Shown here: in pieces, positions 1-64,000 of the stretch | Layout of the letters: each line of letters starts with the position of its first letter | Position numbering within the stretch: the first letter of the stretch is position 1 | Notes under the pieces: generated by a model | The model's database searches: none | Seen by the model: only the letters and a program-made list of their open reading frames with translations | What the model was told of the DNA's origin: nothing | Program-made: the position numbers and the translations under genes | From: Pseudanabaena frigida | GTDB taxonomy: Bacteria; Cyanobacteriota; Cyanobacteriia; Pseudanabaenales; Pseudanabaenaceae | DNA: 64,000 nucleotides | Assembly: GCA_003242085.1 (NCBI GenBank) | Contig: QBML01000002.1 | Location: forward strand, 62,001 to 126,000 | Direction: 5' to 3'

Positions 1-574
<574 letters not shown>

Positions 575-712
575 TTACCAGTTATCAGCGATCGATTTGT
601 TTTTAATATTTGGGGGATTAGCTATTAGCATTTAGCCGATAGCTTTTTGGTGATTGGATCAGTAATGCGTAATTCGTAATTTCTAATTACCTTACCTTTT
701 ACATTTTTCCTT

Positions 713-1270
713 CTAAACGCCAGCAGTAAGGCTGCTCTTCAAACGACGTAACTGTCCACGAATGCTGGCATCTACGACTTGAGAACCAACTTTAATGATT
801 ACACCACCAATTAGTTCAGGATTGACAGTTACGTCAAGTTCGACACTCTTAGACTTTGTCATCGCTTTGACGCGATCGCGAATGCTATCTTCTTGTGATC
901 TGCTTAATTTCAGAGCAGTTGTGATTTCGGCAAGAGCAACTTCATCAATCACACGCAAAAGCGCTTGAAACTGTTTAACAATCTCACTTAAGAAGGCAAT
1001 ACGTTTGCGATCGACTAACAGAAGTAAAAAGCTTTTGGTTACAGTATTAACTTGAGGACCAAATACACTTTCAACAACTCCTTTTTTGACATTTGCGCCA
1101 ATTAGGGGACTAGCAAAAAGTTGTCTTAAATCAGCTGAATCGCTAAGTGTGTTACCAATTAAGCGCACATCTTTGGCGATCACGTCTAAATTATTTTGCT
1201 CTTGAGCTAAGGACATCAAAGCCTCAGCATAGGGAGCAACTACTGCTTGACTAACAGAACTAGATTTCAT
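713..1270 (-). CDS. atpH: ATP synthase F1 subunit delta
   Basis: Delta subunit (185 aa, normal length), which joins the peripheral stalk to the top of the F1 head. The N-terminal helical domain includes VVAPYAEALMSLAQEQNNLD, and the C-terminal half carries the family signature GGVIIKVGSQVVDASIRGQL. It sits 8 bp downstream of atpF and upstream of atpA, so it is co-transcribed. The cyanobacterial gene name atpH (or atpD in other systems) is used for this subunit. Nothing unusual is visible. Confidence 0.96.
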   Translation of the reverse strand: MKSSSVSQAVVAPYAEALMSLAQEQNNLDVIAKDVRLIGNTLSDSADLRQLFASPLIGANVKKGVVESVFGPQVNTVTKSFLLLLVDRKRIAFLSEIVKQFQALLRVIDEVALAEITTALKLSRSQEDSIRDRVKAMTKSKSVELDVTVNPELIGGVIIKVGSQVVDASIRGQLRRLKSSLTAGV

Positions 1271-1278
1271 GTTTTCTC

Positions 1279-1812
1279 CTAGTCAGAACTCAAAAGGGCA
1301 ATACTACGGTCGATCAACTCGACTTGAGTGGATTCACTCAAACCGCGATCGAAATAAGACTGCACGCTAGCAAGGGCTTTTTCAGCGACTTGTTGGCGCA
1401 ATTGCACGATTACGCGCTCTTGCTCTGTAGCAATCTCTTGATCGGCAGCCTCACGCAAACGCGCAATGTCTGCGTCAACCGTTGCCAAAATCACATCAGC
1501 CGCATGTTTTGCATCAGCTTCTGCTTGTTTACGCAAGTTATCTGACTCAGTTTTGGCTTGAGCTAGCTTTTCTTGCTGTAATGCCAGTTTTGCTGCTGCA
1601 TCTTTTTGGCGCTTTTCTGCATCAGCGATCGCGGATTGGATAGATTCCAAACGCGCTGAGAGAATTTTGCCTAAGAAACCGCGACCTGCGTAGATCAAAA
1701 GACCGATAACGATTACTAAGTTAATCAGGTTAGTTTCCAGAATATCGGAGTTAATCCCGAATCCTGAATGTTCGCCTGCTTCACTAGCAAGTAAGACGAA
1801 ATTTCTAATCAT
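1279..1812 (-). CDS. atpF: ATP synthase F0 subunit b
   Basis: Subunit b (177 aa) of the peripheral stator stalk. It has one N-terminal membrane helix (about residues 25-45, NLINLVIVIGLLIYAGRGFL) followed by a long charged coiled coil rich in Ala, Glu, Lys and Gln. Cyanobacteria carry two related stalk subunits, b and b'; this is the longer b form, placed directly after b' (atpG) as expected. The F0 part lies in the thylakoid membrane, and the coiled coil reaches delta on top of F1. Confidence 0.96.
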   Translation of the reverse strand: MIRNFVLLASEAGEHSGFGINSDILETNLINLVIVIGLLIYAGRGFLGKILSARLESIQSAIADAEKRQKDAAAKLALQQEKLAQAKTESDNLRKQAEADAKHAADVILATVDADIARLREAADQEIATEQERVIVQLRQQVAEKALASVQSYFDRGLSESTQVELIDRSIALLSSD

Positions 1813-1877
1813 AAACGTTACTTCTATTACTCAATATCGGCAAGAAGCCAGACAAGAACTATGTAGGACTATAAAAA

Positions 1878-2375
1878 CTAGGATCTTACTAAGTTACCTA
1901 ATAGCTTTTCTAGAACTTGGCGACTGAGTGATTCCACTTCTGCGTCCAGCGATGCTGTAGCATCTTGTTTTTGCTTTTCAATTTCGGCTTTAGCACTAGC
2001 AACTTTTGCTTGCGCCTCGGCTATGGCGGCATCAATACGTTCTTTACGAATCTTATTTGCATCCGCTTGAGCAGTAGTCAAAATGCTTTGAGTTGCCTTA
2101 CGGGCAGCAGATAACTCTTGCTCATACTGTGTTACAACTAACTCTGCTTTTTCAAGCTGCTCTTTTGCTCCAACAATTTGATCTCTAACATAGTCATCAC
2201 GACCGTCGATCGCTTTAGTCAGAGGCTTAAAGAAAATAACGTTGAGAAGCGCCACAAAAACAACAAACTGCACCGCCATAATTGGAAGTGTGGCATTGAT
2301 ATCAAACAAGCCGCCTTTATGTTCTACTGCTTCCGCAGCAACGAGAACAGTTGAAAAAAGGTTCCAAATTGTCAT
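1878..2375 (-). CDS. atpG: ATP synthase F0 subunit b'
   Basis: Subunit b' (165 aa), the second stalk subunit typical of photosynthetic ATP synthases; it pairs with b to form the stator. One membrane helix (LPIMAVQFVVFVALLNVIFF) is followed by a long alpha-helical region with heptad-like spacing. It lies between atpE and atpF in the operon. The name atpG is used here in the cyanobacterial sense (b'), not for the gamma subunit. Confidence 0.95.
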   Translation of the reverse strand: MTIWNLFSTVLVAAEAVEHKGGLFDINATLPIMAVQFVVFVALLNVIFFKPLTKAIDGRDDYVRDQIVGAKEQLEKAELVVTQYEQELSAARKATQSILTTAQADANKIRKERIDAAIAEAQAKVASAKAEIEKQKQDATASLDAEVESLSRQVLEKLLGNLVRS

Positions 2376-2498
2376 AGGTTATGTTGCTGAAATAGCACTC
2401 TTTTCGGTGCTATTACTAAAGTGCAATTACTGGTGATTTGTATAGAATGGAACAAGGGGCTTAAGCCCCTTGTCTCTGTCTCACAGAATCAGGAATGC

Positions 2499-2762
<264 letters not shown>

Positions 2763-2822
2763 TTAGATTATTTTTAATTGGTTTACATGTATAGGAAGTA
2801 AACTTCCCAGAATCAACTGAGC

Positions 2823-3596
2823 TTAATGCTCATGGCCTTCATCACCATGTCCTTCCATCGCCTCACCAATGTATGACGCTGCCAAGGTCGAAAAAATCAA
2901 TGCTTGGATGGCACTGGTAAATAGTCCCAGAATCATCAATGGCAGAGGTACAAACAAAGGTACGAGGAGAACCATGACCCCCACAACTAGCTCATCCGCG
3001 AGGATGTTTCCGAAAAGACGGAAGCTTAGCGAAAGGGGCTTTGTGAAATCTTCAAGAACCCATAAAGGAAGGAGAAAGGGAGAGGCTTGGATATATCTAG
3101 TGAAGTATTCCAAACCGCGCTTGCTCAATCCAGCATAGAAATAGGCTAAGGAGACTAATAATGCTAGGGCGATCGTGGTATTGATGTCACTTGTCGGGGC
3201 AGCAAGTTCGCCCTCTGGCAATTCGATCAATTTCCAAGGAACTAGCGCTCCTAACCAGTTCGATACGAAGATAAACAAGAATAGACTACCAACAAATGGT
3301 ACCCATTCTCTGTAGTGCTTTTCGCCAATCTGGTCTTTAGCGATGCCCTGAACGTATTCCAGAGCATATTCCATGAAATTTTGAAACCCTGCGGGAACCC
3401 TTTGGTCAGCTTTAGCGGTGCTAGATCCGATAAGCGCAGCAACGAGTACTGCTCCCATGACAATCCAGCTCACGATTAAAACTTGACCATGTACCGCTAG
3501 ATTACCGAACTGCCAATAAAAGTGCTTGCCCACTTCTAGTGCGGCAATACTGGTTTGGTGACTAATTGAATAGCCAAAAGATACTGGATCGATCAT
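2823..3596 (-). CDS. atpB: ATP synthase F0 subunit a
   Basis: Subunit a (257 aa), the membrane stator that forms the two proton half-channels against the c ring. Several hydrophobic helices are visible. The conserved helix with the essential arginine is in the segment [20 protein letters not shown], where the Arg precedes LFGNILADE. The C-terminal tail is His-rich (GHGDEGHEH). The gene follows atp1 and precedes atpE, as in other cyanobacteria. It is named atpB by operon convention (also called atpI in chloroplasts). Confidence 0.96.
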
Positions 3597-3651
3597 GTTC
3601 GATATGTTACAACCTGTAGAAGGTCAAATCAGTAAGAATGGAACCCATCAC

Positions 3652-4074
3652 TCAAGCTTTGCTCAAATCTTGAGCAACAATCACTAAAACAGCGACTTTA
3701 TAGGTCATAAAGCCGAGGAATGCAGGCAAAACTTCTAGTTGATCGGATTTAGCGGCGATCGCAATCAGAAGCACGAATAGTCCAAGTCGAGAGAAACCGA
3801 GACGGCTAGACTTTGTGCCCAATTGGTCTACGCTCTTGGTCAGCATTCTGAAATAAACAGAGCCAACTAGTGCCCCTAAAGCATAGCTGAGAGCTATTTT
3901 CCATCCGTACGACAACCAGACCGCTAAGCCAATAAAGACTCCAGAGGCAAGGGTTAGTACTAACAGCTTAAATTTGAGTCGGTTGTACTCTTCCATGCCA
4001 TCATCAACTGATGTGGACGAAGATTCTACAATCGTCTGGGGCGCTGCACTGCTTTTTGCGGGAATAATCTTCAC
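3652..4074 (-). CDS. atp1: ATP synthase operon protein Atp1 (UncI-like)
   Basis: A 140-aa membrane protein encoded first in the atp operon, 55 bp before subunit a. Four hydrophobic segments can be seen from about residue 33 onward (LKFKLLVLTLASGVFIGLAV, then IALSYALGALVGSVYF, and two more), after a polar N-terminus. Position, size and topology match the cyanobacterial Atp1/UncI family, which helps assemble the c ring or load cations in other bacteria. It is not a catalytic subunit. The operon promoter should lie in the 350 bp upstream. Confidence 0.85.
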   Translation of the reverse strand: MKIIPAKSSAAPQTIVESSSTSVDDGMEEYNRLKFKLLVLTLASGVFIGLAVWLSYGWKIALSYALGALVGSVYFRMLTKSVDQLGTKSSRLGFSRLGLFVLLIAIAAKSDQLEVLPAFLGFMTYKVAVLVIVAQDLSKA

Positions 4075-4421
4075 TGTTGATTTTTAGCGAGAATTGCTGA
4101 TTATTTGAGTGAAGAACAAGTACTTGAGATAGTACTGAAAATGGGTGTCCAAAAACTTGGATGTAGCTGCCTACACCGTTGCTAAGCATATCACGCAAGA
4201 TGTCACATTTGCTTTACAAGTCTCAGACAAATAAGTACTGAAAGCATCTAACTAGCCTCCGATACTTTCTAGCAGAAACTTTTTATAGGTATTTCGTCTA
4301 TGGTGGAGTGTTAACATAACAAAAAGTTTTAGAGCAATGCTTAAACTTTTTTTAAAGTTAAAAAAGCTAAGCATTCTTCCAAAATTCATTATTTTTTGTG
4401 AGCATCCAGAATTTGCAACCT
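4075..4421. other. Divergent intergenic region before the atp operon
   Basis: About 350 bp separate the start of atp1 (minus strand) from the next gene (plus strand). The stretch must hold promoters in both directions. It is AT-rich near 4310-4395. I see no convincing gene, hairpin or tRNA in it, and no single promoter I can place with confidence. Confidence 0.5.
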
Positions 4422-5030
4422 ATGTCCACATCTTTCGCTAAGCCTCGCCCGTTTCAGATTGCTTTGCAAGCCGCAGTCTTGTCTCTTATCTCCTCTGCTG
4501 CTTTACTGCCGCTAGGGGCGATCGCGCAAAATGCTTCAACCCAGAAGCCTCAATCTCAGCCCACTCCCCAAGCTCAGCCTATTGAGCCTACTAAGCCAAA
4601 TTCTCTTGAGAGTAGCGTGTTTAGTATTTCAGGTGGTCAGCGATTGATGTCGGAGTCAATGGCAGCAATTAGTCAGCAGAATTACGATCAAGCTGTAACT
4701 AAGTTGCAAGATGCCCGCCAAGTTTTTAACCAGTTATCAAATTTTTATCAAGAGTTGACGACGAGCTTTGCAGGAATTGACAATCGCATTTCTGATAGTC
4801 ATCGTCGTAAGGCTTTGCAAACAGCGCAGTTGCGTGACGAGGCTACTTATCAACTTGCAGTTGTCTATCGAGCCAAAAACCAACCTGAATTAGCTGTGCC
4901 TTTGTTAATCCAGTTGATTCGTAGTCAAGCGCCAACTCGCGATTTGGGCTCACAAGCTTATCAGCAGTTGTTTGAGCTAGGTTTTGTGGATGCACAGTTT
5001 GTGCGCCCTAATGCTTCTGCTCCGAAGTAA
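4422..5030 (+). CDS. Exported helical-repeat protein, function unknown
   Basis: A 202-aa protein with a signal-peptide-like start (QIALQAAVLSLISSAALLPL, then AIAQ). A Gln/Pro-rich linker follows, then an all-helical region from about residue 65 to the end (for example SQQNYDQAVTKLQDARQVF and QPELAVPLLIQLIRSQ) that looks like TPR-type pairs of helices. A GTG codon at 4398 would add eight residues; I prefer the ATG at 4422 because it places a basic stretch directly before the hydrophobic core. It is probably periplasmic or lumenal. I do not recognise a named family, and no partner gene is visible. Confidence 0.75.
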   Translation: MSTSFAKPRPFQIALQAAVLSLISSAALLPLGAIAQNASTQKPQSQPTPQAQPIEPTKPNSLESSVFSISGGQRLMSESMAAISQQNYDQAVTKLQDARQVFNQLSNFYQELTTSFAGIDNRISDSHRRKALQTAQLRDEATYQLAVVYRAKNQPELAVPLLIQLIRSQAPTRDLGSQAYQQLFELGFVDAQFVRPNASAPK

Positions 5031-5046
5031 TTTCTGGACTAATCCC

Positions 5047-5124
5047 AAAAGAGTGTTAGTGGCGTAGAGCGACGCTAACACTCTTTTGCTATAAAAAATC
5101 TCGCTAAGCAAGGATTTTTTATAG
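5047..5124. terminator. Two adjacent hairpins between convergent genes
   Basis: The first hairpin pairs AAAAGAGTGTTAG with CTAACACTCTTTT (5047-5087, with a bulge). The second pairs CTATAAAAAATC (5089-5100) with GATTTTTTATAG (5113-5124) and overlaps the last codons of the subtilase-like gene. They sit between convergent genes and probably act as a bidirectional terminator. Confidence 0.7.
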
Positions 5125-6804
5125 TGATTTTGCCCACCAAGCAAGTCCATAGCGCTGACTTGGCGAACTTACTTGTGGCGATTTAAAGACAACTCTAAGT
5201 TTATATTTTCCAGTAGCAGGAATTTTCATAAAAATATGCTGCAGGTTATCAATTTGACTAATAGACGACCAAACGCTTTGAGAAATGTCAGTATCTTGCG
5301 ATCGCATTAAATAAAGCTCAATCCTATTAAACCCTTCATCAGTAAAGCTTTCGCCAATATCAAATAATCCATTACCATTTTTGTCATTTAGTTTGACTTG
5401 ACGATCCCAAGTTAAGGTAGCAGAGATAAAGCTATCGGCTTCGAGAGGATTAGCAAAAATATAGTCTTGATACTTATCGACTTCAACAATATTTGTATCC
5501 CAACCGATCGCTTTGACAGTTGCTGAAATATTACCAGTGCCGTTAACTGGAGATTGTTGTCCTCCTTTGTATTGCAGAAAAGCACGATAGGCATTGAGTT
5601 GTCCTGCACCCAGATTGATGCTGAGGGGAATTGAGCGATTGGCATAGGCTTCGGTATCGATCCAAGTCTTACCGAAAGCATCAAGAATAGTTTTGGACAT
5701 GCCAAGGATTTTGCCATCACCAGCATCTTGGATTTTATCGGCAGAATTAATTAGGACGGCTTTGATGGCTTCATGGCGACGCGCATCAATACTCCATTCT
5801 CCCGATTCGATCTGACGATTGGCATATTCATGCAATAAGGCGATCGTGCCAACAACATGGGGAGCTGCAAAACTAGAACCATTGGCATTTTTGAACTTAC
5901 TTTGTAGGGTAGGTAGCTTGAGATTATTTCCAGGGGCTAGCAAGGCAAGCGATCGCCTGCCATCGACTGGACTTTCTACGCCTGCCGTCCATTTGCCATC
6001 TTTATTGAGATCGCTAAAGACTTCACCTCGATCGTATTTGCCATTATTGTTGCGATCGATAAATGGCTCATCGATGAGGTTGCCGCGATCGAGTTGGCGG
6101 TATATGCCATCGACTTCACGAGTAAATCCAACTGTAAACCCGTTATAAAGATCTGTGGGAATTGGTATTCCGCCTTTGCCTTGGTTACCCGCAACAATAG
6201 GTAATGTGTTGTAGGTAGTGGCAATCCAATCGACACAAAGTGTGAGTAATGCATCGCCATCAAGCTTGGCATTGGGGCGAGGATCTTCGCTGAGGAGTTC
6301 GCCAAAGCTAAAATTAATGGCACGTACCGTACCGTTATATTGTCGAGCAATATGTTGTGAAGCAATACATGCCTCTGGCTGCCCATCTTGGCGGCGTTGA
6401 GAATAGGCGGATGAGAGTAGTTTGGCATTTGGAGCGATGCCACGCCGAATTTTATCTTGACTGATAATCACTGCTGCTACTTGGGCAGAGTGATCGTCTA
6501 AATTTTTATTGGGGATAGCTTGGCGATCGCGAAAAAAAACTTCATAGGGTTGGACGATCGCGCGATCGATTTGTAAAAGCTTGTTAGAAATTTTATCTAC
6601 GGCGAAGCGGCTAGGACGACTCAGCTCGACTTGCCCGATGAAAACATCTTTACCTGTCAGGTTGTAGGGAGGTTTTTGTAAGGTGCGTGCATCTATGCCT
6701 TGGCGATCGGCTGACTTTTCTAATGCCCAACCTGTGGGGCTAGTAGCCATACCTGTAGAAATACTGAGCAAAATCCAACCGACAAACCACCCTAACCTTC
6801 TCAT
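5119..6804 (-). CDS. Exported subtilase-fold (S8) protein with calcium-loop inserts
   Basis: A 561-aa protein with a signal peptide (MRRLGWFVGWILLSISTGMA) and a peptidase S8 fold. The catalytic His lies in DDHSAQVAAVI (about H105), the oxyanion Asn in PIVAGNQG (about N207) and the nucleophile Ser in NGSSFAAPHV (about S311). The strand that normally carries the catalytic Asp reads VFIGQVELSRP, with Glu where Asp is expected. Between Asn and Ser there are Asp/Asn-rich loops (DRNNNGKYDRGE and DLNKDGKW) like EF-hand or dockerin calcium sites; a third (DKNGNGLFDIGE) is in the C-terminal beta domain. An upstream ATG at 6846 adds 14 residues but would bury the signal peptide. It may be an active protease with a variant triad or an inactive homologue. 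Confidence 0.85.
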   Translation of the reverse strand: MRRLGWFVGWILLSISTGMATSPTGWALEKSADRQGIDARTLQKPPYNLTGKDVFIGQVELSRPSRFAVDKISNKLLQIDRAIVQPYEVFFRDRQAIPNKNLDDHSAQVAAVIISQDKIRRGIAPNAKLLSSAYSQRRQDGQPEACIASQHIARQYNGTVRAINFSFGELLSEDPRPNAKLDGDALLTLCVDWIATTYNTLPIVAGNQGKGGIPIPTDLYNGFTVGFTREVDGIYRQLDRGNLIDEPFIDRNNNGKYDRGEVFSDLNKDGKWTAGVESPVDGRRSLALLAPGNNLKLPTLQSKFKNANGSSFAAPHVVGTIALLHEYANRQIESGEWSIDARRHEAIKAVLINSADKIQDAGDGKILGMSKTILDAFGKTWIDTEAYANRSIPLSINLGAGQLNAYRAFLQYKGGQQSPVNGTGNISATVKAIGWDTNIVEVDKYQDYIFANPLEADSFISATLTWDRQVKLNDKNGNGLFDIGESFTDEGFNRIELYLMRSQDTDISQSVWSSISQIDNLQHIFMKIPATGKYKLRVVFKSPQVSSPSQRYGLAWWAKSL

Positions 6805-7028
6805 TTTTATTTCCGTTTTTTGTCTATAGGACTTTGCACCGCACATTTACTAGGATAATCAAAAAATTCTAAACTTTTTACAATTTGACTCATGCGTTTC
6901 CAGTCAATTTGTCAAGATTAGGAAAAAACTCTCGCTTATCCAATTGCATAACTTAAGTATTTGACACCTCGCAATAGTCAGTAACTAAGTATCCATACCA
7001 CAAATAAATCGTCAAGCCGAGAAAAATA

Positions 7029-7138
7029 TTAGAGAACTGACAATTCTACTTTTTTCTTGTCAAGCAGAATTTGGAGGCGATCGCCTAGTTCATAGGCAAA
7101 TTTAAAGAGTATGAGATTGTTGAGTTGCTGAATCCTCA
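7029..7138 (-). pseudogene. Truncated remnant of a small helical-protein gene
   Basis: Reading the minus strand in one frame gives a peptide beginning RIQQLNNLILFKFAYELGD and continuing to a stop at 7029. It matches the middle of the decayed gene at 8994-9234 (RIQQINHLTLFKLTDELGD). The DNA from 7073 to 7135 matches 9126-9188 at 55 of 63 positions. The start and the normal C-terminus are missing here, so this is a fragment. The two copies bracket the ATPase/DUF4276 gene pair. The rest of the 6805-7207 gap shows no other gene. Confidence 0.7.
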
Positions 7139-7207
7139 AAATAAGCTGAACGAGATACACTTAGAAACATCCCCATCCCGCACAAAGAATCTGGCTGACT
7201 ACTTGTT

Positions 7208-8392
7208 ATGAGTAAATTTGAAAGAATATCTATTAAAGGGTTTCGCCGACTGCAACAAGTCGATCTAAAAATGCGAGATCTTGTAGTGATGATTGGTGCA
7301 AATGGCTCAGGTAAGACATCCTTTTTAGATGCTATGTCAATGTTAGCGGCTTCAGCAAGTGGGAAGTTACATGAGTCATTACAAAGCAAAGGTGGGTTAA
7401 ATGAAATTTTGACTAGGGGGCGATCGGAAAAACTGCAAATAGGAATATTGGCAAAGGCATTAGATCAAGAAGATCTAACATACAGTCTAGCTATAGCTCC
7501 TAAAGGTTTAGCCTATGAAATCAGGCTAGAACATTTAACTAAACAACCAATTTCTGCAACTGAGAAAGTTAGTCATCTTTTCCCAATGATTGGAGACAAT
7601 CTTATTTCCAAAAGATACATTGAGTCTTATGGTTTAGGCATTAAATATTTTCGAGAAGATGATGCTATTTTAAGTCCTAATTGGGAATATAACTATCTGG
7701 AAACTTCTCTTTCTCAAGTTCCTAAAATGTATCAAGAACCTGAGAACTTGCGAAAAAGTCTTGCTTCTTGTACTTATTATGGAGCGCTTGATGTTTCAGG
7801 GACAAGCCCAATTCGTCTACCTCAAGCAATGCGACCAGCGAAATTACCAGGGGTAAGAGGTGAGGATTTGGTTTCTTGTCTCTACGATTTGCGAGAAAGC
7901 GATCGCGATCGCTTTGAAATGGTTGAGAGCATTATTTCTGCTGCATTTCCAGATTTTGAGCGTTTAAATTTTCCTCCAGTTGCTGCGGGAACTATTTCTA
8001 TGACTTGGAAAGATAGAAATTTTTCGCAGCCTATATATGTACATGAGCTATCAGAGGGAACGCTGCGATTCCTTTGGTTGGTAGCACTGTTGCAAAGCCA
8101 AAGTTTGTCAACAATTACACTCTTAGATGAACCTGAAGTTAGTTTACATCCAGAACTTTTAAGACATTTAGTTTACTTAATGCGCGAGGCTTCTAAGCAT
8201 ACGCAGTTAATCGTAGCGACTCACTCAGATCGCCTTATCCGATTTCTTGCTCCCCATGAGGTTCTGATTTGCGATATCGAAGAGGGAGAAGCTAAAATGA
8301 CATGGGCTGATACGCTCGATTTGGATAAATGGTTAGAGGACTACAGCCTCGATCAACTTTGGGCTATGAATGTAATGGGTGGTCGTCCATGA
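7208..8392 (+). CDS. AAA-family ATPase of an OLD/ABC-like two-gene system
   Basis: A 394-aa P-loop ATPase of the RecF/SMC/ABC type (AAA_21-like). Walker A is MIGANGSGKTSFLDAMS (about residues 29-45). Walker B is TITLLDEPEVSLHPELLRHL, followed by the His switch region LIVATHSDRLIRF. An ABC-type signature (YVHELSEGTLRFLWL) precedes Walker B. The C-terminus ends in a WAMNVMGGRP-like tail commonly seen before a DUF4276 partner. Its stop overlaps the ATG of the next gene (ATGA), so the two are translationally coupled. Such ATPase/TOPRIM-type pairs resemble the OLD, RloAB and PARIS defence modules; a role in phage defence is inference from architecture and neighbourhood. Confidence 0.9.
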   Translation: MSKFERISIKGFRRLQQVDLKMRDLVVMIGANGSGKTSFLDAMSMLAASASGKLHESLQSKGGLNEILTRGRSEKLQIGILAKALDQEDLTYSLAIAPKGLAYEIRLEHLTKQPISATEKVSHLFPMIGDNLISKRYIESYGLGIKYFREDDAILSPNWEYNYLETSLSQVPKMYQEPENLRKSLASCTYYGALDVSGTSPIRLPQAMRPAKLPGVRGEDLVSCLYDLRESDRDRFEMVESIISAAFPDFERLNFPPVAAGTISMTWKDRNFSQPIYVHELSEGTLRFLWLVALLQSQSLSTITLLDEPEVSLHPELLRHLVYLMREASKHTQLIVATHSDRLIRFLAPHEVLICDIEEGEAKMTWADTLDLDKWLEDYSLDQLWAMNVMGGRP

Positions 8393-8997
8393 AAATTGCA
8401 ATTTTAGTTGAAGGGGCTACTGAATCAGCTTTTAAAGAGAAGTTACATGAGTTTCTAAAACAATATCTAGCGCAAAATATGCCGAGATTAAAATTTATCC
8501 CGCAGGATGGGAGAATTCCAAAGGAAGATAAGTTAAAGCGGATTGTGGAAAATTTATTGAGTGGAAAGGATGCCTATGATGCTGTAATTGCTTTGACGGA
8601 TGTATATACGGGGTCAAGAGATTTTGTAGATGCGGCGGATGCTAAAGCAAAAATGACTGCATGGGTTGGCAACAATCCGAAGTTCTATCCACATACTGCT
8701 TGTCACGATTTTGAGGCATGGTTACTTCCCTATTGGGCAACAATCCAAAAGATCGCTAAACATAACCGTTCTGTACCCAGTGGCGCACCAGAGAAGGTAA
8801 ATCACAATAAACCGCCTTCTTACTGGATCAAGGAGATTTTTAAATTTGGGGATTGCAAAAGAGACTATAGCAAGATTATTGATGGCAAAGCTATTCTCAA
8901 AAATCAAGATCTGATGATTGCGATTCAAGCCTGCCCAGAGCTAAAGGCTTTTGTAAATCGAATTATTGTTTTGTGTGGTGGTGAGGAAATTACCTAA
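8389..8997 (+). CDS. DUF4276 family protein (TOPRIM-like partner of the ATPase)
   Basis: A 202-aa protein starting at the ATG at 8389 that overlaps the ATPase stop codon by four bases; a longer reading from 8329 would lie inside the ATPase gene and is unlikely. The start MKIAILVEGATESAFKEKL carries the EG-x-TE motif of DUF4276/OLD-type TOPRIM domains. ALTDVYTG is a likely second acidic site, and CHDFEAWLLPYW is a strongly conserved DUF4276 feature. In related two-gene systems the TOPRIM-like protein is the nuclease effector released or activated by the ATPase. Activity is not shown by the sequence, but the family and pairing are clear. Confidence 0.85.
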   Translation: MKIAILVEGATESAFKEKLHEFLKQYLAQNMPRLKFIPQDGRIPKEDKLKRIVENLLSGKDAYDAVIALTDVYTGSRDFVDAADAKAKMTAWVGNNPKFYPHTACHDFEAWLLPYWATIQKIAKHNRSVPSGAPEKVNHNKPPSYWIKEIFKFGDCKRDYSKIIDGKAILKNQDLMIAIQACPELKAFVNRIIVLCGGEEIT

Positions 8998-9234
8998 GAG
9001 CTATAAAATTTGGAGGCGATCGCCCCATTAACACAACTAAAAATCTCGTCTAATTCAGCGATCGCTTCTAGCTCAATATTTTCTGTAGCCGTAAGTGCAT
9101 CTGCTTTTTCTTGCGAGCAGGGTTTGGATGCGATCGCCTAGTTCATCGGTAAGTTTAAAGAGTGTGAGATGGTTGATTTGCTGGATCCGCATTCCTTTGG
9201 GGAGAAGGGATGATAGTTTTAGCAATGTATTCAT
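8994..9234 (-). pseudogene. Frameshifted small helical-protein gene
   Basis: From an ATG whose complement is at 9232-9234 the minus strand reads MNTLLKLSSLLPKGMRIQQI and on to DELGDRIQTLL, then runs into a stop. Shifting the frame by one base near 9115-9120 restores a coherent continuation (QEKADALTATENIELEAIAE, then LDEIFSCVNGAIAS) to a stop at 8994. The interval is 241 bases, one more than 80 codons, which fits a single-base insertion. The product resembles small cyanobacterial helical proteins of the kind encoded beside HNH nucleases, like the gene at 10586. Its tail overlaps the end of the DUF4276 gene by four bases on the opposite strand. Confidence 0.7.
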
Positions 9235-9363
9235 GGCGTTTTTTACAAGGTTGCTATTTAGATTTTAACTTTCTTCTTTCTGTGCGGGTAAGCAAATATT
9301 TCAGAGATTTATTTTGTTTGCTTGTATTATTGTTTAGTTATTTTTTCCATTAAAAGCCTAGAA

Positions 9364-10497
9364 ATGACAGTACATTTACCTGAAATTGGAATTACCAATT
9401 GCCGTAGAGCTAAAACATTACTCGAAGAATACCCTCAAAATATCGTTGGTAGTTTTTGGATAATGAGTGGCTATGGATTTGATAAAAAAGAAATTCCTAG
9501 CTGGTGGATTGACAATCATTTTGAAGACAATCAAGCACAATCAATTATCGATGGTTATGAAACAGGTCTTTTTGATGGTGAACATAACAACCCTTTGTAT
9601 TTAGGGTTTTGTATTATTGTTGTTGCGGCTCCAGACAATCCTGCTAGTCTTTCTTATGTAATCCAACATTTAAGAATGTGGGAAGGTGAAGGTATAGGAC
9701 TATTAAGAATAATGGCAAATTATAATATTCCTGCAATCACAGAAGTTATTTATCCTGAAAGTTTTTTAAAATACCGTTATGGTTATGCTGGCGAACGTAA
9801 TACTTATCGAAATTTACGTGTATCTCTAGATCACTGGTCAGTACAAATTTGGGAAGATTATTGTAGTTACCAAATGTCTAATCGTGGACAGCAGATATTT
9901 TATGAATATTGCAAACGAATCAATGTAATCAAAGATGAAGTACAAGCTACTGTTGAAAAAGGTTCTAAAGCCTTAGTTTTGACAGAAGGTGAAACAGATC
10001 CAATTTATATCAGAACAGCATTGGCTCTATTGGGAAAAACAAAAATTTTAGATCTAGTTGATATCGAGTGGGTCGGGGCTTCTGTAGGTCAGGGGAAAAG
10101 TATAAATACTGGAGACAGTGGTTTAAACAATACAAGAGATGTTCTCCTTTCTAATCCCAAATTTTTAACTAGAAAAGTGTTGCTTTTATATGACTGTGAT
10201 ACAAAAAAGCAAAGTGCTGATTATGACAATCTAAAAATTAGATCTATCCCTCGACAGGAAAATAGAAAGATCAAAAAAGGGATTGAAAATTTATTTCCTG
10301 ATCATTTATTTACTAAAGAGTTTTATACACCAAAAACTAAAATAGGTGATTATGGAGAAGTAAATCAAATTCAAGAATTTCAAAAAATGAGGTTCTGCAC
10401 ATGGATGTGTTCTCAGAAAAAGGATGCTAAAGATTTTGCGGACTTTAAGGTGATTGTCGATATTCTCAACGATTTTTTAAATGAATCATTGGAATAG
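9364..10497 (+). CDS. TOPRIM-like protein with novel N-terminal domain
   Basis: A 377-aa protein; I chose the ATG at 9364 over a TTG at 9322. The N-terminal half (about residues 1-200) is rich in Trp and Tyr (GSFWIMSGYGF, WSVQIWEDYC) and matches no family I recognise. The C-terminal half has TOPRIM hallmarks: a first strand with acidic residues (KALVLTEGETDPIYIRTAL) and a DxD strand (KVLLLYDCDTKK). It then continues RQENRKIKKGIENLFPDHL, as in OLD-type nucleases that have lost their ATPase domain. Codon use and AT content are slightly higher than in neighbouring housekeeping genes. It follows the ATPase/DUF4276 pair by about 360 bp, so it is a plausible stand-alone defence or DNA-processing protein. 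Confidence 0.7.
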   Translation: MTVHLPEIGITNCRRAKTLLEEYPQNIVGSFWIMSGYGFDKKEIPSWWIDNHFEDNQAQSIIDGYETGLFDGEHNNPLYLGFCIIVVAAPDNPASLSYVIQHLRMWEGEGIGLLRIMANYNIPAITEVIYPESFLKYRYGYAGERNTYRNLRVSLDHWSVQIWEDYCSYQMSNRGQQIFYEYCKRINVIKDEVQATVEKGSKALVLTEGETDPIYIRTALALLGKTKILDLVDIEWVGASVGQGKSINTGDSGLNNTRDVLLSNPKFLTRKVLLLYDCDTKKQSADYDNLKIRSIPRQENRKIKKGIENLFPDHLFTKEFYTPKTKIGDYGEVNQIQEFQKMRFCTWMCSQKKDAKDFADFKVIVDILNDFLNESLE

Positions 10498-10585
10498 TTA
10501 ATACGAAAAATAGCGACAAGTATTTTGTCTTGCTATAATTCTGACTAAGAATATGTAATCCACAACCTTGTAAAGGTCACTACAC

Positions 10586-10996
10586 ATGGCTACAGTTCAG
10601 TTTAAATCAGAGATCAGCATTGAACTCGATCAACTACTCACTGGAGTAGCCCAGCTAGACACACCTGATTTAGAGAAATTACTTATTCAAGTTCGACAAG
10701 TACTTGCCCATCGCCAAAATCCTAGTCTTCCTGCACTAGAACTAGAACTACTGCAAAAAATCAATCAAGCTATACCAGAAGAAATACAACAGAAATACAA
10801 CGATCTAAGCGCAAAAATGCGATCTCAAACTATCACTCCTGAAGAACATCAAGACTTACTTAAGCTGATTGATATTGTTGAGAAAGCTGATTGCGATCGC
10901 TTACAGCATCTTATCCAGTTATCGCAGTTACGGAATATTTCGTTAGCCGAATTGATGAAGCAACTACAGATTCATCCCCAACCCGTCCATGTCTAG
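10586..10996 (+). CDS. Small helical protein overlapping an HNH nuclease gene
   Basis: A 136-aa all-helical protein (FKSEISIELDQLLTGVAQLD at the start, then SQTITPEEHQDLLKLIDIVE and RLQHLIQLSQLRNISLAELM). Its stop overlaps the start of the HNH gene by eight bases, so the two are made together. Similar pairs of a helical protein and an HNH nuclease recur in cyanobacterial genomes from memory. The short protein could be an antitoxin-like or targeting partner, but no function is established here. A -10-like TATAAT sits at about 10535. Confidence 0.75.
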   Translation: MATVQFKSEISIELDQLLTGVAQLDTPDLEKLLIQVRQVLAHRQNPSLPALELELLQKINQAIPEEIQQKYNDLSAKMRSQTITPEEHQDLLKLIDIVEKADCDRLQHLIQLSQLRNISLAELMKQLQIHPQPVHV

Positions 10997-11417
10997 GCGA
11001 TACATCACAGCTACAGAAGAGAGTCAAATTATAGAAAGATCTAACCGACTTTGTGAATATTGTCGATGTTCTATGGACTACTCTGCACAGTCATTTGTCA
11101 TCGATCATATTGTGCCAATCGCTGAAGGCGGAACAACAACAATGGACAACTTAGCTTTTTCCTGTGGTGGATGTAACGGTCATAAATACACAAAAACTCA
11201 AGCCACAGATCCCGTTAGCCGCGAATTAGTGCCCATTTACAATCCCAGAACTCAAAAGTGGCTAGACAACTTTGTTTGGAGTGATGATCTCCTGCAAGTA
11301 GTTGGTTTAACAGCGATTGGTAGAGCCACTATAAACGCCTTACAAATGAATCGTTCTGGAGTGGTCAATATGAGAAAATTGCTACTTATGGCAGGACTAC
11401 ATCCTCCTAACTACTAA
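10989..11417 (+). CDS. HNH endonuclease
   Basis: A 142-aa HNH nuclease. The zinc-binding pair CEYC (about residues 23-26) and CGGC (about 57-60) flank the core FVIDHIVPIAEGGTTTMDNL, with the catalytic His in DHIVP. GHKYTKTQATDP continues the motif. The C-terminal part (FVWSDDLLQVVGLTAIGRAT) is typical of the cyanobacterial single-domain HNH family. It overlaps the preceding helical-protein gene. Possible roles include a nicking or defence nuclease or a toxin-like partner; the sequence alone does not decide. Confidence 0.9.
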   Translation: MSRRYITATEESQIIERSNRLCEYCRCSMDYSAQSFVIDHIVPIAEGGTTTMDNLAFSCGGCNGHKYTKTQATDPVSRELVPIYNPRTQKWLDNFVWSDDLLQVVGLTAIGRATINALQMNRSGVVNMRKLLLMAGLHPPNY

Positions 11418-11430
11418 TTATCTTCAGAAT

Positions 11431-11913
11431 TTACAAGAGATTGAAGAATGCTGAATCTATCTCATAGCCTAAGCTTTGGGTCATTTGCTGTAACTTTGCC
11501 GTGCTGTCAATGCCGCGTGACTTGAGCCATAGCGAAATGGTGAATACCTTCTGCATTACAAAAAGCTCCAATGCTTCAGGATTGTATTGCAACACATAGC
11601 CATCACCTTCGCGCTTAAACTCGTGGGGAACTAGCATCGCCGCATAGCGACTGAGTTCTGCACGCCAATCGAGGAGATAGCTAAACCAAGGATAGGTCGC
11701 ATCAAGACGAACAAACCAGAGACGCACTTCCGAGATTTCTGATAATTCGCGAGGATCGCCATCTTCCTTATCCCAGACAAGTTCGATTTGAAATTGGCGA
11801 TCACCTTCGGGAGTTTCATCCCAATTCGCTAATAACTTCTCGATCGCAATCTTAGCGGGAGTGATATCGAGTGATTCAATACAGGCTTGGTTGATATAGA
11901 TAACGGTAGACAT
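11431..11913 (-). CDS. CRR6 family NdhI maturation factor
   Basis: A 160-aa protein of the DUF1817/CRR6 family. The diagnostic central block reads DPRELSEISEVRLWFVRLDA, followed by YPWFSYLLDWRAELSRYAAM and YNPEALELFVMQKVF. CRR6 helps assemble the NdhI iron-sulfur subunit of photosynthetic NDH-1, which carries cyclic electron flow in the thylakoid membrane; it acts in the cytoplasm. It lies downstream of the DnaJ-like gene on the same strand, but a hairpin at 11937-11969 separates them. Identification rests on recalled family motifs. Confidence 0.8.
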   Translation of the reverse strand: MSTVIYINQACIESLDITPAKIAIEKLLANWDETPEGDRQFQIELVWDKEDGDPRELSEISEVRLWFVRLDATYPWFSYLLDWRAELSRYAAMLVPHEFKREGDGYVLQYNPEALELFVMQKVFTISLWLKSRGIDSTAKLQQMTQSLGYEIDSAFFNLL

Positions 11914-11936
11914 TACAGTATTTTATATAGAGATAA

Positions 11937-11969
11937 TAGTTAGGGCGGTGCAACGTACCGCCCTAACTA
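11937..11969 (-). terminator. Hairpin between dnaJ-like and CRR6 genes
   Basis: TAGTTAGGGCGGT (11937-11949) pairs perfectly with ACCGCCCTAACTA (11957-11969). It lies immediately after the DnaJ-like stop on the minus strand and probably terminates or attenuates transcription before the CRR6 gene. Confidence 0.65.
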
Positions 11970-11970
11970 T

Positions 11971-12939
11971 TTATTTTTTGGGTAGATTTTCGCGAGGATC
12001 GAAGGATTGGACTTCTAGCAACTGCTCGTAAAGTTCGCGTTCGCGCTTGCTGGGAGTTTTAGGAACCACGATTTGAACTTCCACATATTGATCGCCAAAG
12101 GTTCGCGCATCTTTTGGGAAACCTTTTCCAGAGAGTCGTAACTGTTGTCCAGACTTCACCGCAGGCGGAATAGTTAGCTTCACAAGCCCGCTTAGAGTTG
12201 GTACTTCCACTTGAATGCCGAGAACTGACTCGCTCGGTGAAATTGGCAACTGACAGCGAATATCGGAACCTTCAAGGGTAAAAAATGGATGGGGCTTCAG
12301 CGTAATTTTGAGATAGAGATCTCCGCCCGATGCCCCTTGACCTTTGAGGCGAATCCTTTGACCTGAGAGTACACCTGCGGGCATATTGACCTCAAGCGAT
12401 CGCCCATCTTCGAGGCGAATGCGCTCGCGACCGCCCACATAGGCGCGTTCGAGGGGCAATTCTAATAAAGCTTCAGAATCGCGGCGTGGTGTTGGTCGCG
12501 GTGGGGCTTGGGTCGTGGTGCGATAAGAAGATGCGCCACCAGTATCTTGGGCGCGTTCATTAGTGCGGAATTTGCCTAATAACTGATCGACAAATTCTTG
12601 GAAGTCGTTATATTGGCTAAAGTCAACATCGCCTGTATAGCCACGCTCAAAATCAGGTGTATATTGTTCGCGAGATGAAGGAGCGCGTCCACCCTGACCT
12701 TGGAATCCACCTTGTTTCCAATATTGCCCAAAGCGATCGTATTGTTGGCGTTTAGTGGTGTCGGACAGCACTTCGTAGGCTTCACCAATATCTTTGAAGC
12801 GCTCTTCGGCTGCCTTGTCTCCAGGATTGAGGTCGGGATGATATTTCCGCGCTAGCCTGCGATAGGAGCGCTTAATTTCGTCAGCCGTAGCTGTCTTCGG
12901 TACGCCGAGGATTTCATAGTAATTGCGAAAGTTTTGCAT
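11971..12939 (-). CDS. DnaJ/CbpA-like J-domain co-chaperone
   Basis: A 322-aa type II (CbpA-like) co-chaperone that stimulates DnaK. The J domain is at residues 5-70 ([20 protein letters not shown] and [20 protein letters not shown]) with an intact HPD. A Gly/Gln-rich linker follows ([16 protein letters not shown]). The C-terminal DnaJ_C beta domains start near residue 155 ([20 protein letters not shown]), and there is no zinc-finger module between them. The last block [17 protein letters not shown] is the usual end of the substrate-binding domain. Many cyanobacterial genomes carry several such genes; which one this is cannot be told from context. Confidence 0.93.
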
Positions 12940-13030
12940 ATTTCCCGAACTGCAAACAAGGAGATAACTTAGCTTACCCTATCGGTGCTTTTGGAAACCC
13001 TTGCGGCTTTGCCAAAAGCTATAGTGCTTA

Positions 13031-13089
13031 CTAAACTCCAAAGATTTAGAGGTAGCACAAAGCACTACGTCTAAATCTTTGGGGTTTAG
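13031..13089. repeat. 20-bp inverted repeat at the end of the mannosyltransferase gene
   Basis: CTAAACTCCAAAGATTTAGA (13031-13050) pairs with TCTAAATCTTTGGGGTTTAG (13070-13089) with one mismatch. The right arm includes the stop codon of the mannosyltransferase gene, so the hairpin may end its transcript. It shares the CCCAAA/TTTGGG edge seen in other hairpins of the window. Confidence 0.65.
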
Positions 13090-14432
13090 ATCCAGCTAGG
13101 TAACCACATTAACACGCGCAAATAGACCGAGGAGATCGGTAAACCGATATAAATAGGCAACCAAAATAAAAATGAGATCGCCACTGTTACAAAAATCCCT
13201 GAGCCGATCGCCCGCAGTTTCTCTAGGGGAGATTGCCATAAAGTTGACACCAAAAGTGCCAATGCCCCAAAAGCAAAAACCGATGCTGGCATATAGTGAT
13301 ATAGAAATATGCATCGCCTACTCAAGCTCCAAGGCAACCAATGGGCAAAAAAACTTGTAGTCACGTAAAAAGCAAACCAAAATAATAGCGAATGCTCATT
13401 AGAGGGGATTTTGGTTAATATTTGGGGTGGAAACCTGAACTTGGAGACAATTACAAATACAGTGCAAACTACTAAAGCGATCGCACTGAGCCAATATAAA
13501 AACGGATTACCCATCGCATGAACAAATTCCACCATGCTATTTGGGCGCGTCTCAAAAAAATAAGCGATCGGGCGAATTAACAAAACCCAACTCCACCAAG
13601 GCGAACAGTAAGGATGAATTGGTTCAGTTTTACCGACTCCCAAGTTTTGATGAAAGCCAAGGATCTGGCGGTGCAATTCCCAAATATCGCGTTCGGGATT
13701 AATCATTAGATGCGGAATCCACTGCACAAAATAGAAAGCGATTGGCATGATTACTAACCCAATCACAATCTGCGGTGCATTTAAAGTTTGGCGATAGCGC
13801 GACCATGCATAACTGGCGATCGCCACCAGACCTACGATATATGCTAGTCCAGTCCATTTCACACTCACTGATGCTCCCAACATCAAACCAGTCACAATTA
13901 CCCAAAACCAGCGTTGGCGCGATCGCTTCAGCGCCAATACCATGCATAACTGGCTCAGCATCCCAAACAGCAAAATGTAAATATTGATCAAGCCAAATCT
14001 TGACTCCACCAATAACAGCCCGTCCATTACGACAAACCAACCTGTCAGCCATGCCCAACTGCGGCGATCGCTCAACTGCCAGATCAACTCGTAGGTGACT
14101 AAGGGTAATAGCGAACCTGCGATCGCCGTCATGCAACGATAGCCAAATGGTGCGTAGCCAAAGATCTTAATCCCTAAAGCAATGATGTACTTTGCTAATG
14201 GCGGATGAGCATCAAAAAATGGCTCACTATGCAAGTAATTTAGAGCAAATTTTGGGTAATAAATCTCATCAAAAACAACTTCAGCCGTGCCATCTAAATT
14301 CCAAAAGCGCAACCCAAAGGCAACTACCGCGATCGCCATCACTCCAAATACTGGATGTTCCGATAGCCAAATCAGGCGATCGGTTAAACGAGCTAGGGGC
14401 GTAATAATAAATCGCTCGCTCCAATTGCTCAT
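13086..14432 (-). CDS. Dolichyl-phosphate-mannose-type protein mannosyltransferase (GT39-like)
   Basis: A 448-aa polytopic membrane protein of the PMT/GT39 family. The first extracytoplasmic loop carries the catalytic acidic pair and substrate motif (VFDEIYYPKFALNYLHSEPF, then FDAHPPLAKYIIALG). About ten hydrophobic helices follow, ending with FVTVAISFLFWLPIYIGLPI. Such enzymes transfer mannose from a polyprenyl-phosphate carrier to proteins or glycans on the outer face of the cytoplasmic membrane. In bacteria the acceptor often remains unknown. No glycosylation cluster surrounds it. Confidence 0.85.
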   Translation of the reverse strand: MSNWSERFIITPLARLTDRLIWLSEHPVFGVMAIAVVAFGLRFWNLDGTAEVVFDEIYYPKFALNYLHSEPFFDAHPPLAKYIIALGIKIFGYAPFGYRCMTAIAGSLLPLVTYELIWQLSDRRSWAWLTGWFVVMDGLLLVESRFGLINIYILLFGMLSQLCMVLALKRSRQRWFWVIVTGLMLGASVSVKWTGLAYIVGLVAIASYAWSRYRQTLNAPQIVIGLVIMPIAFYFVQWIPHLMINPERDIWELHRQILGFHQNLGVGKTEPIHPYCSPWWSWVLLIRPIAYFFETRPNSMVEFVHAMGNPFLYWLSAIALVVCTVFVIVSKFRFPPQILTKIPSNEHSLLFWFAFYVTTSFFAHWLPWSLSRRCIFLYHYMPASVFAFGALALLVSTLWQSPLEKLRAIGSGIFVTVAISFLFWLPIYIGLPISSVYLRVLMWLPSWI

Positions 14433-14493
14433 TGATAGTTCTGTTCTACAAACATTTGTATAGATATTGCGCTTTGCATCCTAAATCCTTTGG

Positions 14494-14536
14494 AGTTTTA
14501 ATAGAGGAATCGCTGAGCGATTCCTCTATTAAAACT
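14494..14536. terminator. Perfect 21-bp hairpin at the end of the DsbA-like gene
   Basis: AGTTTTAATAGAGGAATCGCT (14494-14514) is the exact reverse complement of 14516-14536. The right arm covers the stop codon of the DsbA-like gene on the minus strand. It probably acts as that gene's terminator. A TTGCGCTTTGCATCC stretch beside it (about 14466-14481) resembles the GCGCAAAGCGC tail of other hairpins in the window. Confidence 0.7.
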
Positions 14537-15296
14537 ATTTACCTGCTTTAATTTGAGCAACTAAATCTTCCAAATCCTTCACATTTGGCGCTCCAGAGAA
14601 AAATACCCCATTCACCACAAATGAAGGCGTGCCGCGTACTCCTAAAGATTTACCAAGCTCAAAATCTTTTTTAATGGCAGCCTTTGCTTCGGCACTCTTG
14701 CGATCGCGGTTAAAGCGATCGACATCAAGATTCAAAGTTTTAGCCTGTTCGAGATAAAACTCTTCCCCAAGTTTGCTCTGTTGCTCAAACAAAGCATCGT
14801 GGTACTCCCAAAATTTACCTTGTTGCATTGCTGCCCATGAGGCAAGTGCTGCGGGTTCAGCCTGAGCATGAATCTCTGTAAGCGGAAAATGCTTGTAAAC
14901 CAAAGTCACATCATTCTGATTTCTTGCCATAAACTCCTTAACGACTGCATGAGCCTTGGCACAATAAGGACATTCAAAATCAGAGAATTCTGCCATGATA
15001 ATTTTTTGGCTAGCAGAACCTGTAACTGGTGAATTACGCAGTAATAAACGTGGTTCTTGGCGAATTTGCGATAACACCTTATCGCGCAACTGTTCTTCTT
15101 GTTGAGCCTGCGCTCTTTGATAAGACTGAACTGAGTCTAAAATCACCTGTGGATTTTTGCGAATAATTTCTAAAACTTTAGTTTCAAACTGAGAGTCAGA
15201 CAGTTGAGCGCTAGCGGATTGTCCTGAAGAAGCACAGCTCGTAACAATTAATAAGAGTGCAACTAATGCTGAGAGTAGATAGGGTTGGAGTCGCAT
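14535..15296 (-). CDS. DsbA-like thioredoxin-fold lipoprotein
   Basis: A 253-aa thiol-disulfide oxidoreductase of the thioredoxin_4 (DsbA/BdbD-like) family. The signal sequence ends in a lipobox (LLIVTSCAS), so the protein is probably anchored as a lipoprotein in the periplasm or thylakoid lumen. The active site CPYC lies in AEFSDFECPYCAKAHAVVKE, and the cis-Pro loop is GVRGTPSFVVNGVFFSGAP. A helical insert lies between. It probably introduces or isomerises disulfides in exported proteins. It is transcribed alone. Confidence 0.9.
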   Translation of the reverse strand: MRLQPYLLSALVALLLIVTSCASSGQSASAQLSDSQFETKVLEIIRKNPQVILDSVQSYQRAQAQQEEQLRDKVLSQIRQEPRLLLRNSPVTGSASQKIIMAEFSDFECPYCAKAHAVVKEFMARNQNDVTLVYKHFPLTEIHAQAEPAALASWAAMQQGKFWEYHDALFEQQSKLGEEFYLEQAKTLNLDVDRFNRDRKSAEAKAAIKKDFELGKSLGVRGTPSFVVNGVFFSGAPNVKDLEDLVAQIKAGK

Positions 15297-15383
15297 TGCA
15301 AAAATATCACAAGTAGAAGGAGTAATTCTTTGCGTCTTAGTTTACACGATCGTTAATTGTAGCTATCGCATCGGACGTAATAC

Positions 15384-15533
15384 ATAAAACTCAAAAGCTA
15401 AAGGTGTTGTAGTTATGCTATCGCTGAGTGGCTGAGTGTATCAGGACTTAAACCCCAAAGAAGGATTGCGGCGCAAAGCGCTGCAATCCTTACATGACTG
15501 GCGATAACTATACCTTTAGATTTTGAGTTTTAT
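15384..15533. repeat. Nested palindromic element, about 150 bp
   Basis: An outer pair, ATAAAACTCAAAAGCTAAAG at 15384 and its counterpart ending at 15533, matches with one mismatch in 22. An inner pair, AAGGATTGCGGCGC (15461-15474) and GCGCTGCAATCCTT (15478-15491), pairs around AAA. Together they form a long branched palindrome in the gap between the DsbA-like gene and a small plus-strand gene. The inner part with its CCCCAAAG edge belongs to the hairpin family found across the window. No gene is visible in this gap (15297-15670). Confidence 0.6.
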
Positions 15534-15670
15534 TAACTCTAACTTCCAATGCGATACTTTTGCACCTTCATGGGTGATGGCAAAATGTGTTAACTTATAT
15601 TAAGTTTGTTTAAGATTTAATCCGAGGCATTGAATTTGAGACTCAATCTAAAAACCTTATAGACACGACC

Positions 15671-15937
15671 ATGATCGCTGATAATAACGCTTTCAAAAGC
15701 AATCAAACTCTAGTTATTGCAGGTAACTATTCTGAATACTTAAACTGGCGTAAGGAAAATCCATCTGTAAGATCTTGTAAATATGTTGAACGGATTGAAG
15801 ATGTTCGAGGGGTAAACGGATTTTTAGCGGATATTATTCTCTATGGGAATTATGAGAATAATCCTGTATACAATACATTGCAAATGCGCGATCTTTTAGC
15901 TGAGAGAGCTTCTCCATTTCGTTCCTACGTACACTAA
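15671..15937 (+). CDS. Small hypothetical protein
   Basis: An 88-aa protein that I do not recognise. It starts MIADNNAFKSNQTLVIAGNY and ends RDLLAERASPFRSYVH, with mixed hydrophobic and polar residues, no signal peptide and no membrane helix. AT-rich upstream sequence could hold a promoter. It stands alone between the palindromic element and the hybrid kinase gene on the other strand. The pattern of charged and aromatic residues suggests a real globular protein, but support is modest. Confidence 0.5.
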   Translation: MIADNNAFKSNQTLVIAGNYSEYLNWRKENPSVRSCKYVERIEDVRGVNGFLADIILYGNYENNPVYNTLQMRDLLAERASPFRSYVH

Positions 15938-16043
15938 AGATATAGGAATAAAAATAGGTTTCGAATCTTCCTAGCAGCTGTTTTAAGAACATTTAGAAAA
16001 GTCTAAGCCTATCATAAATCTGCTTAAGTGGAAGTTTCTACAG

Positions 16044-16090
16044 CCCTCACCCTAGCCCCTCTCCTGCGGGAGAATGGCTAGGGGTAAGGG
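16044..16090. repeat. Imperfect inverted repeat of the CCCTCACCCTAGCCCC type
   Basis: CCCTCACCCTAGCCCCTCTC pairs imperfectly with GAATGGCTAGGGGTAAGGG across CTGCGGGA. This sequence type recurs in many bacterial genomes as a dispersed intergenic repeat. It sits just downstream of the hybrid kinase gene. Confidence 0.55.
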
Positions 16091-16106
16091 TTCCACATAA
16101 CATCAG

Positions 16107-18125
16107 TTACTTAGAATTGCTATACAAGTAATGCAAATCTAAATGCTTAGCCATTTCTTCAAAAATTTTATCTTCTGTAAATGGTTTGGCAACAAATCCA
16201 TCAAATCCTAGTTGATATAAATCTTCTTCTCGGGTATCTACGAGACTGGCGGTTAAAGCGATGATTCGGACTTTTTGAGATTCTGGAATCTTTTTATTTG
16301 CCTCAATTTCTCTTATTGACATTGCTGCTTCATTGCCACTTAATATTGGCATTTTTACATCCATCCAAATCAAGTCAGGCAACCAAGACTCCCAAACAGT
16401 GATCGCTTCCTGCCCATTATTTACTTCTCTGACTTCAAATCCAAGAGGCGATAGGATTCTAGTTAATAGTTGCCGATTAAGACGAATATCTTCAGCGATT
16501 AAGATACGATATGACATTCCGCCCTCAACGCCAATTACGCGATTTGGAGACTTAGTTGAAGAATCAATACTAAATAGATCTAAAGATTTAATTGGAATAT
16601 TAAATTTAAAAGTCGAACCTTCTCCTAACTTACTAGTTACGGACATTTGTCCACCCATGAGGCGTACATAATTGTAACTAATCGATAATCCTAAACCCGT
16701 ACCCTCTTGCGATCTCCTACCACTATCAGTTTGCACAAAAGGCTGAAACAAAGTCAACAGCTCCGCCTCAGAAACACCTACACCAGTGTCCTCCACCTCA
16801 AAACAGAGATTAAAATATGTTTCCGAACCTTGTTCTAATGGTTTTGTCGATCCTTCAGGGAAAACTCGAACATAAATATGTCCTGCCTTTGTAAACTTAA
16901 TTGCATTACTGATCAAATTAATAAGAATTTGACGTAATTTACCTTCATCAATACAGATATATGGAGGAACATCAGGATGAATCCTAAAATCAAAGAATAA
17001 CTCTTTCTCTTCAGCTTTCAGAGCCAACATATCTCTCGCCATATCAATAATGTCATAGAGATAGCACTCTTTCTCTCGCAGAAGTACGCTCCCAGCATCC
17101 AATTTAGACATTTCTAAGATGTCATTAATCATGGTTAACAGGTGATTACCGCTGTTACAAATCGTTTGCAAATCGTTTTGATGCTGCTCGTTTAGCTCTT
17201 GGTCGTACAACATTAGCTGAGCAAATCCAAGAATGGCATTGAGTGGCGTTCGTAATTCATGGCTCATATTAGCCAGAAAAGCAGCCTTAGACAGGCTTGC
17301 TGCCTCCGCCGCCTCTTTTGCCTTTTGCAGAGCGTGAGTACGTTCTTCAACCCTTTGCTCTAGTAGATTTGCTTGTTCTTTTAATTTTTTCTCTGACTTA
17401 CGCAAGGCGATTTCAGTCTTCTTCAACAGCGTAATATCATAGAAAGTACTTAGAAGTACTTGTTCGCCATTTAACCAAAGTAAATGGAGTGAGGCCAAAA
17501 CCCACAATGGAGATTGGTTAGGTCTTTGCAACCGAATCTCATAGTCACGCACTCTCTGATTTTCTAGGAAATACTGCTGCAATCTCTCCCATTCTGATTT
17601 GAGATAATAAAGTTCGGTAACTGGCTGTTGAATTAGATCCTGCGGCTCTTTCTGCATCATTAAGCCAGCACTAGTATTAGCATAAGAGATTGCACCGTCG
17701 GAAAGGCGACTGACCAACATTGCCATACTGGTTGATTCAGCGATCGCCCTAAACTGCTCCTCACTCTGGCGCATGGTTTCAACAGCACGATTATATTGCT
17801 CGTACTCAATCGCATCACCGTGCTCGGTGGTAGTTGTCAACATAATTTCGAGATCGCTCTTATCTCGATAGACAATTTCTAAAATTGACTGCAAAGTGGC
17901 TTGCGCCATCTTACGTTCGATAATTTCATTTTTTAGTCTTTTGTTAAGTTCTAACAACTCTGCTTCAATCAAATCTCCATGTTCAATTGCTGTTAGCAAA
18001 GAGTTCTCTAGATCGCAATTTTCCATCTGAAGTCGGCTAACTTCCATCCGTAAGTCTTTGACTTCTTGCTGAAGATTTTGCAAGTCTTTCACAGATATTT
18101 CTTCAGAAACTTTGGGATTGTTCAT
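16107..18125 (-). CDS. Hybrid sensor histidine kinase with PAS and receiver domains
   Basis: A 672-aa hybrid kinase, taking the ATG at 18125 instead of a TTG nine codons upstream. A coiled coil comes first (EVKDLRMEVSRLQMENCDLE), then a PAS domain around residues 120-240 and a second coiled coil. The HisKA box is AAFLANMSHELRTPLNAILG with phospho-His. The ATPase domain has N (INLISNAIKFTKAGH), G1 (FEVEDTGVGV) and G2 ([14 protein letters not shown]) boxes. A C-terminal receiver carries the phospho-Asp in PDLIWMDVKMPILSG. There is no membrane helix, so it senses a cytoplasmic signal. No partner regulator gene is adjacent. Confidence 0.95.
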   Translation of the reverse strand: MNNPKVSEEISVKDLQNLQQEVKDLRMEVSRLQMENCDLENSLLTAIEHGDLIEAELLELNKRLKNEIIERKMAQATLQSILEIVYRDKSDLEIMLTTTTEHGDAIEYEQYNRAVETMRQSEEQFRAIAESTSMAMLVSRLSDGAISYANTSAGLMMQKEPQDLIQQPVTELYYLKSEWERLQQYFLENQRVRDYEIRLQRPNQSPLWVLASLHLLWLNGEQVLLSTFYDITLLKKTEIALRKSEKKLKEQANLLEQRVEERTHALQKAKEAAEAASLSKAAFLANMSHELRTPLNAILGFAQLMLYDQELNEQHQNDLQTICNSGNHLLTMINDILEMSKLDAGSVLLREKECYLYDIIDMARDMLALKAEEKELFFDFRIHPDVPPYICIDEGKLRQILINLISNAIKFTKAGHIYVRVFPEGSTKPLEQGSETYFNLCFEVEDTGVGVSEAELLTLFQPFVQTDSGRRSQEGTGLGLSISYNYVRLMGGQMSVTSKLGEGSTFKFNIPIKSLDLFSIDSSTKSPNRVIGVEGGMSYRILIAEDIRLNRQLLTRILSPLGFEVREVNNGQEAITVWESWLPDLIWMDVKMPILSGNEAAMSIREIEANKKIPESQKVRIIALTASLVDTREEDLYQLGFDGFVAKPFTEDKIFEEMAKHLDLHYLYSNSK

Positions 18126-18457
18126 GTAGTCAAATTTGTTACGGCAGTGCAAATTTTCGCAAACGTTAAAAATTGATCGCTAAATCGATCTCAGTACAAC
18201 TATCGATTTTAAAAGATTCACTAAACTTATTATGTGCTTTATAAAGCGCCGTAAGTTATGTCTACTTAAAATTTTTCAAGTGTTTGTCGTATTCGTCAAC
18301 CGCCATTTCCATAGTGCTCTCGATAAATTTGTTGATTAAAATCAGCAATACTTTACGATACTTAATTTAATCCTACAAAAAATAACTTTGACGGACGTTG
18401 ATAGATATGGTAAGGTGCGCTACGCTATTAATCCAAATTGCTTAAGTAGATAGTTAT
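18126..18457. other. Intergenic region between divergent genes
   Basis: About 330 bp between the hybrid kinase (minus) and the DUF2949 gene (plus). On the minus strand one frame reads a short basic peptide that ends MEMAVDEYDKHLKNFK near 18270, but it has no good start and I do not call it a gene. I see no hairpin or RNA gene. Confidence 0.4.
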
Positions 18458-18700
18458 TTGATTGTAATGAGTTATCAATCCCAAACATACGTGATCGCTA
18501 GTCACCAAGAAGATTTAGAACGGCACTTACTTGAGTCGTCTCTTGTTGACCGCGAACAATTAGCAGTTGCTAAACGCTGGCAAGAACGCCAAGAAGGGCC
18601 TTTGCTGATGATTTTGTTACAGCTTAGTTTTATTGACTTACACCAGTTCAGCGGGTTACTTGATTGGTCTGGGCAAGGGTGGATGGATACTAGTTATTAG
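18458..18700 (+). CDS. DUF2949 family protein
   Basis: An 80-aa soluble protein of a cyanobacteria-specific family (DUF2949). The core reads HLLESSLVDREQLAVAKRWQ, then EGPLLMILLQLSFIDLHQFS, and it ends LLDWSGQGWMDTSY. The middle part resembles the helical N-terminal segment of type II secretion/pilus ATPases, where a short repeat of this kind is found, but no ATPase domain follows. The real start may be the second Met (18467). It converges with moaD, separated by a hairpin. Function unknown. Confidence 0.75.
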   Translation: MIVMSYQSQTYVIASHQEDLERHLLESSLVDREQLAVAKRWQERQEGPLLMILLQLSFIDLHQFSGLLDWSGQGWMDTSY

Positions 18701-18715
18701 TTATTTTTTGAGAAA

Positions 18716-18770
18716 TAACCCCAAAAATAGAGAGGCAGCGTAAACGCTGCCTCTCTATTTTTGGGGGTTA
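18716..18770. terminator. Long hairpin between convergent DUF2949 and moaD genes
   Basis: The arms AAAAATAGAGAGGCAGCGT (18723-18741) and ACGCTGCCTCTCTATTTTT (18744-18762) pair perfectly, and TAACCCC/GGGGGTTA extend the stem. It overlaps the moaD stop codon. It probably terminates both converging transcripts and has the AACCCC/GGGGTT edge of the window's hairpin family. Confidence 0.75.
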
Positions 18771-19040
18771 ACCACCACTCACAGGAGGAATTAAGGCTAC
18801 TTCATCACCATGATTTAAAATTGAGTTTGGTTCTGCAAAATTTAAATTAATGGCATAGCGCGTCAGCAATCGCCATTTTTCGAGATGGGGTTGCTGGCTG
18901 ACTAAGCGGTCAAATATTTGTGACACCGAAGAACCAGCTTCAAGCTTAATTTGCATTTCATCAGTGGCAAACACTTCTTGGAAAATTGCAAAGAGCTTGA
19001 CGGTGATTTGAATATCTTCAGCAATTGTTTTGCTAGTCAT
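18768..19040 (-). CDS. moaD: MoaD/ThiS family protein (molybdopterin synthase small subunit)
   Basis: A 90-aa beta-grasp sulfur carrier taken from the ATG at 19040; an ATG at 19067 adds nine residues and would overlap the upstream gene. The C-terminus ends in the required Gly-Gly (EVALIPPVSGG), the site that becomes a thiocarboxylate for dithiolene formation in molybdopterin. Family features include ITVKLFAIFQEVF at the start and NHGDEVALIPP near the end. The large subunit MoaE is not visible in this window. It lies directly downstream of the PhoH gene on the same strand. Confidence 0.82.
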   Translation of the reverse strand: MTSKTIAEDIQITVKLFAIFQEVFATDEMQIKLEAGSSVSQIFDRLVSQQPHLEKWRLLTRYAINLNFAEPNSILNHGDEVALIPPVSGG

Positions 19041-19050
19041 AATTTTTAAG

Positions 19051-20043
19051 TTAGTTAGATGTGGCATTTCGCACTACATCCAACTCTCCTTCTGCGGTTT
19101 CATAGGCAGCAATGATGTTATGTACTAGAGGATGCCGTACTACATCAGACTTATCGAATAGATTAAAAGAAACGCCTTGAACTTCTTTTAAAATATTCAT
19201 CGCGATGATTAAACCAGATTTTTGGTGGCGGGGCAAATCGATTTGGGTAATGTCGCCAGTTACAACCATGCGAGATTTAAATCCTATTCGAGTTAACACC
19301 ATCTTCATCTGGGCAGCAGTTGTATTCTGTGCCTCATCGACAATAATAAAAGAATTGCTGAGGGTGCGACCACGCATATAGGCAAGTGGCGCAACCTCAA
19401 TAATACCCCTCTCCATTAGCTGGGGCACTTTTTCTGCGCCAATCATTTCATGCATGGCATCGTAGAGAGGACGCAGATACGGATCGATTTTTTGTTGTAA
19501 ATCTCCAGGTAAAAAACCTAGATTCTCGCCAGCTTCGACAGCGGGACGAGTCAGAATAATCCGCTCAAATTTACCACTTTGCAAGGCACTAACTGCGGCA
19601 ACGGCAGCAAGATACGTTTTGCCAGTACCAGCAGGTCCAACTCCGAAGATTAAATCGTAGCTTTCCATAGCACGTACATATTGCTGCTGGCGATAGGTGC
19701 GCGGCTGGATCGAGTCGCCGCGTCGGTTACGAGAAATGGTGGCTCGATCGCTCCATTCGGTAGAGCGCTCATCGGCGACCGCTTGACGGGCTGCACGGAT
19801 ATCTACAGCAGCGATGTTTTTTTCATTTGACCATAGAGGTTTCAGAGCTTTAATAATTTGCTCAACTAAACCAATCTGCTCGGCAGTACCATCAATTAAT
19901 AGGTCTTGTCCCCGCATTACTAGCCGTACACCTGTTTCTTCAGCAAGTAGTTTTAGGTTTTCCTCACGTATTCCTGCTAGACACATCGCACTACTAGGAG
20001 TTGGTAGGCTAAAAATATACGGTTCGTTGCGGGGAGTACCCAT
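19051..20043 (-). CDS. PhoH family ATPase
   Basis: A 330-aa PhoH-like protein. An N-terminal KH-like segment (NLKLLAEETGVRLVMRGQDL) precedes the P-loop domain. Walker A is FGVGPAGTGKTYLAAV, the PhoH signature follows (IILTRPAVEAGENLGFLPGD), and Walker B is SFIIVDEAQNTTAAQMKM. GDITQIDLPRHQKSGL completes the helicase-like core. PhoH proteins are linked to RNA metabolism and ribosome quality control. Here the gene is followed by moaD with a 10-bp gap, and the cyclophilin gene lies upstream on the same strand. Confidence 0.95.
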   Translation of the reverse strand: MGTPRNEPYIFSLPTPSSAMCLAGIREENLKLLAEETGVRLVMRGQDLLIDGTAEQIGLVEQIIKALKPLWSNEKNIAAVDIRAARQAVADERSTEWSDRATISRNRRGDSIQPRTYRQQQYVRAMESYDLIFGVGPAGTGKTYLAAVAAVSALQSGKFERIILTRPAVEAGENLGFLPGDLQQKIDPYLRPLYDAMHEMIGAEKVPQLMERGIIEVAPLAYMRGRTLSNSFIIVDEAQNTTAAQMKMVLTRIGFKSRMVVTGDITQIDLPRHQKSGLIIAMNILKEVQGVSFNLFDKSDVVRHPLVHNIIAAYETAEGELDVVRNATSN

Positions 20044-20120
20044 TAAATTATTTGTCCTCTAGATATAGTTTCTAATGCAAGTCAAATAATTAAAAAATTT
20101 TGCTCCGCAAGTTTTTTTAA

Positions 20121-21248
20121 TTATTTGACCAAGTTCTCTGCGCCACTGATGACACGTGCCGACAAAACTTTGTCACCTAATCTCAGTTTATCCAAAGTTT
20201 CCTTACCATCGGTAACATAACCAAAAACTGTGTAGTTACCATCCAACAAATTTAAGCCTGCTGGGGTCAGCTCGGATTCAAACAAGTAGATGAAAAACTG
20301 TGATGAGCCAGCATTGCCATCGTCATTAGGATGTGCCATCGCCACAGTCCCAAAAGCCGCAAAGGGAAGAACTGGCAATGTTCCAGACAAACCCATTTCT
20401 TCAAAGGTTTTTCCATACATTGGCACTTTTTGATCGGGTAATCGAACTTCGATTGGCACTGTCCGATATTTGCCTGTAGCGGGATCGATATAGCCATCGG
20501 CTTTACCCTCTGGATCGCCTGTCTGGAGGTAATAGTTTTCGTCTGCTCTCGTAAAGGTTAGACCATCATAAAAGCCTTTTTGCACGAGATCGACAAATTG
20601 CCCTGCATTGACTGGTGCATTGTAGCCATCAACGGTGATAAGGGCATTACCTTTCTCAGTTGACAACTCAACTAGGGCGCGACCTTTGAGTTGTGGCAAT
20701 TTGGCGTACTGTGCGGGAACTTCAAAGGGGAAGGCTTTGATAAAATCTGCTTCCACTAGTCCTACATAGTCCAAGGCTTTTTCAGAGAGCGCTTTGATGC
20801 TATTACGATCTTTGATCGCGATCGCTTCTTGTAATGGCACAAGCGCATTTGCAAGGCTGCTTAAATGTTCGGTAACTGCCGCTTGGCGATCGCTGTTTAC
20901 TTCGGAAATAAGTTGTGCCTTGTTTTGACTTATGGTGTCAGAGATAGTTTCGATATCTTTTTTCAAACTACTCCATCGCTTCAGGTTAGTTTGGCGGGGC
21001 ATCTGCTCTAAAGTGTGTTGCACATCACGTAATACATCATTATCAATAGGTAGAGCATTCCGCAAGATGATACGGGGATCTTTGATTGCACTTTTTGTCG
21101 GTAATGCAGCCATGCTTGGTTGCGGTGCGATCGCAAATATGACGATAAAACATGTCACTATCAAGGATGAGACAAGAATCGACACGCTCTTTAACCACCA
21201 AGCTTTATGAAAAACACGATCAAATCGATCTAAATTAAGATTCAACAT
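20121..21248 (-). CDS. Lumenal cyclophilin-type peptidyl-prolyl isomerase (TLP40-like)
   Basis: A 375-aa protein using the ATG at 21248 rather than a TTG at 21257. A signal anchor (LVSSLIVTCFIVIFAIAPQP) targets it to the thylakoid lumen or periplasm. A helical region (about residues 55-160) with a four-helix-bundle character precedes a cyclophilin domain from about 190 onward (ALITVDGYNAPVNAGQFVDL, FGTVAMAHPNDDGNAGSSQF, NYTVFGYVTDGKETLDKLRL). This layout is that of plant TLP40/CYP38, which helps assemble photosystem II. The usual catalytic Arg/Phe pattern is partly altered, as in that subfamily. Confidence 0.87.
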   Translation of the reverse strand: MLNLNLDRFDRVFHKAWWLKSVSILVSSLIVTCFIVIFAIAPQPSMAALPTKSAIKDPRIILRNALPIDNDVLRDVQHTLEQMPRQTNLKRWSSLKKDIETISDTISQNKAQLISEVNSDRQAAVTEHLSSLANALVPLQEAIAIKDRNSIKALSEKALDYVGLVEADFIKAFPFEVPAQYAKLPQLKGRALVELSTEKGNALITVDGYNAPVNAGQFVDLVQKGFYDGLTFTRADENYYLQTGDPEGKADGYIDPATGKYRTVPIEVRLPDQKVPMYGKTFEEMGLSGTLPVLPFAAFGTVAMAHPNDDGNAGSSQFFIYLFESELTPAGLNLLDGNYTVFGYVTDGKETLDKLRLGDKVLSARVISGAENLVK

Positions 21249-21351
21249 TGCATCCAAAACTAAAGTAGTTAATTAAGATGCTATTGCATTTGGTTGCACT
21301 GTTAGGCAAACTTATTTTCATATAGCGCAGTCCTATCCCTAAAAATTCATC

Positions 21352-23295
21352 ATGACGGACGCAAGAATTGACCATGAGGGAAACCATGAAACTGATGAAT
21401 CCGATTTATCTGCACTGCAGGGCGATCGCCTATTTAGGTCAATTATGGAAAATGTCGCTGACTTGATCGCGGTGATCGATGCTCAAGGCTACCGAATCTA
21501 CAATAGTCCTTCATATCAGCGAGTTCTAGGCTATACAACCGCAGAACTCAAAGGAACATGGGCCTATGACAAAATTCATCCCGACGATCGAGTCCAAGTT
21601 CTTCAAGCTGCTGAAGAAACTCTAAAAACAGGAGTGGGTAAAGTCCTAGAATATCGAATGCAGCATAAAGACGGGACTTGGCGAATTTTAGAGTCTTCCG
21701 GTAGTGTCATGCGCGATGAACAGGGGAATGTCCACAATATTGTGATTGTTGCCCATGATATTAGCGATCGCAAATTGGAACAGTCAGAGCGCCGCCGTGC
21801 TGAAAGAGAGCTAGAGCGATCGCGCCAAAGGTATAAAGAACTAGTCAGACGAGAAGAAATGCTCAACCGTCGCCTGACGAGCCAGATTCGTAATTCTCTC
21901 GATCTTAATACAATTTTAGCGACGGCTGTAAATGAGGTACAGGACTTACTACTCATAGATCTATGCAATTTCTTTTGGTATGTACCTAATACCGATCCAC
22001 CAGAGTTTCAGTTAGTCCATTTTGCAGCTGGCAATGGTTCGCAAAAGATTGCTACTGACTACCCTCTTTCGCAGTTAACAGATTTAAGCAAACGATTGCT
22101 AAGACAAGAAACGATTCAAATTCCCTCGATTTACGCGAGTCCCGAACTTGACGATCTTAGCCGCGATCTCCTTTCCGAGCATGGCTTTACTTCGCAAGTC
22201 CTAGTACCAATTAAAATGCGATCGCAAAAGTTAGGGGTAATTGTCGTAGCCCATTGTCATGGCAGTCGTCCTTGGAGTGCTGATGAGGTCGAACTACTTC
22301 AATCAGTAGCGAACCAACTGGCGATAGCCATCGACCAAGCCGAGCTGTTTGACTCAGCCCAAGCCACGGCTGCTGCCGCCAATGCTCAAACCATGCAACT
22401 CGAAAAGGCTCTTGCCGACTTACAAAAGACCCAAAGCCAACTCATTCAAACTGAAAAAATGTCGAGTTTAGGTCAGCTAGTCGCAGGGGTAGCCCACGAA
22501 ATTAATAATCCTGTTAACTTCATCTATGGCAACCTCAATCACACCAGTCGTTTTGTCCAGAATTTACTGAGTGCGATCGCCCTCTATCAACAAAACTATC
22601 CTGAGCCAATTCCTAAAATTGCTAAATTTCTTGATGAGATAGATTTTGAGTTTCTCCAAGAAGATTTACCCAAAATGTTGTCATCGATGAAAATAGGTGC
22701 CGAACGTATTCGCCAAATTGTTCTATCTTTAAGAAATTTTTCGCGTACCGACCAAGAAGGTCGCAAACCTTTTAACATCCACGAAGGGCTAGATAGTACA
22801 TTATTAATTTTGCAAAATCGCCTCAAAGCTTACGGCGAACGTCCTGCCATTAAATTAACCAAGCACTACGGTGATATTCCGATTGTCAATGCCTACGCAG
22901 GACAACTCAATCAAGTATTCATGAATATTTTAAGTAATGCGATCGATGAAATTGATGAAGGTATTCAAAGCTGCTCAGAGACTACAAATCCCGAAAGTAC
23001 TATTGATAATGAAATTACGATCGTTACAGAACTAAAACCATCTACATCTGACAATCCACAGCCAGCAGTTGTGATTCGGATTGCGGACAACGGTCATGGC
23101 ATTCCTGAAGATATTCGCAAAAAACTCTTCGATCCATTTTTCACAACTAAACCTGTGGGCAAAGGGACAGGATTGGGGCTATCGATTAGTTATCAAATTG
23201 TGGTAGAGAAACATCAGGGTAGATTGGAGTGTTTTTCTGAAGTCGGCAAAGGGGCTGAGTTTAGGATTGAAATTCCGATCTCATCACCTTCGTAA
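21352..23295 (+). CDS. PAS-GAF sensor histidine kinase
   Basis: A 647-aa soluble kinase. A PAS domain at residues 25-145 ([20 protein letters not shown], with PAC-like [20 protein letters not shown]) is followed by a GAF domain at about 185-330 ([20 protein letters not shown]). A coiled coil then leads into the phosphoacceptor region ([20 protein letters not shown]). The ATPase domain carries the N box ([17 protein letters not shown]), G1 ([17 protein letters not shown]) and G2 ([15 protein letters not shown]). There is no receiver domain, and no partner regulator lies next to it. The HEINNP form of the H box is common in cyanobacterial multi-sensor kinases. Confidence 0.95.
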
Positions 23296-23323
23296 ACCGT
23301 AGATACTTCGTAAAACGTAGATA
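23288..23323. repeat. 18-bp tandem repeat after the PAS-GAF kinase gene
   Basis: CTTCGTAAACCGTAGATA (23288-23305) is followed directly by CTTCGTAAAACGTAGATA (23306-23323), one mismatch. It overlaps the kinase stop codon. No other feature is seen in the 23324-23574 gap. Confidence 0.6.
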
Positions 23324-23574
23324 CTTAGAATCAGCCTAAGAATCTAGTTTTGACATTGTATGTTTTGCGTAAATTTTAAGCTTTGGCCTTGCTCAGGCAT
23401 AAATCTATGCTATTTAGGTAAAATCACCATATATTCCTAATAGTTATGCGTTCCTGACAGTTATATCTGCGGTTAAGATCTAGAAAAACATTTTGGATGA
23501 TTTTTCTTTCTTAAACTAAGCAATAGCTTAATTATTTTTTTGCTACGCATCATCGTGCGCGATCGCTATCCACT

Positions 23575-25152
23575 ATGAAATCAAATTCCTCAGACAGTAA
23601 TTCTTCGCCTCTAAAAAATATATTCTCTTGGGTACAAAATAGTCCCGAGCGATCCATTGACGAGGCTTTTGAAGCGGCTGTCAATATCAAGCGCATTGAA
23701 GAAGAAAACTTTAATGGCAATAAAATTGCCAACGATGGCAGTTTTGGGACTAGTGTGTTTAGCGTATTTGAGATCAAACTTCAGAAGTATCTCAGAATCA
23801 TTAACATTCGTCTAAATTTTTATAAAGTTAGCGCTTCATTACCTTACTTACAGCCGCAAAGCTCCAGCAATCCTGCTAATACCGCGATCGCTAAATATGC
23901 ACCAAATAATCAGGATCTCGATCCTGTCAGCAATGGTCAATTGACAGCAAACCAACTTGGTGGCAATAGTAGTCGATTCTCTCTTTATCAAAAACTCGCA
24001 TTTATTGATTACACACTCGAAAGGTATAGCGGCGCAGGCGATCGCACCATTGATGTTTCTGCCAAATCTTCAGTCAATGCAGAATATACGGAGAATAGAC
24101 AGGAGCAGGAAAATGAAAAAGATTTAGACAACGAGGAAAAGTTTCAACTATTTAAAAATAGTAAGCCTAAAAGCAGCTATAGGCGAACTCCACAGCCAGT
24201 TACACCTATTGAAAAAAGTATTTTACCTGGCTCGTTTTTCAAAGCCTTCGATCGGGTCAAACGTAATCTTAGTGGCTCATACGTTGATTATGAGAAAGAT
24301 ATCGTTGAAGAATTAAGACAATCACGGCAGCGGATCAATCAGGCTTTGCGCTACATTGTGCTCTTGATTTTTGCAGTAATTGCCGTGCAGTTTTTCTCTA
24401 AAGCAATCATCTTTAGCCCCCTGATTAACAGCTTCACCGACACAAATAGTATGGCGATCAAGTTTAGTCCTGCGATCGAAGAAAAAGCTTTTAAAGCACT
24501 GCAAGCAGCTAAAGAAAGGATTGAATTTGATTACATGATCAAATCTATAGTTCTCGAGCAGTCGCGAGCAGCCCAAGAATCTGCCAAACCTGAATCTGCC
24601 AAATCTGAATCTACCAAATCCGAATCTGTCAAATCTGAATCTACAAAATCCGAGGCAGCTAAACCTGAAGATAAGTCGAGTGAATCTCCTGAAAAGCGAT
24701 CGTCTGAAGAAGTAGAAGCTTTAATCCAAAAGGAATCTGTCAAGATTCTAAAAAAATATAACGAAGAAAGTCTTGACGGAGTAAAAAATTTGTTAGCTGA
24801 TATTACAGCGGCTTTCGTTTTTTATATTTTTCTACTTTCAGGTCGAAAAGAGTTAAGGACTATTAAAGAATTTTTAGATGAAATTCTTTATAGCCTCAAT
24901 GACAATGCCAAAGCTTTTTTGATTATTATTTCAACCGATACTTTTGTCGGTTTCCACTCCAGCGAAGGATGGGATGCATTACTAACAGTTGTATTCGATC
25001 ATTTTGGATTACCTGAAAATAAAATTTTGGCTCAATCCTTTATTTCAACCGTTCCAGTTTTCCTTGATGGGTTATTTAAATTTTGGATTTTCCAATACCT
25101 CACCCAAGCATCACCTGCTACAGCGACAATTTATCGAGAAATGAACGAATAA
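23575..25152 (+). CDS. pxcA: Proton extrusion protein PxcA (CemA-like)
   Basis: A 525-aa inner-membrane protein of the PxcA/CotA/CemA family, which drives light-dependent proton extrusion and supports inorganic carbon uptake. The conserved N-terminal segment (FEIKLQKYLRIINIRLNFYK) and the membrane segments (YIVLLIFAVIAVQFFSKAII, AAFVFYIFLLSGRKELRTIK, FIIVSTDTF-like, and PVFLDGLFKFWIFQYLTQAS) identify it. The C-terminal half is the best conserved. It is longer than usual because of a Ser/Glu/Lys-rich repeat (five-residue units such as ESAKS, about residues 335-365) in the loop after the first membrane helix. It is transcribed alone and ends at a strong hairpin. Confidence 0.93.
   Translation: MKSNSSDSNSSPLKNIFSWVQNSPERSIDEAFEAAVNIKRIEEENFNGNKIANDGSFGTSVFSVFEIKLQKYLRIINIRLNFYKVSASLPYLQPQSSSNPANTAIAKYAPNNQDLDPVSNGQLTANQLGGNSSRFSLYQKLAFIDYTLERYSGAGDRTIDVSAKSSVNAEYTENRQEQENEKDLDNEEKFQLFKNSKPKSSYRRTPQPVTPIEKSILPGSFFKAFDRVKRNLSGSYVDYEKDIVEELRQSRQRINQALRYIVLLIFAVIAVQFFSKAIIFSPLINSFTDTNSMAIKFSPAIEEKAFKALQAAKERIEFDYMIKSIVLEQSRAAQESAKPESAKSESTKSESVKSESTKSEAAKPEDKSSESPEKRSSEEVEALIQKESVKILKKYNEESLDGVKNLLADITAAFVFYIFLLSGRKELRTIKEFLDEILYSLNDNAKAFLIIISTDTFVGFHSSEGWDALLTVVFDHFGLPENKILAQSFISTVPVFLDGLFKFWIFQYLTQASPATATIYREMNE
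24577..24666 (+). repeat. 15-bp tandem repeats inside pxcA
   Basis: Six consecutive 15-bp units of the form GAATCTGCCAAATCT encode ESAKP, ESAKS, ESTKS, ESVKS, ESTKS and a degenerate EAAKP. They keep the reading frame. Such in-frame repeats change copy number easily and lie in a charged loop between membrane segments. Confidence 0.85.
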
Positions 25153-25156
25153 GTTA

Positions 25157-25203
25157 ACCCAAATATGAAAGGAGGCGCTTCACGCCTCCTTTCATATTTG
25201 GGT
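25157..25203. terminator. Perfect 21-bp hairpin after pxcA
   Basis: ACCCAAATATGAAAGGAGGCG (25157-25177) is exactly complementary to 25183-25203 around CTTCA. It lies five bases after the pxcA stop codon and is a likely terminator. Confidence 0.8.
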
Positions 25204-25233
25204 CTTTACAGCTAATTTAGGCTTTATGCGGTA

Positions 25234-25284
25234 CAAGAAATCTTTTAAAAGTGTTACCAAGCAACACTTTTAAAAGATTTCTTG
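25234..25284. repeat. Perfect 22-bp inverted repeat
   Basis: CAAGAAATCTTTTAAAAGTG (start of the left arm, 25234-25255) pairs perfectly with 25263-25284. It is followed by TTGAGATAGCGCAAAGCGCTG and then ATTGCTATA near 25319, the tail that accompanies several hairpins in the window. It is the second hairpin in the pxcA-E2 gap and is not needed to end pxcA. Confidence 0.65.
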
Positions 25285-25454
25285 GGTTTTGAGATAGCGC
25301 AAAGCGCTGTAATGAGAATTGCTATAAGCGATCGCCGATCAATAACCAAAACACGTTAAGATTTATGATGGCGTTTTGAGATAGCGTTTCGACTTCAGAC
25401 GTTGACTTTGTTAGTTCTGCAATAGATTGATATTTAAATATTTATAGATTTCCT

Positions 25455-26765
25455 ATGATTTACGAAATTTTCATGCCCGCGCTTAGCTCCACCATGACCG
25501 AAGGCAAAATCACCTCTTGGGTGAAATCACCAGGGGACAAGGTGGAAAAAGGCGAAACTGTCGTGATCGTAGAGTCTGACAAAGCCGATATGGACGTCGA
25601 AAGCTTTTACGAAGGCTATCTCGGTGTAATCATTACTCCCGCAGGTGAATCCGCTCCCGTTGGTTCGGCGATCGCCTACGTTGCCGAGACAAAAGAAGAA
25701 ATCGCAGAAGCAAAACAAAAAGCTGCTGGTGCAGCGTCTCAAAACGGCTCCGCATCTCCACAAAAATCTGAAGATCCACCAGCTAAGTTAGTTTCCTCGC
25801 CTACGGCTGCTGCCGTCGCTTCAATTCCTGATGTCGTTGTATCATCTCCTCGCAAATCTGAAGCCTCAACATCAGGTCGTCAAATCGTATCTCCACGAGC
25901 CAAACGCATCGCTAAAGATAATGGAATTGATTTAGCGAAGATTGCTGGTACTGGACCGAACGGAAGAGTTACGGCTGCGGATGTAGAAGCATTTCTCCAG
26001 CCTGCTGCCGCACCTGTAGCCAAAGCATCTTCTCCTACTGCATCTGCTGTTTCACCTGCTCCAGCACCCAAAGCGACCGCACCAGTGGCTCTAGGTACTA
26101 CCCAGCCCCTTACTACCTTGCAAAAGGCAGTAATCAACAACATGAACCAAAGCCTCTCAGTGCCTGTGTTCCGTGTTGGTTATACGATTACCACTGATGC
26201 TCTTGATTCGCTTTATAAGCAGGTTAAAACCAAGGGCGTAACTATGACCGCGCTGTTGGCGAAAGCTGTAGCTGTAACTTTACAAAAACATCCTTTAATT
26301 AATGCTAGCTATAGCGATCGCGGTATCGAGTACAAGAGCAATATTAATGTTGCTGTAGCTGTGGCGATGGATGACGGTGGTTTGATTACACCTGTATTAC
26401 AAAATGCCGATCAAACTGACCTGTATAGCCTCTCTCGTAATTGGAAAGGACTAGTCGATCGCGCCCGTGCGAAGCAATTGCAACCTGAAGAATATAACTC
26501 TGGCACATTCACCATTTCCAACTTGGGGATGTTTGGCGTGGATCGCTTTGATGCGATTTTACCCCCTGGTACTGGTGCAATTTTAGCGATCGGTGGTTCT
26601 CGTCCTCAAGTTGTGGCTACTAAGGATGGTGCAATCAAGGTTGCTAGTCAAATGCAAGTCAATCTCACTGCCGATCACCGTGTAATTTATGGCGCTCATG
26701 CGGCACAGTTCTTACAAGATCTAGCCAAGTTGATTGAAACCAATCCTCAATCATTGACCTTGTAA
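25455..26765 (+). CDS. Pyruvate dehydrogenase E2, dihydrolipoamide acetyltransferase
   Basis: A 436-aa E2 subunit of the pyruvate dehydrogenase complex. The lipoyl domain carries the lipoylated Lys in VIVESDKADMDVESF (about K43). An Ala/Pro-rich linker leads to the E1/E3-binding domain (SPRAKRIAKDNGIDLAKIAG). A second Ala/Pro linker precedes the acyltransferase domain from about residue 215. The end of the active-site segment reads NLTADHRVIYGAHAAQFL, with Tyr in place of Asp in the common DHRxxDG motif, a form known in plastid and cyanobacterial E2. It is transcribed alone and ends at a hairpin. Confidence 0.95.
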   Translation: MIYEIFMPALSSTMTEGKITSWVKSPGDKVEKGETVVIVESDKADMDVESFYEGYLGVIITPAGESAPVGSAIAYVAETKEEIAEAKQKAAGAASQNGSASPQKSEDPPAKLVSSPTAAAVASIPDVVVSSPRKSEASTSGRQIVSPRAKRIAKDNGIDLAKIAGTGPNGRVTAADVEAFLQPAAAPVAKASSPTASAVSPAPAPKATAPVALGTTQPLTTLQKAVINNMNQSLSVPVFRVGYTITTDALDSLYKQVKTKGVTMTALLAKAVAVTLQKHPLINASYSDRGIEYKSNINVAVAVAMDDGGLITPVLQNADQTDLYSLSRNWKGLVDRARAKQLQPEEYNSGTFTISNLGMFGVDRFDAILPPGTGAILAIGGSRPQVVATKDGAIKVASQMQVNLTADHRVIYGAHAAQFLQDLAKLIETNPQSLTL

Positions 26766-26783
26766 TATTTCTGACTGTTTATT

Positions 26784-26824
26784 AAAAAGGAGGTCGTAGC
26801 ATCAAGTACTACGACCTCCTTTTT
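26784..26824 (+). terminator. Hairpin terminator after the E2 gene
   Basis: AAAAAGGAGGTCGTAG (26784-26799) pairs perfectly with CTACGACCTCCTTTTT (26809-26824). A T-run follows the stem on the plus strand, so this is a good intrinsic terminator for the E2 gene. Confidence 0.85.
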
Positions 26825-26866
26825 GTTTTGTAAGCTTATCCGTAGGATGCGTTAAGCTAGCGCTAA

Positions 26867-26992
26867 CACATCCAAGCCTTGTTTGTGGGAGCCGTTTGGC
26901 AAACCTTTGAGCGATTGCTGGAAGATATAGGCGATCGTCAAACCCTAAAAGAATTTCGGCAATGGGTGAGCGATAACCTTAAAAAAAGCTAG
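26867..26992 (+). pseudogene. C-terminal remnant of an unidentified gene
   Basis: One plus-strand frame reads coherently as FVGAVWQTFERLLEDIGDRQ then TLKEFRQWVSDNLKKS and a stop, but a stop at 26864-26866 precedes it and no start codon is present. The composition looks like the tail of a real helical protein. Upstream, GGATGCGTTAAGC and GCTAACACATCC form a short inverted repeat of a common intergenic type. I cannot name the source gene. Confidence 0.4.
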
Positions 26993-27067
26993 CGACTATT
27001 CGGGATCACGCAAAAAAGCCTGTTAGTATATTAAGTAATAATAATTAACATAACTTTTTAACATACA

Positions 27068-27847
27068 TTGTTTTTATCTCCTGACAAGGTTGAACTTGAG
27101 GAGCGCTCCCTAGCACGGGCAACAGTTCAGGTTCTACCACCTACTGTCAATGTCACGTCAGCGTTTCCGCAATACTTATCACAACATTTACTAGCCACCG
27201 CCTCACTGTTACAACATTGGCGCGTCTGGTTTGCATCACTCTTTTTAGTATCCGTCCCCGTCTTCTTTGAAGCTCCCCTTGTGCGCTATGCCCCTTGGTT
27301 GAGCTTGATTTGTACCGTTGGTTGGTTAGCGATCGCCAAATATCTTCAAGAAGAACCCAAAACCAAACTATGGGGAAGTCTAATCTGGGGCTTTAGTCTC
27401 ACTTGGCTATGTGGTTCGTTGTATTGGGGCTGGTTACGCTGGGAGCCTGCTTATCACGTTCCTGTCGAAGCCTTAGCCTTACCTTGGGCATTCTGGGGAA
27501 TTCGGAATGAATCATACCGTGTCGGTGGCTGGTTTTATATCGGCTCACTACTTGGAACTGCGATCACCGATCTATATTTCTACATCACGCATCTTTTTCC
27601 CCATTGGCAAGCCTTGATGCAGGTAGAAACTAATATTAGCCTTGCTAAGCCAATTTTAAAAAATGCTCTAGCACTTGTAGAAACTCCTTGGGGAATGACT
27701 TGGGCTTGTATTTTGGCAGCCTTATTACTTATTACTGGAAATAGAGCTATGCGATCGCCAAGTCTAGGCTATTGGGCATTTGGTGGTGCGGTGATCGGTA
27801 CAATTTTTGTAGATTTGCTTTTTTTTAGTATCGCGATTTTTGGATAA
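27068..27847 (+). CDS. DUF3120 family membrane protein
   Basis: A 259-aa polytopic protein of the cyanobacterial DUF3120 family. About seven hydrophobic segments are visible, for example VWFASLFLVSVPVFFEAPLV, LSLICTVGWLAIAKYLQE and AFGGAVIGTIFVDLLFFSIA. The conserved middle reads LCGSLYWGWLRWEPAYHVPV. The start is a TTG at 27068; no ATG precedes the conserved part, and none lies upstream in frame. Function is unknown. It may act in the thylakoid or plasma membrane, as conservation is limited to oxygenic phototrophs. Confidence 0.8.
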   Translation: MFLSPDKVELEERSLARATVQVLPPTVNVTSAFPQYLSQHLLATASLLQHWRVWFASLFLVSVPVFFEAPLVRYAPWLSLICTVGWLAIAKYLQEEPKTKLWGSLIWGFSLTWLCGSLYWGWLRWEPAYHVPVEALALPWAFWGIRNESYRVGGWFYIGSLLGTAITDLYFYITHLFPHWQALMQVETNISLAKPILKNALALVETPWGMTWACILAALLLITGNRAMRSPSLGYWAFGGAVIGTIFVDLLFFSIAIFG

Positions 27848-27853
27848 TTCTTT

Positions 27854-27986
27854 AACTTCAATAAAAAAGACTCGCTTCGCGAGTCTTTTTTATTGAAGTT
27901 CTATTTGGCAAATTTTATTAGAGGCTATTCGTCAATAGCCTCTAATAAAATTTGCCAAATAAAAACCCAGCGTTGGAGCGCTGGGT
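27854..27986. repeat. Three consecutive perfect hairpins
   Basis: The first has 22-bp arms (27854-27875 and 27879-27900, loop TTC). The second has 28-bp arms (27902-27929 and 27934-27961, loop CGTC). The third pairs ACCCAGCG with CGCTGGGT (27965-27986). They lie between convergent genes and would block readthrough in both directions. A weaker hairpin, AGGCATTGC/GCATTGCCC, follows near 28107-28127. Confidence 0.8.
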
Positions 27987-28133
27987 GCAGTCAGTTTAAG
28001 GCTTCATTGATAAGTAGATTACTGGAATATCCTCTATCTTTACCTCACGCGATCGGGTGAATTATAGTTGTCGCCAGTCTTGTTATGACATAAAACCCAA
28101 AGAGGAAGGCATTGCTTCGCATTGCCCTTTCAA

Positions 28134-29495
28134 CTAATCGATAGGTAATGAATCCACTTTTTTAAATTCTCCATTCCAAGGCGCAAAAAATGGCAAAAAC
28201 ATCATCCCTGGAATCGCTAAGACTAGAGTAAACAGGAAAAATAATGCCCAACCCTTTCCATCACTACCAGCTAGTAAAGGAGTTTGGTTAATCGCAGTCC
28301 ATGATGGCATATTACGCTGAATGAATTGGGCAGACTCTCCTGAAAATGGCGAAGCTAAAAGATCGCGTCCAACCGCAAACAGGCTTGAGAGCAATGCAAA
28401 TTGAGTTGCTGAAAAGCTAGGATTGCACAACACCATCAAAAATCCTAAAAATCCTGCGGTTCCTAGTCCCCCACAAAAGTTCTCAACATTAATCGCCGCA
28501 AGTAGAACATAATCATTTTTGCCAATTACAGCGATCGCGTAATAACCAATGTTGCTAACCGCTTGGAAAAATCCAAAAACCCATAGCGATCGATTTATGC
28601 CAATTTTGCTTAAAATCGCCCCACCTGCAAGAGTTCCGACAATGGTTGCGACTAAGCCAATACCCTGACGCACCGTGCCAATTGTGCCATCGTCAAAAAG
28701 AGTTTTCAAGAAAGGAACTGCCATTTTACCCACCATCGCATCACTAAACCGATAGAAAATCGTAAATACAAGAATTAGTAAGACTTTGGTTATTCCTAAG
28801 CGGTGAAAAAATTCTTGAAAAGGTTTAATGACCGCTTCATCTAGAGAAGCTGGACGCTCTTCTACTTCTGGCGGCTCAGGCGCGATGATTGTTGCTATCA
28901 GTCCAAGGCTCATCACCACTGCTAAAAGTATATATACCCACGCCCAACCCAGCTTACTTGCTAAATTAAATCCTACAAACCCCGCAAATAGCAGGGCAAT
29001 GCGATAGCCCATTACCCAAATGCCGACTCCAGCACCCACTTCCTGAACTTCTAAAACATCAGTACGATAGGCATCGATCGCAATATCTTGAGTTGCACTG
29101 AGAAAAGCAAGAATCAAAGCGGCGATCGCTAAAACTGGTAACGCTCCTACTCTTTCTGTCGGCAAAATATTGCCGATTGTAAACATTTGTAACGCGATCG
29201 CTAAAATTGCCAGTACTAAACCACCTTGAGTTAACAAAATCCACCCCCGTCGTCGCCCTAAAAAAGGCGGCACAAAGCGATCGATCAAGGGAGACCATAA
29301 AAATTTGAGCGAATAAGGTAGCGAAACTAGTCCTAACCAGCCAATTGTACTAAGGTCAAACTTAGCGCTGGTAAGCCATGCACGGAAAGCATCATCGGTT
29401 AGCGCATAGGGTAGCCCTGACGCAAATCCTAGTGACAAAAGCGCCGCCATTTTGCGACTCTGAAAAACCCGAAGAAATTGGGCGATCGTGTTCAT
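28134..29495 (-). CDS. AmpG-like MFS transporter (muropeptide permease family)
   Basis: A 453-aa major facilitator with about twelve membrane helices. The N-terminus is the AmpG type: RKMAALLSLGFASGLPYALT, then AWLTSAKFDLSTIGWLGLVS and PYSLKFLWSPLIDRFVPPFL. The motif SATQDIAIDAYRTDVLEVQE is a strong AmpG signature. AmpG imports anhydro-muropeptides from cell-wall turnover for recycling; related members may move other solutes. It diverges from the Yfr1 RNA gene, whose start is only about 30 bp away, so the two promoters are close together. Confidence 0.88.
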   Translation of the reverse strand: MNTIAQFLRVFQSRKMAALLSLGFASGLPYALTDDAFRAWLTSAKFDLSTIGWLGLVSLPYSLKFLWSPLIDRFVPPFLGRRRGWILLTQGGLVLAILAIALQMFTIGNILPTERVGALPVLAIAALILAFLSATQDIAIDAYRTDVLEVQEVGAGVGIWVMGYRIALLFAGFVGFNLASKLGWAWVYILLAVVMSLGLIATIIAPEPPEVEERPASLDEAVIKPFQEFFHRLGITKVLLILVFTIFYRFSDAMVGKMAVPFLKTLFDDGTIGTVRQGIGLVATIVGTLAGGAILSKIGINRSLWVFGFFQAVSNIGYYAIAVIGKNDYVLLAAINVENFCGGLGTAGFLGFLMVLCNPSFSATQFALLSSLFAVGRDLLASPFSGESAQFIQRNMPSWTAINQTPLLAGSDGKGWALFFLFTLVLAIPGMMFLPFFAPWNGEFKKVDSLPID

Positions 29496-29510
29496 ATTTG
29501 CGGATTAGAC

Positions 29511-29516
29511 TACAAT
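29511..29516 (+). promoter_or_regulatory. -10 element of the Yfr1 promoter
   Basis: TACAAT at 29511-29516 lies seven bases before the expected 5' end of Yfr1 (about 29523). It fits a sigma-70 type -10 box. No perfect -35 is seen, which is common in cyanobacteria. Confidence 0.6.
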
Positions 29517-29522
29517 ATATAT

Positions 29523-29607
29523 GTAAGCGGAGACGAAAGTTTCCGTTCACTCCTCACACCACATTCCGCCTGAGCTTATGAGCAGCAAAGGCGGTTTCTT
29601 ATTTTTT
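29523..29607 (+). ncRNA. yfr1: Small regulatory RNA Yfr1
   Basis: The invariant Yfr1 core ACTCCTCACACC is present at 29549-29560. It is single-stranded between two stems, as in all known Yfr1 RNAs. The 5' stem is CGGAGAC-GAAA-GTTTCCG (29528-29545) with a GNRA-type tetraloop. The 3' stem pairs CCGCCT (29566-29571) with AGGCGG (29589-29594) and is followed by TTTCTTATTTTTT, an intrinsic terminator. Yfr1 is conserved across cyanobacteria, often next to trxA, which here begins 370 bp downstream. It binds mRNAs such as porin messages through the CU-rich core. The ends are predicted, not mapped. Confidence 0.88.
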
Positions 29608-29770
29608 GCCTATAAGAGGGAAATTGTGTTGTCGCCTGAGCTTATGAGCATCAGCATAAGAGGGTTCTTATTTTTTTGCCTATAAGAGGCAAATTGTGTT
29701 GTCGCCTGAGCTTATGAGCATCAGCACATGGGAGTTTCTTATTTTTTGACTATAAGTGTTTTTTGGCAAG
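29567..29770 (+). repeat. Three tandem copies of the Yfr1 terminator segment
   Basis: Unit one starts at 29567, unit two at 29633 and unit three at 29703; lengths are 66, 70 and about 65 bp. Each begins CGCCTGAGCTTATGAGCA and contains TTCTTATTTTTT followed by a CTATAAG block. Unit one is the 3' half of Yfr1 itself. Units two and three lack the ACTCCTCACACC core. Unit two can form CTTATG/CATAAG followed by a T-run, a second terminator. The third copy is diverged at its end. The rest of the gap up to trxA (29771-29977) shows no other gene. Confidence 0.8.
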
Positions 29771-29977
29771 CATTTGCAAAGTTGTCAGAGATTGAGGTAC
29801 TAAACAATATCCGAAAATAAGAAGAAGCACAAAACATCCATTCTTATTTTTGGATTTCAATCAAAGTATTCCGCTATACAATTTTGGTTTTTAGTAAATG
29901 TGTAGTTCTAGCTGTTATACTACCTACACATAATTTTTGAAATTAAAAGTTTTTAGTATTTAGGGAGTTAGCAAAGC

Positions 29978-30307
29978 ATGTCATCAGCGATCGCCGTCAC
30001 AGATGCTAGCTTTGAGCAGGACGTACTTAAAAGTGACATCCCTGTTCTAGTAGATTTTTGGGCCCCTTGGTGTGGTCCCTGCCGTATGGTTGCTCCTGTT
30101 GTGGAAGAAGTAGCTACACAATATGAAGGCAAAATTAAAGTTTTCAAGCTTAATACCGATGAGAATCCTAGCGTAGCTGGACAATATGGGATTCGTAGTA
30201 TTCCTACGCTCATGTTGTTTAAGGGTGGGCAGCGCGTAGATGTGGTTGTAGGTGCCGTTCCTAAGACAACACTATGTACCACAATTGATAAATGTTTAGA
30301 TAGTTAA
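29978..30307 (+). CDS. trxA: Thioredoxin
   Basis: A 109-aa classical thioredoxin with the redox site in [20 protein letters not shown] and the cis-Pro loop in [20 protein letters not shown]. It reduces disulfides of cytoplasmic targets with electrons from a thioredoxin reductase. The ATG at 29978 follows GGGAG at a good distance. Its position just downstream of Yfr1 matches the layout in several other cyanobacteria. It ends at a long perfect hairpin. Confidence 0.96.
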
Positions 30308-30315
30308 TCCATATT

Positions 30316-30378
30316 TCAAACTAAACCAAAAAACAGAAGGGGCGCAAAGCGCCCCTTCTGTTTTTTGGTTTAGTTTGA
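30316..30378. terminator. Perfect 30-bp hairpin after trxA
   Basis: The arms 30316-30345 and 30349-30378 are exact complements around AAA, with AAACCAAAAAACAGAAGGGG in the left arm and GGGGCGCAAAGCGCCCC at the tip. A tail GAGCGCAAGGCGCTATAT follows. It probably terminates trxA and is one of the clearest members of the hairpin family. Confidence 0.8.
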
Positions 30379-30446
30379 GATTGAGCGCAAGGCGCTATAT
30401 TTGAATAAACATATTTCCACAAACCTAATTCAATAAAAACCAAGTT

Positions 30447-30995
30447 GTGCAGCAATCCAAGATTGTCGAAATTTTAACTGCCGACGAGTTACGTCGTACT
30501 GTCAATCGTCTGGCTTCGCAAATTGTTGAGGCTAGTGATGATTTGTCAAATGTTGTCTTGCTCGGTGTTTATACTCGTGGTGTGCCGCTGAGTGTAGCGA
30601 TCGCTAAACAAATACATACACTTGAAGGAGTCTTAGTTCCCTCAGGAGCTTTAGACATTACCTTTTATCGGGATGATTTAGATCGGATTGGACTGCGAAC
30701 ACCAAACAAAACCGAGATTCCCTATGACCTCAATGGCAAAACTGTAGTCTTGGTGGATGATGTGATTTATAGCGGGCGGACGATTGGCGCGGCACTGAGC
30801 GCGATACATGATTACGGTCGCCCCAAATGTCTAAGACTAATGGTTTTGATCGATCGCGGTCATCGTGAGTTACCGATCCATCCCGACTATGTGGGACGGA
30901 CATTACCAACTTCTAAGGATGAACAGGTCAAAGTATTTTTGAGCGCCGCAGGGGATGGTCGCGATGGTGTTGAGCTAATCAAACCAATTGACTAG
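30447..30995 (+). CDS. pyrR: Bifunctional pyr operon regulator / uracil phosphoribosyltransferase
   Basis: A 182-aa PyrR. It starts at a GTG; the N-terminus [20 protein letters not shown] is typical. The PRPP-binding loop is [20 protein letters not shown] and the end of the fold is [19 protein letters not shown]. In Gram-positive bacteria PyrR binds pyr mRNA and also has weak uracil phosphoribosyltransferase activity. No pyr gene lies next to it here, so a regulatory role by attenuation is uncertain; the enzyme activity is plausible. Confidence 0.93.
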
Positions 30996-31017
30996 AAACT
31001 TGATATCTCTATTTAGC

Positions 31018-31046
31018 TATTACGGTAATATAGTATTACGGTAATA
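31018..31046. promoter_or_regulatory. Paired 13-bp palindromes upstream of mazEF
   Basis: TATTACGGTAATA occurs at 31018-31030 and again at 31034-31046. Each is a palindrome with TATTAC/GTAATA arms around one base. They end 12 bp before the antitoxin ATG, the expected place for operators where the AbrB-type antitoxin represses its own operon. The 16-bp period is about one and a half helical turns. Confidence 0.7.
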
Positions 31047-31058
31047 CTGAGTGATGCC

Positions 31059-31301
31059 ATGCAAGCCACAAAAAAGCTTCTAGTCTCAAAAGTAACTTCT
31101 AAATTTCAAACAACAATTCCTCAAACTATTCGCGACATGATGGGAATATCTCAAGGAGATGCAGTTGTATTTGAAATAGAAGAGGGGCGAGTCTTTATCA
31201 AAAGATTGCAGCCATTAGATTTAGACTATCTTAACTCTGTATCAGGAACACTAAGCGAATGGGCATCCCCAGAAGATGAGGAAGCCTATCGTGACCTTTA
31301 A
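31059..31301 (+). CDS. AbrB/MazE-type antitoxin
   Basis: An 80-aa protein with an N-terminal SpoVT-AbrB DNA-binding fold (SKVTSKFQTTIPQTIRDMMG, then GDAVVFEIEEGRVFIKRL). The acidic C-terminus (LSEWASPEDEEAYRDL) is the region that usually masks the toxin. It overlaps the start of the toxin gene, so the two are translationally coupled. Palindromes just upstream are likely its own binding sites. Confidence 0.88.
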   Translation: MQATKKLLVSKVTSKFQTTIPQTIRDMMGISQGDAVVFEIEEGRVFIKRLQPLDLDYLNSVSGTLSEWASPEDEEAYRDL

Positions 31302-31635
31302 GCAATTTGATGTGGTTATAGTTCCTTTTCCCTTTACAGATACTGCTAATCAAAAACGAAGACCTGCACTAGTAATTTCTGACCACTCAATTTTTAATGC
31401 GACTATGAGTCGTAGCGTTATGGCGATGATTACAACTGCAAGTCATGTACCTTGGGCGCTGGATGTCAATATTCTTGATTTGCCAAGTACTGGACTGACT
31501 CATCCTTCTATAATTAGAATGAAATTATTTACTTTAGATGATGTGTTGGTAATAAAGCGAATTGGGGCTTTAAGTCAAGCAGATCGAGAAGCAACGGGAA
31601 GAGCGATCGCCCAGCTTTTCAAGCTCAATTTTTAA
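31276..31635 (+). CDS. MazF/PemK-type endoribonuclease toxin
   Basis: A 119-aa toxin of the PemK/MazF family. The N-terminal strand FKQFDVVIVPFPFTDTANQK, the RRPALVIS motif and the later segment TGLTHPSIIRMKLFTLDDVL are typical. MazF cleaves mRNA at short sequences when the antitoxin is degraded. A GTG at 31291 (VTFKQFD) may be the true start instead of the ATG at 31276. Overlap with the antitoxin gene is the normal arrangement. Confidence 0.88.
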   Translation: MRKPIVTFKQFDVVIVPFPFTDTANQKRRPALVISDHSIFNATMSRSVMAMITTASHVPWALDVNILDLPSTGLTHPSIIRMKLFTLDDVLVIKRIGALSQADREATGRAIAQLFKLNF

Positions 31636-32390
31636 CGAAAAAGTCGTTTGTAGTGAGAGCTATATAACTGCGATCGCCCTTTTTCACTCTTATTTACATT
31701 GTTTAAAGCAGGACTAATCACAAATAGAGTTGTTCTAGTTAAATTCTCTTTTTGAGTAACCGAAGCCATATCTGCTAAGAGAACTGTCAAAATCTTCTCA
31801 TCTTCCCAACCTAAGCGATAACAAATTGCTACTGTCGTATCAGATGGATAATGCTCCATTAATTTTGCTTGAGCATTCTCGACATGATGAGCACTGAGAT
31901 AGAGACATAGAGAGGCTTGGTGAGATGCAAGGCTTGATAGTTCTTCGCGTTCAGGAACTTGAGTTCGTCCACTAATGCGCGTGAGAATGATCGTCTGCAC
32001 TAATTCAGGAACCGTTAGTTCTACTTGCAAACGGGCAGCAGCTAATTGGAAGGCACTCACCCCTGGGATAATTTCAAAGGGAATTTCGGCTTCACTGAGT
32101 ACGACCATTTGTTCTTGAATTGCGCCGTATAAACTAGGATCGCCATCGTGTAAACGGACTACCAATTTATGCGATCTCACTCTGTCGATCATAATTGCCA
32201 AAATCTCTTCTAGGGATTTGCTCGCAGTAGGAATAATCTCGGCATCGGTGCGACAAAATTGCAGCATTGAGTCAGGGATGAGCGAATTGGCATAAACGAC
32301 TACGTCAGCTTTAGCGAGAAGATTTCGCCCCTTAACAGTAATGAGATCAGGGTCACCAGGCCCCGCACCGACAATATAAACTGGTTGCAT
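31632..32390 (-). CDS. cobM: Precorrin-4 C11-methyltransferase
   Basis: A 252-aa SAM-dependent tetrapyrrole methylase of cobalamin synthesis. I chose the ATG at 32390 (MQPVYIVGAGPGDPDLITVK); an in-frame extension to 32498 adds a Cys-rich stretch unlike the family. Motifs include the SAM-binding GAGPGDPDLITVKG, VRLHDGDPSLYGAIQEQM and the PGVSAF loop. It transfers a methyl group to C11 of precorrin-4 (or the cobalt form). The stop overlaps the end of the convergent MazF gene by four bases. It follows cbiD, separated by a hairpin. Confidence 0.93.
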   Translation of the reverse strand: MQPVYIVGAGPGDPDLITVKGRNLLAKADVVVYANSLIPDSMLQFCRTDAEIIPTASKSLEEILAIMIDRVRSHKLVVRLHDGDPSLYGAIQEQMVVLSEAEIPFEIIPGVSAFQLAAARLQVELTVPELVQTIILTRISGRTQVPEREELSSLASHQASLCLYLSAHHVENAQAKLMEHYPSDTTVAICYRLGWEDEKILTVLLADMASVTQKENLTRTTLFVISPALNNVNKSEKGRSQLYSSHYKRLFR

Positions 32391-32447
32391 TAAAAAAACT
32401 CTAAGACAAATAAGACTGAAGCAAAAACAGATTGCAATTCCTATTTT

Positions 32448-32483
32448 ACAGTAGAGGCAATTCATGAATTGCCTCCACTCTGT
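32448..32483. terminator. Short hairpin between cbiD and cobM
   Basis: GAGGCAATTC (32454-32463) pairs with GAATTGCCTC (32466-32475), and ACAGT/ACTCTGT extend the stem. It lies just after the cbiD stop on the minus strand and may attenuate transcription into cobM. Confidence 0.55.
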
Positions 32484-32490
32484 CTTTATC

Positions 32491-33546
32491 TTAAACAACT
32501 AACTTCCCTAAGCGATCGCACAAAATTGTTTTAACCTCAATCTGGCGATCTGTATATTTCTGGATATAGGCTGTGGCGCGTTGCGTAATTTGATCGGTAA
32601 GATATTGGAAAATCTGGCGATCGCAGTCATGCTCAACCAATAATTTATGGACGGCTTCGGCAGTGGGTAGACTTTCTATTTCTTGAATTAGGGCAAATGG
32701 TAATTTCTCATGTACTGCAGCTCTAACTAAAATATCAATTCGGGCATCAGCTAGGTGACTAGAAGTATTAAAAATCCCACCTGCTAGCTTTAACAACTTA
32801 CCGTGATAGCCGATGAGAGTAATCGAAGTCACGCCTAAGAGAGCCGCTTCTACTAACATTGCGCCAACCCAATTCGCAGTTTGGACTAATTGCAAATTTG
32901 AGAAACCCAAATTTTGCGCCACTTGATAACCATTTGCACCGATATAAAAAGCGATTTCATTAGAATTAGTAGCTTTAGCCCTTAAATCGGCACGAAATTC
33001 TTCTAGTTTGTCTTCTACTGAGAGAGGTTTAGAAATAGCGGAGGTTCCCAATAGTGACAAACCTTCAAGGATACCAAAGGCAGCATTGGAAGTGCGCTTA
33101 GCTAGCGATCGTCCCTCAGGTAAAATAAAACGAATCCTCGCAGTTACATTTGGTTGTAATAAAGGAAGAAGATTAACTTCAGCTAAATTGTGCGCCAGTT
33201 GATAGATTGCGGGTTCACCAGTCGCCGTTCTTCCTAAGCCTTCTCCTGCTTCTAAAATTAACTTCGGTTGCAGATCTCCCGTTGATGATTCTAATTGCAC
33301 CCAAGCCCAGATAGGCATTCCAGCCGTCAGATCGAGATTATCACCTGGGTCGCTAGTTGCGATCGCCAGAGCTATATTCTCGCCAAGAATCGCACTTTGA
33401 GCGATCGCTATTTCACCAGTGCCAGATTCTAATAAATCAAGCTCTACAGAAGCTAAGTTAGAAGTTGAGTTATTTTTGTATAGCGTAAGAATCGCCGATT
33501 TAGCAGCAGCGATCGCAAATACAGGGAGAGTATAACCAGATTTCAT
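32491..33546 (-). CDS. cbiD: Cobalt-precorrin-5B C1-methyltransferase
   Basis: A 351-aa CbiD enzyme, which methylates C1 of cobalt-precorrin-5B in anaerobic-type cobalamin synthesis. It begins KSGYTLPVFAIAAAKSAILT, has the segment RIRFILPEGRSLAKRTSNAA and the conserved GLSLLGTSAISKPLS (usually followed by a Pro/Ser-rich stretch), and continues LIGYHGKLLKLAGGIFNTSS. It is upstream of cobM on the same strand, so both corrin methylation steps may be expressed together. Confidence 0.93.
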   Translation of the reverse strand: MKSGYTLPVFAIAAAKSAILTLYKNNSTSNLASVELDLLESGTGEIAIAQSAILGENIALAIATSDPGDNLDLTAGMPIWAWVQLESSTGDLQPKLILEAGEGLGRTATGEPAIYQLAHNLAEVNLLPLLQPNVTARIRFILPEGRSLAKRTSNAAFGILEGLSLLGTSAISKPLSVEDKLEEFRADLRAKATNSNEIAFYIGANGYQVAQNLGFSNLQLVQTANWVGAMLVEAALLGVTSITLIGYHGKLLKLAGGIFNTSSHLADARIDILVRAAVHEKLPFALIQEIESLPTAEAVHKLLVEHDCDRQIFQYLTDQITQRATAYIQKYTDRQIEVKTILCDRLGKLVV

Positions 33547-33598
33547 ATTTTTAATTTATTACGTTATGGGTGGCGCTTTGCACAAACCATAAGGGAGT

Positions 33599-35200
33599 TT
33601 ATTTGTAGTGTTCGGGACGCAATTTTTGTAGCTGCGCGTTTGTGTAATAAAAGTTGAGAATGCGATCGTATGACCAACCCATCCGTGCCAAATTATAGGA
33701 ACCTGTCTGACTCATACCAACGCCATGTCCTAAGCCACCACCGATAAAAGCATAGCCAGTCAAAACCTTCTCTTTATAGATCGGTTCTAATCGGAAGAAA
33801 GTACTATCAGGTGGATCGAAAGCATCAATAATTTCATCTTTCTTGACGATGATTCTACCAGTATCAGTAGTTACTTCCATTTCTAAGACCCGACCCGATG
33901 GTGCTCGTTTCGATACTTGCAGTTGTTTGATCGCATTAAAGTTAGTAATGTTATCGCCTGAAAACCGCAAAAACTTTTTCAAAGATATTTGTAATTCATC
34001 TAATGAACCATTTTTACGCCAACGTAAAGTTCTCCACCCGACTTCGTTAAATCCGTCTTGGCGATCTAAAAACGCTTTCAAATTTTTATCATCATCAATG
34101 TTCGCCGATCGCTGATTTTCAGAACGATTGGCGAGATCTAGCACTGATTGTAAATAAGGACGCGGTGTTCCATCCCAAATGTCGTTGTAGTTGGCAGTAA
34201 TCCCCCCTGTTGTGGAAGAATAAAGCGCATCGATCGTCCGATTGTTATAGGTCAGAACCAAGCTCCTTGTATCCGATATAGCGCGATCGGCAACTTCTGT
34301 TGTATCTTCTAAACCTCGATAAACTTGGCACTGCGTATCTGCACAAAGCTCATATCCATCCACCATAAATCGATGCAAACTTGCTAACACATAAGTACGT
34401 GCCAAGATTGCTTGAGCTTGTACGGCAGCATAGGGAGCATTATATCCAATTTCATGGGGAACTACGCCGCGTACATAGGTTTCTAAGGGAACGTTATTAA
34501 CTAGTGTATAACTTTGATGAGCATTGGGTTGTAGCTTTAAAGTACCCGCATAGGGACGATTGTTGATTTCGGCTTTATTTTCTCTTTGATAGCTAACTTC
34601 TACTATTCCCGAACTGCTACTAATATCCAGTTGATCGCGATTATATCGAAAATCTCCGACAGTAAATGAGGCGATCGCTCTTTGAGGAAGAATACGACGA
34701 TCAAGTTGCACGGTCAGATTACCTTGCGATCGCAGCGTATAGAACATCAAATATCTGAGCAACATTGAGTCATAAATATCCCGCTTTGCCCAAACTTGCC
34801 AACGCCTCGGCTGAGCAATTTCCGTTTGAATCCCTTTTTCTCCCCAATGGAAAGCACTCGCGGCGGCATTCTCAAAGCTGCGATGATTACTAAGTACTAA
34901 CTTCTCGTCAAGTATTGGCTGTGATAAAGGCTGTGCAACAATTTCGACAACTACGCGATCGCTAGTCACAGTTTGAGTGCTTTTTCCATCATTTGAGGGA
35001 AAAGAGAGTGTCAGTTTGCCACCTGAAGTAGCCTTAATCGTGAGCCGATCCTGAGTTCTTTCCCCAAAACGTTGGACAATACCAATTTTAAGAATTGGGT
35101 TAGCATCCTCTTGAGCTTGAACGATTTCGCCTGCTGTGAGCGTAATTGAACAGATTGTCACAATTACAGTTTGGCGAATAATCCCGAAAGTTTTTAGCAT
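33599..35200 (-). CDS. SpoIID/LytB domain protein
   Basis: A 533-aa exported protein with a signal peptide (LKTFGIIRQTVIVTICSITL). The SpoIID domain starts near residue 230: HQSYTLVNNVPLETYVRGVV then PHEIGYNAPYAAVQAQAILA. The conserved NDIWDGTPRPYLQSV and GHGVGMSQTGSYNLARMGWS near the end match lytic transglycosylases of the SpoIID/LytB family, which cut denuded glycan strands of peptidoglycan. Cyanobacterial versions are common and probably act in wall remodelling or septum maturation. Confidence 0.9.
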   Translation of the reverse strand: MLKTFGIIRQTVIVTICSITLTAGEIVQAQEDANPILKIGIVQRFGERTQDRLTIKATSGGKLTLSFPSNDGKSTQTVTSDRVVVEIVAQPLSQPILDEKLVLSNHRSFENAAASAFHWGEKGIQTEIAQPRRWQVWAKRDIYDSMLLRYLMFYTLRSQGNLTVQLDRRILPQRAIASFTVGDFRYNRDQLDISSSSGIVEVSYQRENKAEINNRPYAGTLKLQPNAHQSYTLVNNVPLETYVRGVVPHEIGYNAPYAAVQAQAILARTYVLASLHRFMVDGYELCADTQCQVYRGLEDTTEVADRAISDTRSLVLTYNNRTIDALYSSTTGGITANYNDIWDGTPRPYLQSVLDLANRSENQRSANIDDDKNLKAFLDRQDGFNEVGWRTLRWRKNGSLDELQISLKKFLRFSGDNITNFNAIKQLQVSKRAPSGRVLEMEVTTDTGRIIVKKDEIIDAFDPPDSTFFRLEPIYKEKVLTGYAFIGGGLGHGVGMSQTGSYNLARMGWSYDRILNFYYTNAQLQKLRPEHYK

Positions 35201-35301
35201 GTCAAGCTCAATATTCTAGAAAATGTGTTGTACTTTTTGTAACTTGCTAACTATAGCAAAAGGTTCCAACTTAAAGTTTCGATATAAATCCTAAATGATT
35301 G

Positions 35302-35377
35302 GGCTTCGGCTTCGCTCAGCCACCGGCTTCGGCTTCGCTCAGCCACCACCCTACGTTGGCTGAGCGAAGCCGAAGCC
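35302..35377. repeat. Tandem 23-bp repeats with an inverted copy
   Basis: GGCTTCGGCTTCGCTCAGCC plus ACC occurs at 35302-35324 and again at 35325-35347. The inverted form GGCTGAGCGAAGCCGAAGCC is at 35358-35377. The three together can form a strong stem-loop. They lie between divergent genes (SpoIID-like, minus; ClC, plus). A 68-codon reading frame here is simply the repeat read through and is not called. Confidence 0.75.
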
Positions 35378-35524
35378 CACCAGTACTCAAGATTTTCGTT
35401 GCCTGTTTGTGCTGTTTTACACATAGTAACGTTGTTTAGATAAGTAAACTTTATCAAAATTCATTTTGCCTCTGAAGTATTGCTGCTTGAGGTGTTAAGG
35501 CAAAAATTCGGTAGAGGAAATTCC

Positions 35525-36853
35525 ATGTCGGTGACTTCTGCAAATACTAACGATGCGATCGCCCAGAATGACTTGGCATCTCCACCGAACTCGCAAGAAT
35601 TGGACTATAGCCAGACGATTCTCTATGCGGCAGCGATCGGTATCATTGGTGGCATTGTCGCAACAGCCTATTATTTCTTGCTAGAGAATTCAATGCATCT
35701 GGTATGGCATTCAATTCCAGACTTAATTGTTCCCTACTTTTCCGTCAACTTTCCCAAATCAAATTACATCTGGATTGTTTCTACCTTTGGAGGCTTTCTC
35801 GTTGGCATGACTCTGTACTTTATGGGTCTACCAGGAGAAGTCGCTTTTGTGGTCGAGAAGGTACACGATCCAGGCAGAATCGACATTAAGCAAACACCAG
35901 CAATGTTAGTAGCATCCTTATTTTCCATTGTTGCAGGAGGGAGTGCTGGGCCAGAAGCTCCGCTCGTACAGGTCAATGGCAGTATTGGCGGATGGCTAGC
36001 GAGTAAGCTTAATTTAAGTATTCGTACCACTCGTATTCTCACCTTTTGCGGCATGGCTGCGGCTCTGGGAGCTTTCTTTGGCGCACCATTAGGCGGCGCG
36101 TTATTTGCGCTTGAACTTCCCCATCGACGAGGACTGGAATACTATGAAGCACTGATTCCCGCTACACTTTCCGCAATTCTCAGTTTTGTGGTCTTTCGTC
36201 TCACCACAGGGCTATCAATTGGTGGGATGTATCACTTCACTTCGATTCCACCTCTAACGCTGATAAATTTAGCAGAAGGAGCAGCCCTTGGCGCTATGGG
36301 TGCAGCAGTCGCCGCTCTATTCGTACTGATTTTTCGGACTGTGGGATTGGTCACTCACTTTCTAGAGCATCACACTATTTTGTTAGCAACTTTAGGAGGA
36401 TTAGCGATCGGAGCGATCGCCTTAGTATTTCCGCAAACCTTGTTTTTCGGAGAGCGAGAAATCGAGACGATTATTGAAACAGGTTCAACTTTTGGCGTAA
36501 CCATGCTGCTATCGATCGGACTTGCCAAGATGTTAGCAATTAGCTGCACGTTGCATTCTGGCTTTCGCGGCGGCTTTATCTTTCCATTGTTTTATATTGG
36601 TGCGGCGGTTGGTTTGGCGATCGCCTTGGGTATTCCTCAAGTCCATCCGACCATTGGCATGGTGTGCATGATGGCAGCAGTCAATGTGGCGATCACCAAA
36701 ACTCCGATTAGTACTACGGTTATCCTAAGTGTTTTATCGGACACGGCAATGGTTCCCGTGATTGTGATTGCTAGCTTAACCAGTTTTTTGCTCACGCTAA
36801 ATCTCAACATGATCCAGACCCAGAGATCGCGCCCTGACGCTAAAGTTGATTGA
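35525..36853 (+). CDS. ClC family chloride channel/transporter
   Basis: A 442-aa ClC protein from the ATG at 35525, preceded by AGAGGAAA; a TTG at 35480 would add 15 residues. It has the usual repeated hydrophobic helices. The second anion-site motif reads GGSAGPEAPLVQ, and the third is RGGFIFPLFYIG. In the proton-coupled exchangers the residue just before GP is a gating Glu; here it is Ala. This may mean channel-like or uncoupled transport, although a Glu follows directly after the Pro. There are no CBS domains. Confidence 0.9.
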   Translation: MSVTSANTNDAIAQNDLASPPNSQELDYSQTILYAAAIGIIGGIVATAYYFLLENSMHLVWHSIPDLIVPYFSVNFPKSNYIWIVSTFGGFLVGMTLYFMGLPGEVAFVVEKVHDPGRIDIKQTPAMLVASLFSIVAGGSAGPEAPLVQVNGSIGGWLASKLNLSIRTTRILTFCGMAAALGAFFGAPLGGALFALELPHRRGLEYYEALIPATLSAILSFVVFRLTTGLSIGGMYHFTSIPPLTLINLAEGAALGAMGAAVAALFVLIFRTVGLVTHFLEHHTILLATLGGLAIGAIALVFPQTLFFGEREIETIIETGSTFGVTMLLSIGLAKMLAISCTLHSGFRGGFIFPLFYIGAAVGLAIALGIPQVHPTIGMVCMMAAVNVAITKTPISTTVILSVLSDTAMVPVIVIASLTSFLLTLNLNMIQTQRSRPDAKVD

Positions 36854-37078
36854 ATTAAGTCTATATCGTCAACATATTCAATCTGTTTAATGCATCACTG
36901 CTAAATCACTCCTGTCAGTAAAGACACAAACCTATATGGAACTGAGTATACTGTTGCTAATAAATTAAGCGATCGTTGTGTACATAAGCAAGATATTGTC
37001 TTGGTGTATCATGCGCCCTATGTCAGGGAGTATATAGAGTTTGCTATGAGCTAGAGCCTTCTCTATAGCGATCTTTGT

Positions 37079-38983
37079 TTAGATTTCCATTTCGGCAAAA
37101 TGTTCTTGCAATAGTCTATGAATAAAGCGATAGCGTCCACCAACACGCTGAAGAAAAAGTCTTTCTGTGCAATAGTTCAAAAAACCTGCATAGTTCCAAG
37201 GGATAGTTCCCTTACAAAATAGAATAGTTCGTAAAATGAAGTGTTGAATACAGGCAAATCCTCCAAATTTAAGTCCAACCATCAGCCCAAAGAAAAGACC
37301 ATAAACTAGACCTGCAATAATTCCAAAAGACATTTTATCAAGAATTTCACCAAATAACATTCCGCCACTTAAACCAATAGATAAGCCAGTTACTCCAAAA
37401 GTAAGAACGCAAAATAAGGAAGTAAAAAGCGCATTGTTAGCTGATTTCCAAATTCCTTGATTCGGAACGGTTTTAAAAGCTATTTCTACTCCATCCAATC
37501 CATCAATAACACTAGAAAATATTGCCATTAAACTTATAAAAAAACCTAGCATTAATATGATAGCAAACATCATTAATACTCCATGAATAGGACTATAACG
37601 TATCCAATAAACTATTCCCCCAATGATTCCAGCAAGTATAATAATTATCATCGAAGGAATAAACCAAGAAAGAAATGACTTTTTAGCTTTTGTGAAAGAC
37701 CAATCAAATATCTCGGCTAATTTAATTTCTAACATGCTTGCATATCCCAACAATACCCCTATAGAGAATGCCATAACAGAGCCTAAAATGTCACCAAAAA
37801 TTACCCTAATAGGCATTATAAAAAGTAGACACAAAATAAAACCAATAATAAATCTATAAATTATTTTTGACGTATTTAACAACCATGTAGACGGATGCAT
37901 TTTTTCAACTAAAAATTCTGTTTGTGATTCTTTTCCCATTTGTAAAGCTAGGAATTTTAACCAGTATTTTGTTTGTTTGTCCGATGGCAATTTGTAATTT
38001 CTATATGAGATATTTCCAAACCTCCTCCGAAACATTGCCTGAATGTAGGCATCTAGTAAAAGTTTTATAAGATTTTTTGTTGAATTTTGTTTGTGCCATT
38101 CATCCAAAGAAAGTTCACTATAGGAAAGAATTGTAATACTTAACAATAGAGGTGTTCTGACTAATTCCTGTAGTTCTGGGTTGCTTTGTAAAAGCTCCCA
38201 TAGCTCATTTCTATTAATATTAGCTAGATATGACTGAATCTGATTATCTGTCAGCGATTCGAGTAAGATTGCTCCATTTAAGTTTAGTTGAGTCTGATGA
38301 TTTGCATACTCTTCTTGACGACTACATATAACAATGAATAATGGACATAAATCATTATTTAACCAGAGGTTAATCGCATCTATACAAGACTCTTGAAACT
38401 CTGGTTTTACTTCGTCTAATCCATCTAGCATAGGCAATAGCCTTTTGTCTTCTAAGCATTTTCTAAAAATATCTTTGGAAATCTTGTATTTTGAGTTAAG
38501 TTCTTCTATTAACCACTCAGACATTGACTGACGTATATTTTTCCAACTAGATAGATTAATTATTACTGGAATCGGCTCAGCATAATCTTGCTCGGCTTTT
38601 TCAACAAGTGATTTTGCTAGATCTAGCATTGTTGTCGTTTTACCAGCACCTAAATTTCCTAAAATTAGCAGATGTCCTGAAATATCTGGTTTCTCAAATA
38701 TTTCGAGAATACTTGTATTTGGAGGAATAGTTACAGGAGCTTTTGCTCCAATTTTGATTTGTGCATCCCAAGGTCTTTCCACTTGCTCTGGTCGGGATTG
38801 CTTATCCAAGTTGACAAATATACGGTTATGTAGCGAATCTTCTAACCTACAGTTAACTTCTGAATTTACTGTTTTTAGGATTAATTGTTCACTTTGATTT
38901 TGGACAGATTGATTTTGGATCAGGACATTGCCATTTTCGATATTGATTTGATCGCGACCTCGGTTGTCATATTTCCGAGCCAT
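37079..38983 (-). CDS. NACHT-domain NTPase (NLR-like) with C-terminal membrane segments
   Basis: A 634-aa STAND ATPase. It begins with a short motif, YDNRGRDQINIEN (residues 5-17), which recurs at the end of the upstream neighbour. The NACHT domain follows: Walker A LGNLGAGKTTTMLDL (about 108-122), Walker B LLPMLDGLDEV (182-192) and a sensor-like VICSRQEEY. The second half has six or seven hydrophobic segments (FIIGFILCLLFIMPIRVIFG, SMIIIILAGIIGGIVYWI, LFCVLTFGVTGLSIGLSG and others). It ends with a conserved cyanobacterial block (LFLQRVGGRYRFIHRLLQEH). It starts two bases after the neighbour's stop, so they form an operon. It probably acts as the sensor of a cell-death or defence switch. Confidence 0.88.
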   Translation of the reverse strand: MARKYDNRGRDQINIENGNVLIQNQSVQNQSEQLILKTVNSEVNCRLEDSLHNRIFVNLDKQSRPEQVERPWDAQIKIGAKAPVTIPPNTSILEIFEKPDISGHLLILGNLGAGKTTTMLDLAKSLVEKAEQDYAEPIPVIINLSSWKNIRQSMSEWLIEELNSKYKISKDIFRKCLEDKRLLPMLDGLDEVKPEFQESCIDAINLWLNNDLCPLFIVICSRQEEYANHQTQLNLNGAILLESLTDNQIQSYLANINRNELWELLQSNPELQELVRTPLLLSITILSYSELSLDEWHKQNSTKNLIKLLLDAYIQAMFRRRFGNISYRNYKLPSDKQTKYWLKFLALQMGKESQTEFLVEKMHPSTWLLNTSKIIYRFIIGFILCLLFIMPIRVIFGDILGSVMAFSIGVLLGYASMLEIKLAEIFDWSFTKAKKSFLSWFIPSMIIIILAGIIGGIVYWIRYSPIHGVLMMFAIILMLGFFISLMAIFSSVIDGLDGVEIAFKTVPNQGIWKSANNALFTSLFCVLTFGVTGLSIGLSGGMLFGEILDKMSFGIIAGLVYGLFFGLMVGLKFGGFACIQHFILRTILFCKGTIPWNYAGFLNYCTERLFLQRVGGRYRFIHRLLQEHFAEMEI

Positions 38984-38985
38984 AG

Positions 38986-39393
38986 TTACGAGCCACCAAT
39001 TCTAGGATTACCTTGGATATTTTCAATGTTAATTTGATCGCGACCGTAATTGTTGTACTCACGGCTTGAGTTATTTTGATTCTGAATATTGATAATCTGT
39101 TTCGCAATTTGCCTTACTTCCGTAGCAAACACTTCATCCTCATCTAACTCAATATCAAGATATTTTGTCACCTTCTCTAAAGCTGTTGGACTTCCCTGCT
39201 CAACTTCAGCCAAAGCCTTCTCAACTCGTTCATTACCTTGAAATTTTGCCTTAATCTTGTCACGCAGATTTTTTACTAAATCGATCGCACCACCAACAGA
39301 TTTCTTGGCTAATTCGCCAGCGCTAGACTTAGCAAATTCTTGAAAAGCAATTTCAGCAATTTTCGCCGCCGCGATCGCAGATACAGGTTCCAT
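38986..39393 (-). CDS. Small helical Bell-like effector with C-terminal GRDQINIEN motif
   Basis: A 135-aa protein. The first 100 residues are alpha-helical and start with an Ala/Ile-rich amphipathic helix (PVSAIAAAKIAEIAFQEFAK), then AIDLVKNLRDKIKAKFQG and a charged region. This pattern resembles the Bell domains of bacterial NLR-associated effectors, the counterparts of fungal HeLo pore-formers. The C-terminus carries YNNYGRDQINIENIQG (113-128), 11 of 13 residues identical to the start of the NACHT protein encoded two bases downstream. In described systems such a motif pair forms amyloid to pass the signal from the NLR to the effector. Membrane activity is inference. Confidence 0.75.
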   Translation of the reverse strand: MEPVSAIAAAKIAEIAFQEFAKSSAGELAKKSVGGAIDLVKNLRDKIKAKFQGNERVEKALAEVEQGSPTALEKVTKYLDIELDEDEVFATEVRQIAKQIINIQNQNNSSREYNNYGRDQINIENIQGNPRIGGS

Positions 39394-39439
39394 AAAATTA
39401 CCCTTGGTTAAATTAGTGATGTGGTTGACACATCTTCAC

Positions 39440-39694
39440 TTAATTATTCAAACTAATACATCTGAGAGAGTTATTAGCATAGCGATAACAGGCTTGAATA
39501 TCTGCAAATGTAATATCTGGATAATTACGAAGAACCTCATCAATACTCCAACCTTGAGCCAAAAGATCGATGATAAATTCCACAGCAAGGCGAGTACCTT
39601 TGATTACGGGCTTGCCAACTAAAACATTAGGATTTAGCGTAATTCGATCTTGCCAGTCCATAGAAACATTTGATGTAGAGACTACTGACTGCAT
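39440..39694 (-). CDS. DUF433 family protein (orphan antitoxin-like)
   Basis: An 84-aa DUF433 protein. The family core is DRITLNPNVLVGKPVIKGTR, then FIIDLLAQGWSIDEVLRNYP and TFADIQACYRYA. The family start is usually MxWQDRI, so the Met at 39661 (73 aa) may be the real start. DUF433 genes normally precede a PIN-like DUF5615 toxin gene; here the downstream 46 bp lead straight to the small Bell-like gene's start, so the partner is missing. The C-terminal residues NNSLRCISLNN differ from typical family ends. Confidence 0.8.
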   Translation of the reverse strand: MQSVVSTSNVSMDWQDRITLNPNVLVGKPVIKGTRLAVEFIIDLLAQGWSIDEVLRNYPDITFADIQACYRYANNSLRCISLNN

Positions 39695-39817
39695 TTTACA
39701 TCTTATAGACTTTTTCCTCAGCTCTTTTGCCTAGAAAATCTACTGATGGGGGAGTGCTTCAATAACTCCTCTGCCACTAAACTCCTTTAGTGCCTTTTTA
39801 TCATTTCCAAAATCTAT

Positions 39818-42064
39818 ATGAATTTTTTCATTCCTTTGGTGCATCCACTCTTGGCTACTGCATCGGGGCAGGGAATTATCAAACCGCTAGGTCACCACGA
39901 ACTGCTGTTGTTATTGCTGCAATTAGCATTGCTACTGTTGGTGTCGCGTGGGTTGGGTGAGCTAATGCGGCGGATCGATCTGCCGCCAGTTGTCGGTGAG
40001 CTATTGGCTGGAGTTTTGCTAGGACCATCCTTATTTGGCTTAATTCTTCCCGATCTGCAAGCCCATATCTTTCCTAAAAGCCAAACTCAGTCCGATCTAT
40101 TGTCAGTTGTCTCTTGGTTAGGGGTTTTGTTTCTGCTGATTGTAACTGGGATTGAAACAGACTTAAACTTAATTGTACGGAAGGGAAAAACAGCACTCCT
40201 GATCTCGTTAGGCGGTATTGTCGTACCCTTTATAACTGGTTTTGGATTAGGCTGGTTGATTCCAGAGGATTTTTTGGCAAATCCATCTCAGCGTCTTGTC
40301 TTCTGCCTCTTTATTGCCACAGCCATGAGCATTTCGGCGGTTCCTGTTATTGCAAAGGTGTTGATGGATCTGAAATTAATTCGGCGGGATATTGGTCAGG
40401 TGACTCTGGCTGCGGGGATGACCGATGACACGATTGGGTGGATTCTACTCTCGGTTGTTTCTGGTTTGGCAACCAGTGGACAGTTTAACTTCTATACGGT
40501 CATCAGTGCCGTAAGTGGAGCCATCATCTTTTTAGGATTGGCACTGACGGTAGGACGAACGATTGTTGACAAGATTTTACGCTGGGTTGATGACACGATT
40601 GGGGGATCGACGGCGGCGTTGTCCACTGTGCTAATCCTGTCGCTAGCAGCCGCTGCTCTGACCCACAGTTTAGGTATAGAAGCTGCCCTAGGAGCATTTG
40701 TAATGGGGATTTTGGCGGGGCAATCTCGTCGCTTTAGCCGTGAAGCTGGTCATACGCTGGAAATGATGACAGCAGGCTTTTTGGCACCTATCTTCTTCGC
40801 TTCGGCTGGTCTCAAGGTAAATTTGCTGCAACTATTGGAGCCTCAGACCTTCATTATCGGAATGATTGTTTTAGCGGTCGCCTGTTTTGGCAAGTTTGTG
40901 GGAGCTTACTTAGGTTCTCGTGTTGGTGGGTTAAGCCATTGGGAAGCTTTGGCGATGGGATCGGGCATGAATGCGAGGGGGGCAATGGAAATCATTGTTG
41001 CGACCATTGGTTTGTCTTTGGGGGTTTTAAGCCAACAAATGTATTCCATCATTGTCATGGTGGCGATCGTCACTTCGCTGATGGCTCCACCATTGCTACG
41101 TTGGACACTTTCTAAAGTTGTGATTGGTGAAGAAGAAGCACAACGGTTGCAACAGGAAGAACACGCGAGCCGTAGCTTTATTAAAAATATCCGACGGGTG
41201 CTGATCCCCACTAGAGGTGGAGCCAATGTGCAATTAGCGGCTCAGTTGGTAGGTTACTTAGCGCAGCAGAACGATCTGGAAATTACGGCATTCTATGCCA
41301 CCAGTGATAAAAAACCTAATCGCAAGAATCCATCGGCTGCATCGATCAAAGAAACCGCCTTTGAAGAAGCATTTACCGCGATCGCAGAAACGCTACAGTT
41401 ACCTGCCAATGAAACCTTGCAAACTAAAGTAGAAAGTGGAAGCAGCAAAGTAGACGCGATTCTTAAAGAAGCTAGCAAGGGATATGACTTGATTGTGATG
41501 GGAGCGAGCGAGCAGCGGACGCGGCAGTCACTGTTTAATTTGCTGGTCGATCGGGTTATTCAAGAATCACCCTGTGCCACTTTAGTGGTGAAATCGAGTC
41601 TGTCAGAACGTCAGGGTGACTTTCAGGTAATTGATGCTCATCCAATTCGGCATATCTTAGTTCCCACCGAAGGCTCAGAATACAGCAAAAATGCTGTCGA
41701 AGTTGCCAGCACGATCGCTGCTCAAACAGGAGCCTTAGTCACCTTGATTCACGTCATCAGTCTGCCTTACAGTGGATATGCCCTTTACGATCAGCAGACT
41801 CTTGCTCCAGCCAGAGAAATGGCACAACAGATTATCGAACATCAAACTGAAGTTGGAAGACTTTTAGGTGCAACTGTGCAAGATCGAATTTTGGAAGGGA
41901 GCAGTCCCGAAAAAACCATTCTCAAATTTGCCCGAACTGAGCAGGTTGATCTAATTGTGTTAGGAAGTTCTGTCCGCCTTGCAACTGGAAGGGTGTTCTT
42001 TGGTCATCGAGTTGATGCAATTCTAAATCGCGCAACCTGCCCAGTTGCAGTAGTGAGTGCTTAG
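39818..42064 (+). CDS. CPA2-type cation:proton antiporter with two USP-like domains
   Basis: A 748-aa protein. The first 420 residues are a CPA2 (KefB/NapA-like) Na+ or K+/H+ exchanger with about 12 helices, including GELLAGVLLGPSLFGLILPD, VTGIETDLNLIVRKGKTALL and AALGAFVMGILAGQSRRFSR. The C-terminal half has two universal-stress-protein folds, one around residues 455-590 (RRVLIPTRGGANVQLAAQLV, then YDLIVMGASEQRTRQSLFN) and one around 610-748 (RHILVPTEGSEYSKNAVEVA, then DLIVLGSSVRLATGRVFFGH). The USP parts may bind nucleotide and regulate ion exchange. It is transcribed alone. Confidence 0.9.
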   Translation: MNFFIPLVHPLLATASGQGIIKPLGHHELLLLLLQLALLLLVSRGLGELMRRIDLPPVVGELLAGVLLGPSLFGLILPDLQAHIFPKSQTQSDLLSVVSWLGVLFLLIVTGIETDLNLIVRKGKTALLISLGGIVVPFITGFGLGWLIPEDFLANPSQRLVFCLFIATAMSISAVPVIAKVLMDLKLIRRDIGQVTLAAGMTDDTIGWILLSVVSGLATSGQFNFYTVISAVSGAIIFLGLALTVGRTIVDKILRWVDDTIGGSTAALSTVLILSLAAAALTHSLGIEAALGAFVMGILAGQSRRFSREAGHTLEMMTAGFLAPIFFASAGLKVNLLQLLEPQTFIIGMIVLAVACFGKFVGAYLGSRVGGLSHWEALAMGSGMNARGAMEIIVATIGLSLGVLSQQMYSIIVMVAIVTSLMAPPLLRWTLSKVVIGEEEAQRLQQEEHASRSFIKNIRRVLIPTRGGANVQLAAQLVGYLAQQNDLEITAFYATSDKKPNRKNPSAASIKETAFEEAFTAIAETLQLPANETLQTKVESGSSKVDAILKEASKGYDLIVMGASEQRTRQSLFNLLVDRVIQESPCATLVVKSSLSERQGDFQVIDAHPIRHILVPTEGSEYSKNAVEVASTIAAQTGALVTLIHVISLPYSGYALYDQQTLAPAREMAQQIIEHQTEVGRLLGATVQDRILEGSSPEKTILKFARTEQVDLIVLGSSVRLATGRVFFGHRVDAILNRATCPVAVVSA

Positions 42065-42093
42065 AATGTTTTTCAATACACTACATGATAAGT

Positions 42094-44130
42094 TCACAAG
42101 CTTGTGGTACTAACCTCAATAAATGGTAGTAAGACTCCATTTTGGAGTTGTCCATTCGTGCTGAGTTCACTATGACAGAGATATAGGCGATCGCTTGTGC
42201 GATCGAGCAAGTCTCTAAGCAACTTCTGTAGGCGTTGCATATCTGCATTACCCTGATCTTCAATTGACCATAGTTCGCCATTCCACCCTTTGAGAAAAAG
42301 CGGTGCTCCAAACAATGAAGCTGCGCCACCCTGTAACCACAAATCAGAACTAGCATCGAGCCAAAATTGCCAACGATGAGAAAGTCTTGCCATCCGATAT
42401 TGGAAGATGGTCGCAAGGATAACGCTATCTTCGGGAGCATTGGGAGAATAGGGATTAGCTGTAACTGTCCCCTGACGAATCAGTTGAATAAAATTTTCAA
42501 GGATAACTGCATCTTCGAGATCGAGGCGATATCCAAGCTGCCAATAGTATTGGGCAGTTTCGATCAATGATTGCAATGTGGCAGTATGTTCGTAACTCAG
42601 TTTGCGAGGTTTTAAAAAAACTTGAATGGCACGATCGATAAATAATAGTGGCGCGTCTTTAGGTGATTGCTGTTCTACCCATTGTCGCAATTGTTCGTAG
42701 GCTTGTGTAGCTTCATAGCCAAGGCGATTCCATTGGTTATAGGTTTCCGACGCTAGTAGTTGGGGATGCTCTAGATCTGGTGCAAAGCAATAGTCAGCTA
42801 GCATTCCCGCCCGTACGGGATCGATCGCTTCAGTCAAAACGACAAGCATTTCAGCAATACGATCGCGGCTAACTAGTTTGCCAAGATTGGGATAAACCAG
42901 AGTAATTAGAGTTAGTAACGATCGCACTTGAGCAGAGTAGGATAGCGGACGCTGATCGTTGAGAGGACTGACATTTATTTCTTTTTTGCGGAGAATTTCG
43001 GCGATCGCATAGTTGGCAATATTGTCTAATCCAGGAGCAATAATGGCGATTTCACTGGCTTTAGCTGCACCTGAAGCGATCGCTTCCGCAATGGTTTTCG
43101 TCACATTGCGAAATAACTTCGCACGAGAAACTGACTCAATGGAATATACGGTTGCATAAGGCTCAACAAACCTCAAACTCGGCTCGCTGACGATTTCAAT
43201 CACTGATTCTGATATTTCAGAACCTAAGGTGTTATTTGTACGGGGTAATTTTTCGATTTCACATCCAGATTTAAGTTCTTGCCAATATTCAGGATCGGCT
43301 CCTAGTCCCAATCTAGCTGAGCCATCAGGATTAAAGGTAAACATTCCTTGAGCGCCATTCTCTAACAGAAATTTACAGAGAGCGCAGGCGATCGCAGGCA
43401 TCTCATCGGCGCGATCGACAATAATATATTTGAACCTTTGCTTGAGTTTGCGCTGATAGTGGAGATTAGGAAGTAGATGTTGACAGAATAGATCGGTGAT
43501 AATTCCATAGGTGAGTAAACCGCGCTCCCAACAATAGGCTCGCCATTCCTGCAAAGCCTCGCCGACTTCTTGCCATTGTTCTATTTCTGAGGTTACATCT
43601 CCAGTTTCCGAAGGTAATTCAACCGCATTAGTTTCCATGCCAGCCTTTAGAATCACAGGAATCTCGGTGATATCTCGACCGCCATAAGCCGCTAACAAGA
43701 ATAGATCTAGCAATCTTCGGACAAGGCGATCGCGTCCGACTCCTTCCATCCTGAGAGTTTCAGTTTCAATTCGATCTTTCCATACTTGATTTGCTAGCTC
43801 TTGCTCATTCTCTACCCGCAACAACAAAGGGAACTGAGCTTTTAAATTTAGATTTTTTACGATTAATGTCCAGAACAAACGAATCTCATCGCGAAAGAAG
43901 CTTAAGGGTGTAACTGCCGTGACAGGATACTGCCCATGAGTTGCTAACATCAGGCGATCGCTAAGTTGACGACGTTGTTCCGAATCGACGGCTAAAACTA
44001 AAACCTTTTGGGAAGCAGCTTGAGGATTAGATTGGTGAGCAAAGTCAGACTCTGTCCAACTACAAAACTGCCGAACTACTCGATCGGTCTTGCCACTGTG
44101 ACTACTGCCCTCAATCCACAAATTTGCCAT
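42094..44130 (-). CDS. UvrD/RecB-like P-loop protein, cyanobacterial family
   Basis: A 678-aa protein from the ATG at 44130 (MANLWIEGSSHSGKTDRVV); an upstream in-frame start at 44163 lies inside a palindrome and is unlikely. The Walker A is EGSSHSGKTDRVVRQ and the Walker B-like strand is FKYIIVDRADEMPAIACALC. The rest resembles a degenerate superfamily-1 helicase fold (ALCKFLLENGAQGMFTFNPD; SLLTLITLVYPNLGKLVSRD). I do not see the full set of SF1 motifs, so helicase activity is uncertain. It could act in recombination repair. It diverges from the flavoprotein gene across a large inverted repeat. Confidence 0.7.
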   Translation of the reverse strand: MANLWIEGSSHSGKTDRVVRQFCSWTESDFAHQSNPQAASQKVLVLAVDSEQRRQLSDRLMLATHGQYPVTAVTPLSFFRDEIRLFWTLIVKNLNLKAQFPLLLRVENEQELANQVWKDRIETETLRMEGVGRDRLVRRLLDLFLLAAYGGRDITEIPVILKAGMETNAVELPSETGDVTSEIEQWQEVGEALQEWRAYCWERGLLTYGIITDLFCQHLLPNLHYQRKLKQRFKYIIVDRADEMPAIACALCKFLLENGAQGMFTFNPDGSARLGLGADPEYWQELKSGCEIEKLPRTNNTLGSEISESVIEIVSEPSLRFVEPYATVYSIESVSRAKLFRNVTKTIAEAIASGAAKASEIAIIAPGLDNIANYAIAEILRKKEINVSPLNDQRPLSYSAQVRSLLTLITLVYPNLGKLVSRDRIAEMLVVLTEAIDPVRAGMLADYCFAPDLEHPQLLASETYNQWNRLGYEATQAYEQLRQWVEQQSPKDAPLLFIDRAIQVFLKPRKLSYEHTATLQSLIETAQYYWQLGYRLDLEDAVILENFIQLIRQGTVTANPYSPNAPEDSVILATIFQYRMARLSHRWQFWLDASSDLWLQGGAASLFGAPLFLKGWNGELWSIEDQGNADMQRLQKLLRDLLDRTSDRLYLCHSELSTNGQLQNGVLLPFIEVSTTSL

Positions 44131-44135
44131 GACAC

Positions 44136-44180
44136 CACATAGAATAGAAATCGTGCAATGCACGGTTTCTATTCTATGTG
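44136..44180. repeat. 21-bp inverted repeat between divergent genes
   Basis: CACATAGAATAGAAATCGTGC (44136-44156) pairs with 44160-44180 with one mismatch in 21, loop AAT. It fills nearly the whole gap between the helicase-like gene (start 44130) and the flavoprotein gene (start 44187). It could be a shared operator, a cruciform or a hairpin in both 5' leaders. There is no room for a normal promoter on either side outside the palindrome and coding sequence. Confidence 0.8.
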
Positions 44181-44186
44181 TTTTTT

Positions 44187-44762
44187 ATGTGGCGATCGCA
44201 TCTAGCTCGGAGTTTACATCAACATCGCAATCAGCCTGAATCGCGTTTTTTACAACTAGCGACAATTGATTTAGATCAACGCCCACGCAATCGCACATTA
44301 GTATTTCGCGGATTTTTAGAAAATAGCGATCGCTTTAAAGATTGTCTAAAAATTGTTACCGATTACCGCAGCCAAAAAGTTGCTCAAATTGCTAACAATC
44401 CTTGGGCAGAAGTAAATTGGTATTTCACGAAAACGCGATCGCAGTTTCGGATTTTTGGTAAGCTCATCTTAATTGATCAAGAATGCCCAGACTTAGAACT
44501 GCAATCTGCGCGAAAATTAGCATGGCAATCTCTTTCAGAACCTGCCAGAATCCAGTTTGCATGGGCACATCCGCGAGAACCACGAGTTGATTTCTCAGAA
44601 GTAACTCCACCAGATCCGCACGAACCTATTTCCTCTTTCTGTTTACTATTACTAGAACCTATTGAAGTCGATCGCCTCGAATTGCGCGGCACGCCCCAAA
44701 ACCGATGGCTATATCTACAAGATCGGCAAGGAAATTGGACAGAACAAGAAGTAAATCCTTAG
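44187..44762 (+). CDS. FMN-binding pyridoxamine 5'-phosphate oxidase-like protein (Npun_F5749/Alr4036 type)
   Basis: A 191-aa flavoprotein. I chose the ATG at 44187 (MWRSHLARSLHQHRNQPESR). Recognised segments are RFLQLATIDLDQRPRNRTLV, the SQKVAQIANNPWAEVNWYFT block and FRIFGKLILI, which belong to the cyanobacterial PPOX family. The C-terminus (RLELRGTPQNRWLYLQDRQG) lies in the usual substrate region. Cyanobacterial members are not proven pyridoxamine oxidases and may reduce other substrates. The downstream gene is convergent. Confidence 0.85.
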   Translation: MWRSHLARSLHQHRNQPESRFLQLATIDLDQRPRNRTLVFRGFLENSDRFKDCLKIVTDYRSQKVAQIANNPWAEVNWYFTKTRSQFRIFGKLILIDQECPDLELQSARKLAWQSLSEPARIQFAWAHPREPRVDFSEVTPPDPHEPISSFCLLLLEPIEVDRLELRGTPQNRWLYLQDRQGNWTEQEVNP

Positions 44763-44830
44763 TAGTATCGCGATTTTTATTTCGCCGTGGGCAAAATAAA
44801 AATCGCAAAACCTTCCTAAAATCCCCATCG

Positions 44831-46528
44831 CTATCGTCTTTTCCCATAACGAATGAAATGAATTAACCTTTTTGGACAATTTATCAATCCTTTCCACAAT
44901 GTAATTATCAAATTTTCGATTTTGAGAACGATCTCATCAATCCATAAAATTACTGTCATTACAGGATTATAGGCATAGCCCATAATGCTTGCCTTTGCTT
45001 CAATCCATGCCCGTAAAGGGCGATCGCTTTCTGACTCAGCATTTTGCTGTTGATACATTAATAACTCTTCTTCAAAAATTAAACTTCCATCTAGACGCTC
45101 CTGAGAGATTTGCGTGGTTGTAGTTTCAAAATTCTGCAATTCTCCCGATGAGTGGATTGCATCTTTATCTGGTGACTTAGTAAAAGCTTGTGATTCATAT
45201 TCTAATGGAAGCGGCCAAGGCCCATTATCATTGCCAAATACATCTTCCATAGTCAGCCAAGACTCCCCACTTGATGAGATTTCTGAAGTTTCATCTAGTG
45301 CAGGCTGCGATAACTGTCTGCCAAAGAAATAGGCGATCGCTTCTTCGATCAATCTCTGCAACCGTTCGAGCCGATCGTCATTTTTGAGAGAATTAGAACT
45401 TTCCGTAGTGGAATTACTGTCGCGATTTGGCGATCGCTCAGAATTTGCCTGAAGCTTATCAGAGGGTTCTCCTTCTAGAAAATCTGACTGCGATCCTCCC
45501 GTATTAATATTTGCTTGCCCATCACCATCTAGCGATCGCTTCCCAATGAAATAATCGATCGCCGCTGCAATCAGTTCGCGCAATCGATCTAAATTCGTAC
45601 TTTGAGTTAAAGGCGCATTGTCTTTGAGTTCGCCTGAAGTTCTAACTGTGGGTGACTGAGATTTATTTTTTTGAAGATTCGCTCTTTGGCGATCGGTCAA
45701 CAAACGATCTCCCGAACTTGCTGAATTTACTCGACGCCGTCGCATTTTCGGACTATCTGATAAAGTTTCTCTTTCAAGCGATTCTGTACTTAATATTTCC
45801 GAAGCTTCTTCGTCACTAATTAAAGTTTCATCTTGAGTCTCAGATTGATTGCCAAAGAAGTAAGCGATCGCTGCCTCAATCAAACGCTTTAACTGCTCTA
45901 GTCTGGTATTCTTTCCCAATGCTACATTTTCCGATAAGCTATTGCTCTCTTTTAATGCATTTTGTTCAGCATTGCTTTGCTCAACCTGTTGCTGCCAGAT
46001 CCTCGCAAAAATCCGATTGGCGATCAGGTTGGAATCTAATTCAGCATAGTCCAGAGTTGTGAGATTATCTGGTTGCCTCTTAATGATCGCCGCAATATTG
46101 CGATCTAGTTGAATTTTAGTGCGATCGAGCCAGTTCAAAAACTTGGCTAATGGACGCAAAAGTAATGGTATTTCTGGATTAGGTAAATCTAGAGTTTGCT
46201 CAATAGGATTCTCTAGATTCTCTGCAATCTTGTCAGATTCTGGTAAAAGTCCGCCTGAATCTGGCTGCGATCGCACCTTTTCTAGAGTCTCTTCCTTACC
46301 ACGAGCAAGGGTAGGAAAAGTTCGCTGCGCTGTCGATGCAATCAAATACACAGGATAAAGTGCCGCTTTTGCAACTTGATAGGCAAGCAACCGTGGCAAT
46401 TCTCTGATGCTGGGAAGTTGCTTTAATTGGCGATCGAGCGATCGCCTTGCCCTGCGTCCTAGTTGAACAGGCAAAGATCGATCAATCCAATTAAATAGTC
46501 GGCTTTGAAATCGTGGCATAACTACCAT
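44831..46528 (-). CDS. Large protein with three copies of a LIEAAIAYFFG motif
   Basis: A 565-aa protein of no family I can name. The N-terminus (RFQSRLFNWIDRSLPVQLGR, then LLAYQVAKAALYPVYLIAST) is basic and amphipathic. Three repeated helices separated by Ser/Glu-rich linkers are visible: LEQLKRLIEAAIAYFFGNQ (about residue 208), LDRLRELIAAAIDYFIGKR (about 310) and LERLQRLIEEAIAYFFGRQ (about 385). The C-terminus has a hydrophobic stretch (PVMTVILWIDEIVLKIENLI) and a basic tail. It might bind membranes, with the repeats as docking helices. It follows petD on the same strand after a terminator. Confidence 0.75.
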   Translation of the reverse strand: MVVMPRFQSRLFNWIDRSLPVQLGRRARRSLDRQLKQLPSIRELPRLLAYQVAKAALYPVYLIASTAQRTFPTLARGKEETLEKVRSQPDSGGLLPESDKIAENLENPIEQTLDLPNPEIPLLLRPLAKFLNWLDRTKIQLDRNIAAIIKRQPDNLTTLDYAELDSNLIANRIFARIWQQQVEQSNAEQNALKESNSLSENVALGKNTRLEQLKRLIEAAIAYFFGNQSETQDETLISDEEASEILSTESLERETLSDSPKMRRRRVNSASSGDRLLTDRQRANLQKNKSQSPTVRTSGELKDNAPLTQSTNLDRLRELIAAAIDYFIGKRSLDGDGQANINTGGSQSDFLEGEPSDKLQANSERSPNRDSNSTTESSNSLKNDDRLERLQRLIEEAIAYFFGRQLSQPALDETSEISSSGESWLTMEDVFGNDNGPWPLPLEYESQAFTKSPDKDAIHSSGELQNFETTTTQISQERLDGSLIFEEELLMYQQQNAESESDRPLRAWIEAKASIMGYAYNPVMTVILWIDEIVLKIENLIITLWKGLINCPKRLIHFIRYGKRR

Positions 46529-46561
46529 GATAAAAAAGAAAGGCGCGATCGCATCACCAAA

Positions 46562-46600
46562 TAAAAAAGGGTTTCGAGCAATACTCGAAACCCTTTTTTA
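46562..46600 (-). terminator. Terminator after petBD
   Basis: TAAAAAAGGGTTTCGAG (46562-46578) pairs perfectly with CTCGAAACCCTTTTTTA (46584-46600). On the minus strand the stem is followed by a T-run, and it begins 12 bp after the petD stop. It should end petBD transcription before the next gene. Confidence 0.85.
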
Positions 46601-46612
46601 CAAAGCAAGTAT

Positions 46613-47098
46613 TTAGAACAAGCCTAAGGTCAATGACTTGTCAATTGGCATAGTGGAACCAATACCCAACCAGAGGGTAAAAGCAGTACCAAAAAGGAAT
46701 ACTGCCATTGCTACTGGACGACGGAAAGGGTTTTGGAACTTGTTTACATTCTCGATGAAAGGAATGAGGATCAAGCCAACGGGAATCAAGCTTTGGAGCA
46801 ATACACCCAACAGCTTGTTAGGAACAATCCGCAAAATTTGGAATGCAGGATATAGGAACCACTCTGGCAAAATTTCCAAAGGAGTTGCGAAAGGATTGGC
46901 AGGTTCGCCGACCATTGTTGGGTCAAGCACAGCCAAACCAGTAATCAAAGCGATCGTGCCAGTGATGACAACGGGGAACATGTACAACAGGTCATTCGGC
47001 CAAGCTGGTTCGCCGTAGTAGTTGTGACCCATGTTCTTTTCCAACTTTGCACGCAAAATTGGATCGTTTAAATCAGGGAGCTTTTCAGTCTTTGCCAT
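46613..47098 (-). CDS. petD: Cytochrome b6f complex subunit IV
   Basis: A 161-aa subunit IV with three membrane helices. The N-terminus [20 protein letters not shown] is typical. The loop with the PEWY-type motif reads [20 protein letters not shown], with PEWF in place of the common PEWY at the quinol-oxidation site. It lies 82 bp downstream of petB, the normal operon. Together they build the core of the thylakoid b6f complex. Confidence 0.96.
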
Positions 47099-47180
47099 AT
47101 TATTGCTCTATTTATTTTTCTATGATTTTCTAAAATTATCTGATACGAAAATCCTAAACTGGGGCGTAAGATACGAAAAC

Positions 47181-47828
47181 TTACAAAGGACCAGAAATAC
47201 CTTGCTTACGAATCATCAAGAAGTGAGCAAGCATGAATACTGCAATTAACCAAGGTAATACAAAGGTGTGCAAGCTGTAGAAACGGGTAAGAGTTGGTTG
47301 ACCAACGCTTTGACCGCCACGCAATAGTTCAACCAAGGTTCCACCGACGACAGGAATAGCCTCAGGAACACCCGATACGATCTTAACTGCCCAGTAACCA
47401 ACTTGATCCCAAGGTAGGGAGTAACCAGTTACACCGAAGGTAACGGTGATGACAGCAAGGATTACACCAGTGATCCAAGTCAATTCACGAGGCTTTTTGA
47501 AACCGCCAGTCAAATAGACACGGAAAACGTGCAAGATCATCATCAACACCATCATGCTTGCCGACCAACGGTGGACTGAACGGATCAACCAGCCGAAGTT
47601 AACGTCGGTCATGATGTAGCGAACAGATTCAAATGCTTCAGTAACCGAGGGCTTGTAATAAAAGGTCATCGCGAAGCCTGTCGCGAACTGAATCAGGAAG
47701 CAGGTGAGGGTAATGCCGCCCAAACAGTAAAAAATATTAACGTGAGGGGGAACGTACTTACTAGTAACGTCCTCTGCAAGCGCCCCGACTTCAAGGCGAT
47801 CGTTAAACCAATCGTAAACTTTACTCAT
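47181..47828 (-). CDS. petB: Cytochrome b6
   Basis: A 215-aa cytochrome b6 with four membrane helices. The heme-ligand histidines are in [20 protein letters not shown] and [20 protein letters not shown]. The [20 protein letters not shown] block near the quinone site is intact. The start [20 protein letters not shown] is the family start, and it ends [13 protein letters not shown]. The 5' leader and promoter lie in the 230 bp to the divergent GNAT gene, where I see no other feature. Confidence 0.97.
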
Positions 47829-48061
47829 GTAATTGAAAAACCCAAGATTGCTGAACTAGTTAACAATTTTTTGATAGCTGTAATATATTTTAATGCTTCT
47901 GACAGATGTAAGCAAACCCAAACCCAGTTTTTTAATGGGTTTTTAACGGGTTTAAAAAATTTATATCAGATTTCTCAGGCGCTTAACGTTAATGCATAGT
48001 ATTTCATGGCTTTAATTAAAGATGGCAATTAGCTACCAAAACTATTAACGAGAAAATCACT

Positions 48062-48649
48062 GTGAACGATTTACCTGACAAGTCTACTGATAAAGAAAGC
48101 GATCTCGATCGCCAAGATAGCAATAGTGTCACGATCCGCGAAATGAATATCGATGATATTGCACCAATTTTCCATCTAGGCGAACAATTATTTACTAGCG
48201 ATTTATACCCTTACCTGTATCGGACTTGGGATGAGTGGGAGGTAATCGGTATGTATAACACCGATTCAGAATATTGCTTAGTCGCCGAAGTAGACAATCG
48301 ACTAGCAGGATTTATTCTCGGTACGATTATTATCAAAGCTTCTTGGAAGTATGGATATATCACTTGGCTCGGTATTAGTCCCAATTTTCAACGTCGTGGC
48401 ATCGCCGATCGCCTAGTTGATAAGATCGTAGAACGAATGATTGAAGACAACGTCCGATTTATGCTGGTTGATACCGATCCTGCAAATACGCCTGCTATTA
48501 ATTTCTTTACACGCAAAGGGTTTGGCAATGCCAGAGAGCATGTTTTCCTGTCGCTAAATCTGGCTAAGCACGAGTATTACGGCAGATTAATTAATTACGA
48601 ACGCGACAAGGCTGAGCGCAATCGCCCACGCTTACGCCGCCGCACTTAA
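48062..48649 (+). CDS. GNAT family N-acetyltransferase (RimI-like)
   Basis: A 195-aa acetyltransferase starting at GTG. The acetyl-CoA loop reads ITWLGISPNFQRRGIADRLV (R/Q-x-x-G-x-A type), and the strand TPAINFFTRKGFGNAREHVF follows. The C-terminus is basic (NYERDKAERNRPRLRRRT). Its target is unknown. It may modify ribosomal or other proteins. A later start at the Met in MNIDDIAPIF would remove a polar leader; I keep the longer form as it is unbroken and close to the upstream region. Confidence 0.85.
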   Translation: MNDLPDKSTDKESDLDRQDSNSVTIREMNIDDIAPIFHLGEQLFTSDLYPYLYRTWDEWEVIGMYNTDSEYCLVAEVDNRLAGFILGTIIIKASWKYGYITWLGISPNFQRRGIADRLVDKIVERMIEDNVRFMLVDTDPANTPAINFFTRKGFGNAREHVFLSLNLAKHEYYGRLINYERDKAERNRPRLRRRT

Positions 48650-48749
48650 CTTTAACCCTGCTATAGGTTTTGACAAATAGCGATCGCGATTTTCTACCTT
48701 GTCTATATCTATATACAATCCTTATTTTTATCGCAGGCTAATTAATTCT

Positions 48750-49709
48750 CTAAGCAAGAGACAATTCTCCAACCGCTTCTAATCGGCTATATTTACCAAC
48801 CGATAAAAATGACTCCTCAAGACTCTGGGCAACCGTAGGCGAAATCCAGCCCAATTGTTTTAACAAATGGATGGAAACCGCAATTTTTGCTCGTTTAGAA
48901 CCATCCATTACTTTAATTGCTAAACCCAACCCTTCGCCAATGCGTCCAATGCATTGCAAACCTTCTGCCCCTGCTTTACTGACAATCTCGCCATTCGTCA
49001 GTCGCATCAGTTCAGTATCAAACTGTCCATCTCCAGCAACCATATCAGGATGTCTAGTCATTGCGCGGGTAATTCGTTCTGGATGCACTTGATCGTGGGC
49101 AGATAGTAAGGCATAGAGATGGGCTAGCTGACCGATTTCTAAAAGATAAGTTGGCACACCGCAATCATCGTGGGCACAGATAAACTCGGCTGCTGGCATA
49201 TGTAACATATCTGCCATTGTATTAAGGGCGAGTTGCTGCACTGGATGATGGCGATCCATATAGGACGAAATTTGCCATCCTTGTTGCTTACAAATAGCGA
49301 TCATACCCGCATGCTTACCAGAACAATTATGCTGAAGTGGACTTCTTTGACAATCAGGAATCGGACATTGCAGAGCGCTTGGTTCGACATCGCATCGCCA
49401 GAGAATACTAAAAACCTGACGTGCTTGAGAGATCGTGCCTTGATGTGAACCACAAATAATTGCGAGGTCTGTTTCCGAGAGATTAAATCGTTCTTGTGCT
49501 CCAGAAATTGAGACGGGCAGAGCTTGAATTGGTTTGAGGCAAGAGCGCGCAAATGTAGTCGTTTGAGGATCGCCTGCCGCTGATAGGACTCGACCTCTTG
49601 TATCGACTACAGCAGCTTGGCAAGAGTGAATCGATTCGACAATTCCTTCGCGTAGCAATTGGACGGTAATTTTGTTAGCGGAGAAACGATTGCGCTTGCC
49701 AAGATTCAT
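48750..49709 (-). CDS. Asparaginase (bacterial type II-like, plant-pathogen family)
   Basis: A 319-aa protein of the asparaginase II family (PF06089). It has the segment TFARSCLKPIQALPVSISGA, the catalytic-region motif AIICGSHQGT, PLQHNCSGKHAGMIAICKQQ, and the ending RHPDMVAGDGQFDTELMRLT. It hydrolyses asparagine to aspartate and ammonia, by family. It diverges from the alpha/beta hydrolase gene, with a perfect hairpin between them. Confidence 0.9.
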   Translation of the reverse strand: MNLGKRNRFSANKITVQLLREGIVESIHSCQAAVVDTRGRVLSAAGDPQTTTFARSCLKPIQALPVSISGAQERFNLSETDLAIICGSHQGTISQARQVFSILWRCDVEPSALQCPIPDCQRSPLQHNCSGKHAGMIAICKQQGWQISSYMDRHHPVQQLALNTMADMLHMPAAEFICAHDDCGVPTYLLEIGQLAHLYALLSAHDQVHPERITRAMTRHPDMVAGDGQFDTELMRLTNGEIVSKAGAEGLQCIGRIGEGLGLAIKVMDGSKRAKIAVSIHLLKQLGWISPTVAQSLEESFLSVGKYSRLEAVGELSLA

Positions 49710-49756
49710 AAATTACTACTTTAGGATCGTCATCATAATCCTACGGTATCGACAGT

Positions 49757-49813
49757 AAAAAATCCCAGAGAGTAGAGAGGTGCAGAGCACCTCTCTACTC
49801 TCTGGGATTTTTT
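49757..49813. repeat. Perfect 27-bp hairpin between divergent genes
   Basis: The arms 49757-49783 and 49787-49813 are exact complements around AGA; the left arm ends AGAGAGTAGAGAGGTGC. It is upstream of both the asparaginase gene (minus) and the hydrolase gene (plus), where a terminator has no gene to end. It is thus a member of the hairpin family in an unusual place. Confidence 0.85.
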
Positions 49814-49865
49814 TGTAAAGATATGTAACAATTGTAGGTATAAGATCCAGATATAAATTGTCAAA

Positions 49866-50753
49866 ATGGTTTCAATAAGTACTGAAGCGATCGCAGGTCA
49901 ATATTGGCTTTGGCGCGAACAAAAAATTTATTTCGTCAAAGCAGGTGATAATTCGCATCGTCCACCATTGCTTCTAGTGCATGGATTTGGTGCATCAACT
50001 GACCATTGGCGCAAAAATATTGCTGACCTCAGTCAAGACTTTGAAGTATATGCGATCGATTTATTAGGCTTTGGGCGATCGCAAAAACCTGCTTGGCAAT
50101 ATAGCGGCGATCTCTGGCGCGATCAGCTCCATGACTTTATTATCGAAAAAATTCAACGTCCGACTGTAATTGCGGGCAACTCTCTTGGTGGTTACGCTTC
50201 ATTATGTGTTGCCGCCGATTATCCTCAATCAGTCGCAGGGATTGTATTGCTCAATAGTGCAGGGCCATTTACCGATACAAATCCCCTTGGTTCTAAAAAA
50301 GTAAATCCAGTTCAAAAAGCGATTAGCAAAACGTTGCAAGGAGTTTTGCGCCAACCTTGGGCAAATCAATTACTGTTTGCTTTTGTACGCCAAAAGTCAA
50401 GAATTCGCAGCACCTTACAAAAAGTTTACTTAGATCGTTCTGCGGTCACCGAACAGTTAGTCGAGGAGATTTATCGTCCTTCCTGCGATGAGGGTGCAGC
50501 ACAGGTTTTTGCATCGGTATTTAGCACTCCGCAAGGTAAAAAAGTGGACGAGCTATTGCAGACAATGACTTGCCCTTTACTGATGATTTGGGGTGAGGGA
50601 GATCCTTGGATGAATGCTCGATCTAGGGGAGCAAAATTTCGAGAATTTTATCCATCCTTGACCGAACACTATATTAATGCAGGACATTGCCCCCATGATG
50701 AAAGTCCAGAAGTAGTAAACGGGTTGATGCGATCGTGGTGTAGCGCTTTGTAA
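49866..50753 (+). CDS. Alpha/beta hydrolase
   Basis: A 295-aa alpha/beta-fold hydrolase. The oxyanion strand is LLLVHGFGASTDHWRKNIAD. The nucleophile Ser lies in AGNSLGGYASLC, the catalytic Asp is in CPLLMIWGEGDPWM and the His in NAGHCPHDESPEVVN. The family includes haloalkane dehalogenase-like and chlorophyll-modifying enzymes; substrate cannot be assigned. It ends at a hairpin, and the YkgJ-like gene begins 95 bp later. Confidence 0.9.
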   Translation: MVSISTEAIAGQYWLWREQKIYFVKAGDNSHRPPLLLVHGFGASTDHWRKNIADLSQDFEVYAIDLLGFGRSQKPAWQYSGDLWRDQLHDFIIEKIQRPTVIAGNSLGGYASLCVAADYPQSVAGIVLLNSAGPFTDTNPLGSKKVNPVQKAISKTLQGVLRQPWANQLLFAFVRQKSRIRSTLQKVYLDRSAVTEQLVEEIYRPSCDEGAAQVFASVFSTPQGKKVDELLQTMTCPLLMIWGEGDPWMNARSRGAKFREFYPSLTEHYINAGHCPHDESPEVVNGLMRSWCSAL

Positions 50754-50761
50754 TCTTTACT

Positions 50762-50796
50762 AAGCAGAAGGCGGTGCTTTGCACCGCCTTCTGCTT
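50762..50796 (+). terminator. Perfect 16-bp hairpin after the hydrolase gene
   Basis: AAGCAGAAGGCGGTGC (50762-50777) pairs exactly with 50781-50796 around TTT, followed by TTTTGGGTTTGG and ATTGCTATA near 50810. It is a likely terminator for the hydrolase gene. Confidence 0.8.
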
Positions 50797-50848
50797 TTTG
50801 GGTTTGGCAATTGCTATATTGAGAAAACGAATAGAAAAAGTGTAAAAA

Positions 50849-51211
50849 ATGGCAACTTGGCAATGTATCAGCGGCTGTGGCGCTTGTTGTAATCTCGATC
50901 CGAGCGATCGCCCTGACCTCGCTGATTACCTGACACCCACAGAAATGCAGCAGTATCTAAGCATGGTAGGTATTGATGGCTGGTGTATCAATTTCGATCG
51001 CCTCAATCGCCAATGCTCAATCTACGATCAACGTCCTCGCTTTTGCCGAGTAGAAGCAGAAACTTTTTATGACATGTTTGGTGTTGAGTCAGACGAGTTA
51101 GATGAATTTGCGATCGCTTGTTGCGAAGAACATATTGAGTCAATCTATGGCGAACGATCTTTAGAACAGCTACGCTTTGAGCAAGCAATTGCCTTTACTG
51201 AATTTAGTTAA
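50849..51211 (+). CDS. YkgJ family cysteine cluster protein
   Basis: A 120-aa protein of the YkgJ/Fe-S-cluster oxidoreductase-like family. It has eight Cys: CISGCGACC near the start, WCINFDRLNRQCSIY and RPRFCRVEAETF in the middle, and AIACCEEH near the end. The set is typical of zinc- or iron-sulfur-binding YkgJ proteins. The function of the family is not established. It is transcribed with or just after the hydrolase gene, beyond a hairpin. Confidence 0.85.
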   Translation: MATWQCISGCGACCNLDPSDRPDLADYLTPTEMQQYLSMVGIDGWCINFDRLNRQCSIYDQRPRFCRVEAETFYDMFGVESDELDEFAIACCEEHIESIYGERSLEQLRFEQAIAFTEFS

Positions 51212-51359
51212 AAGCATCGTCTATCAAGGCTTGTCAAAGTCTTTCATGAATCTTTATATCCTGAAAAAATCACCATGTTATGATAAGACTACAAATTGAG
51301 ACAATGTAGCAAACACTACAGATTTTAATTTAGCTTTATCTACATTTAGTCAACTTATC

Positions 51360-51647
51360 ATGGACTCAGCTCATCAATCCGATCTACATGCTGTTAAAGC
51401 ATCTGATGTCTCCACCAAAAGCTCCGTAGACATCGAAACAAAGTGGCTTGAAAACTACTTGGATTGGCAAGATAGTGATGTTCAAGCAATCAGAAATTTT
51501 CCTCCAGTTTATCAAATCAACATTAGGCAAGTAGAGATCTCCAAAAGCGCAGAGCGTAAGATGCAAAGATGTCTTTCCCTTACTGAAATAGATTCAGATA
51601 TTGATATACGTTGGAGTAAACGATTTATGCCTAGAGAATTTGCATAA
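51360..51647 (+). CDS. Small hypothetical protein
   Basis: A 95-aa acidic-to-basic protein that I do not recognise. It starts DSAHQSDLHAVKASDVSTKS and has a central WLENYLDWQDSDVQAIRNFP. There is no signal or membrane segment. It is followed by a hairpin 13 bp after its stop. The upstream gap is AT-rich and could hold a promoter. Confidence that it is real is moderate. Confidence 0.5.
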   Translation: MDSAHQSDLHAVKASDVSTKSSVDIETKWLENYLDWQDSDVQAIRNFPPVYQINIRQVEISKSAERKMQRCLSLTEIDSDIDIRWSKRFMPREFA

Positions 51648-51659
51648 TCAAAAAGATCG

Positions 51660-51699
51660 CACAAAAAGAAGGTGCATAAAATGCACCTTCTTTTTTGTG
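51660..51699 (+). terminator. Hairpin after the small gene at 51360
   Basis: CACAAAAAGAAGGTGCAT (51660-51677) pairs with ATGCACCTTCTTTTTTGTG (51681-51699) with one bulged base; a T-run on the 3' side fits an intrinsic terminator. It supports the idea that the small gene upstream is transcribed. Confidence 0.75.
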
Positions 51700-51749
51700 A
51701 AAATCCTATTTTTCCTATAGCAATGAATGTTTTGAGTAAAACATAAAAC

Positions 51750-51796
51750 CCAAATAATATAGAGGCGGCGCTTCGCGCCGCCTCTATATTATTTGG
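51750..51796. repeat. Perfect 22-bp hairpin
   Basis: CCAAATAATATAGAGGCGGC (start of the left arm, 51750-51771) pairs exactly with 51775-51796 around TTC, preceded by ATAAAAC and followed by TTTGGATTTG and CATTGCTATA. It is a second hairpin in the 51648-52265 gap, with the GAGGCGGCG core shared with the copies at 54106 and 59885. Confidence 0.8.
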
Positions 51797-52002
51797 ATTT
51801 GGATTTGTCCTAGCTATCTCTTGCATTGCTATAGCAAAAGCGATAACAATTCGATGAATTGCAGTCATACTTCCTCGAATCAAAACAAACCCCTATTAAG
51901 CTCTTCAGATCGCAACACGCCATTTGGAGACCATTAATTAATCATGAGAAATGGCACTTTTGGTCATTGCCTATCGTCAGGTTTTTATAAGTAACTGGGC
52001 GC

Positions 52003-52075
52003 AATTAAACACCAAAGTCAAAACCTGTGGCGCACGCTGTGCGTGCGCCACAGGTTTTGACTTTGGTGTTTAATT
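52003..52075. repeat. Perfect 35-bp inverted repeat
   Basis: The arms 52003-52037 and 52041-52075 are exact complements around TGT. The stem starts AATTAAACACCAAAGTC and its tip is CTGTGGCGCACGC. Outside it, ATAAGTAACTGGGCGC and GCCTAGCTACTTAT extend the pairing imperfectly (about 51987-52091). The flank TTAATTATGC-TAG-TACTTAT also occurs near 61205. Nothing else is seen in this gap of about 620 bp. Confidence 0.85.
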
Positions 52076-52265
52076 ATGCCTAGCTACTTATGTCGATGCT
52101 AGTGATTTATATATTTGTGACAAAGATCACTGGATTGTAGAGATATGGGGCTGCCATCTCTTTGATTACAATCACCAAATTCTATGGATACGAGTCACAT
52201 CAATATCTTCAATTTTGAGGGAAGCTAATTCTTGTAGAACTATTTGCTTAGTAATCTTTAAAATC

Positions 52266-52454
52266 ATGAACAACAAAAGTGTTATTAGAAATCTTGTTAA
52301 CCGCGCACTTTTAATCAAGCGCCTTACTCCCGAACTTGAGAACATGATTAATCAGGAATTGTCAGAGCAAGGGCATATCAACGATCTTGACTATGAAGCT
52401 TTAGAATATCTCATGCAAGCTGTCGATCAAGGTAAAATTCGTCAAGTTAGTTAA
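52266..52454 (+). CDS. Small hypothetical protein
   Basis: A 62-aa protein from the ATG at 52266 (MNNKSVIRNLVNRALLIKRL), rather than a longer frame from 52215. It continues TPELENMINQELSEQGHIND and ends AVDQGKIRQVS, all helical. Small cyanobacterial proteins of this look are common, but I cannot name a function. It precedes the phospholipase D gene by about 75 bp. Confidence 0.6.
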   Translation: MNNKSVIRNLVNRALLIKRLTPELENMINQELSEQGHINDLDYEALEYLMQAVDQGKIRQVS

Positions 52455-52529
52455 AAATAGACGAATATGGAACTAGATTTAAGTGCGAAGGCGGTAGACT
52501 AGGATTGCAAAATTTGAAGTCTTGCATGT

Positions 52530-54020
52530 ATGGGCTTTTTGACCTATTCGCGGTCACATCACCAAATTAGATCGCTTTATCGGCAGTTTGTTTATTGGTT
52601 TCTGTTTTTTAGCGTAATTGCCCTGATAGCGATCGCGGCGAATGCCTGCCAATCTCAAGCTGGAATAGTTCCTGCTCTACCACAGCACCCAAATATTCAA
52701 GTATTTTTTAATCATAATCAAGCAGCCCGATATACTGACCCATACCGCAATATTGAACGCCTCGGGGATAATCTCGAAAGATTACTGATTGATAATGTCA
52801 GTAAGGCGAAATTCAGTATTGATATTGCCGTCCAAGAATTACGCTTACCGAACCTTGCTAAATCGATCGTTGACGCAAAATTGCGGGGAGTTAAGGTAAG
52901 ACTCATTCTGGAAAATAACTACAGTCGTTCTTGGAGTGAATATACACCCGAGCAGGCTGAGAAATTAAACGCCCGCGATCGCGATCGATATAAAGAATTT
53001 CAAAAATTTGCAGATATCAATAACGATGGTCGTTTGAGTGAAGATGAATTGGATCGTCGAGATGGTCTCAGGCTAATCAAAACAGCAAATGTTGATTGGA
53101 TTGATGACACTGCTGATGGCTCAAAAGGTAGCGGATTAATGCACCATAAGTTTATGGTGATTGACGATCGGATTGTTTTGTTTGGCTCGGCAAATCTCAC
53201 AATGAGCGATATTCACGGCGACTTTACTAGACCTGAAACAAGAGGTAATGCTAATAATTTTGTATGGGTTGATAGTAAAGAACTCGCTGCCAATTTCAAA
53301 AAAGAATTTAACCTCATGTGGGGAGATGGCCCCAATGGGAAACTCGATAGTTTATTTGGTACAAAAAAGCCTTCTCGTAAAATTGAGTTTATGGTAATTA
53401 GCGGTGCACAAATTCGCCTCAAATTTTCGCCAGATTCTGAAGATACAGCACGGGAGCAAACCAGTAATGGACTAATTGCAACGGCGATCGCGGGAACTAA
53501 AAGCACTGTTGATATGGCTCTATTTGTATATTCCGATCCATTTGTTTCCGCAATTCTCGAAGAGCGCCAACAAAATAGTGTGCAAATTCGAGCGTTAATA
53601 GAACCTCAATTTGCTTATCGTGATTACTCATCTACTCTCGACATGTGGGGACTACAGTCAACACAGGATTGTAAAACTGGTAAAAGTAGTGCTTGGAAAC
53701 AACCAATTAAAACTGTGGGTATTCCTAATCTTGTCGCTGGTGATACCCTGCACCATAAGTTTGCAATTCTCGATCGTAATTTAATTTTGACAGGTTCGCA
53801 TAACTGGACACATGCTGCGAACTATACAAATGATGAGACTTTAGTGGCAATTCAGAATGACACAGTAGCCGCACATTACCAGAGAGAATACGAACGCCTT
53901 TATCAGGATGCCACACTTGGAGCGCCTGCGAAACTAGTACAAACTACTTCTAAGAGCTGTTCCGAGAGGGTTAAGATCAAGTCCAAGCCAACTCTTGAAG
54001 AATTAGATTTTCAAACATAA
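52530..54020 (+). CDS. Phospholipase D-like protein with an EF-hand-like insert
   Basis: A 496-aa exported or membrane-anchored PLD-fold protein (hydrophobic LFFSVIALIAIAANACQSQA near the start). Two HKD catalytic motifs are present: GLMHHKFMVIDDRIVLFGSA and DTLHHKFAILDRNLILTGSH, each followed by a conserved Ser/Asn pair. Between the first strand and the first HKD lies DINNDGRLSEDELDRRDG, a good EF-hand calcium loop (about residues 163-180). Such proteins include nucleases (Nuc-like) and phospholipases; the two are hard to separate by sequence. Calcium control of this one is inference. Confidence 0.87.
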   Translation: MGFLTYSRSHHQIRSLYRQFVYWFLFFSVIALIAIAANACQSQAGIVPALPQHPNIQVFFNHNQAARYTDPYRNIERLGDNLERLLIDNVSKAKFSIDIAVQELRLPNLAKSIVDAKLRGVKVRLILENNYSRSWSEYTPEQAEKLNARDRDRYKEFQKFADINNDGRLSEDELDRRDGLRLIKTANVDWIDDTADGSKGSGLMHHKFMVIDDRIVLFGSANLTMSDIHGDFTRPETRGNANNFVWVDSKELAANFKKEFNLMWGDGPNGKLDSLFGTKKPSRKIEFMVISGAQIRLKFSPDSEDTAREQTSNGLIATAIAGTKSTVDMALFVYSDPFVSAILEERQQNSVQIRALIEPQFAYRDYSSTLDMWGLQSTQDCKTGKSSAWKQPIKTVGIPNLVAGDTLHHKFAILDRNLILTGSHNWTHAANYTNDETLVAIQNDTVAAHYQREYERLYQDATLGAPAKLVQTTSKSCSERVKIKSKPTLEELDFQT

Positions 54021-54105
54021 ACTCAAAAAATTGGTAGCGATCGAGAAGCTAAGATGGACGCTGCTCATCTTAGCTCTAAAATCCTGTCATCTTTAGATAT
54101 AGCTT

Positions 54106-54136
54106 AATAGAGGCGGCGCAAAGCGCCGCCTCTATT
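54106..54136. terminator. Perfect 14-bp hairpin after the PLD gene
   Basis: AATAGAGGCGGCGC (54106-54119) pairs exactly with 54123-54136 around AAA. The GAGGCGGCGC core matches other members of the hairpin family; GTCCTAAGC and CATTGCTATA follow. Confidence 0.75.
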
Positions 54137-54249
54137 TATTGTCCTAAGCTAGCCTTGCATTGCTATAAAAAATCAAAAATGAGAGCGATACTCATTTCTC
54201 AAAATATTTTGAAGTGCGATCGCATAGCCTAAAGTTTTGTTAAGCTAGA

Positions 54250-55641
54250 GTGTCTGAAATTTTGCGCGCCAAAAATTGCGTTAATACAAATATGGTCAAT
54301 CTGGTTCAACCCGTCAAACCCACAATCAAGCCCACGATTGCATTTTCCCATTTGGGTTGTGAAAAGAACCGCGTCGATACGGAACACATGTTGGGATTAC
54401 TAGTACAGGCAGGCTATCAAGTCGATAGCAATGAAGAGTTAGCCGATTACGTAATCGTAAATACTTGTAGCTTTATCGAAGATGCTCGCCGTGAGTCCGT
54501 GCGTACTCTAGTTGAACTTGCCGAAATGGGCAAGCGTATTGTGATCGCTGGCTGTATGGCGCAACACTTTCAGCAAGAATTGCTGGATGAAATTCCTGAA
54601 GCGGTTGCATTAGTGGGGACTGGTGATTATCAAAAAATTGTTGATGTAATCGAACGCGCCGAGAAAGGAGAACGAGTCAAAGAAGTTACTCAAGTTCCTA
54701 CCTATATTGCCGATGACACCGTACCACGCTATCGCACAACCAATGAAGCCGTTGCCTATGTGCGCGTTGCCGAAGGTTGCGATTATCGTTGTGCATTTTG
54801 TATCATTCCGCATTTGCGTGGAGATCAGCGATCGCGCACGATTGAATCGATTGTTACTGAATGCGATCGCCTCGCTACCGAAGGCGTAAAAGAAATTATC
54901 TTGATTTCGCAAATCACCACTAATTATGGTCTAGATATTTACGGTCAGCCTCGTCTTGCCGAATTATTAACGGCTCTTGGTCAAGTCGATGTGCCTTGGA
55001 TCAGAATGCACTACGCTTATCCCACTGGTCTGACTCCCAAGGTAGTTAACGCGATGAAGTCCACACCTAACGTACTTCCTTATCTCGATCTGCCTTTACA
55101 GCATTCGCATCCCGATGTGTTAAGAGCGATGAATCGTCCTTGGCAAGGGCGGATCAATGACAAGATCATGGAGCAACTTAAGGTGTCACTGCCTAATGCG
55201 GTTACCCGCACAACTTTTATCGTTGGCTTCCCCAATGAAACTGAAGAGCAGTTTGAGCATTTATTAGAATTCGTGAAGCGTCATGAATTCGATCATGTCG
55301 GTGTGTTTACTTTCTCGGCTGAGGAGGGCACTCCTGCCTTTGATTTGCCGAATCAATTACCTGAAGAAATTAAACAAGAGCGGCGCGATCGCATCATGGC
55401 AGCTCAACAGGAAATATCTCTCAAGAAAAACCAGTTGGAAATCGGCAAAACCGTTGATGTTTTGATCGAGCAAGAAAATCCTGATACTGGTGAATTAATT
55501 GGGCGATCGGCAAGATTTGCGCCTGATGTTGATGGTGTTGTCTATGTCCGCGACCCACTTGCTAAAGCGACCTTAGGCTCAATATTTTCTGTCAAAATTA
55601 CAGCCGCAGACCATTACGATCTATTCGGTGAAATAGTCTAA
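54250..55641 (+). CDS. rimO: Ribosomal protein S12 methylthiotransferase
   Basis: A 463-aa radical-SAM methylthiotransferase that adds a methylthio group to an aspartate of ribosomal protein S12. It starts at GTG; an ATG at 54292 would lose only a polar leader. The N-terminal UPF0004 domain carries Cys residues of the second cluster ([36 protein letters not shown]). The radical-SAM motif is [25 protein letters not shown]-like C-terminal domain ends the protein. RimO rather than MiaB is indicated by [10 protein letters not shown] and EDARRES. Confidence 0.94.
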
Positions 55642-55962
55642 ATACAAATTGTTTATGAACATTGTAAGAGCCCTAACTCTTTAGGCATACCGCTTGTAGA
55701 TTGACTTTGGTATATCTAACTACATAGTTTTTTTGTATGCTCTCACACAAAACAAAAAACTAACTTTTATATAACTTTTTAGTTTCCTTTTACTAACCTT
55801 TGTATATCTCTTAGGTGTTACGTAATTTAGAAAAGAGTGAATAATTGAGTTCAAGAAGAAAAAGAAGTTTGTGATGTCAATCAAACTTTAAAACATTGTT
55901 CTAAACACTGCAATTAAACAAGACTATATACTACTCTCTCAAAAAGGTTGAAAGGAAGAAAG
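55642..55962. other. Intergenic leader before the STAS-domain gene
   Basis: About 320 bp between rimO and the STAS gene, AT-rich from 55730 onward. I see no gene or hairpin in it. It could hold a long 5' leader and the promoter for the STAS gene. Confidence 0.4.
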
Positions 55963-56391
55963 ATGGATACAATTATTAAGGTTAACCAGTTGTCTTTTCA
56001 TCAAGGTTTGAGCAACGATCAAACATGTATTGTCAAATTAACTAATAGCAAATTCGATAGCATTGCAGGTTCTGAGCTATTAGCTAAGGTTGAGTCTTGG
56101 ATTTCCGCTAATGTAATGATGAACTCTAAAGAAATTCCAGCATTAATTGTTGATATGGAAAATGTAGAATTTATCGACAGCCAAGGTTTACAAAAGCTGT
56201 TAGCTTCTCTGAGGTTAATGCAATCTCAAAACAGCAATTTATTGCTTTGCTCCCAGCAGCCTTCTGTACGTATCGTCTTTGAAATTACAAGAGCGGATCA
56301 ATTGTTTGCAATTTTTCCAAGCTTCGATAAGTTTGTAAGTCAACTTAATAATATTTACGAGCAACCTTCTGAATATCTAGTAGCAGCTTAG
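55963..56391 (+). CDS. STAS-domain anti-sigma factor antagonist-like protein
   Basis: A 142-aa protein from the ATG at 55963, with AAGGAAG just before it; an in-frame TTG at 55948 is unlikely. The fold is STAS (SpoIIAA-like). The phosphorylatable site is in LIVDMENVEFIDSQGLQKLL, with Ser in DSQGL. A partner-switch kinase or phosphatase would control this Ser. No such partner is adjacent. The slr1658/slr1659-type pair at 60025-60986 is a related system 4 kb away. Confidence 0.87.
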   Translation: MDTIIKVNQLSFHQGLSNDQTCIVKLTNSKFDSIAGSELLAKVESWISANVMMNSKEIPALIVDMENVEFIDSQGLQKLLASLRLMQSQNSNLLLCSQQPSVRIVFEITRADQLFAIFPSFDKFVSQLNNIYEQPSEYLVAA

Positions 56392-56446
56392 AAAAAAGAG
56401 GATCAGAGCGAGCTTAGTAGCAGTGACGCTATTACCAAGCATAATT

Positions 56447-56495
56447 CATACAAAAGAGAGATGAAGCAATTTACGCTTCATCTCTCTTTTGTATG
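56447..56495. terminator. Perfect 21-bp hairpin between convergent genes
   Basis: The arms 56447-56467 and 56475-56495 are exact complements (CATACAAAAGAGAGATGAAG at the start) around AATTTAC. It lies between the STAS gene (plus) and accB (minus), and probably terminates both. Confidence 0.8.
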
Positions 56496-56540
56496 GATTA
56501 AAACTTATAAAAAAGTATATAACAACTATTTTTATCGGTT

Positions 56541-57032
56541 TTAGTTAGCTTCAACTCTCATCAACACTTGACCGTACTCAACTGGTTGAGTATTGTCCAC
56601 CAAAATTTCCACAATTTTACCAGTAAACTCAGATTCGATTTCATTCATCAACTTCATTGCTTCGATGATGCAAACCGTAGTTCCTTTCTTCACAGTATCT
56701 CCAATTTCAACAAATGGTGACTCATCAGGCCCTGGAGAACGATAAAAAGTGCCAACCATTGGTGATGTAATCTCAATCAGTTTTTTGGAAGGAAGGGAGT
56801 CTGCAATCGTTGTTGTATGAGTTACAGCATTTGTAGGCGTATTTTCAATAGCTACTGACGGAACTACTGTAGACATTGAAGTTGGAGCAGGCTGTATCGT
56901 TGTGGTTACAGCTTTAGTTTCGCTTTTTCGGATACTCAGACGCAAATCGCCTGATTCTAGGGTCAGTTCGGTAATATCCGTCTTGTTTAGAATCGTGACT
57001 AGTTCACGTAATTGCTCTAAGCTAAATTCCAC
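56541..57032 (-). CDS. accB: Biotin carboxyl carrier protein of acetyl-CoA carboxylase
   Basis: A 163-aa BCCP. The biotin-accepting Lys is in [20 protein letters not shown]. An Ala/Pro/Thr-rich linker precedes the biotinyl domain, which starts [20 protein letters not shown]. The carrier moves carboxyl-biotin between the two reactions of fatty acid synthesis' first step. It begins one base after the efp stop, the usual cyanobacterial efp-accB operon. Confidence 0.95.
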
Positions 57033-57593
57033 CTAATTTTCACGCCCCAAATACGTGTCTTCTCGAGTATCTATTTTGACGCGATCGCCAATATTCACAA
57101 ACAAAGGAACCATTACTGATGCCCCAGTTTCGACTTTTGCGGTTTTGCTGCCACCTGTAGCAGTATCACCTTTTAGACCTGGGTCAGTTTCAATGACCTC
57201 TAGGACGACAGTATTGGGCAATTCCACATCAATTACCTTGTCACGCCAACGCACGACGTTAACTTCCATACCTTCTTTGATATATTTGACACGACTACCA
57301 ATCTGGGCAGCAGTTAAATTAGCTTCTTCATAGCTTTGCATATCCATAAAGACATAATCTTCACCTTCTTTATAGGTATGTTGCATTGAGCTTTTTTCTA
57401 AAACAGCCTGAGGCAGAGTCTCACCAGCCCTAAAAGTCTTTTCTAAGGTTTTACCAGTCATGGCACTTTTTAGAGTGGTGCGAACAAATGCTGAGCCTTT
57501 GCCTGGCTTTACGTGTAAGAATTCAACTACACGCCAGACTTCGCCATCAAGTTCAATTGTTACGCCGGGTCGAAAATCGTTACTAGAGATCAT
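57033..57593 (-). CDS. efp: Elongation factor P
   Basis: A 186-aa elongation factor P. The N-terminal KOW-like domain begins [20 protein letters not shown], with the conserved loop [17 protein letters not shown] that carries the tip Lys. The two OB domains end with the signature [13 protein letters not shown]. It relieves ribosome stalling at polyproline stretches. No modification enzyme is seen nearby. It is the first gene of the efp-accB operon. Confidence 0.95.
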
Positions 57594-57676
57594 TGCAGAT
57601 TGAGTAATAGCCGATGACCATTTTAACTTAGAGATGTAACATTTAAGGCAAATAAATATAAAACCCCTATTAAAAA

Positions 57677-57717
57677 TAAAAAGTAGGAGGAGTACTTTGT
57701 GCCCCTCCTACTTTTAT
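57677..57717. repeat. Hairpin upstream of the thioredoxin-like gene
   Basis: AAAAAGTAGGAGG (57678-57690) pairs with CCTCCTACTTTT (57704-57715), with one extra A on the left, and is followed by GGCAATTGCTATA at 57718-57730. It is between the divergent efp (minus) and thioredoxin (plus) genes, another case where a terminator is unexpected. Confidence 0.65.
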
Positions 57718-57760
57718 GGCAATTGCTATAGAATTGAATTTTAAAAGGAGTGTTCGCCTG

Positions 57761-58078
57761 ATGTCAGTGAAAAAGCAGTTTGGTAGTTTTGATGAATTAT
57801 TAGAGAGTTCAGAATTGCCTGTCCTCGTAGATTTCTATGCACCTTGGTGTGGACCTTGTCAGCTTATGACAGGTATTCTCGATAAGGTTAGTGAGAGAAT
57901 GAAGGATAAAGTTCAGATTGTGAAAATCAATACTGATAATTATCCTGAGCTTGCCTCTCAATATAAAGTTTATGCTTTACCAACCTTGGTCTTATTTAAA
58001 GATGGGGCGGCTGTAGATCGGGTTGAAGGTGTAATTCAAGCCGATCAGCTGTGCGATCGCCTTACTGTTCATGCATAA
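57761..58078 (+). CDS. Thioredoxin-like protein
   Basis: A 105-aa thioredoxin from the ATG at 57761 (MSVKKQFGSFDELLESSELP), preceded by AAAAGGAG; a longer frame from 57716 would overlap the hairpin tail. The redox site is DFYAPWCGPCQLMTGILDKV and the cis-Pro loop YKVYALPTLVLFKDGAAVDR. It is the second thioredoxin in the window and differs from the trxA product. It looks like the cyanobacterial TrxB/TrxY-type set, but the class is not certain. Confidence 0.92.
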   Translation: MSVKKQFGSFDELLESSELPVLVDFYAPWCGPCQLMTGILDKVSERMKDKVQIVKINTDNYPELASQYKVYALPTLVLFKDGAAVDRVEGVIQADQLCDRLTVHA

Positions 58079-58082
58079 ATCC

Positions 58083-58121
58083 AAAAAGTAAAGGCTCCGC
58101 TAAGCGGAGCCTTTACTTTTT
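58083..58121. terminator. Hairpin between convergent thioredoxin and CobW genes
   Basis: AAAAAGTAAAGGCTCCGC (58083-58100) pairs exactly with GCGGAGCCTTTACTTTTT (58104-58121) around TAA. It overlaps the stop codon of the CobW gene and likely ends both transcripts. Confidence 0.8.
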
Positions 58122-59211
58122 AGGCAAGACAATTAGTGAGTTCTGCTAGTAGCTCCTCACGATTTAAATTACGTCCAATGATTACTAGTTGATTATTTAC
58201 AGATTTGCCTCGATCATCAGTTTTGAGTTCGTAGCGCTTGCCACTGAGTTGAAAGACATAACGATTGTCAATGCTATCAAAACGCAAAATACCTTTTGCC
58301 CTGAACACATCAATTGGCAATTTCTTATCAAGAAAGTTTTGAAACTTATCGAGGTTAAAAGCGCGATCGCTTTGAAATGAGATCGAGATAAAGCCGTCGT
58401 TTTCTAGGTGATCGGAATGGTGATGATGCTCGTGATTGTGATGCTCGTGCTGACACTCGGGATCGTGACAATGTTCATGGGAGTGACTATCGGAGCGATC
58501 GTGTTGGGCGTTTGCGTGATGATCTTGCTCTTCAACCTTCTGCTTGGGCGCGATCGCTGATTGGTCAAGCTGTACATCAAGGATTAGTGGTAGAGGGACA
58601 ACCCCTAAATGCGATCGCAAAATCCTCGCTTTAGTTTTTGTTTTATTTATAAAATCTTCTAGCTCTTGCAGTTTAGCTTCAGCAACGAGATCGGTTTTAT
58701 TCAGAATAATAATGTCGCCATACATGATTTGGGCATAGGCAGCATCGCTCTTAAAATGCTCTGATGTAAAGGCTTCGGAATCAACTACCGTCAAAATTGA
58801 ATCAAGTCGGGTTAAATGCTGTAGTTCCGTGCCCAAAAAAGTTAAGGCGATCGGTAGGGGATCGGCAACGCCTGTGGTCTCGACGATCATGTAATCAATG
58901 CGATCGCCTCTTTCGAGAACATTGTAAACAGCATCAACTAAGCCATCATTAATCGTGCAACAAATGCACCCATTGCTCAGTTCCATCATATTTTCATCGA
59001 CAGCAACCAACAACTGGCTATCGATATTGATATCGCCAAATTCATTTACTAAAACCGCAACCTTCAAATCCTGTTGGTTTTGTAAAATGTAATTTAGCAG
59101 GGTAGTCTTACCACTGCCTAAAAAACCTGTGATGATCGTAACTGGCATCCCACGTTTGGGTACATCCACATCAATAATGTCTTGTGTAACACTGCGATCG
59201 GAAGTAAGCAT
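58120..59211 (-). CDS. CobW/COG0523 family metal-chaperone GTPase
   Basis: A 363-aa G3E GTPase. The P-loop is VTIITGFLGSGKTTLLNYIL. The metal-binding CxCC is in LSNGCICCTINDGLVDAVYN, the Walker B in YMIVETTGVADPLP and the base motif in IILNKTDLV. A strongly His-rich linker (about residues 230-265, with HEHHNHEHHHHSDH) precedes the CobW C-terminal domain. The His-rich segment and a GATAATCATT site upstream suggest a zinc (or iron) chaperone under Zur/Fur control. No cobalamin gene is adjacent. Confidence 0.93.
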   Translation of the reverse strand: MLTSDRSVTQDIIDVDVPKRGMPVTIITGFLGSGKTTLLNYILQNQQDLKVAVLVNEFGDINIDSQLLVAVDENMMELSNGCICCTINDGLVDAVYNVLERGDRIDYMIVETTGVADPLPIALTFLGTELQHLTRLDSILTVVDSEAFTSEHFKSDAAYAQIMYGDIIILNKTDLVAEAKLQELEDFINKTKTKARILRSHLGVVPLPLILDVQLDQSAIAPKQKVEEQDHHANAQHDRSDSHSHEHCHDPECQHEHHNHEHHHHSDHLENDGFISISFQSDRAFNLDKFQNFLDKKLPIDVFRAKGILRFDSIDNRYVFQLSGKRYELKTDDRGKSVNNQLVIIGRNLNREELLAELTNCLA

Positions 59212-59234
59212 GAACTTTATGCAAGAATAAATTT

Positions 59235-59247
59235 GATAATCATTCTA
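59235..59247. promoter_or_regulatory. Fur/Zur-box-like site upstream of the CobW gene
   Basis: GATAATCATTCTA at 59235-59247 matches the right half of the Fur/Zur consensus (GATAATCATTATC) at 11 of 13 positions. It lies between the CobW gene start (59211, minus) and the small gene at 59277 (plus), so it could control either. The left half of the operator is poor. Confidence 0.5.
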
Positions 59248-59276
59248 ACAGTTGCGATCGTGCCCTGCGGATCATC

Positions 59277-59762
59277 ATGCAAGCTCCCGAATCTCTAATT
59301 GCCTTTAGTCTGGACGATGTATTAGCCGCTTTAGAAGTGCGACTAGAATTAGAAGAAGCAATTGATAAACTGCCACTCACTAAGGCATTAGAGCAATGTT
59401 TGCTATTTGCTCAAGCCAATAATTTGGCTGATTTAGCACAATTTGTAACACAAGAACTTGATGGCTATAACGTTTCGCCACCAAGCGATCGCATTGTGTA
59501 TCTGAGTTATTTTGATAATGGTGGACAACCAATCAATGGATTAGATCAATACAGTAGTTACCCTTTAGTAACAGGAATTCGGAAATTAGAATTGCATCTC
59601 AAGAATGGTTTATCCTTGATGTTGCCAAAGCAAATCATGAATTTTTTGTCGCAAGTTGCAGGTCGTGAGGTAGATACTGGTCATATCTCACCATCAGAAA
59701 TTAATAAGTGCTTAGAAAGTATTCGTACTCTAACAATCCAAAAACTAAAATCCAAAATTTAA
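59277..59762 (+). CDS. Hypothetical protein with an AbiTii-like N-terminal segment
   Basis: A 161-aa soluble protein. The first 70 residues (IDKLPLTKALEQCLLFAQAN, then NLADLAQFVTQELDGYNVSP) resemble the short helical AbiTii-type segment, in which rows of hydrophobic residues are followed by a Glu-Leu-x-Gly-Tyr block. The second half (LVTGIRKLELHLKNGLSLML) is alpha/beta and less typical. AbiTii was first seen in phage abortive-infection genes; here the match is by eye and weak. It diverges from CobW. Confidence 0.5.
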   Translation: MQAPESLIAFSLDDVLAALEVRLELEEAIDKLPLTKALEQCLLFAQANNLADLAQFVTQELDGYNVSPPSDRIVYLSYFDNGGQPINGLDQYSSYPLVTGIRKLELHLKNGLSLMLPKQIMNFLSQVAGREVDTGHISPSEINKCLESIRTLTIQKLKSKI

Positions 59763-59884
59763 AGTCTTTACATCACCTTTAAATTTGGCTTGTATAGAAA
59801 GCCTATAGATGATTTGTTACAGGCTTAGACTCTCTCATAGCGAAGTCGAAGCAATAAATAGTAATGAAAAAGATAGCTCAAATC

Positions 59885-59939
59885 AAAACCCAAATAAATA
59901 GAGGCGGCGCAAAGCGCCGCCTCTATTTATTTGGGTTTT
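59885..59939. repeat. Perfect 26-bp hairpin
   Basis: The arms 59885-59910 and 59914-59939 are exact complements (AAAACCCAAATAAATAGAGG at the start) around AAA. GTCCTAAGCAAAACTCGCATT and GCGCTATATA follow. It lies between convergent genes (59277 plus, 60025 minus) and is the fullest example of the family. Confidence 0.85.
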
Positions 59940-60024
59940 ATGTCCTAAGCAAAACTCGCATTGCGCTATATATGTCTTAACTACTGCGGGGAAATCGTTA
60001 TAAAAAAATGTATGTATGAATATC

Positions 60025-60369
60025 TCAAACCCATTCTAGTTTGAGGGCAGGCATTAAACGTTGTAGATTTTTTAAGGATTTTCCTTGCCAAGGTATGCTC
60101 TCAGAACCTTTAACCGTGATACTTATCGTTTCTTTTTGACGAACTTTAATCACAAATTTTGATAAGACATTAATGCCCGAACTGTTTAAAAACTCTAACT
60201 GGCATAAATTTAAAGTGATATTTGGTTGTGTTTGCTCGATTACATATTCTAAGACTTTCACAATTGGAGCGTATTCTTCTGTTCCTGCAAGGCGCAGAGA
60301 TCCTTGGCAATAGATGCAGACATCTGATTGGTCGTACCAAACGTGATAATCATCCCCTTTAACTTCCAT
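60025..60369 (-). CDS. slr1659 superfamily regulator (STAS-like)
   Basis: A 114-aa protein with a STAS-type fold: WYDQSDVCIYCQGSLRLAGT at the start and ITLNLCQLEFLNSSGINVLS around the site where anti-anti-sigma factors carry phospho-Ser (NSSGI). It ends KNLQRLMPALKLEWV. It follows the slr1658-like gene by 38 bp on the same strand, the arrangement seen in Synechocystis. Together they resemble an anti-sigma kinase/antagonist switch, but the targets are not known. Confidence 0.82.
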   Translation of the reverse strand: MEVKGDDYHVWYDQSDVCIYCQGSLRLAGTEEYAPIVKVLEYVIEQTQPNITLNLCQLEFLNSSGINVLSKFVIKVRQKETISITVKGSESIPWQGKSLKNLQRLMPALKLEWV

Positions 60370-60407
60370 TCTTTAACGACTCCTGATAAAAGCTCAATCC
60401 ATTTTTA

Positions 60408-60986
60408 CTAGAGCGGTAACTGTACCATTGTAGTCACCATTGTCACATGGTTATTAACCTGCGCTTGTTCAAACTTCCATCCTAAAACAGCGTCATAGTC
60501 CATCAACATAGTCAAATAGCCAAGACCAGAACGCTCTGACTCATCATCATTGGCAGCACTTTTTTCAACTTGATTAAAATACATTTCACCAACATCCCCA
60601 GTTGTAATTTCTTGAAGAAAAGATTGAAAATTAGGAATTGATTCTTGGTGCAAACTATTTTTCGACAAGAATATGAGGCGATCTTTAAACAAGTGTACTT
60701 CTAAGTTGACTGCCAGACCTGCGCTTTCATCGCTATATTTCATAGCGTTTTCTAGCAACTCATTAGCAATGAAACTAACTGCATGGCGAACTTCAGTCTG
60801 TTTGGTTAGATCGGCACTGGTATCACCAGGGAAAAAATTTCTGACGTAGTCTCCGAGAAAATCGGCTGAAAGACCATTTGTTTTCCAGCGTAGTTGGATC
60901 GGCAGTGAAGATGGCGAAAATCCTAAGACTAAAAATTCGCTTCTGTCTGAAAAGTCTTCTGTAAAATCTCCAAAAACTTGCGCCAT
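60408..60986 (-). CDS. slr1658 superfamily regulator (HATPase-like)
   Basis: A 192-aa protein related to histidine-kinase-type ATPases of anti-sigma factors. The N-box-like segment reads AVSFIANELLENAMKYSDES and the later SERSGLGYLTMLMDYDAVLG resembles a G2 box. It starts AQVFGDFTEDFSDRSEFLVL, the family start. Its partner is the STAS-like gene directly downstream. In such switches the ATPase protein phosphorylates the STAS protein; this is inference from family. Confidence 0.8.
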   Translation of the reverse strand: MAQVFGDFTEDFSDRSEFLVLGFSPSSLPIQLRWKTNGLSADFLGDYVRNFFPGDTSADLTKQTEVRHAVSFIANELLENAMKYSDESAGLAVNLEVHLFKDRLIFLSKNSLHQESIPNFQSFLQEITTGDVGEMYFNQVEKSAANDDESERSGLGYLTMLMDYDAVLGWKFEQAQVNNHVTMVTTMVQLPL

Positions 60987-61350
60987 ATTAACGCCATTTC
61001 CAATATCTATAACTATGATTACTTGGATCTCTCAAGACTTTGCAATATTTCACAAAGCTTTGACAACTCTATGACTTCTTGTACTACGTTTAGGGACTTG
61101 GCGCAACATAAATATAAACAATCAGTAGCTCAGCATAAATAAATTTAAAACTAATTAAGTGCATATCTCCCTCTACACGGGCTACATATACTTTGTTTTT
61201 GGCTTTTAATTATGCTTAGTTACTTATCAATAATTCTGATTATACAAATCTGTTTTGATAAAGTTTCATCAAAACAGATTTGTATAATCGGAATTACTGA
61301 AATAATAGAATATGCTAACGTCCTAATTCGTCTAGATTCTGGGATAAATT
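60987..61350. other. Intergenic region with one inverted repeat
   Basis: About 360 bp. It contains the TTTTAATTATGCTTAGTTAC segment at 61205-61227, similar to the flank of the 35-bp palindrome at 52003, then the 28-bp hairpin at 61232-61295. I see no gene or RNA in the rest. Confidence 0.5.
61232..61295. repeat. 28-bp inverted repeat with one mismatch
   Basis: AATTCTGATTATACAAATCT starts the left arm (61232-61259), which pairs with 61268-61295 with one mismatch. It lies upstream of the small gene at 61351 and downstream of no plus-strand gene. It is AT-rich, unlike the GC-tipped hairpins. Confidence 0.75.
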
Positions 61351-61569
61351 ATGTCTAACAATTTCGATAATCCAAAAGACGCACAAGCTTCTGAGCAGTG
61401 GTTTATCTGTAAGCGCGATACTGGTATTTGCGAAATTGTCAAAATTGCGAGCAAAGAGGAAAAAGAGATCGCTGATTCAGTCGAAACTTGGGGTGGATTT
61501 ACATCTCAAGGCGAAGCGATCGCCAAACGGATTGGGCTAATTCGCGCAGGAAAATGTCAGCCACTCTAA
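61351..61569 (+). CDS. Small hypothetical protein
   Basis: A 72-aa protein: MSNNFDNPKDAQASEQWFIC at the start, then VETWGGFTSQGEAIAKRIGL. It looks like a compact alpha/beta domain that is shared among cyanobacteria, but I do not know its function. It is followed by a hairpin at 61590-61620 and lies upstream of trpA. Confidence 0.65.
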   Translation: MSNNFDNPKDAQASEQWFICKRDTGICEIVKIASKEEKEIADSVETWGGFTSQGEAIAKRIGLIRAGKCQPL

Positions 61570-61589
61570 ATAATCTCTAAATATAATAT

Positions 61590-61620
61590 TTTAGAGACTG
61601 CACTTCGTGCAGTCTCTAAA
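61590..61620 (+). terminator. Perfect 14-bp hairpin before trpA
   Basis: TTTAGAGACTGCAC (61590-61603) pairs exactly with 61607-61620 around TTC. It probably terminates the small gene upstream. Confidence 0.75.
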
Positions 61621-61714
61621 TGTTGAATTTATTCGCTAAAGGTTGATATCAGCAACAAGTAGCCACGAGGCGCTACTATAATACGGGACTACCTTTTGTG
61701 GAAATTTTTACGTT

Positions 61715-62509
61715 ATGATATCCGTTTCCGCTCGATTTGAAGAACTGCGAGCTAGAGGGCAAGCTGCTCTGATTCCTTTCATTACTGCTGGCGATCCCAA
61801 CCTAGAGACGACAGCAAAAGCTTTGCGGGTCTTAGATCAAAACGGTGCGGATATAATTGAGTTGGGCGTACCTTATTCCGATCCATTAGCTGATGGTCCC
61901 GTAATTCAGGCGGCCGCAACAAGAGCTTTGCAAAATGGTACAACTCTGGAAAAAGTTTTAGATGTCGTGCGAACAGTTGCTCCTGAACTGCGATCGCCAA
62001 TTATTTTATTTACCTATTACAATCCGATCTTAAATATCGGAGTAGAAAATTTTTTACAGAAGATCTATGCCGCTGGAGTACGTGGATTAGTAGTTCCCGA
62101 CTTGCCTCTCGAAGAATCTCATGTCTTGCTAGAACCTGCTCAAAAAGCTGGTATTGAGGTTATTTTGTTGATTGCGCCGACTAGCCCACCCGATCGAGTT
62201 GCCGCGATCGCCGCCAAGTCTCAGGGTTTTATTTATGTGGTCAGTGCCACTGGTGTAACAGGTGTGCGGACTGAAGTGGCTAAGGGTGTAAAAACGATGA
62301 TTGAACAACTGCGAATCATCACGGATAAACCGATCGCGGTTGGTTTTGGCATCTCGCAGCCCGAACATGCCAAACAGGTAATTGATTGGAACGCTGATGG
62401 CGCGATCGTCGGTAGTGCCATGGTCAGAAAGCTAGCCGAGCCAGATGGTGGATTGCACGCGATCGGTGAACTTTGCAAAACTCTCAAACAATCTATTCGT
62501 AGGGACTAG
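61715..62509 (+). CDS. trpA: Tryptophan synthase alpha chain
   Basis: A 264-aa TIM-barrel enzyme that splits indole-3-glycerol phosphate to indole and glyceraldehyde 3-phosphate. The catalytic residues lie in [20 protein letters not shown] (Glu and Asp), and the signature [14 protein letters not shown] precedes them. Phosphate-binding loops [15 protein letters not shown] and [13 protein letters not shown] follow. No other trp gene is adjacent, as often in cyanobacteria. The ATG at 61715 gives normal length. Confidence 0.96.
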
Positions 62510-62528
62510 AACTTAGGAATTAAGGCTC

Positions 62529-63713
62529 ATGAATATTTTGATTGGTGTGGGTATTGCGATCGCAGTTTTTGGTGGATTAGTTTTGCTGCTGTGGCTGCTG
62601 TTTGAGTGGCAGTACAAAACTAGACAAGGCAATTTACTTGAATTTGATAGTGGCATTTGGCAATTTCTTACCTACGAGCCTAATCACTATCGTTTGGAAC
62701 TAATCCTGACGGCTACTAACAAAACTCGTAATCTTGACGTTTTCCTAGTAGAAGTCAATCCTGTAATATCCTTACTGTCTAGTGACAGCCTTGAAGGAAT
62801 CAATTGCCAAACTCAGTTGCGATCGCGTCATGCAAACACCTCCAGTCGCAATGACAACTATTGGGAATCCTATATTGTTACACCCAATCACAGCACTGGA
62901 GTGGAGATTCAGATTGACCTCAGTGGTAAGAATCTTGAAGAATTAAGAACTGCATGGGTTCGCGTTCACTACACAATTTATGGGCCAGCAGGACGTGAAG
63001 AAAAAATCAAACATTGTATTATTCCCTTACAATTTCCCGATGCTAATCAAAGGGAACGTTGGCGACCAACCCCTGATGCAGATGTATTACCAATCCGAAC
63101 CCATATCTTGTCGGCAGGGGACAATCCTGTAGAAGTAATGCAACGGTATGTAGTGAGTCATGCTCAAGCAGGCGACATTGTGACGATCGCGGAAACTCCC
63201 ATCGCCATCATGCAAGGTAATTTCTATCATCCTAGCGATATCAAACCTAAGTGGTTAGCAAAGCGTCTGTGCTACTACTTCAAAAGCACTTCTAGTCTTG
63301 CTACTGCCTGCGGTCTGCAATCTTTGATTAATGAGTCAGGCGCATGGCGCGTAGCTTTTGCCTTTATTGTCGGTGCACTTGCCAAAGCAATTCTCCGTAA
63401 GCCAGGGGTGTTTTATATGCTCGCGGGAGAACAAGCAAGATTAATTGATGATGTCACAGGCACTTTGCCTCCCTACGACCAATTTATCGTTCTTGGCCCC
63501 AAAAATCCCCAAGCTGTTGTCGATGAGATTAAGGAAGGCACAGGACTAGAAGCAGCGATCGTGGATGTGAACGATCTACGGCGAGTGAAAGTTTTAGCGG
63601 CTACCTCTGGTGCATCAGAAAAACTACTTAATCAGGCTCTATTAATGAATCCTGCTGGTAATGCTTCAGAGCAAACTCCAATCGTTTTGATTCGTCCTAA
63701 TCACACCAATTAA
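62529..63713 (+). CDS. Membrane protein with a CofE/F420 gamma-glutamyl ligase-like domain
   Basis: A 394-aa protein with one N-terminal membrane helix (GIAIAVFGGLVLLLWLLFEW). A beta-rich region follows (about residues 35-170, YRLELILTATNKTRNLDVFL). From about 185 it has a domain similar to CofE-type ligases: TPDADVLPIRTHILSAGDNP, then HAQAGDIVTIAETPIAIMQG and PPYDQFIVLGPKNPQAVVDE. Cyanobacteria such as this usually lack methanogen-type F420, so its substrate is unclear. It starts 19 bp after trpA, so the two may be co-transcribed. Confidence 0.75.
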   Translation: MNILIGVGIAIAVFGGLVLLLWLLFEWQYKTRQGNLLEFDSGIWQFLTYEPNHYRLELILTATNKTRNLDVFLVEVNPVISLLSSDSLEGINCQTQLRSRHANTSSRNDNYWESYIVTPNHSTGVEIQIDLSGKNLEELRTAWVRVHYTIYGPAGREEKIKHCIIPLQFPDANQRERWRPTPDADVLPIRTHILSAGDNPVEVMQRYVVSHAQAGDIVTIAETPIAIMQGNFYHPSDIKPKWLAKRLCYYFKSTSSLATACGLQSLINESGAWRVAFAFIVGALAKAILRKPGVFYMLAGEQARLIDDVTGTLPPYDQFIVLGPKNPQAVVDEIKEGTGLEAAIVDVNDLRRVKVLAATSGASEKLLNQALLMNPAGNASEQTPIVLIRPNHTN

Positions 63714-63720
63714 TTCAATT

Positions 63721-63765
63721 ACAAAACAAGAGAGAGAATGCGATGCATTCTCTCTCTTGTTTTGT
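63721..63765 (+). terminator. Perfect 21-bp hairpin after the CofE-like gene
   Basis: The arms 63721-63741 and 63745-63765 are exact complements (ACAAAACAAGAGAGAGAATG at the start) around GAT. It begins eight bases after the stop codon and is a likely terminator. Confidence 0.8.
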
Positions 63766-63812
63766 AAATTTTGCTGACGACGTACAGCAATTACCCCAAT
63801 CAAATAAACCAT

Positions 63813-63861
63813 AAGAAAAGCCTTGAAGTCTTTGCCTTGCAAAGACTTCAAGGCTTTTCTT
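63813..63861. repeat. Perfect 23-bp hairpin with AACC/GGTT edges
   Basis: The arms 63813-63835 and 63839-63861 are exact complements (AAGAAAAGCCTTGAAGTCTT at the start) around CTT. TAAACCAT on the left and TGGTTTGGG on the right extend it, and GAGCGCAAAGCTCTG follows. It lies downstream of the convergent partial gene at the right edge. Confidence 0.8.
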
Positions 63862-63913
63862 GGTTTGGGTTTGAGCGCAAAGCTCTGTAAAATCCAGTAG
63901 CGGATTGACGCGC

Positions 63914-64000
63914 TTAGTTGGATTCTAGTTGTAAGTCTGTTTCTTGTTTCTCAAAGCGGATTTCGACATCGCGGACATCAGCAAATTGAATTTCTACCCG
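63914..64000 (-). CDS. Partial gene at the right edge, C-terminal end only
   Basis: The minus strand reads RVEIQFADVRDVEIRFEKQE then TDLQLESN to a stop at 63914. The sequence is a coherent beta-like, charged coding end and has no stop before the window edge. It is cut at the right edge, so the product cannot be named. Confidence 0.55.
   Translation of the reverse strand, partial: RVEIQFADVRDVEIRFEKQETDLQLESN

Follow-up and report, generated by a model that had tools for sequence, protein, structure and literature searches.

A TOPRIM gene with a lineage-restricted N-terminal domain in Pseudanabaena frigida, possibly encoding a solitary abortive-infection-type effector

Results

The window, a 64,000-nucleotide stretch of Pseudanabaena frigida DNA, contains an open reading frame that starts with ATG and encodes a protein of 377 amino acid residues (Table 1). 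The frame is not a chance ORF: the probability that 377 codons stay open at its own base composition was about 2e-13, and this value, together with intact homologues showing 67–90% identity, indicates that it is a real gene. Full-length homologues were found in the sister species Phormidium tenue FACHB-1050 (L012; 90% identity) and in another member of the genus (L080); those from Anabaena, Dolichospermum, and Cylindrospermum showed 67–72% identity. The source genome carries a single copy. Full-length genes occurred in 3 of the 26 genomes of the genus and in about 9 of the 218 genomes of the Nostocales family, and truncated or broken copies were present besides. Among the decayed members, D212 was replaced by V in L019 (6001–7152) and L029 (928–2082), L020 and L031 were truncated, and L071 was broken. 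The GC content of the gene was 33%, compared with 42% for the window. The N-terminal domain and the TOPRIM module are both under purifying selection, with dN/dS values of 0.17–0.53 in the N-terminal half and 0.08–0.32 in the C-terminal half; in the Nostocales pairs, the values were higher in the N-terminal half (0.36–0.53) than in the C-terminal half (0.18–0.32).

Table 1. Features of the TOPRIM gene and of the neighboring repeat-bounded cassette
Feature	Position in the window	Strand	Basis or remark
Whole gene, N-terminal domain fused to a TOPRIM nuclease module, 377 aa	9364..10497	+	ORF, homologues
N-terminal domain, residues 1–~185	9364..9918	+	Without known family; predicted alpha/beta, low confidence
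TOPRIM module, residues ~186–377	9919..10494	+	Profile matches, alignment, structure match
Motif LTEGETD, residues 206–212 (E208, G209, D212)	9979..9999	+	E208/D212 aligned with Eco2 E374/D378
Motif LLYDCDT, residues 274–280 (D277, D279; DxD)	10183..10203	+	Aligned with Eco2 D460/D462
Motif GIENL (G306, E308)	10279..10293	+	Aligned with Eco2 S513/E515; Ser to Gly here
Invariant K341 toward the C terminus, candidate for the catalytic lysine	10384..10386	+	Alignment; role inferred
Direct repeat on the left flank of the ATPase/DUF4276 cassette (neighbor, outside the TOPRIM unit)	7052..7138	.	Repeat comparison
Direct repeat on the right flank of the ATPase/DUF4276 cassette (neighbor)	9105..9191	.	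Repeat comparison

The preliminary description of this DNA had recognized TOPRIM hallmarks in the second half of the protein, and profile and structure comparisons bore this out. The TOPRIM-side part matched the PADLOC model RT-Toprim_I-C (E 3.9e-9), and the NCBIfam retron Ec67 model was matched with an E-value of 1.2e-7 but a score of 30 bits, whereas the model's cut-off is 450. The nearest TOPRIM sequences, with 29–45% identity, belonged to solitary OLD-like AAA+TOPRIM proteins (L008, L010, and L052–L055). By tblastn, solitary proteins of 601–633 amino acid residues annotated as AAA family ATPase and having the same TOPRIM end were detected on plasmids of Leptolyngbya, Acinetobacter, and Acetobacter; further AAA+TOPRIM proteins were found in two cyanobacterial genomes and one viral contig. 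In an alignment with the first five of these proteins, E208, G209, D212, D277, D279, G306, E308, and K341 were invariant, and the residue set of OLD-family TOPRIM domains (E, G, D, DxD, E) is present in the C-terminal half.

In the retron protein Eco2, E374, D378, D460, D462, S513, and E515 are reported as active-site residues whose changes to alanine abolish defence (PMC12405507). In sequence alignments, they fall on E208, D212, D277, D279, G306, and E308, respectively; the acidic residues align with the Eco2 active site in sequence, and the TOPRIM fold matches overall. The equivalent Eco2 residues are required for defence and RNase activity, and K562 has been named as the catalytic lysine (PMC12405507). 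The Eco2 residue opposite K341 in the alignment is a lysine that precedes K562 (546 in chain numbering); K341 is a candidate for this role.

The AlphaFold model of the full protein had a mean pLDDT of 57, with values mostly of 65–88 over residues 200–230 and 290–370. The best structure found with VIA-align was the retron Eco2/Ec67 RT-Toprim (Z 9.2, 165–176 residues aligned, rmsd 4.2–4.5), followed by class 2 OLD Toprims (Z 7.0–7.3) and then PARIS (Z 6.0). A Z-score below 8 by itself could reflect a common arrangement; however, the top rows were all TOPRIM nucleases and agreed with the sequence matches. The sequence comparisons and the model together indicate that the C-terminal half is a TOPRIM module.

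Searches of Pfam, NCBIfam, PADLOC, PHROGs, and the PDB sequences gave nothing convincing for residues 1–~185, in line with the earlier remark that the first 200 residues had not been assignable to a family. The weak PDB sequence matches, complement C3 and leucyl-tRNA synthetase, were taken as chance. A motif search detected no P-loop (Walker A) in the 377-residue protein, and no AAA profile of Pfam, PADLOC, or NCBIfam matched it; the ATPase that the closest relatives carry in front of TOPRIM is missing here, as had been noted from the sequence. The predicted structure of the N-terminal half was weak (pLDDT 55, pTM 0.57) and suggests alternating strands and helices; it was computed from the window protein and related-locus proteins, with the standalone N domains left out. 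Foldseek searches with the full model and with the N-terminal domain alone gave nothing below an E-value of 0.001, and the best values for the low-confidence model of the N-terminal half were E 0.24 (Foldseek) and Z 4.6 (VIA). The weak rows, among them Ycf2-FtsHi and dihydrodipicolinate reductase, were likewise regarded as chance.

Profile searches with the N-terminal domain yielded a small family found only in cyanobacteria, the sole phylum sampled in depth, and no relatives were found in the phage, plasmid, and viral-contig collections searched. In Pseudanabaena and Nostocales, the domain and TOPRIM form one fusion protein; the domain also occurs in standalone proteins of about 173 residues (P0004, 174 aa; P0009, 172 aa, from the genus of the window) and in a separate protein of 133 aa (P0005). 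L069 and L070 contain separate N-domain genes, both frameshifted. At these Nostocaceae loci (L069, 5523–8187; L070, 6400–9159), an FtsK-like ATPase gene, a PD-(D/E)XK gene, and the N-domain homologue stand in a row, the PD-(D/E)XK match of the middle gene being weak (E 0.0056). The standalone forms start with a TOPRIM-like 'IFLPEG'. The idea that the N-terminal domain is a degenerate TOPRIM was rejected: when its profile was compared with that of the TOPRIM alignment, the probability was 0.1%.

DNA identity between the window and L080 was 70–79% over residues ~4–200 and 89–99% over residues ~250–375, and that between the window and L012 was 81–97% along the whole gene. When only codons whose amino acid is identical in the window, L012, and L080 were counted, 40 of 111 in the N-terminal half and 28 of 160 in the C-terminal half differed synonymously between the window and L080 (Fisher p 6e-4), and the window–L012 comparison showed no contrast of that kind between the two halves. 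The identity step and the synonymous contrast toward L080 indicate that the front part, including the start of TOPRIM, was exchanged in one lineage. By these comparisons, the N-terminal half was replaced in one Pseudanabaena lineage and the TOPRIM end was retained. This replacement, the fusion to TOPRIM, the purifying selection, and the standalone forms together indicate that the N-terminal domain is a real, lineage-restricted domain.

Upstream of the gene, two direct repeats of 87 nucleotides each (82% identical) enclose a pair consisting of an AAA_21-type ATPase gene (7208–8392), about 1 kb from the TOPRIM gene, and a DUF4276 gene (8389–8997), which overlap by four bases. In PADLOC, the products matched HEC-01A (E 6.7e-70) and HEC-01B (E 2.2e-15), respectively, and the segment from 7052 to 9191, which occupies a variable slot, is a candidate cassette for defence. 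A single repeat copy was present in L012, where the pair is absent beside the 90%-identical TOPRIM gene; there was one copy in L079 and two in L080. Between the L080 repeats lie a relative of this ATPase, another ATPase of the AAA_15 type, and a gene for a HigB-like toxin; in this slot (2437–5065), the toxin has a possible HTH partner. The differing contents in L012 and L080 indicate that the repeats bound a cargo slot that is not tied to the TOPRIM gene. At the Nostocales loci read, such an ATPase gene never adjoined the TOPRIM gene; the sole one, in L019, was separated from it by 4.4 kb and by intervening genes.

In the lineages whose neighborhoods were read, the TOPRIM gene was solitary, in agreement with the stand-alone arrangement proposed earlier. 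Its position in genomes of the genus is a variable slot, downstream of which follows a conserved small-gene/HNH pair, whose 136-residue and HNH proteins are kept in L081 and L082, two loci without the TOPRIM gene. This downstream pair (10586–11417 in the window), in which the HNH protein has a single domain, stays together in related genomes, and the HNH protein had 6 matches with an E-value of 1e-20 or better in the source genome. In Nostocales, several orthologues lie at a common chromosomal site next to coaBC, a site that is not itself a defence island, and some copies adjoin a weakly matched PIN-like/Phd-like pair.

Discussion

The protein resembles three groups of known effectors. With the type I-C retron Eco2 (Ec67), it shares a C-terminal TOPRIM that is the best structural match, an effector fused behind another domain, and the metal-site residues except Ser513, which is Gly here. 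Eco2, however, has a reverse transcriptase in the place of the ~185-residue N-terminal domain of this protein of 377 residues in all, and no msr-msd RNA was detected by Rfam up to an E-value of 0.1 in positions 6800–11500, some retron RNAs being without a model. The class 1-like AAA+TOPRIM OLD-like proteins have the closest TOPRIM sequences and are likewise encoded by solitary genes, of which three are plasmid-borne, but their front part is an ABC/AAA-type ATPase of about 400 residues, whereas the domain here is shorter, unrelated, and without a P-loop. PARIS AriA/AriB, proposed as class 4 OLD, also has a TOPRIM polypeptide without a fused ATPase; in contrast, the TOPRIM gene here has neither a conserved neighboring ATPase gene nor an AriB profile match in PADLOC. 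Since the defining ATPase and reverse transcriptase were looked for and were missing, the protein is most likely one that works like Eco2 or OLD effectors and is a member of neither the OLD proteins nor the type I-C retrons.

We give about an even chance to the explanation that the gene encodes a solitary abortive-infection-type effector with a regulatory N-terminal domain in place of the ATPase or reverse transcriptase. The patchy distribution, the low GC content, the exchange of the N-terminal half, and the variable slot support its reading as a horizontally moving effector. Points that weigh against it are the missing phage link, with no hit for the N-terminal domain in phage or viral-contig collections, the coaBC site common to several Nostocales orthologues, the Gly at the position of Eco2 Ser513, and the loss of D212 in L019 and L029. 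The C-terminal TOPRIM would be a two-metal nuclease of the OLD or retron Eco2 kind, and its substrate would probably be RNA by analogy with Eco2. The Eco2 Toprim alone is a toxic RNase, and the fusion is not toxic (PMC12405507). In the present protein, the free TOPRIM module would be harmful to the host; the N-terminal domain, sitting where the OLD ATPase or the retron reverse transcriptase would be, would keep the nuclease inactive and release it on sensing an infection-related signal. We infer this sensor role only from the position, the exchange, and the faster evolution of the domain. A further, tentative suggestion is that the domain may be a new cyanobacterial sensor/inhibitor module common to nuclease systems, being fused to TOPRIM here and encoded separately after the FtsK-like ATPase and the weakly matched PD-(D/E)XK protein in Nostocaceae, and that its lineage-specific versions may have been swapped by recombination to alter what is sensed.

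An unlikely alternative, yet the strongest of those considered, is that the protein is a DNA-cutting OLD-type effector whose N-terminal domain recognizes DNA or a DNA-bound protein. The closest sequences are AAA+TOPRIM OLD-like proteins, and class 2 OLD proteins cut DNA (PMC10568477), but the best structural match is Eco2, the Toprim of which is reported as an RNase, and the TOPRIM tree, a small one with poorly supported deep branches, placed the family of the gene in one group in just 60% of bootstrap trees. The module may be derived from either an OLD-like or an Eco2-like protein. It is improbable that the gene encodes a cellular nuclease of these cyanobacteria, acting in repair or RNA processing with no defence role: the common position beside coaBC in several Nostocales would fit such a function, but the gene occurs in few genomes, is frequently truncated or frameshifted, is low in GC, and had its N-terminal half exchanged. 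Very improbable is a class-4-like (PARIS-type) TOPRIM effector supplied with an ATPase in trans, either by the pair at 7208, as the preliminary description had raised, or by an unlinked gene. The match to PARIS and the nearby AAA_21 gene with its relative in L080 speak for it. On the other side, the pair forms a separate repeat-bounded cassette that includes a DUF4276 partner for the ATPase, does not occur next to the TOPRIM gene in L012 or at the Nostocales loci read, and was rejected as the ATPase source on the grounds of neighborhood and direct repeats; PADLOC gave no match for AriB.

The PADLOC and NCBIfam matches are weak and cover the TOPRIM part only, so that annotation relying on an ATPase or reverse transcriptase partner would miss this gene. 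The natural variants of the N-terminal domain on a near-constant TOPRIM end would make the trigger role of the front domain directly testable. TOPRIM effectors of the OLD/Eco2 type are already known to be controlled by an ATPase, either fused or separately encoded, or by a reverse transcriptase fused to them; if the proposed explanation is true, the regulatory N-terminal domain would be a further control mode, contained within one 1.1-kb gene.

Follow-up and report, generated by a model that had tools for sequence, protein, structure and literature searches.

How could a predicted NTPase sensor act on a small protein encoded right beside it? The question is raised by two genes in a 64,000-nucleotide stretch of Pseudanabaena frigida contig QBML01000002.1 (hereafter the window), in which an earlier note, made from the sequence alone, described a two-gene NLR system at 37079-39393 whose members carry a common GRDQ motif and might signal as an amyloid (BASS) pair. 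Dyrka et al. 2020 (J Mol Biol 432:6005) reportedly defined BASS motifs together with Bell/NLR gene pairs. As described in excerpts of the literature, the C-terminal motif of the Bell-type protein in such a pair resembles an N-terminal motif of the adjacent NLR (PMC7889193, PMC8086366). We asked whether the motif match in the window is real, how far it extends among cyanobacteria, and what kind of coupling it suggests.

Results

The gene pair and its common motif

Both open reading frames were found where the earlier note had put them, on the minus strand and with 2 nt from the stop of one to the start of the other (Table 1). This spacing recurs at five further loci (L049, L050, L051, L052 and L054), and we infer that translation of the small protein and the NACHT protein is coupled. 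A chloride channel gene neighbours the pair and was found in three other genomes of 25 at E≤1e-100. At the two closest loci (L128 and L129, 89-90% identical channel) other genes come next, and a precise empty site was not found there.

Table 1. Features of the gene pair, in window coordinates
Feature	Position	Strand	Basis
Small Bell-like putative effector gene, 135 aa	38986..39393	-	ORF; relatives outside Pseudanabaena; no family above cut-off
Predicted helical bundle, small protein residues 9-109	39067..39369	-	AlphaFold2, 7 sequences
C-terminal putative signalling motif YNNYGRDQINIENIQGNPRIGGS, small protein residues 113-135	38989..39057	-	Common to next gene; conserved in relatives
2-nt gap separating both genes	38984..38985	.	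Sequence
NACHT-membrane putative sensor gene, 634 aa	37079..38983	-	ORF; NACHT PF05729
N-terminal putative signalling motif YDNRGRDQINIENGNVLIQN, NACHT protein residues 5-24	38912..38971	-	11/13 core identity; shuffles
NACHT NTPase domain, residues 106-256	38216..38668	-	hmmscan
Predicted multi-helix membrane region, NACHT protein residues 368-574	37262..37882	-	Kyte-Doolittle hydropathy

The segment YNNYGRDQINIEN (small protein, 113-125) agrees with YDNRGRDQINIEN (NACHT protein, 5-17) at 11 of 13 positions, exactly as first claimed, and the common core reads YxNxGRDQINIEN. The small protein was also said to end with the motif. It does lie near the C-terminus, but the very end is formed by ten more residues, IQGNPRIGGS, in which G128, N129, G133 and G134 are invariant across seven aligned sequences. 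Aligned locally, the two proteins score 66, compared with a mean of 33.4 (SD 4.9) and a maximum of 62 in 2000 shuffles of the small protein, none of which reaches 66. Among the 139 mechanical ORFs of at least 60 aa in the window, the small protein aside, its best match is the NACHT protein, and the runner-up scores 56. A degenerate codon pattern for [GDE]-x-D-Q-[IFL]-N-I finds these two sites only in the 5.4-Mb genome. The motif match within the pair exceeds chance.

The peptide is kept while its codons change. Over the 12 codons of the small-protein motif, this genome differs from L050 by five synonymous changes and no amino-acid change, and from the more distant L053 by six and two, respectively. 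Motif copies inside one pair differ by 2-5 synonymous and 2-4 amino-acid changes (six pairs compared). The HIP1 palindrome is common in cyanobacteria, and GRDQ codons can contain GCGATC; a codon artefact of this kind is nevertheless disfavoured, because the amino acids are retained with other codons, CGT GAC and CGT GAT among them.

A NACHT-membrane protein and a small helical partner

The larger protein had been called a NACHT ATPase with a multi-helix membrane C-terminus, and both descriptions stood up, the second as a prediction from hydropathy. In hmmscan, PF05729 matches with E 1.9e-7 (31.5 bits, cut-off 26.7). Several membrane-length hydrophobic stretches lie within residues 368-574, where 19-residue Kyte-Doolittle windows reach 2.7. 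This region is the least conserved part of an alignment of six sequences and has GLI/GL-type repeats in L050. A C-terminal repeat sensor (TPR, WD40 or LRR) would appear as a repeat family, and none is among the Pfam matches at E≤1 of the window's NACHT protein. PADLOC returned weak P-loop-type matches only (best E 0.0014), and a sequence search of solved structures gave weak P-loop matches to a clamp loader. An AlphaFold2 model of this protein (mean pLDDT 43.1) was too poor for use.

For the small protein, searches of Pfam, PADLOC and NCBIfam gave no family that passed its cut-off. Two of its relatives lack any Pfam match at E≤0.01, and a third has a sub-cut-off match to BrxL_N (E 0.0012). AlphaFold2, run on seven sequences, predicts helices over residues 9-118 with moderate confidence (mean pLDDT 66.9). 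Ten-residue means over residues 9-109, all helices, range from 53 (residues 21-30) to 85, and the motif tail is modelled at low confidence (pLDDT 41-43). Foldseek and VIA-align, used to look for likeness to HeLo, MLKL or RPW8 four-helix bundles, gave no significant fold (best Foldseek E 4.2). The plant NRG1.1 CC-R chain appears in its list at E 6.5 (VIA Z 2.4), within noise, and the absence of HeLo/MLKL from a list at this noise level is no evidence against kinship. Among solved structures, a sequence search found no convincing relative (best E 0.064). Hydropathy, used in place of a dedicated predictor, indicates no clear transmembrane helix; the most hydrophobic 19-residue stretch, residues 3-21, is weak at a mean of 1.0. 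With tblastn, no relative was found in a phage collection, and four partial relatives were found on plasmids of Acaryochloris and Pseudanabaena.

The motif across cyanobacterial genomes

To survey the motif, we built a profile of 25 positions from 12 peptides and searched it against 388 cyanobacterial genomes. At E≤1e-3 it produced 39 matches in 20 genomes, and 38 of these fall in adjacent gene pairs of a small and a larger protein. The small proteins of these pairs are homologous and have the motif near the C-terminus; the larger proteins have it at the N-terminus. Both members were matched at 18 places (36 of the 39 matches); in G552 and G590 the small protein alone passed the threshold, and its neighbour bears a weaker copy that we read directly. 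The single unpaired match lies inside a TPR protein (L168, contig 76 of G505). Seven of the 20 genomes contain profile peptides or near copies (G000, G193, G400, G407, G409, G185 and G574), and 13 do not. The earlier note had reasoned that its signalling model would fall if the motif were widespread in unrelated, non-adjacent proteins; across the 388 genomes no such spread was seen at this threshold.

At E≤1, 101 of the 388 genomes are matched, and of the matches weaker than 1e-3 the one read is G468 (L176, E 0.006). Together with G211 (L178, from earlier searches) and the 20 pairs from the profile, it makes up a set of 22 pairs, one per genome. At the core of the motif is N-x-G-R-D-Q, after which most copies have a G-N/D turn and then a second hydrophobic segment. 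A composition rich in Gly, Asn and Gln is typical of amyloid signalling motifs. All 22 small proteins resemble that of the window, 17 by BLAST and the five from Pseudanabaena, among which the window's own is counted, by other comparisons. Every one of the 17 compared outside Pseudanabaena matches residues 1-108, with BLAST E values from 8e-48 to 0.002 (weakest, G528). Within Pseudanabaena the pair is patchy, occurring in 5 of 26 genomes, and G346 (L022) has a 94-aa small protein left, with neither the motif nor a neighbouring NLR.

An earlier DNA-level pattern for the motif proved too loose, since it matched in 36 of 386 genomes and a backwards control matched in some. Of the 29 loci newly fetched with it (L055-L083), just two, L059 and L080, have GRDQ[IF][NVI]I within an ORF, and both are part of pairs already counted, those of G211 and G185. 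Other ORFs among the 29 loci contain looser words, namely GRDQKII (in a 212-aa protein, seven loci), GRDQKVI, GSDQNEI and GSDQIDI. A further loose-pattern match, read at the DNA level alone in G213 (C116), codes for GRDQIII in some frame. Neither GRDQINI nor GRDQ together with amyloid occurs in the open-licence PMC papers, taken without their supplements.

One small-protein family, four partner architectures

The larger partners show four architectures, assigned by BLAST to the window's NACHT protein, alignment of near copies, and Pfam. Twelve of the 22 are NACHT-membrane proteins (G000, G407, G193, G409, G185, G574, G580, G514, G583, G490, G589 and G590), although in G407, G409, G583 and G590 the membrane region was seen in part or not at all. 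Six are STAND-TPR proteins of NB-ARC type (G400, G536, G528, G426, G577 and G211), with the NB-ARC match in G577 and both the NB-ARC and NACHT matches in G426 below the Pfam cut-off. One is an nSTAND1-WD40 protein (G505). These three architectures are all STAND NTPases, of different families and with different C-termini. The fourth is not STAND: the partners in G506, G552 and G468, of 411-468 aa with membrane stretches, lack a P-loop pattern and match no Pfam family at E≤1e-3. Of the 20 pairs that the profile gave at E≤1e-3, two have a larger partner other than an NLR. The receptor also changes within the genus, as Pseudanabaena SR411 (L052) has the same small protein and motif beside an NB-ARC-TPR receptor.

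Two of the NACHT-membrane genes have unusual reading frames. In G185 (L053/L021) the first ATG/GTG/TTG lies just downstream of the motif and in the same frame, and a CTG occupies the usual start position; in G590 the frame of the receptor gene is broken.

Relatives of the P-loop-less membrane protein occur at 16 loci in 16 of 368 genomes. In three (G506, G552 and G468), the protein has the motif in common with the small protein upstream. Eleven further, more distant relatives have no motif in common with a neighbour, and L182 and L193 were unusable. The three pairs with a tagged non-NLR partner are the freshest and furthest-reaching part of the analysis. If templating were confirmed, these NTPase-free membrane partners would establish a role for the tag beyond NLRs.

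Partner motifs co-vary

The earlier note had proposed comparing the motifs of neighbouring gene pairs in other cyanobacteria, and this check showed that partner variants co-vary. We scored positions outside GRDQ in 19 pairs (21 compared, the near copies G407 and G409 dropped, and G468 left out). Motifs score 30.7 against their own partners and 18.4 ± 2.65 when shuffled, with p=5e-5, a value that, like the permutation p-values below, is optimistic because all pairs have some common ancestry. With shuffling confined within receptor types p is 2e-4, and in the NACHT-membrane pairs on their own (10 pairs) it is 0.009. The motifs fall into two subtypes, defined only after they had been inspected, according to whether I-N-x-P has its proline. 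In all 19 pairs both partners belong to the same subtype (5 pairs with the proline and 14 without it; Fisher p=8.6e-5). The proline subtype is present on three receptor types.

A wider set of Bell-family loci behaves similarly. It comprises 51 loci, 32 of them with an NLR within 700 nt by a strict filter and 20 after removal of near copies, and it contains several motif classes that visibly differ, such as GWQTKVEGGTAYIG and NYQIGSI. Over the 20 non-redundant pairs, the own-partner score is 49.9 compared with 28.8 ± 2.9 on permutation (p=1e-4). Ten of them reach at least 60 with their own NLR and one reaches 41; in the remaining nine no convincing match is seen. At the other 19 of the 51 loci, no NLR within 700 nt was found by the filter, which is strict enough to have missed L026, a true GRDQ pair, and L024, L028 and L029, which have NLR-like ORFs downstream.

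Relatives of the sensor with other N-termini

The genome that holds the window encodes three close relatives of its NACHT-membrane core (E 2e-100 to 4e-66). In the position of the motif, L011 has a Ser/Thr protein kinase (Pkinase E 7e-36), and L012 and L013 have a nucleotide cyclase. At E≤1e-40, relatives of the core are found in 46 of 386 genomes of the phylum. The 29 of these loci that we read include two GRDQ pairs (L098 and L106), two proteins with a kinase-like N-terminus by eye (L111 and L112), three that adjoin small proteins with another common tag, ISGGTVQG...TITQNF (L113, L115 and L118), and one showing a weaker likeness (L103). In the remainder no common tag was seen by eye. Because a kinase or cyclase occupies the place of the motif in relatives, the N-terminus looks like an output slot, in which a short motif seems able to replace an in-cis effector.

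Discussion

Taken together, the co-variation of partners, the exchange of receptors with the motif kept, and the in-cis effectors that take the motif's position in paralogues suggest that sensor and effector are joined by a homotypic plug. The common tag probably lets the sensor switch on its small partner, perhaps by growth of a templated fibre. We consider it likely, with some reserve, that the pair is a two-gene NLR signalosome in which a NACHT sensor recruits the small helical protein through motif templating, the amyloid part being supplied by analogy. On a trigger, the NACHT protein would oligomerise through its NTPase domain and so gather its N-terminal GRDQ motifs. These might then stack into a beta-arch amyloid-type seed, which would template the almost identical motif close to the small protein's C-terminus. 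Once recruited, the Bell-like bundles would cluster at the membrane, where the sensor C-terminus is predicted to sit, and there may damage the membrane or kill the cell, as in the published Bell model. The order from sensor to effector, the oligomerisation, the amyloid and the membrane damage all follow the Bell/BASS model as outlined in excerpts of PMC7889193, PMC8086366 and PMC9815663. Of the earlier proposal of an amyloid-signalling (BASS) pair, then, the paired motif and the layout hold and co-variation has been added, whereas amyloid templating keeps the conditional standing of an analogy.

The sequence findings need specific pairing alone, and a soluble strand-pairing motif would give the same co-variation. 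The motif could thus be a short homotypic docking strand that joins the partners by stoichiometric beta-strand pairing, with no self-propagating amyloid. We regard this as unlikely: published motifs occupy the same two ends of their partner proteins (PMC7889193, PMC8086366), and one published class, BASS3, is reported to form fibrils (PMC7885112), to judge in each case from excerpts.

The 2-nt spacing, the small size of one partner, and the joint absence of motif and neighbouring NLR in G346 would also suit a toxin-antitoxin-like arrangement, in which the NACHT protein restrains the small protein through the common motif and releases it on sensing. Yet G346 retains a shortened small protein with no NLR beside it, and some other Bell-family genes (at L030, L032, L034 and L097, for example) have no NLR-like ORF in the downstream bases that were read. 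The in-cis kinase and cyclases suggest, moreover, a slot that passes output, and we think restraint very improbable. That the repeat is a functionless by-product of gene fission or local duplication fits the closeness of the two copies, but is scarcely credible, as conservation and co-variation disfavour it: the peptide is kept across genera while codons change, one motif is found on four receptor architectures, and subtypes agree in all 19 pairs scored.

Returning to the signalosome, a broader reading is tentative and strikes us as possible rather than probable. GRDQ may be a distinct class of signalling amyloid that acts as an interchangeable plug, joining one effector family to at least four receptor architectures, one of them non-NLR, with two subtypes insulated from each other. 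If true, bacterial amyloid signalling would extend outside the NLR pathway, a matter that PMC7889193 treats, in the excerpt used, as an open question. Should templating be confirmed, the pair would be an amyloid signalosome of photosynthetic bacteria that is compact and open to genetic testing. The natural swaps, in which one effector family meets different receptors and one receptor family carries both subtypes, make specificity and cross-seeding testable.

Comparison with known systems

In the fungal HET-s/HeLo and HELL signalosomes, an N-terminal NLR motif templates the C-terminal motif of an effector, at least as excerpts of PMC7889193 describe it, and a similar step is proposed here by analogy. 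In contrast to those systems, no fungal amyloid-motif model is among the Pfam matches at E≤1, and the helical domain of the small protein has neither a solved sequence relative nor a significant fold match.

bNACHT25 is reportedly a bacterial NACHT antiphage protein. The window's sensor resembles the bacterial NACHT/Avs antiphage proteins in its NACHT/STAND architecture and its likely antiviral role (PMC10907252, PMC12881547, in part). It differs in that a short motif links it to an effector encoded as a protein of its own, and in that the sensor C-terminus is a predicted membrane region and not the ligand-binding repeat described in those excerpts. Effector-associated adapter domains (EADs) of STAND systems likewise link an NTPase sensor and a separate effector homotypically (PMC10907252). 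In the portion used, that paper describes EADs as adapter domains, whereas the coupler here is a motif some 25 residues long, for which little order is predicted in the small protein.

The closest likeness is to the BASS pairs. BASS motifs come mainly from filamentous actinobacteria and cyanobacteria and span 20-40 aa, according to excerpts of PMC7889193, PMC8086366, PMC9815663 and PMC12261475. The adjacent genes, the C-terminus/N-terminus layout and the motif length (25 in our profile) all correspond. GRDQ may belong to one of the classes BASS1-10 or form a class of its own. The Bell domain is described with a transmembrane helix (PMC7889193, excerpt), whereas the small protein of the window has no clear one, and three GRDQ partners (L166, L173 and L176) depart from the Bell/NLR scheme as membrane proteins that have no P-loop. 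BASS motifs are also found, less often, with CHAT and TIR domains (PMC7889193, same excerpt), so departures from Bell are already known on the effector side. Because its layout is that of published BASS pairs, we count the window's pair with this known kind; as an assignment made by sequence and layout, its place as a further example of Bell/NLR amyloid signalling appears well supported.

Relatives and neighbours of the GRDQ pair

The membrane region is the least conserved part of the sensor, the NACHT-membrane protein of the pair, and in relatives from two loci with the same gene pair it contains many GLI/GL-type repeats. Membrane proteins of another family, 411-468 aa long, also bear a GRDQ-type tag at the N-terminus. 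We found neither a P-loop nor a Pfam family in the members of this family at L166, L173 and L176.

Features at the loci compared and in the window
Feature	Location	Strand	Remarks
Sensor relative with GLI/GL-type repeats in membrane region	L050 2741-4651		
Sensor relative with GLI/GL-type repeats in membrane region	L051 4414-6279		
GRDQ-tagged membrane protein	L166 4204-5607	-	adjoins small effector gene
GRDQ-tagged membrane protein	L173 850-2253	+	adjoins small effector gene
GRDQ-tagged membrane protein	L176 1083-2315	+	adjoins small effector gene
TPR protein, internal GRDQ motif	L168 610-3018	+	GRQYNNYGRDQININSISGDIRIGG; unpaired
Small-protein paralogue, own genome	L002 1459-1848, contig C65	-	tail differs: ...NIDARDSATVKAIANVENANTINL
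End of GRDQ small-protein gene and NACHT-membrane gene	L131 1-1141		IMG/VR contig
DUF433 protein	window 39440-39694	-	E 2.5e-24

The TPR protein has an unclassified N-terminal region, and its genome (G505) holds a separate GRDQ pair elsewhere.

Next to the small-protein paralogue on C65, no NLR was found; a similar gene occurs in a Pseudanabaena strain, G346 (L097). At L022, G346 also retains a 94-aa small protein lacking the motif, with no NLR seen within the adjoining 1.5 kb. This locus is perhaps a pair in decay.

The viral-database contig opens with the end of a GRDQ small protein together with a broken, shortened NACHT-membrane gene; after these come genes that, judged by eye, look phage-like.

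Directly upstream of the pair, on the same strand, lies the DUF433 gene. This family is frequent in toxin-antitoxin loci.

Other neighbouring cyanobacterial genes share tags unlike GRDQ, namely GWQTKVEGGTAYIG, NYQIGSI and ISGGTVQG...TITQNF (loci L023, L027, L036, L037, L039, L087, L046, L113, L115 and L118). Their layout, C-terminal in one partner and N-terminal in the other, is that of the GRDQ pair.
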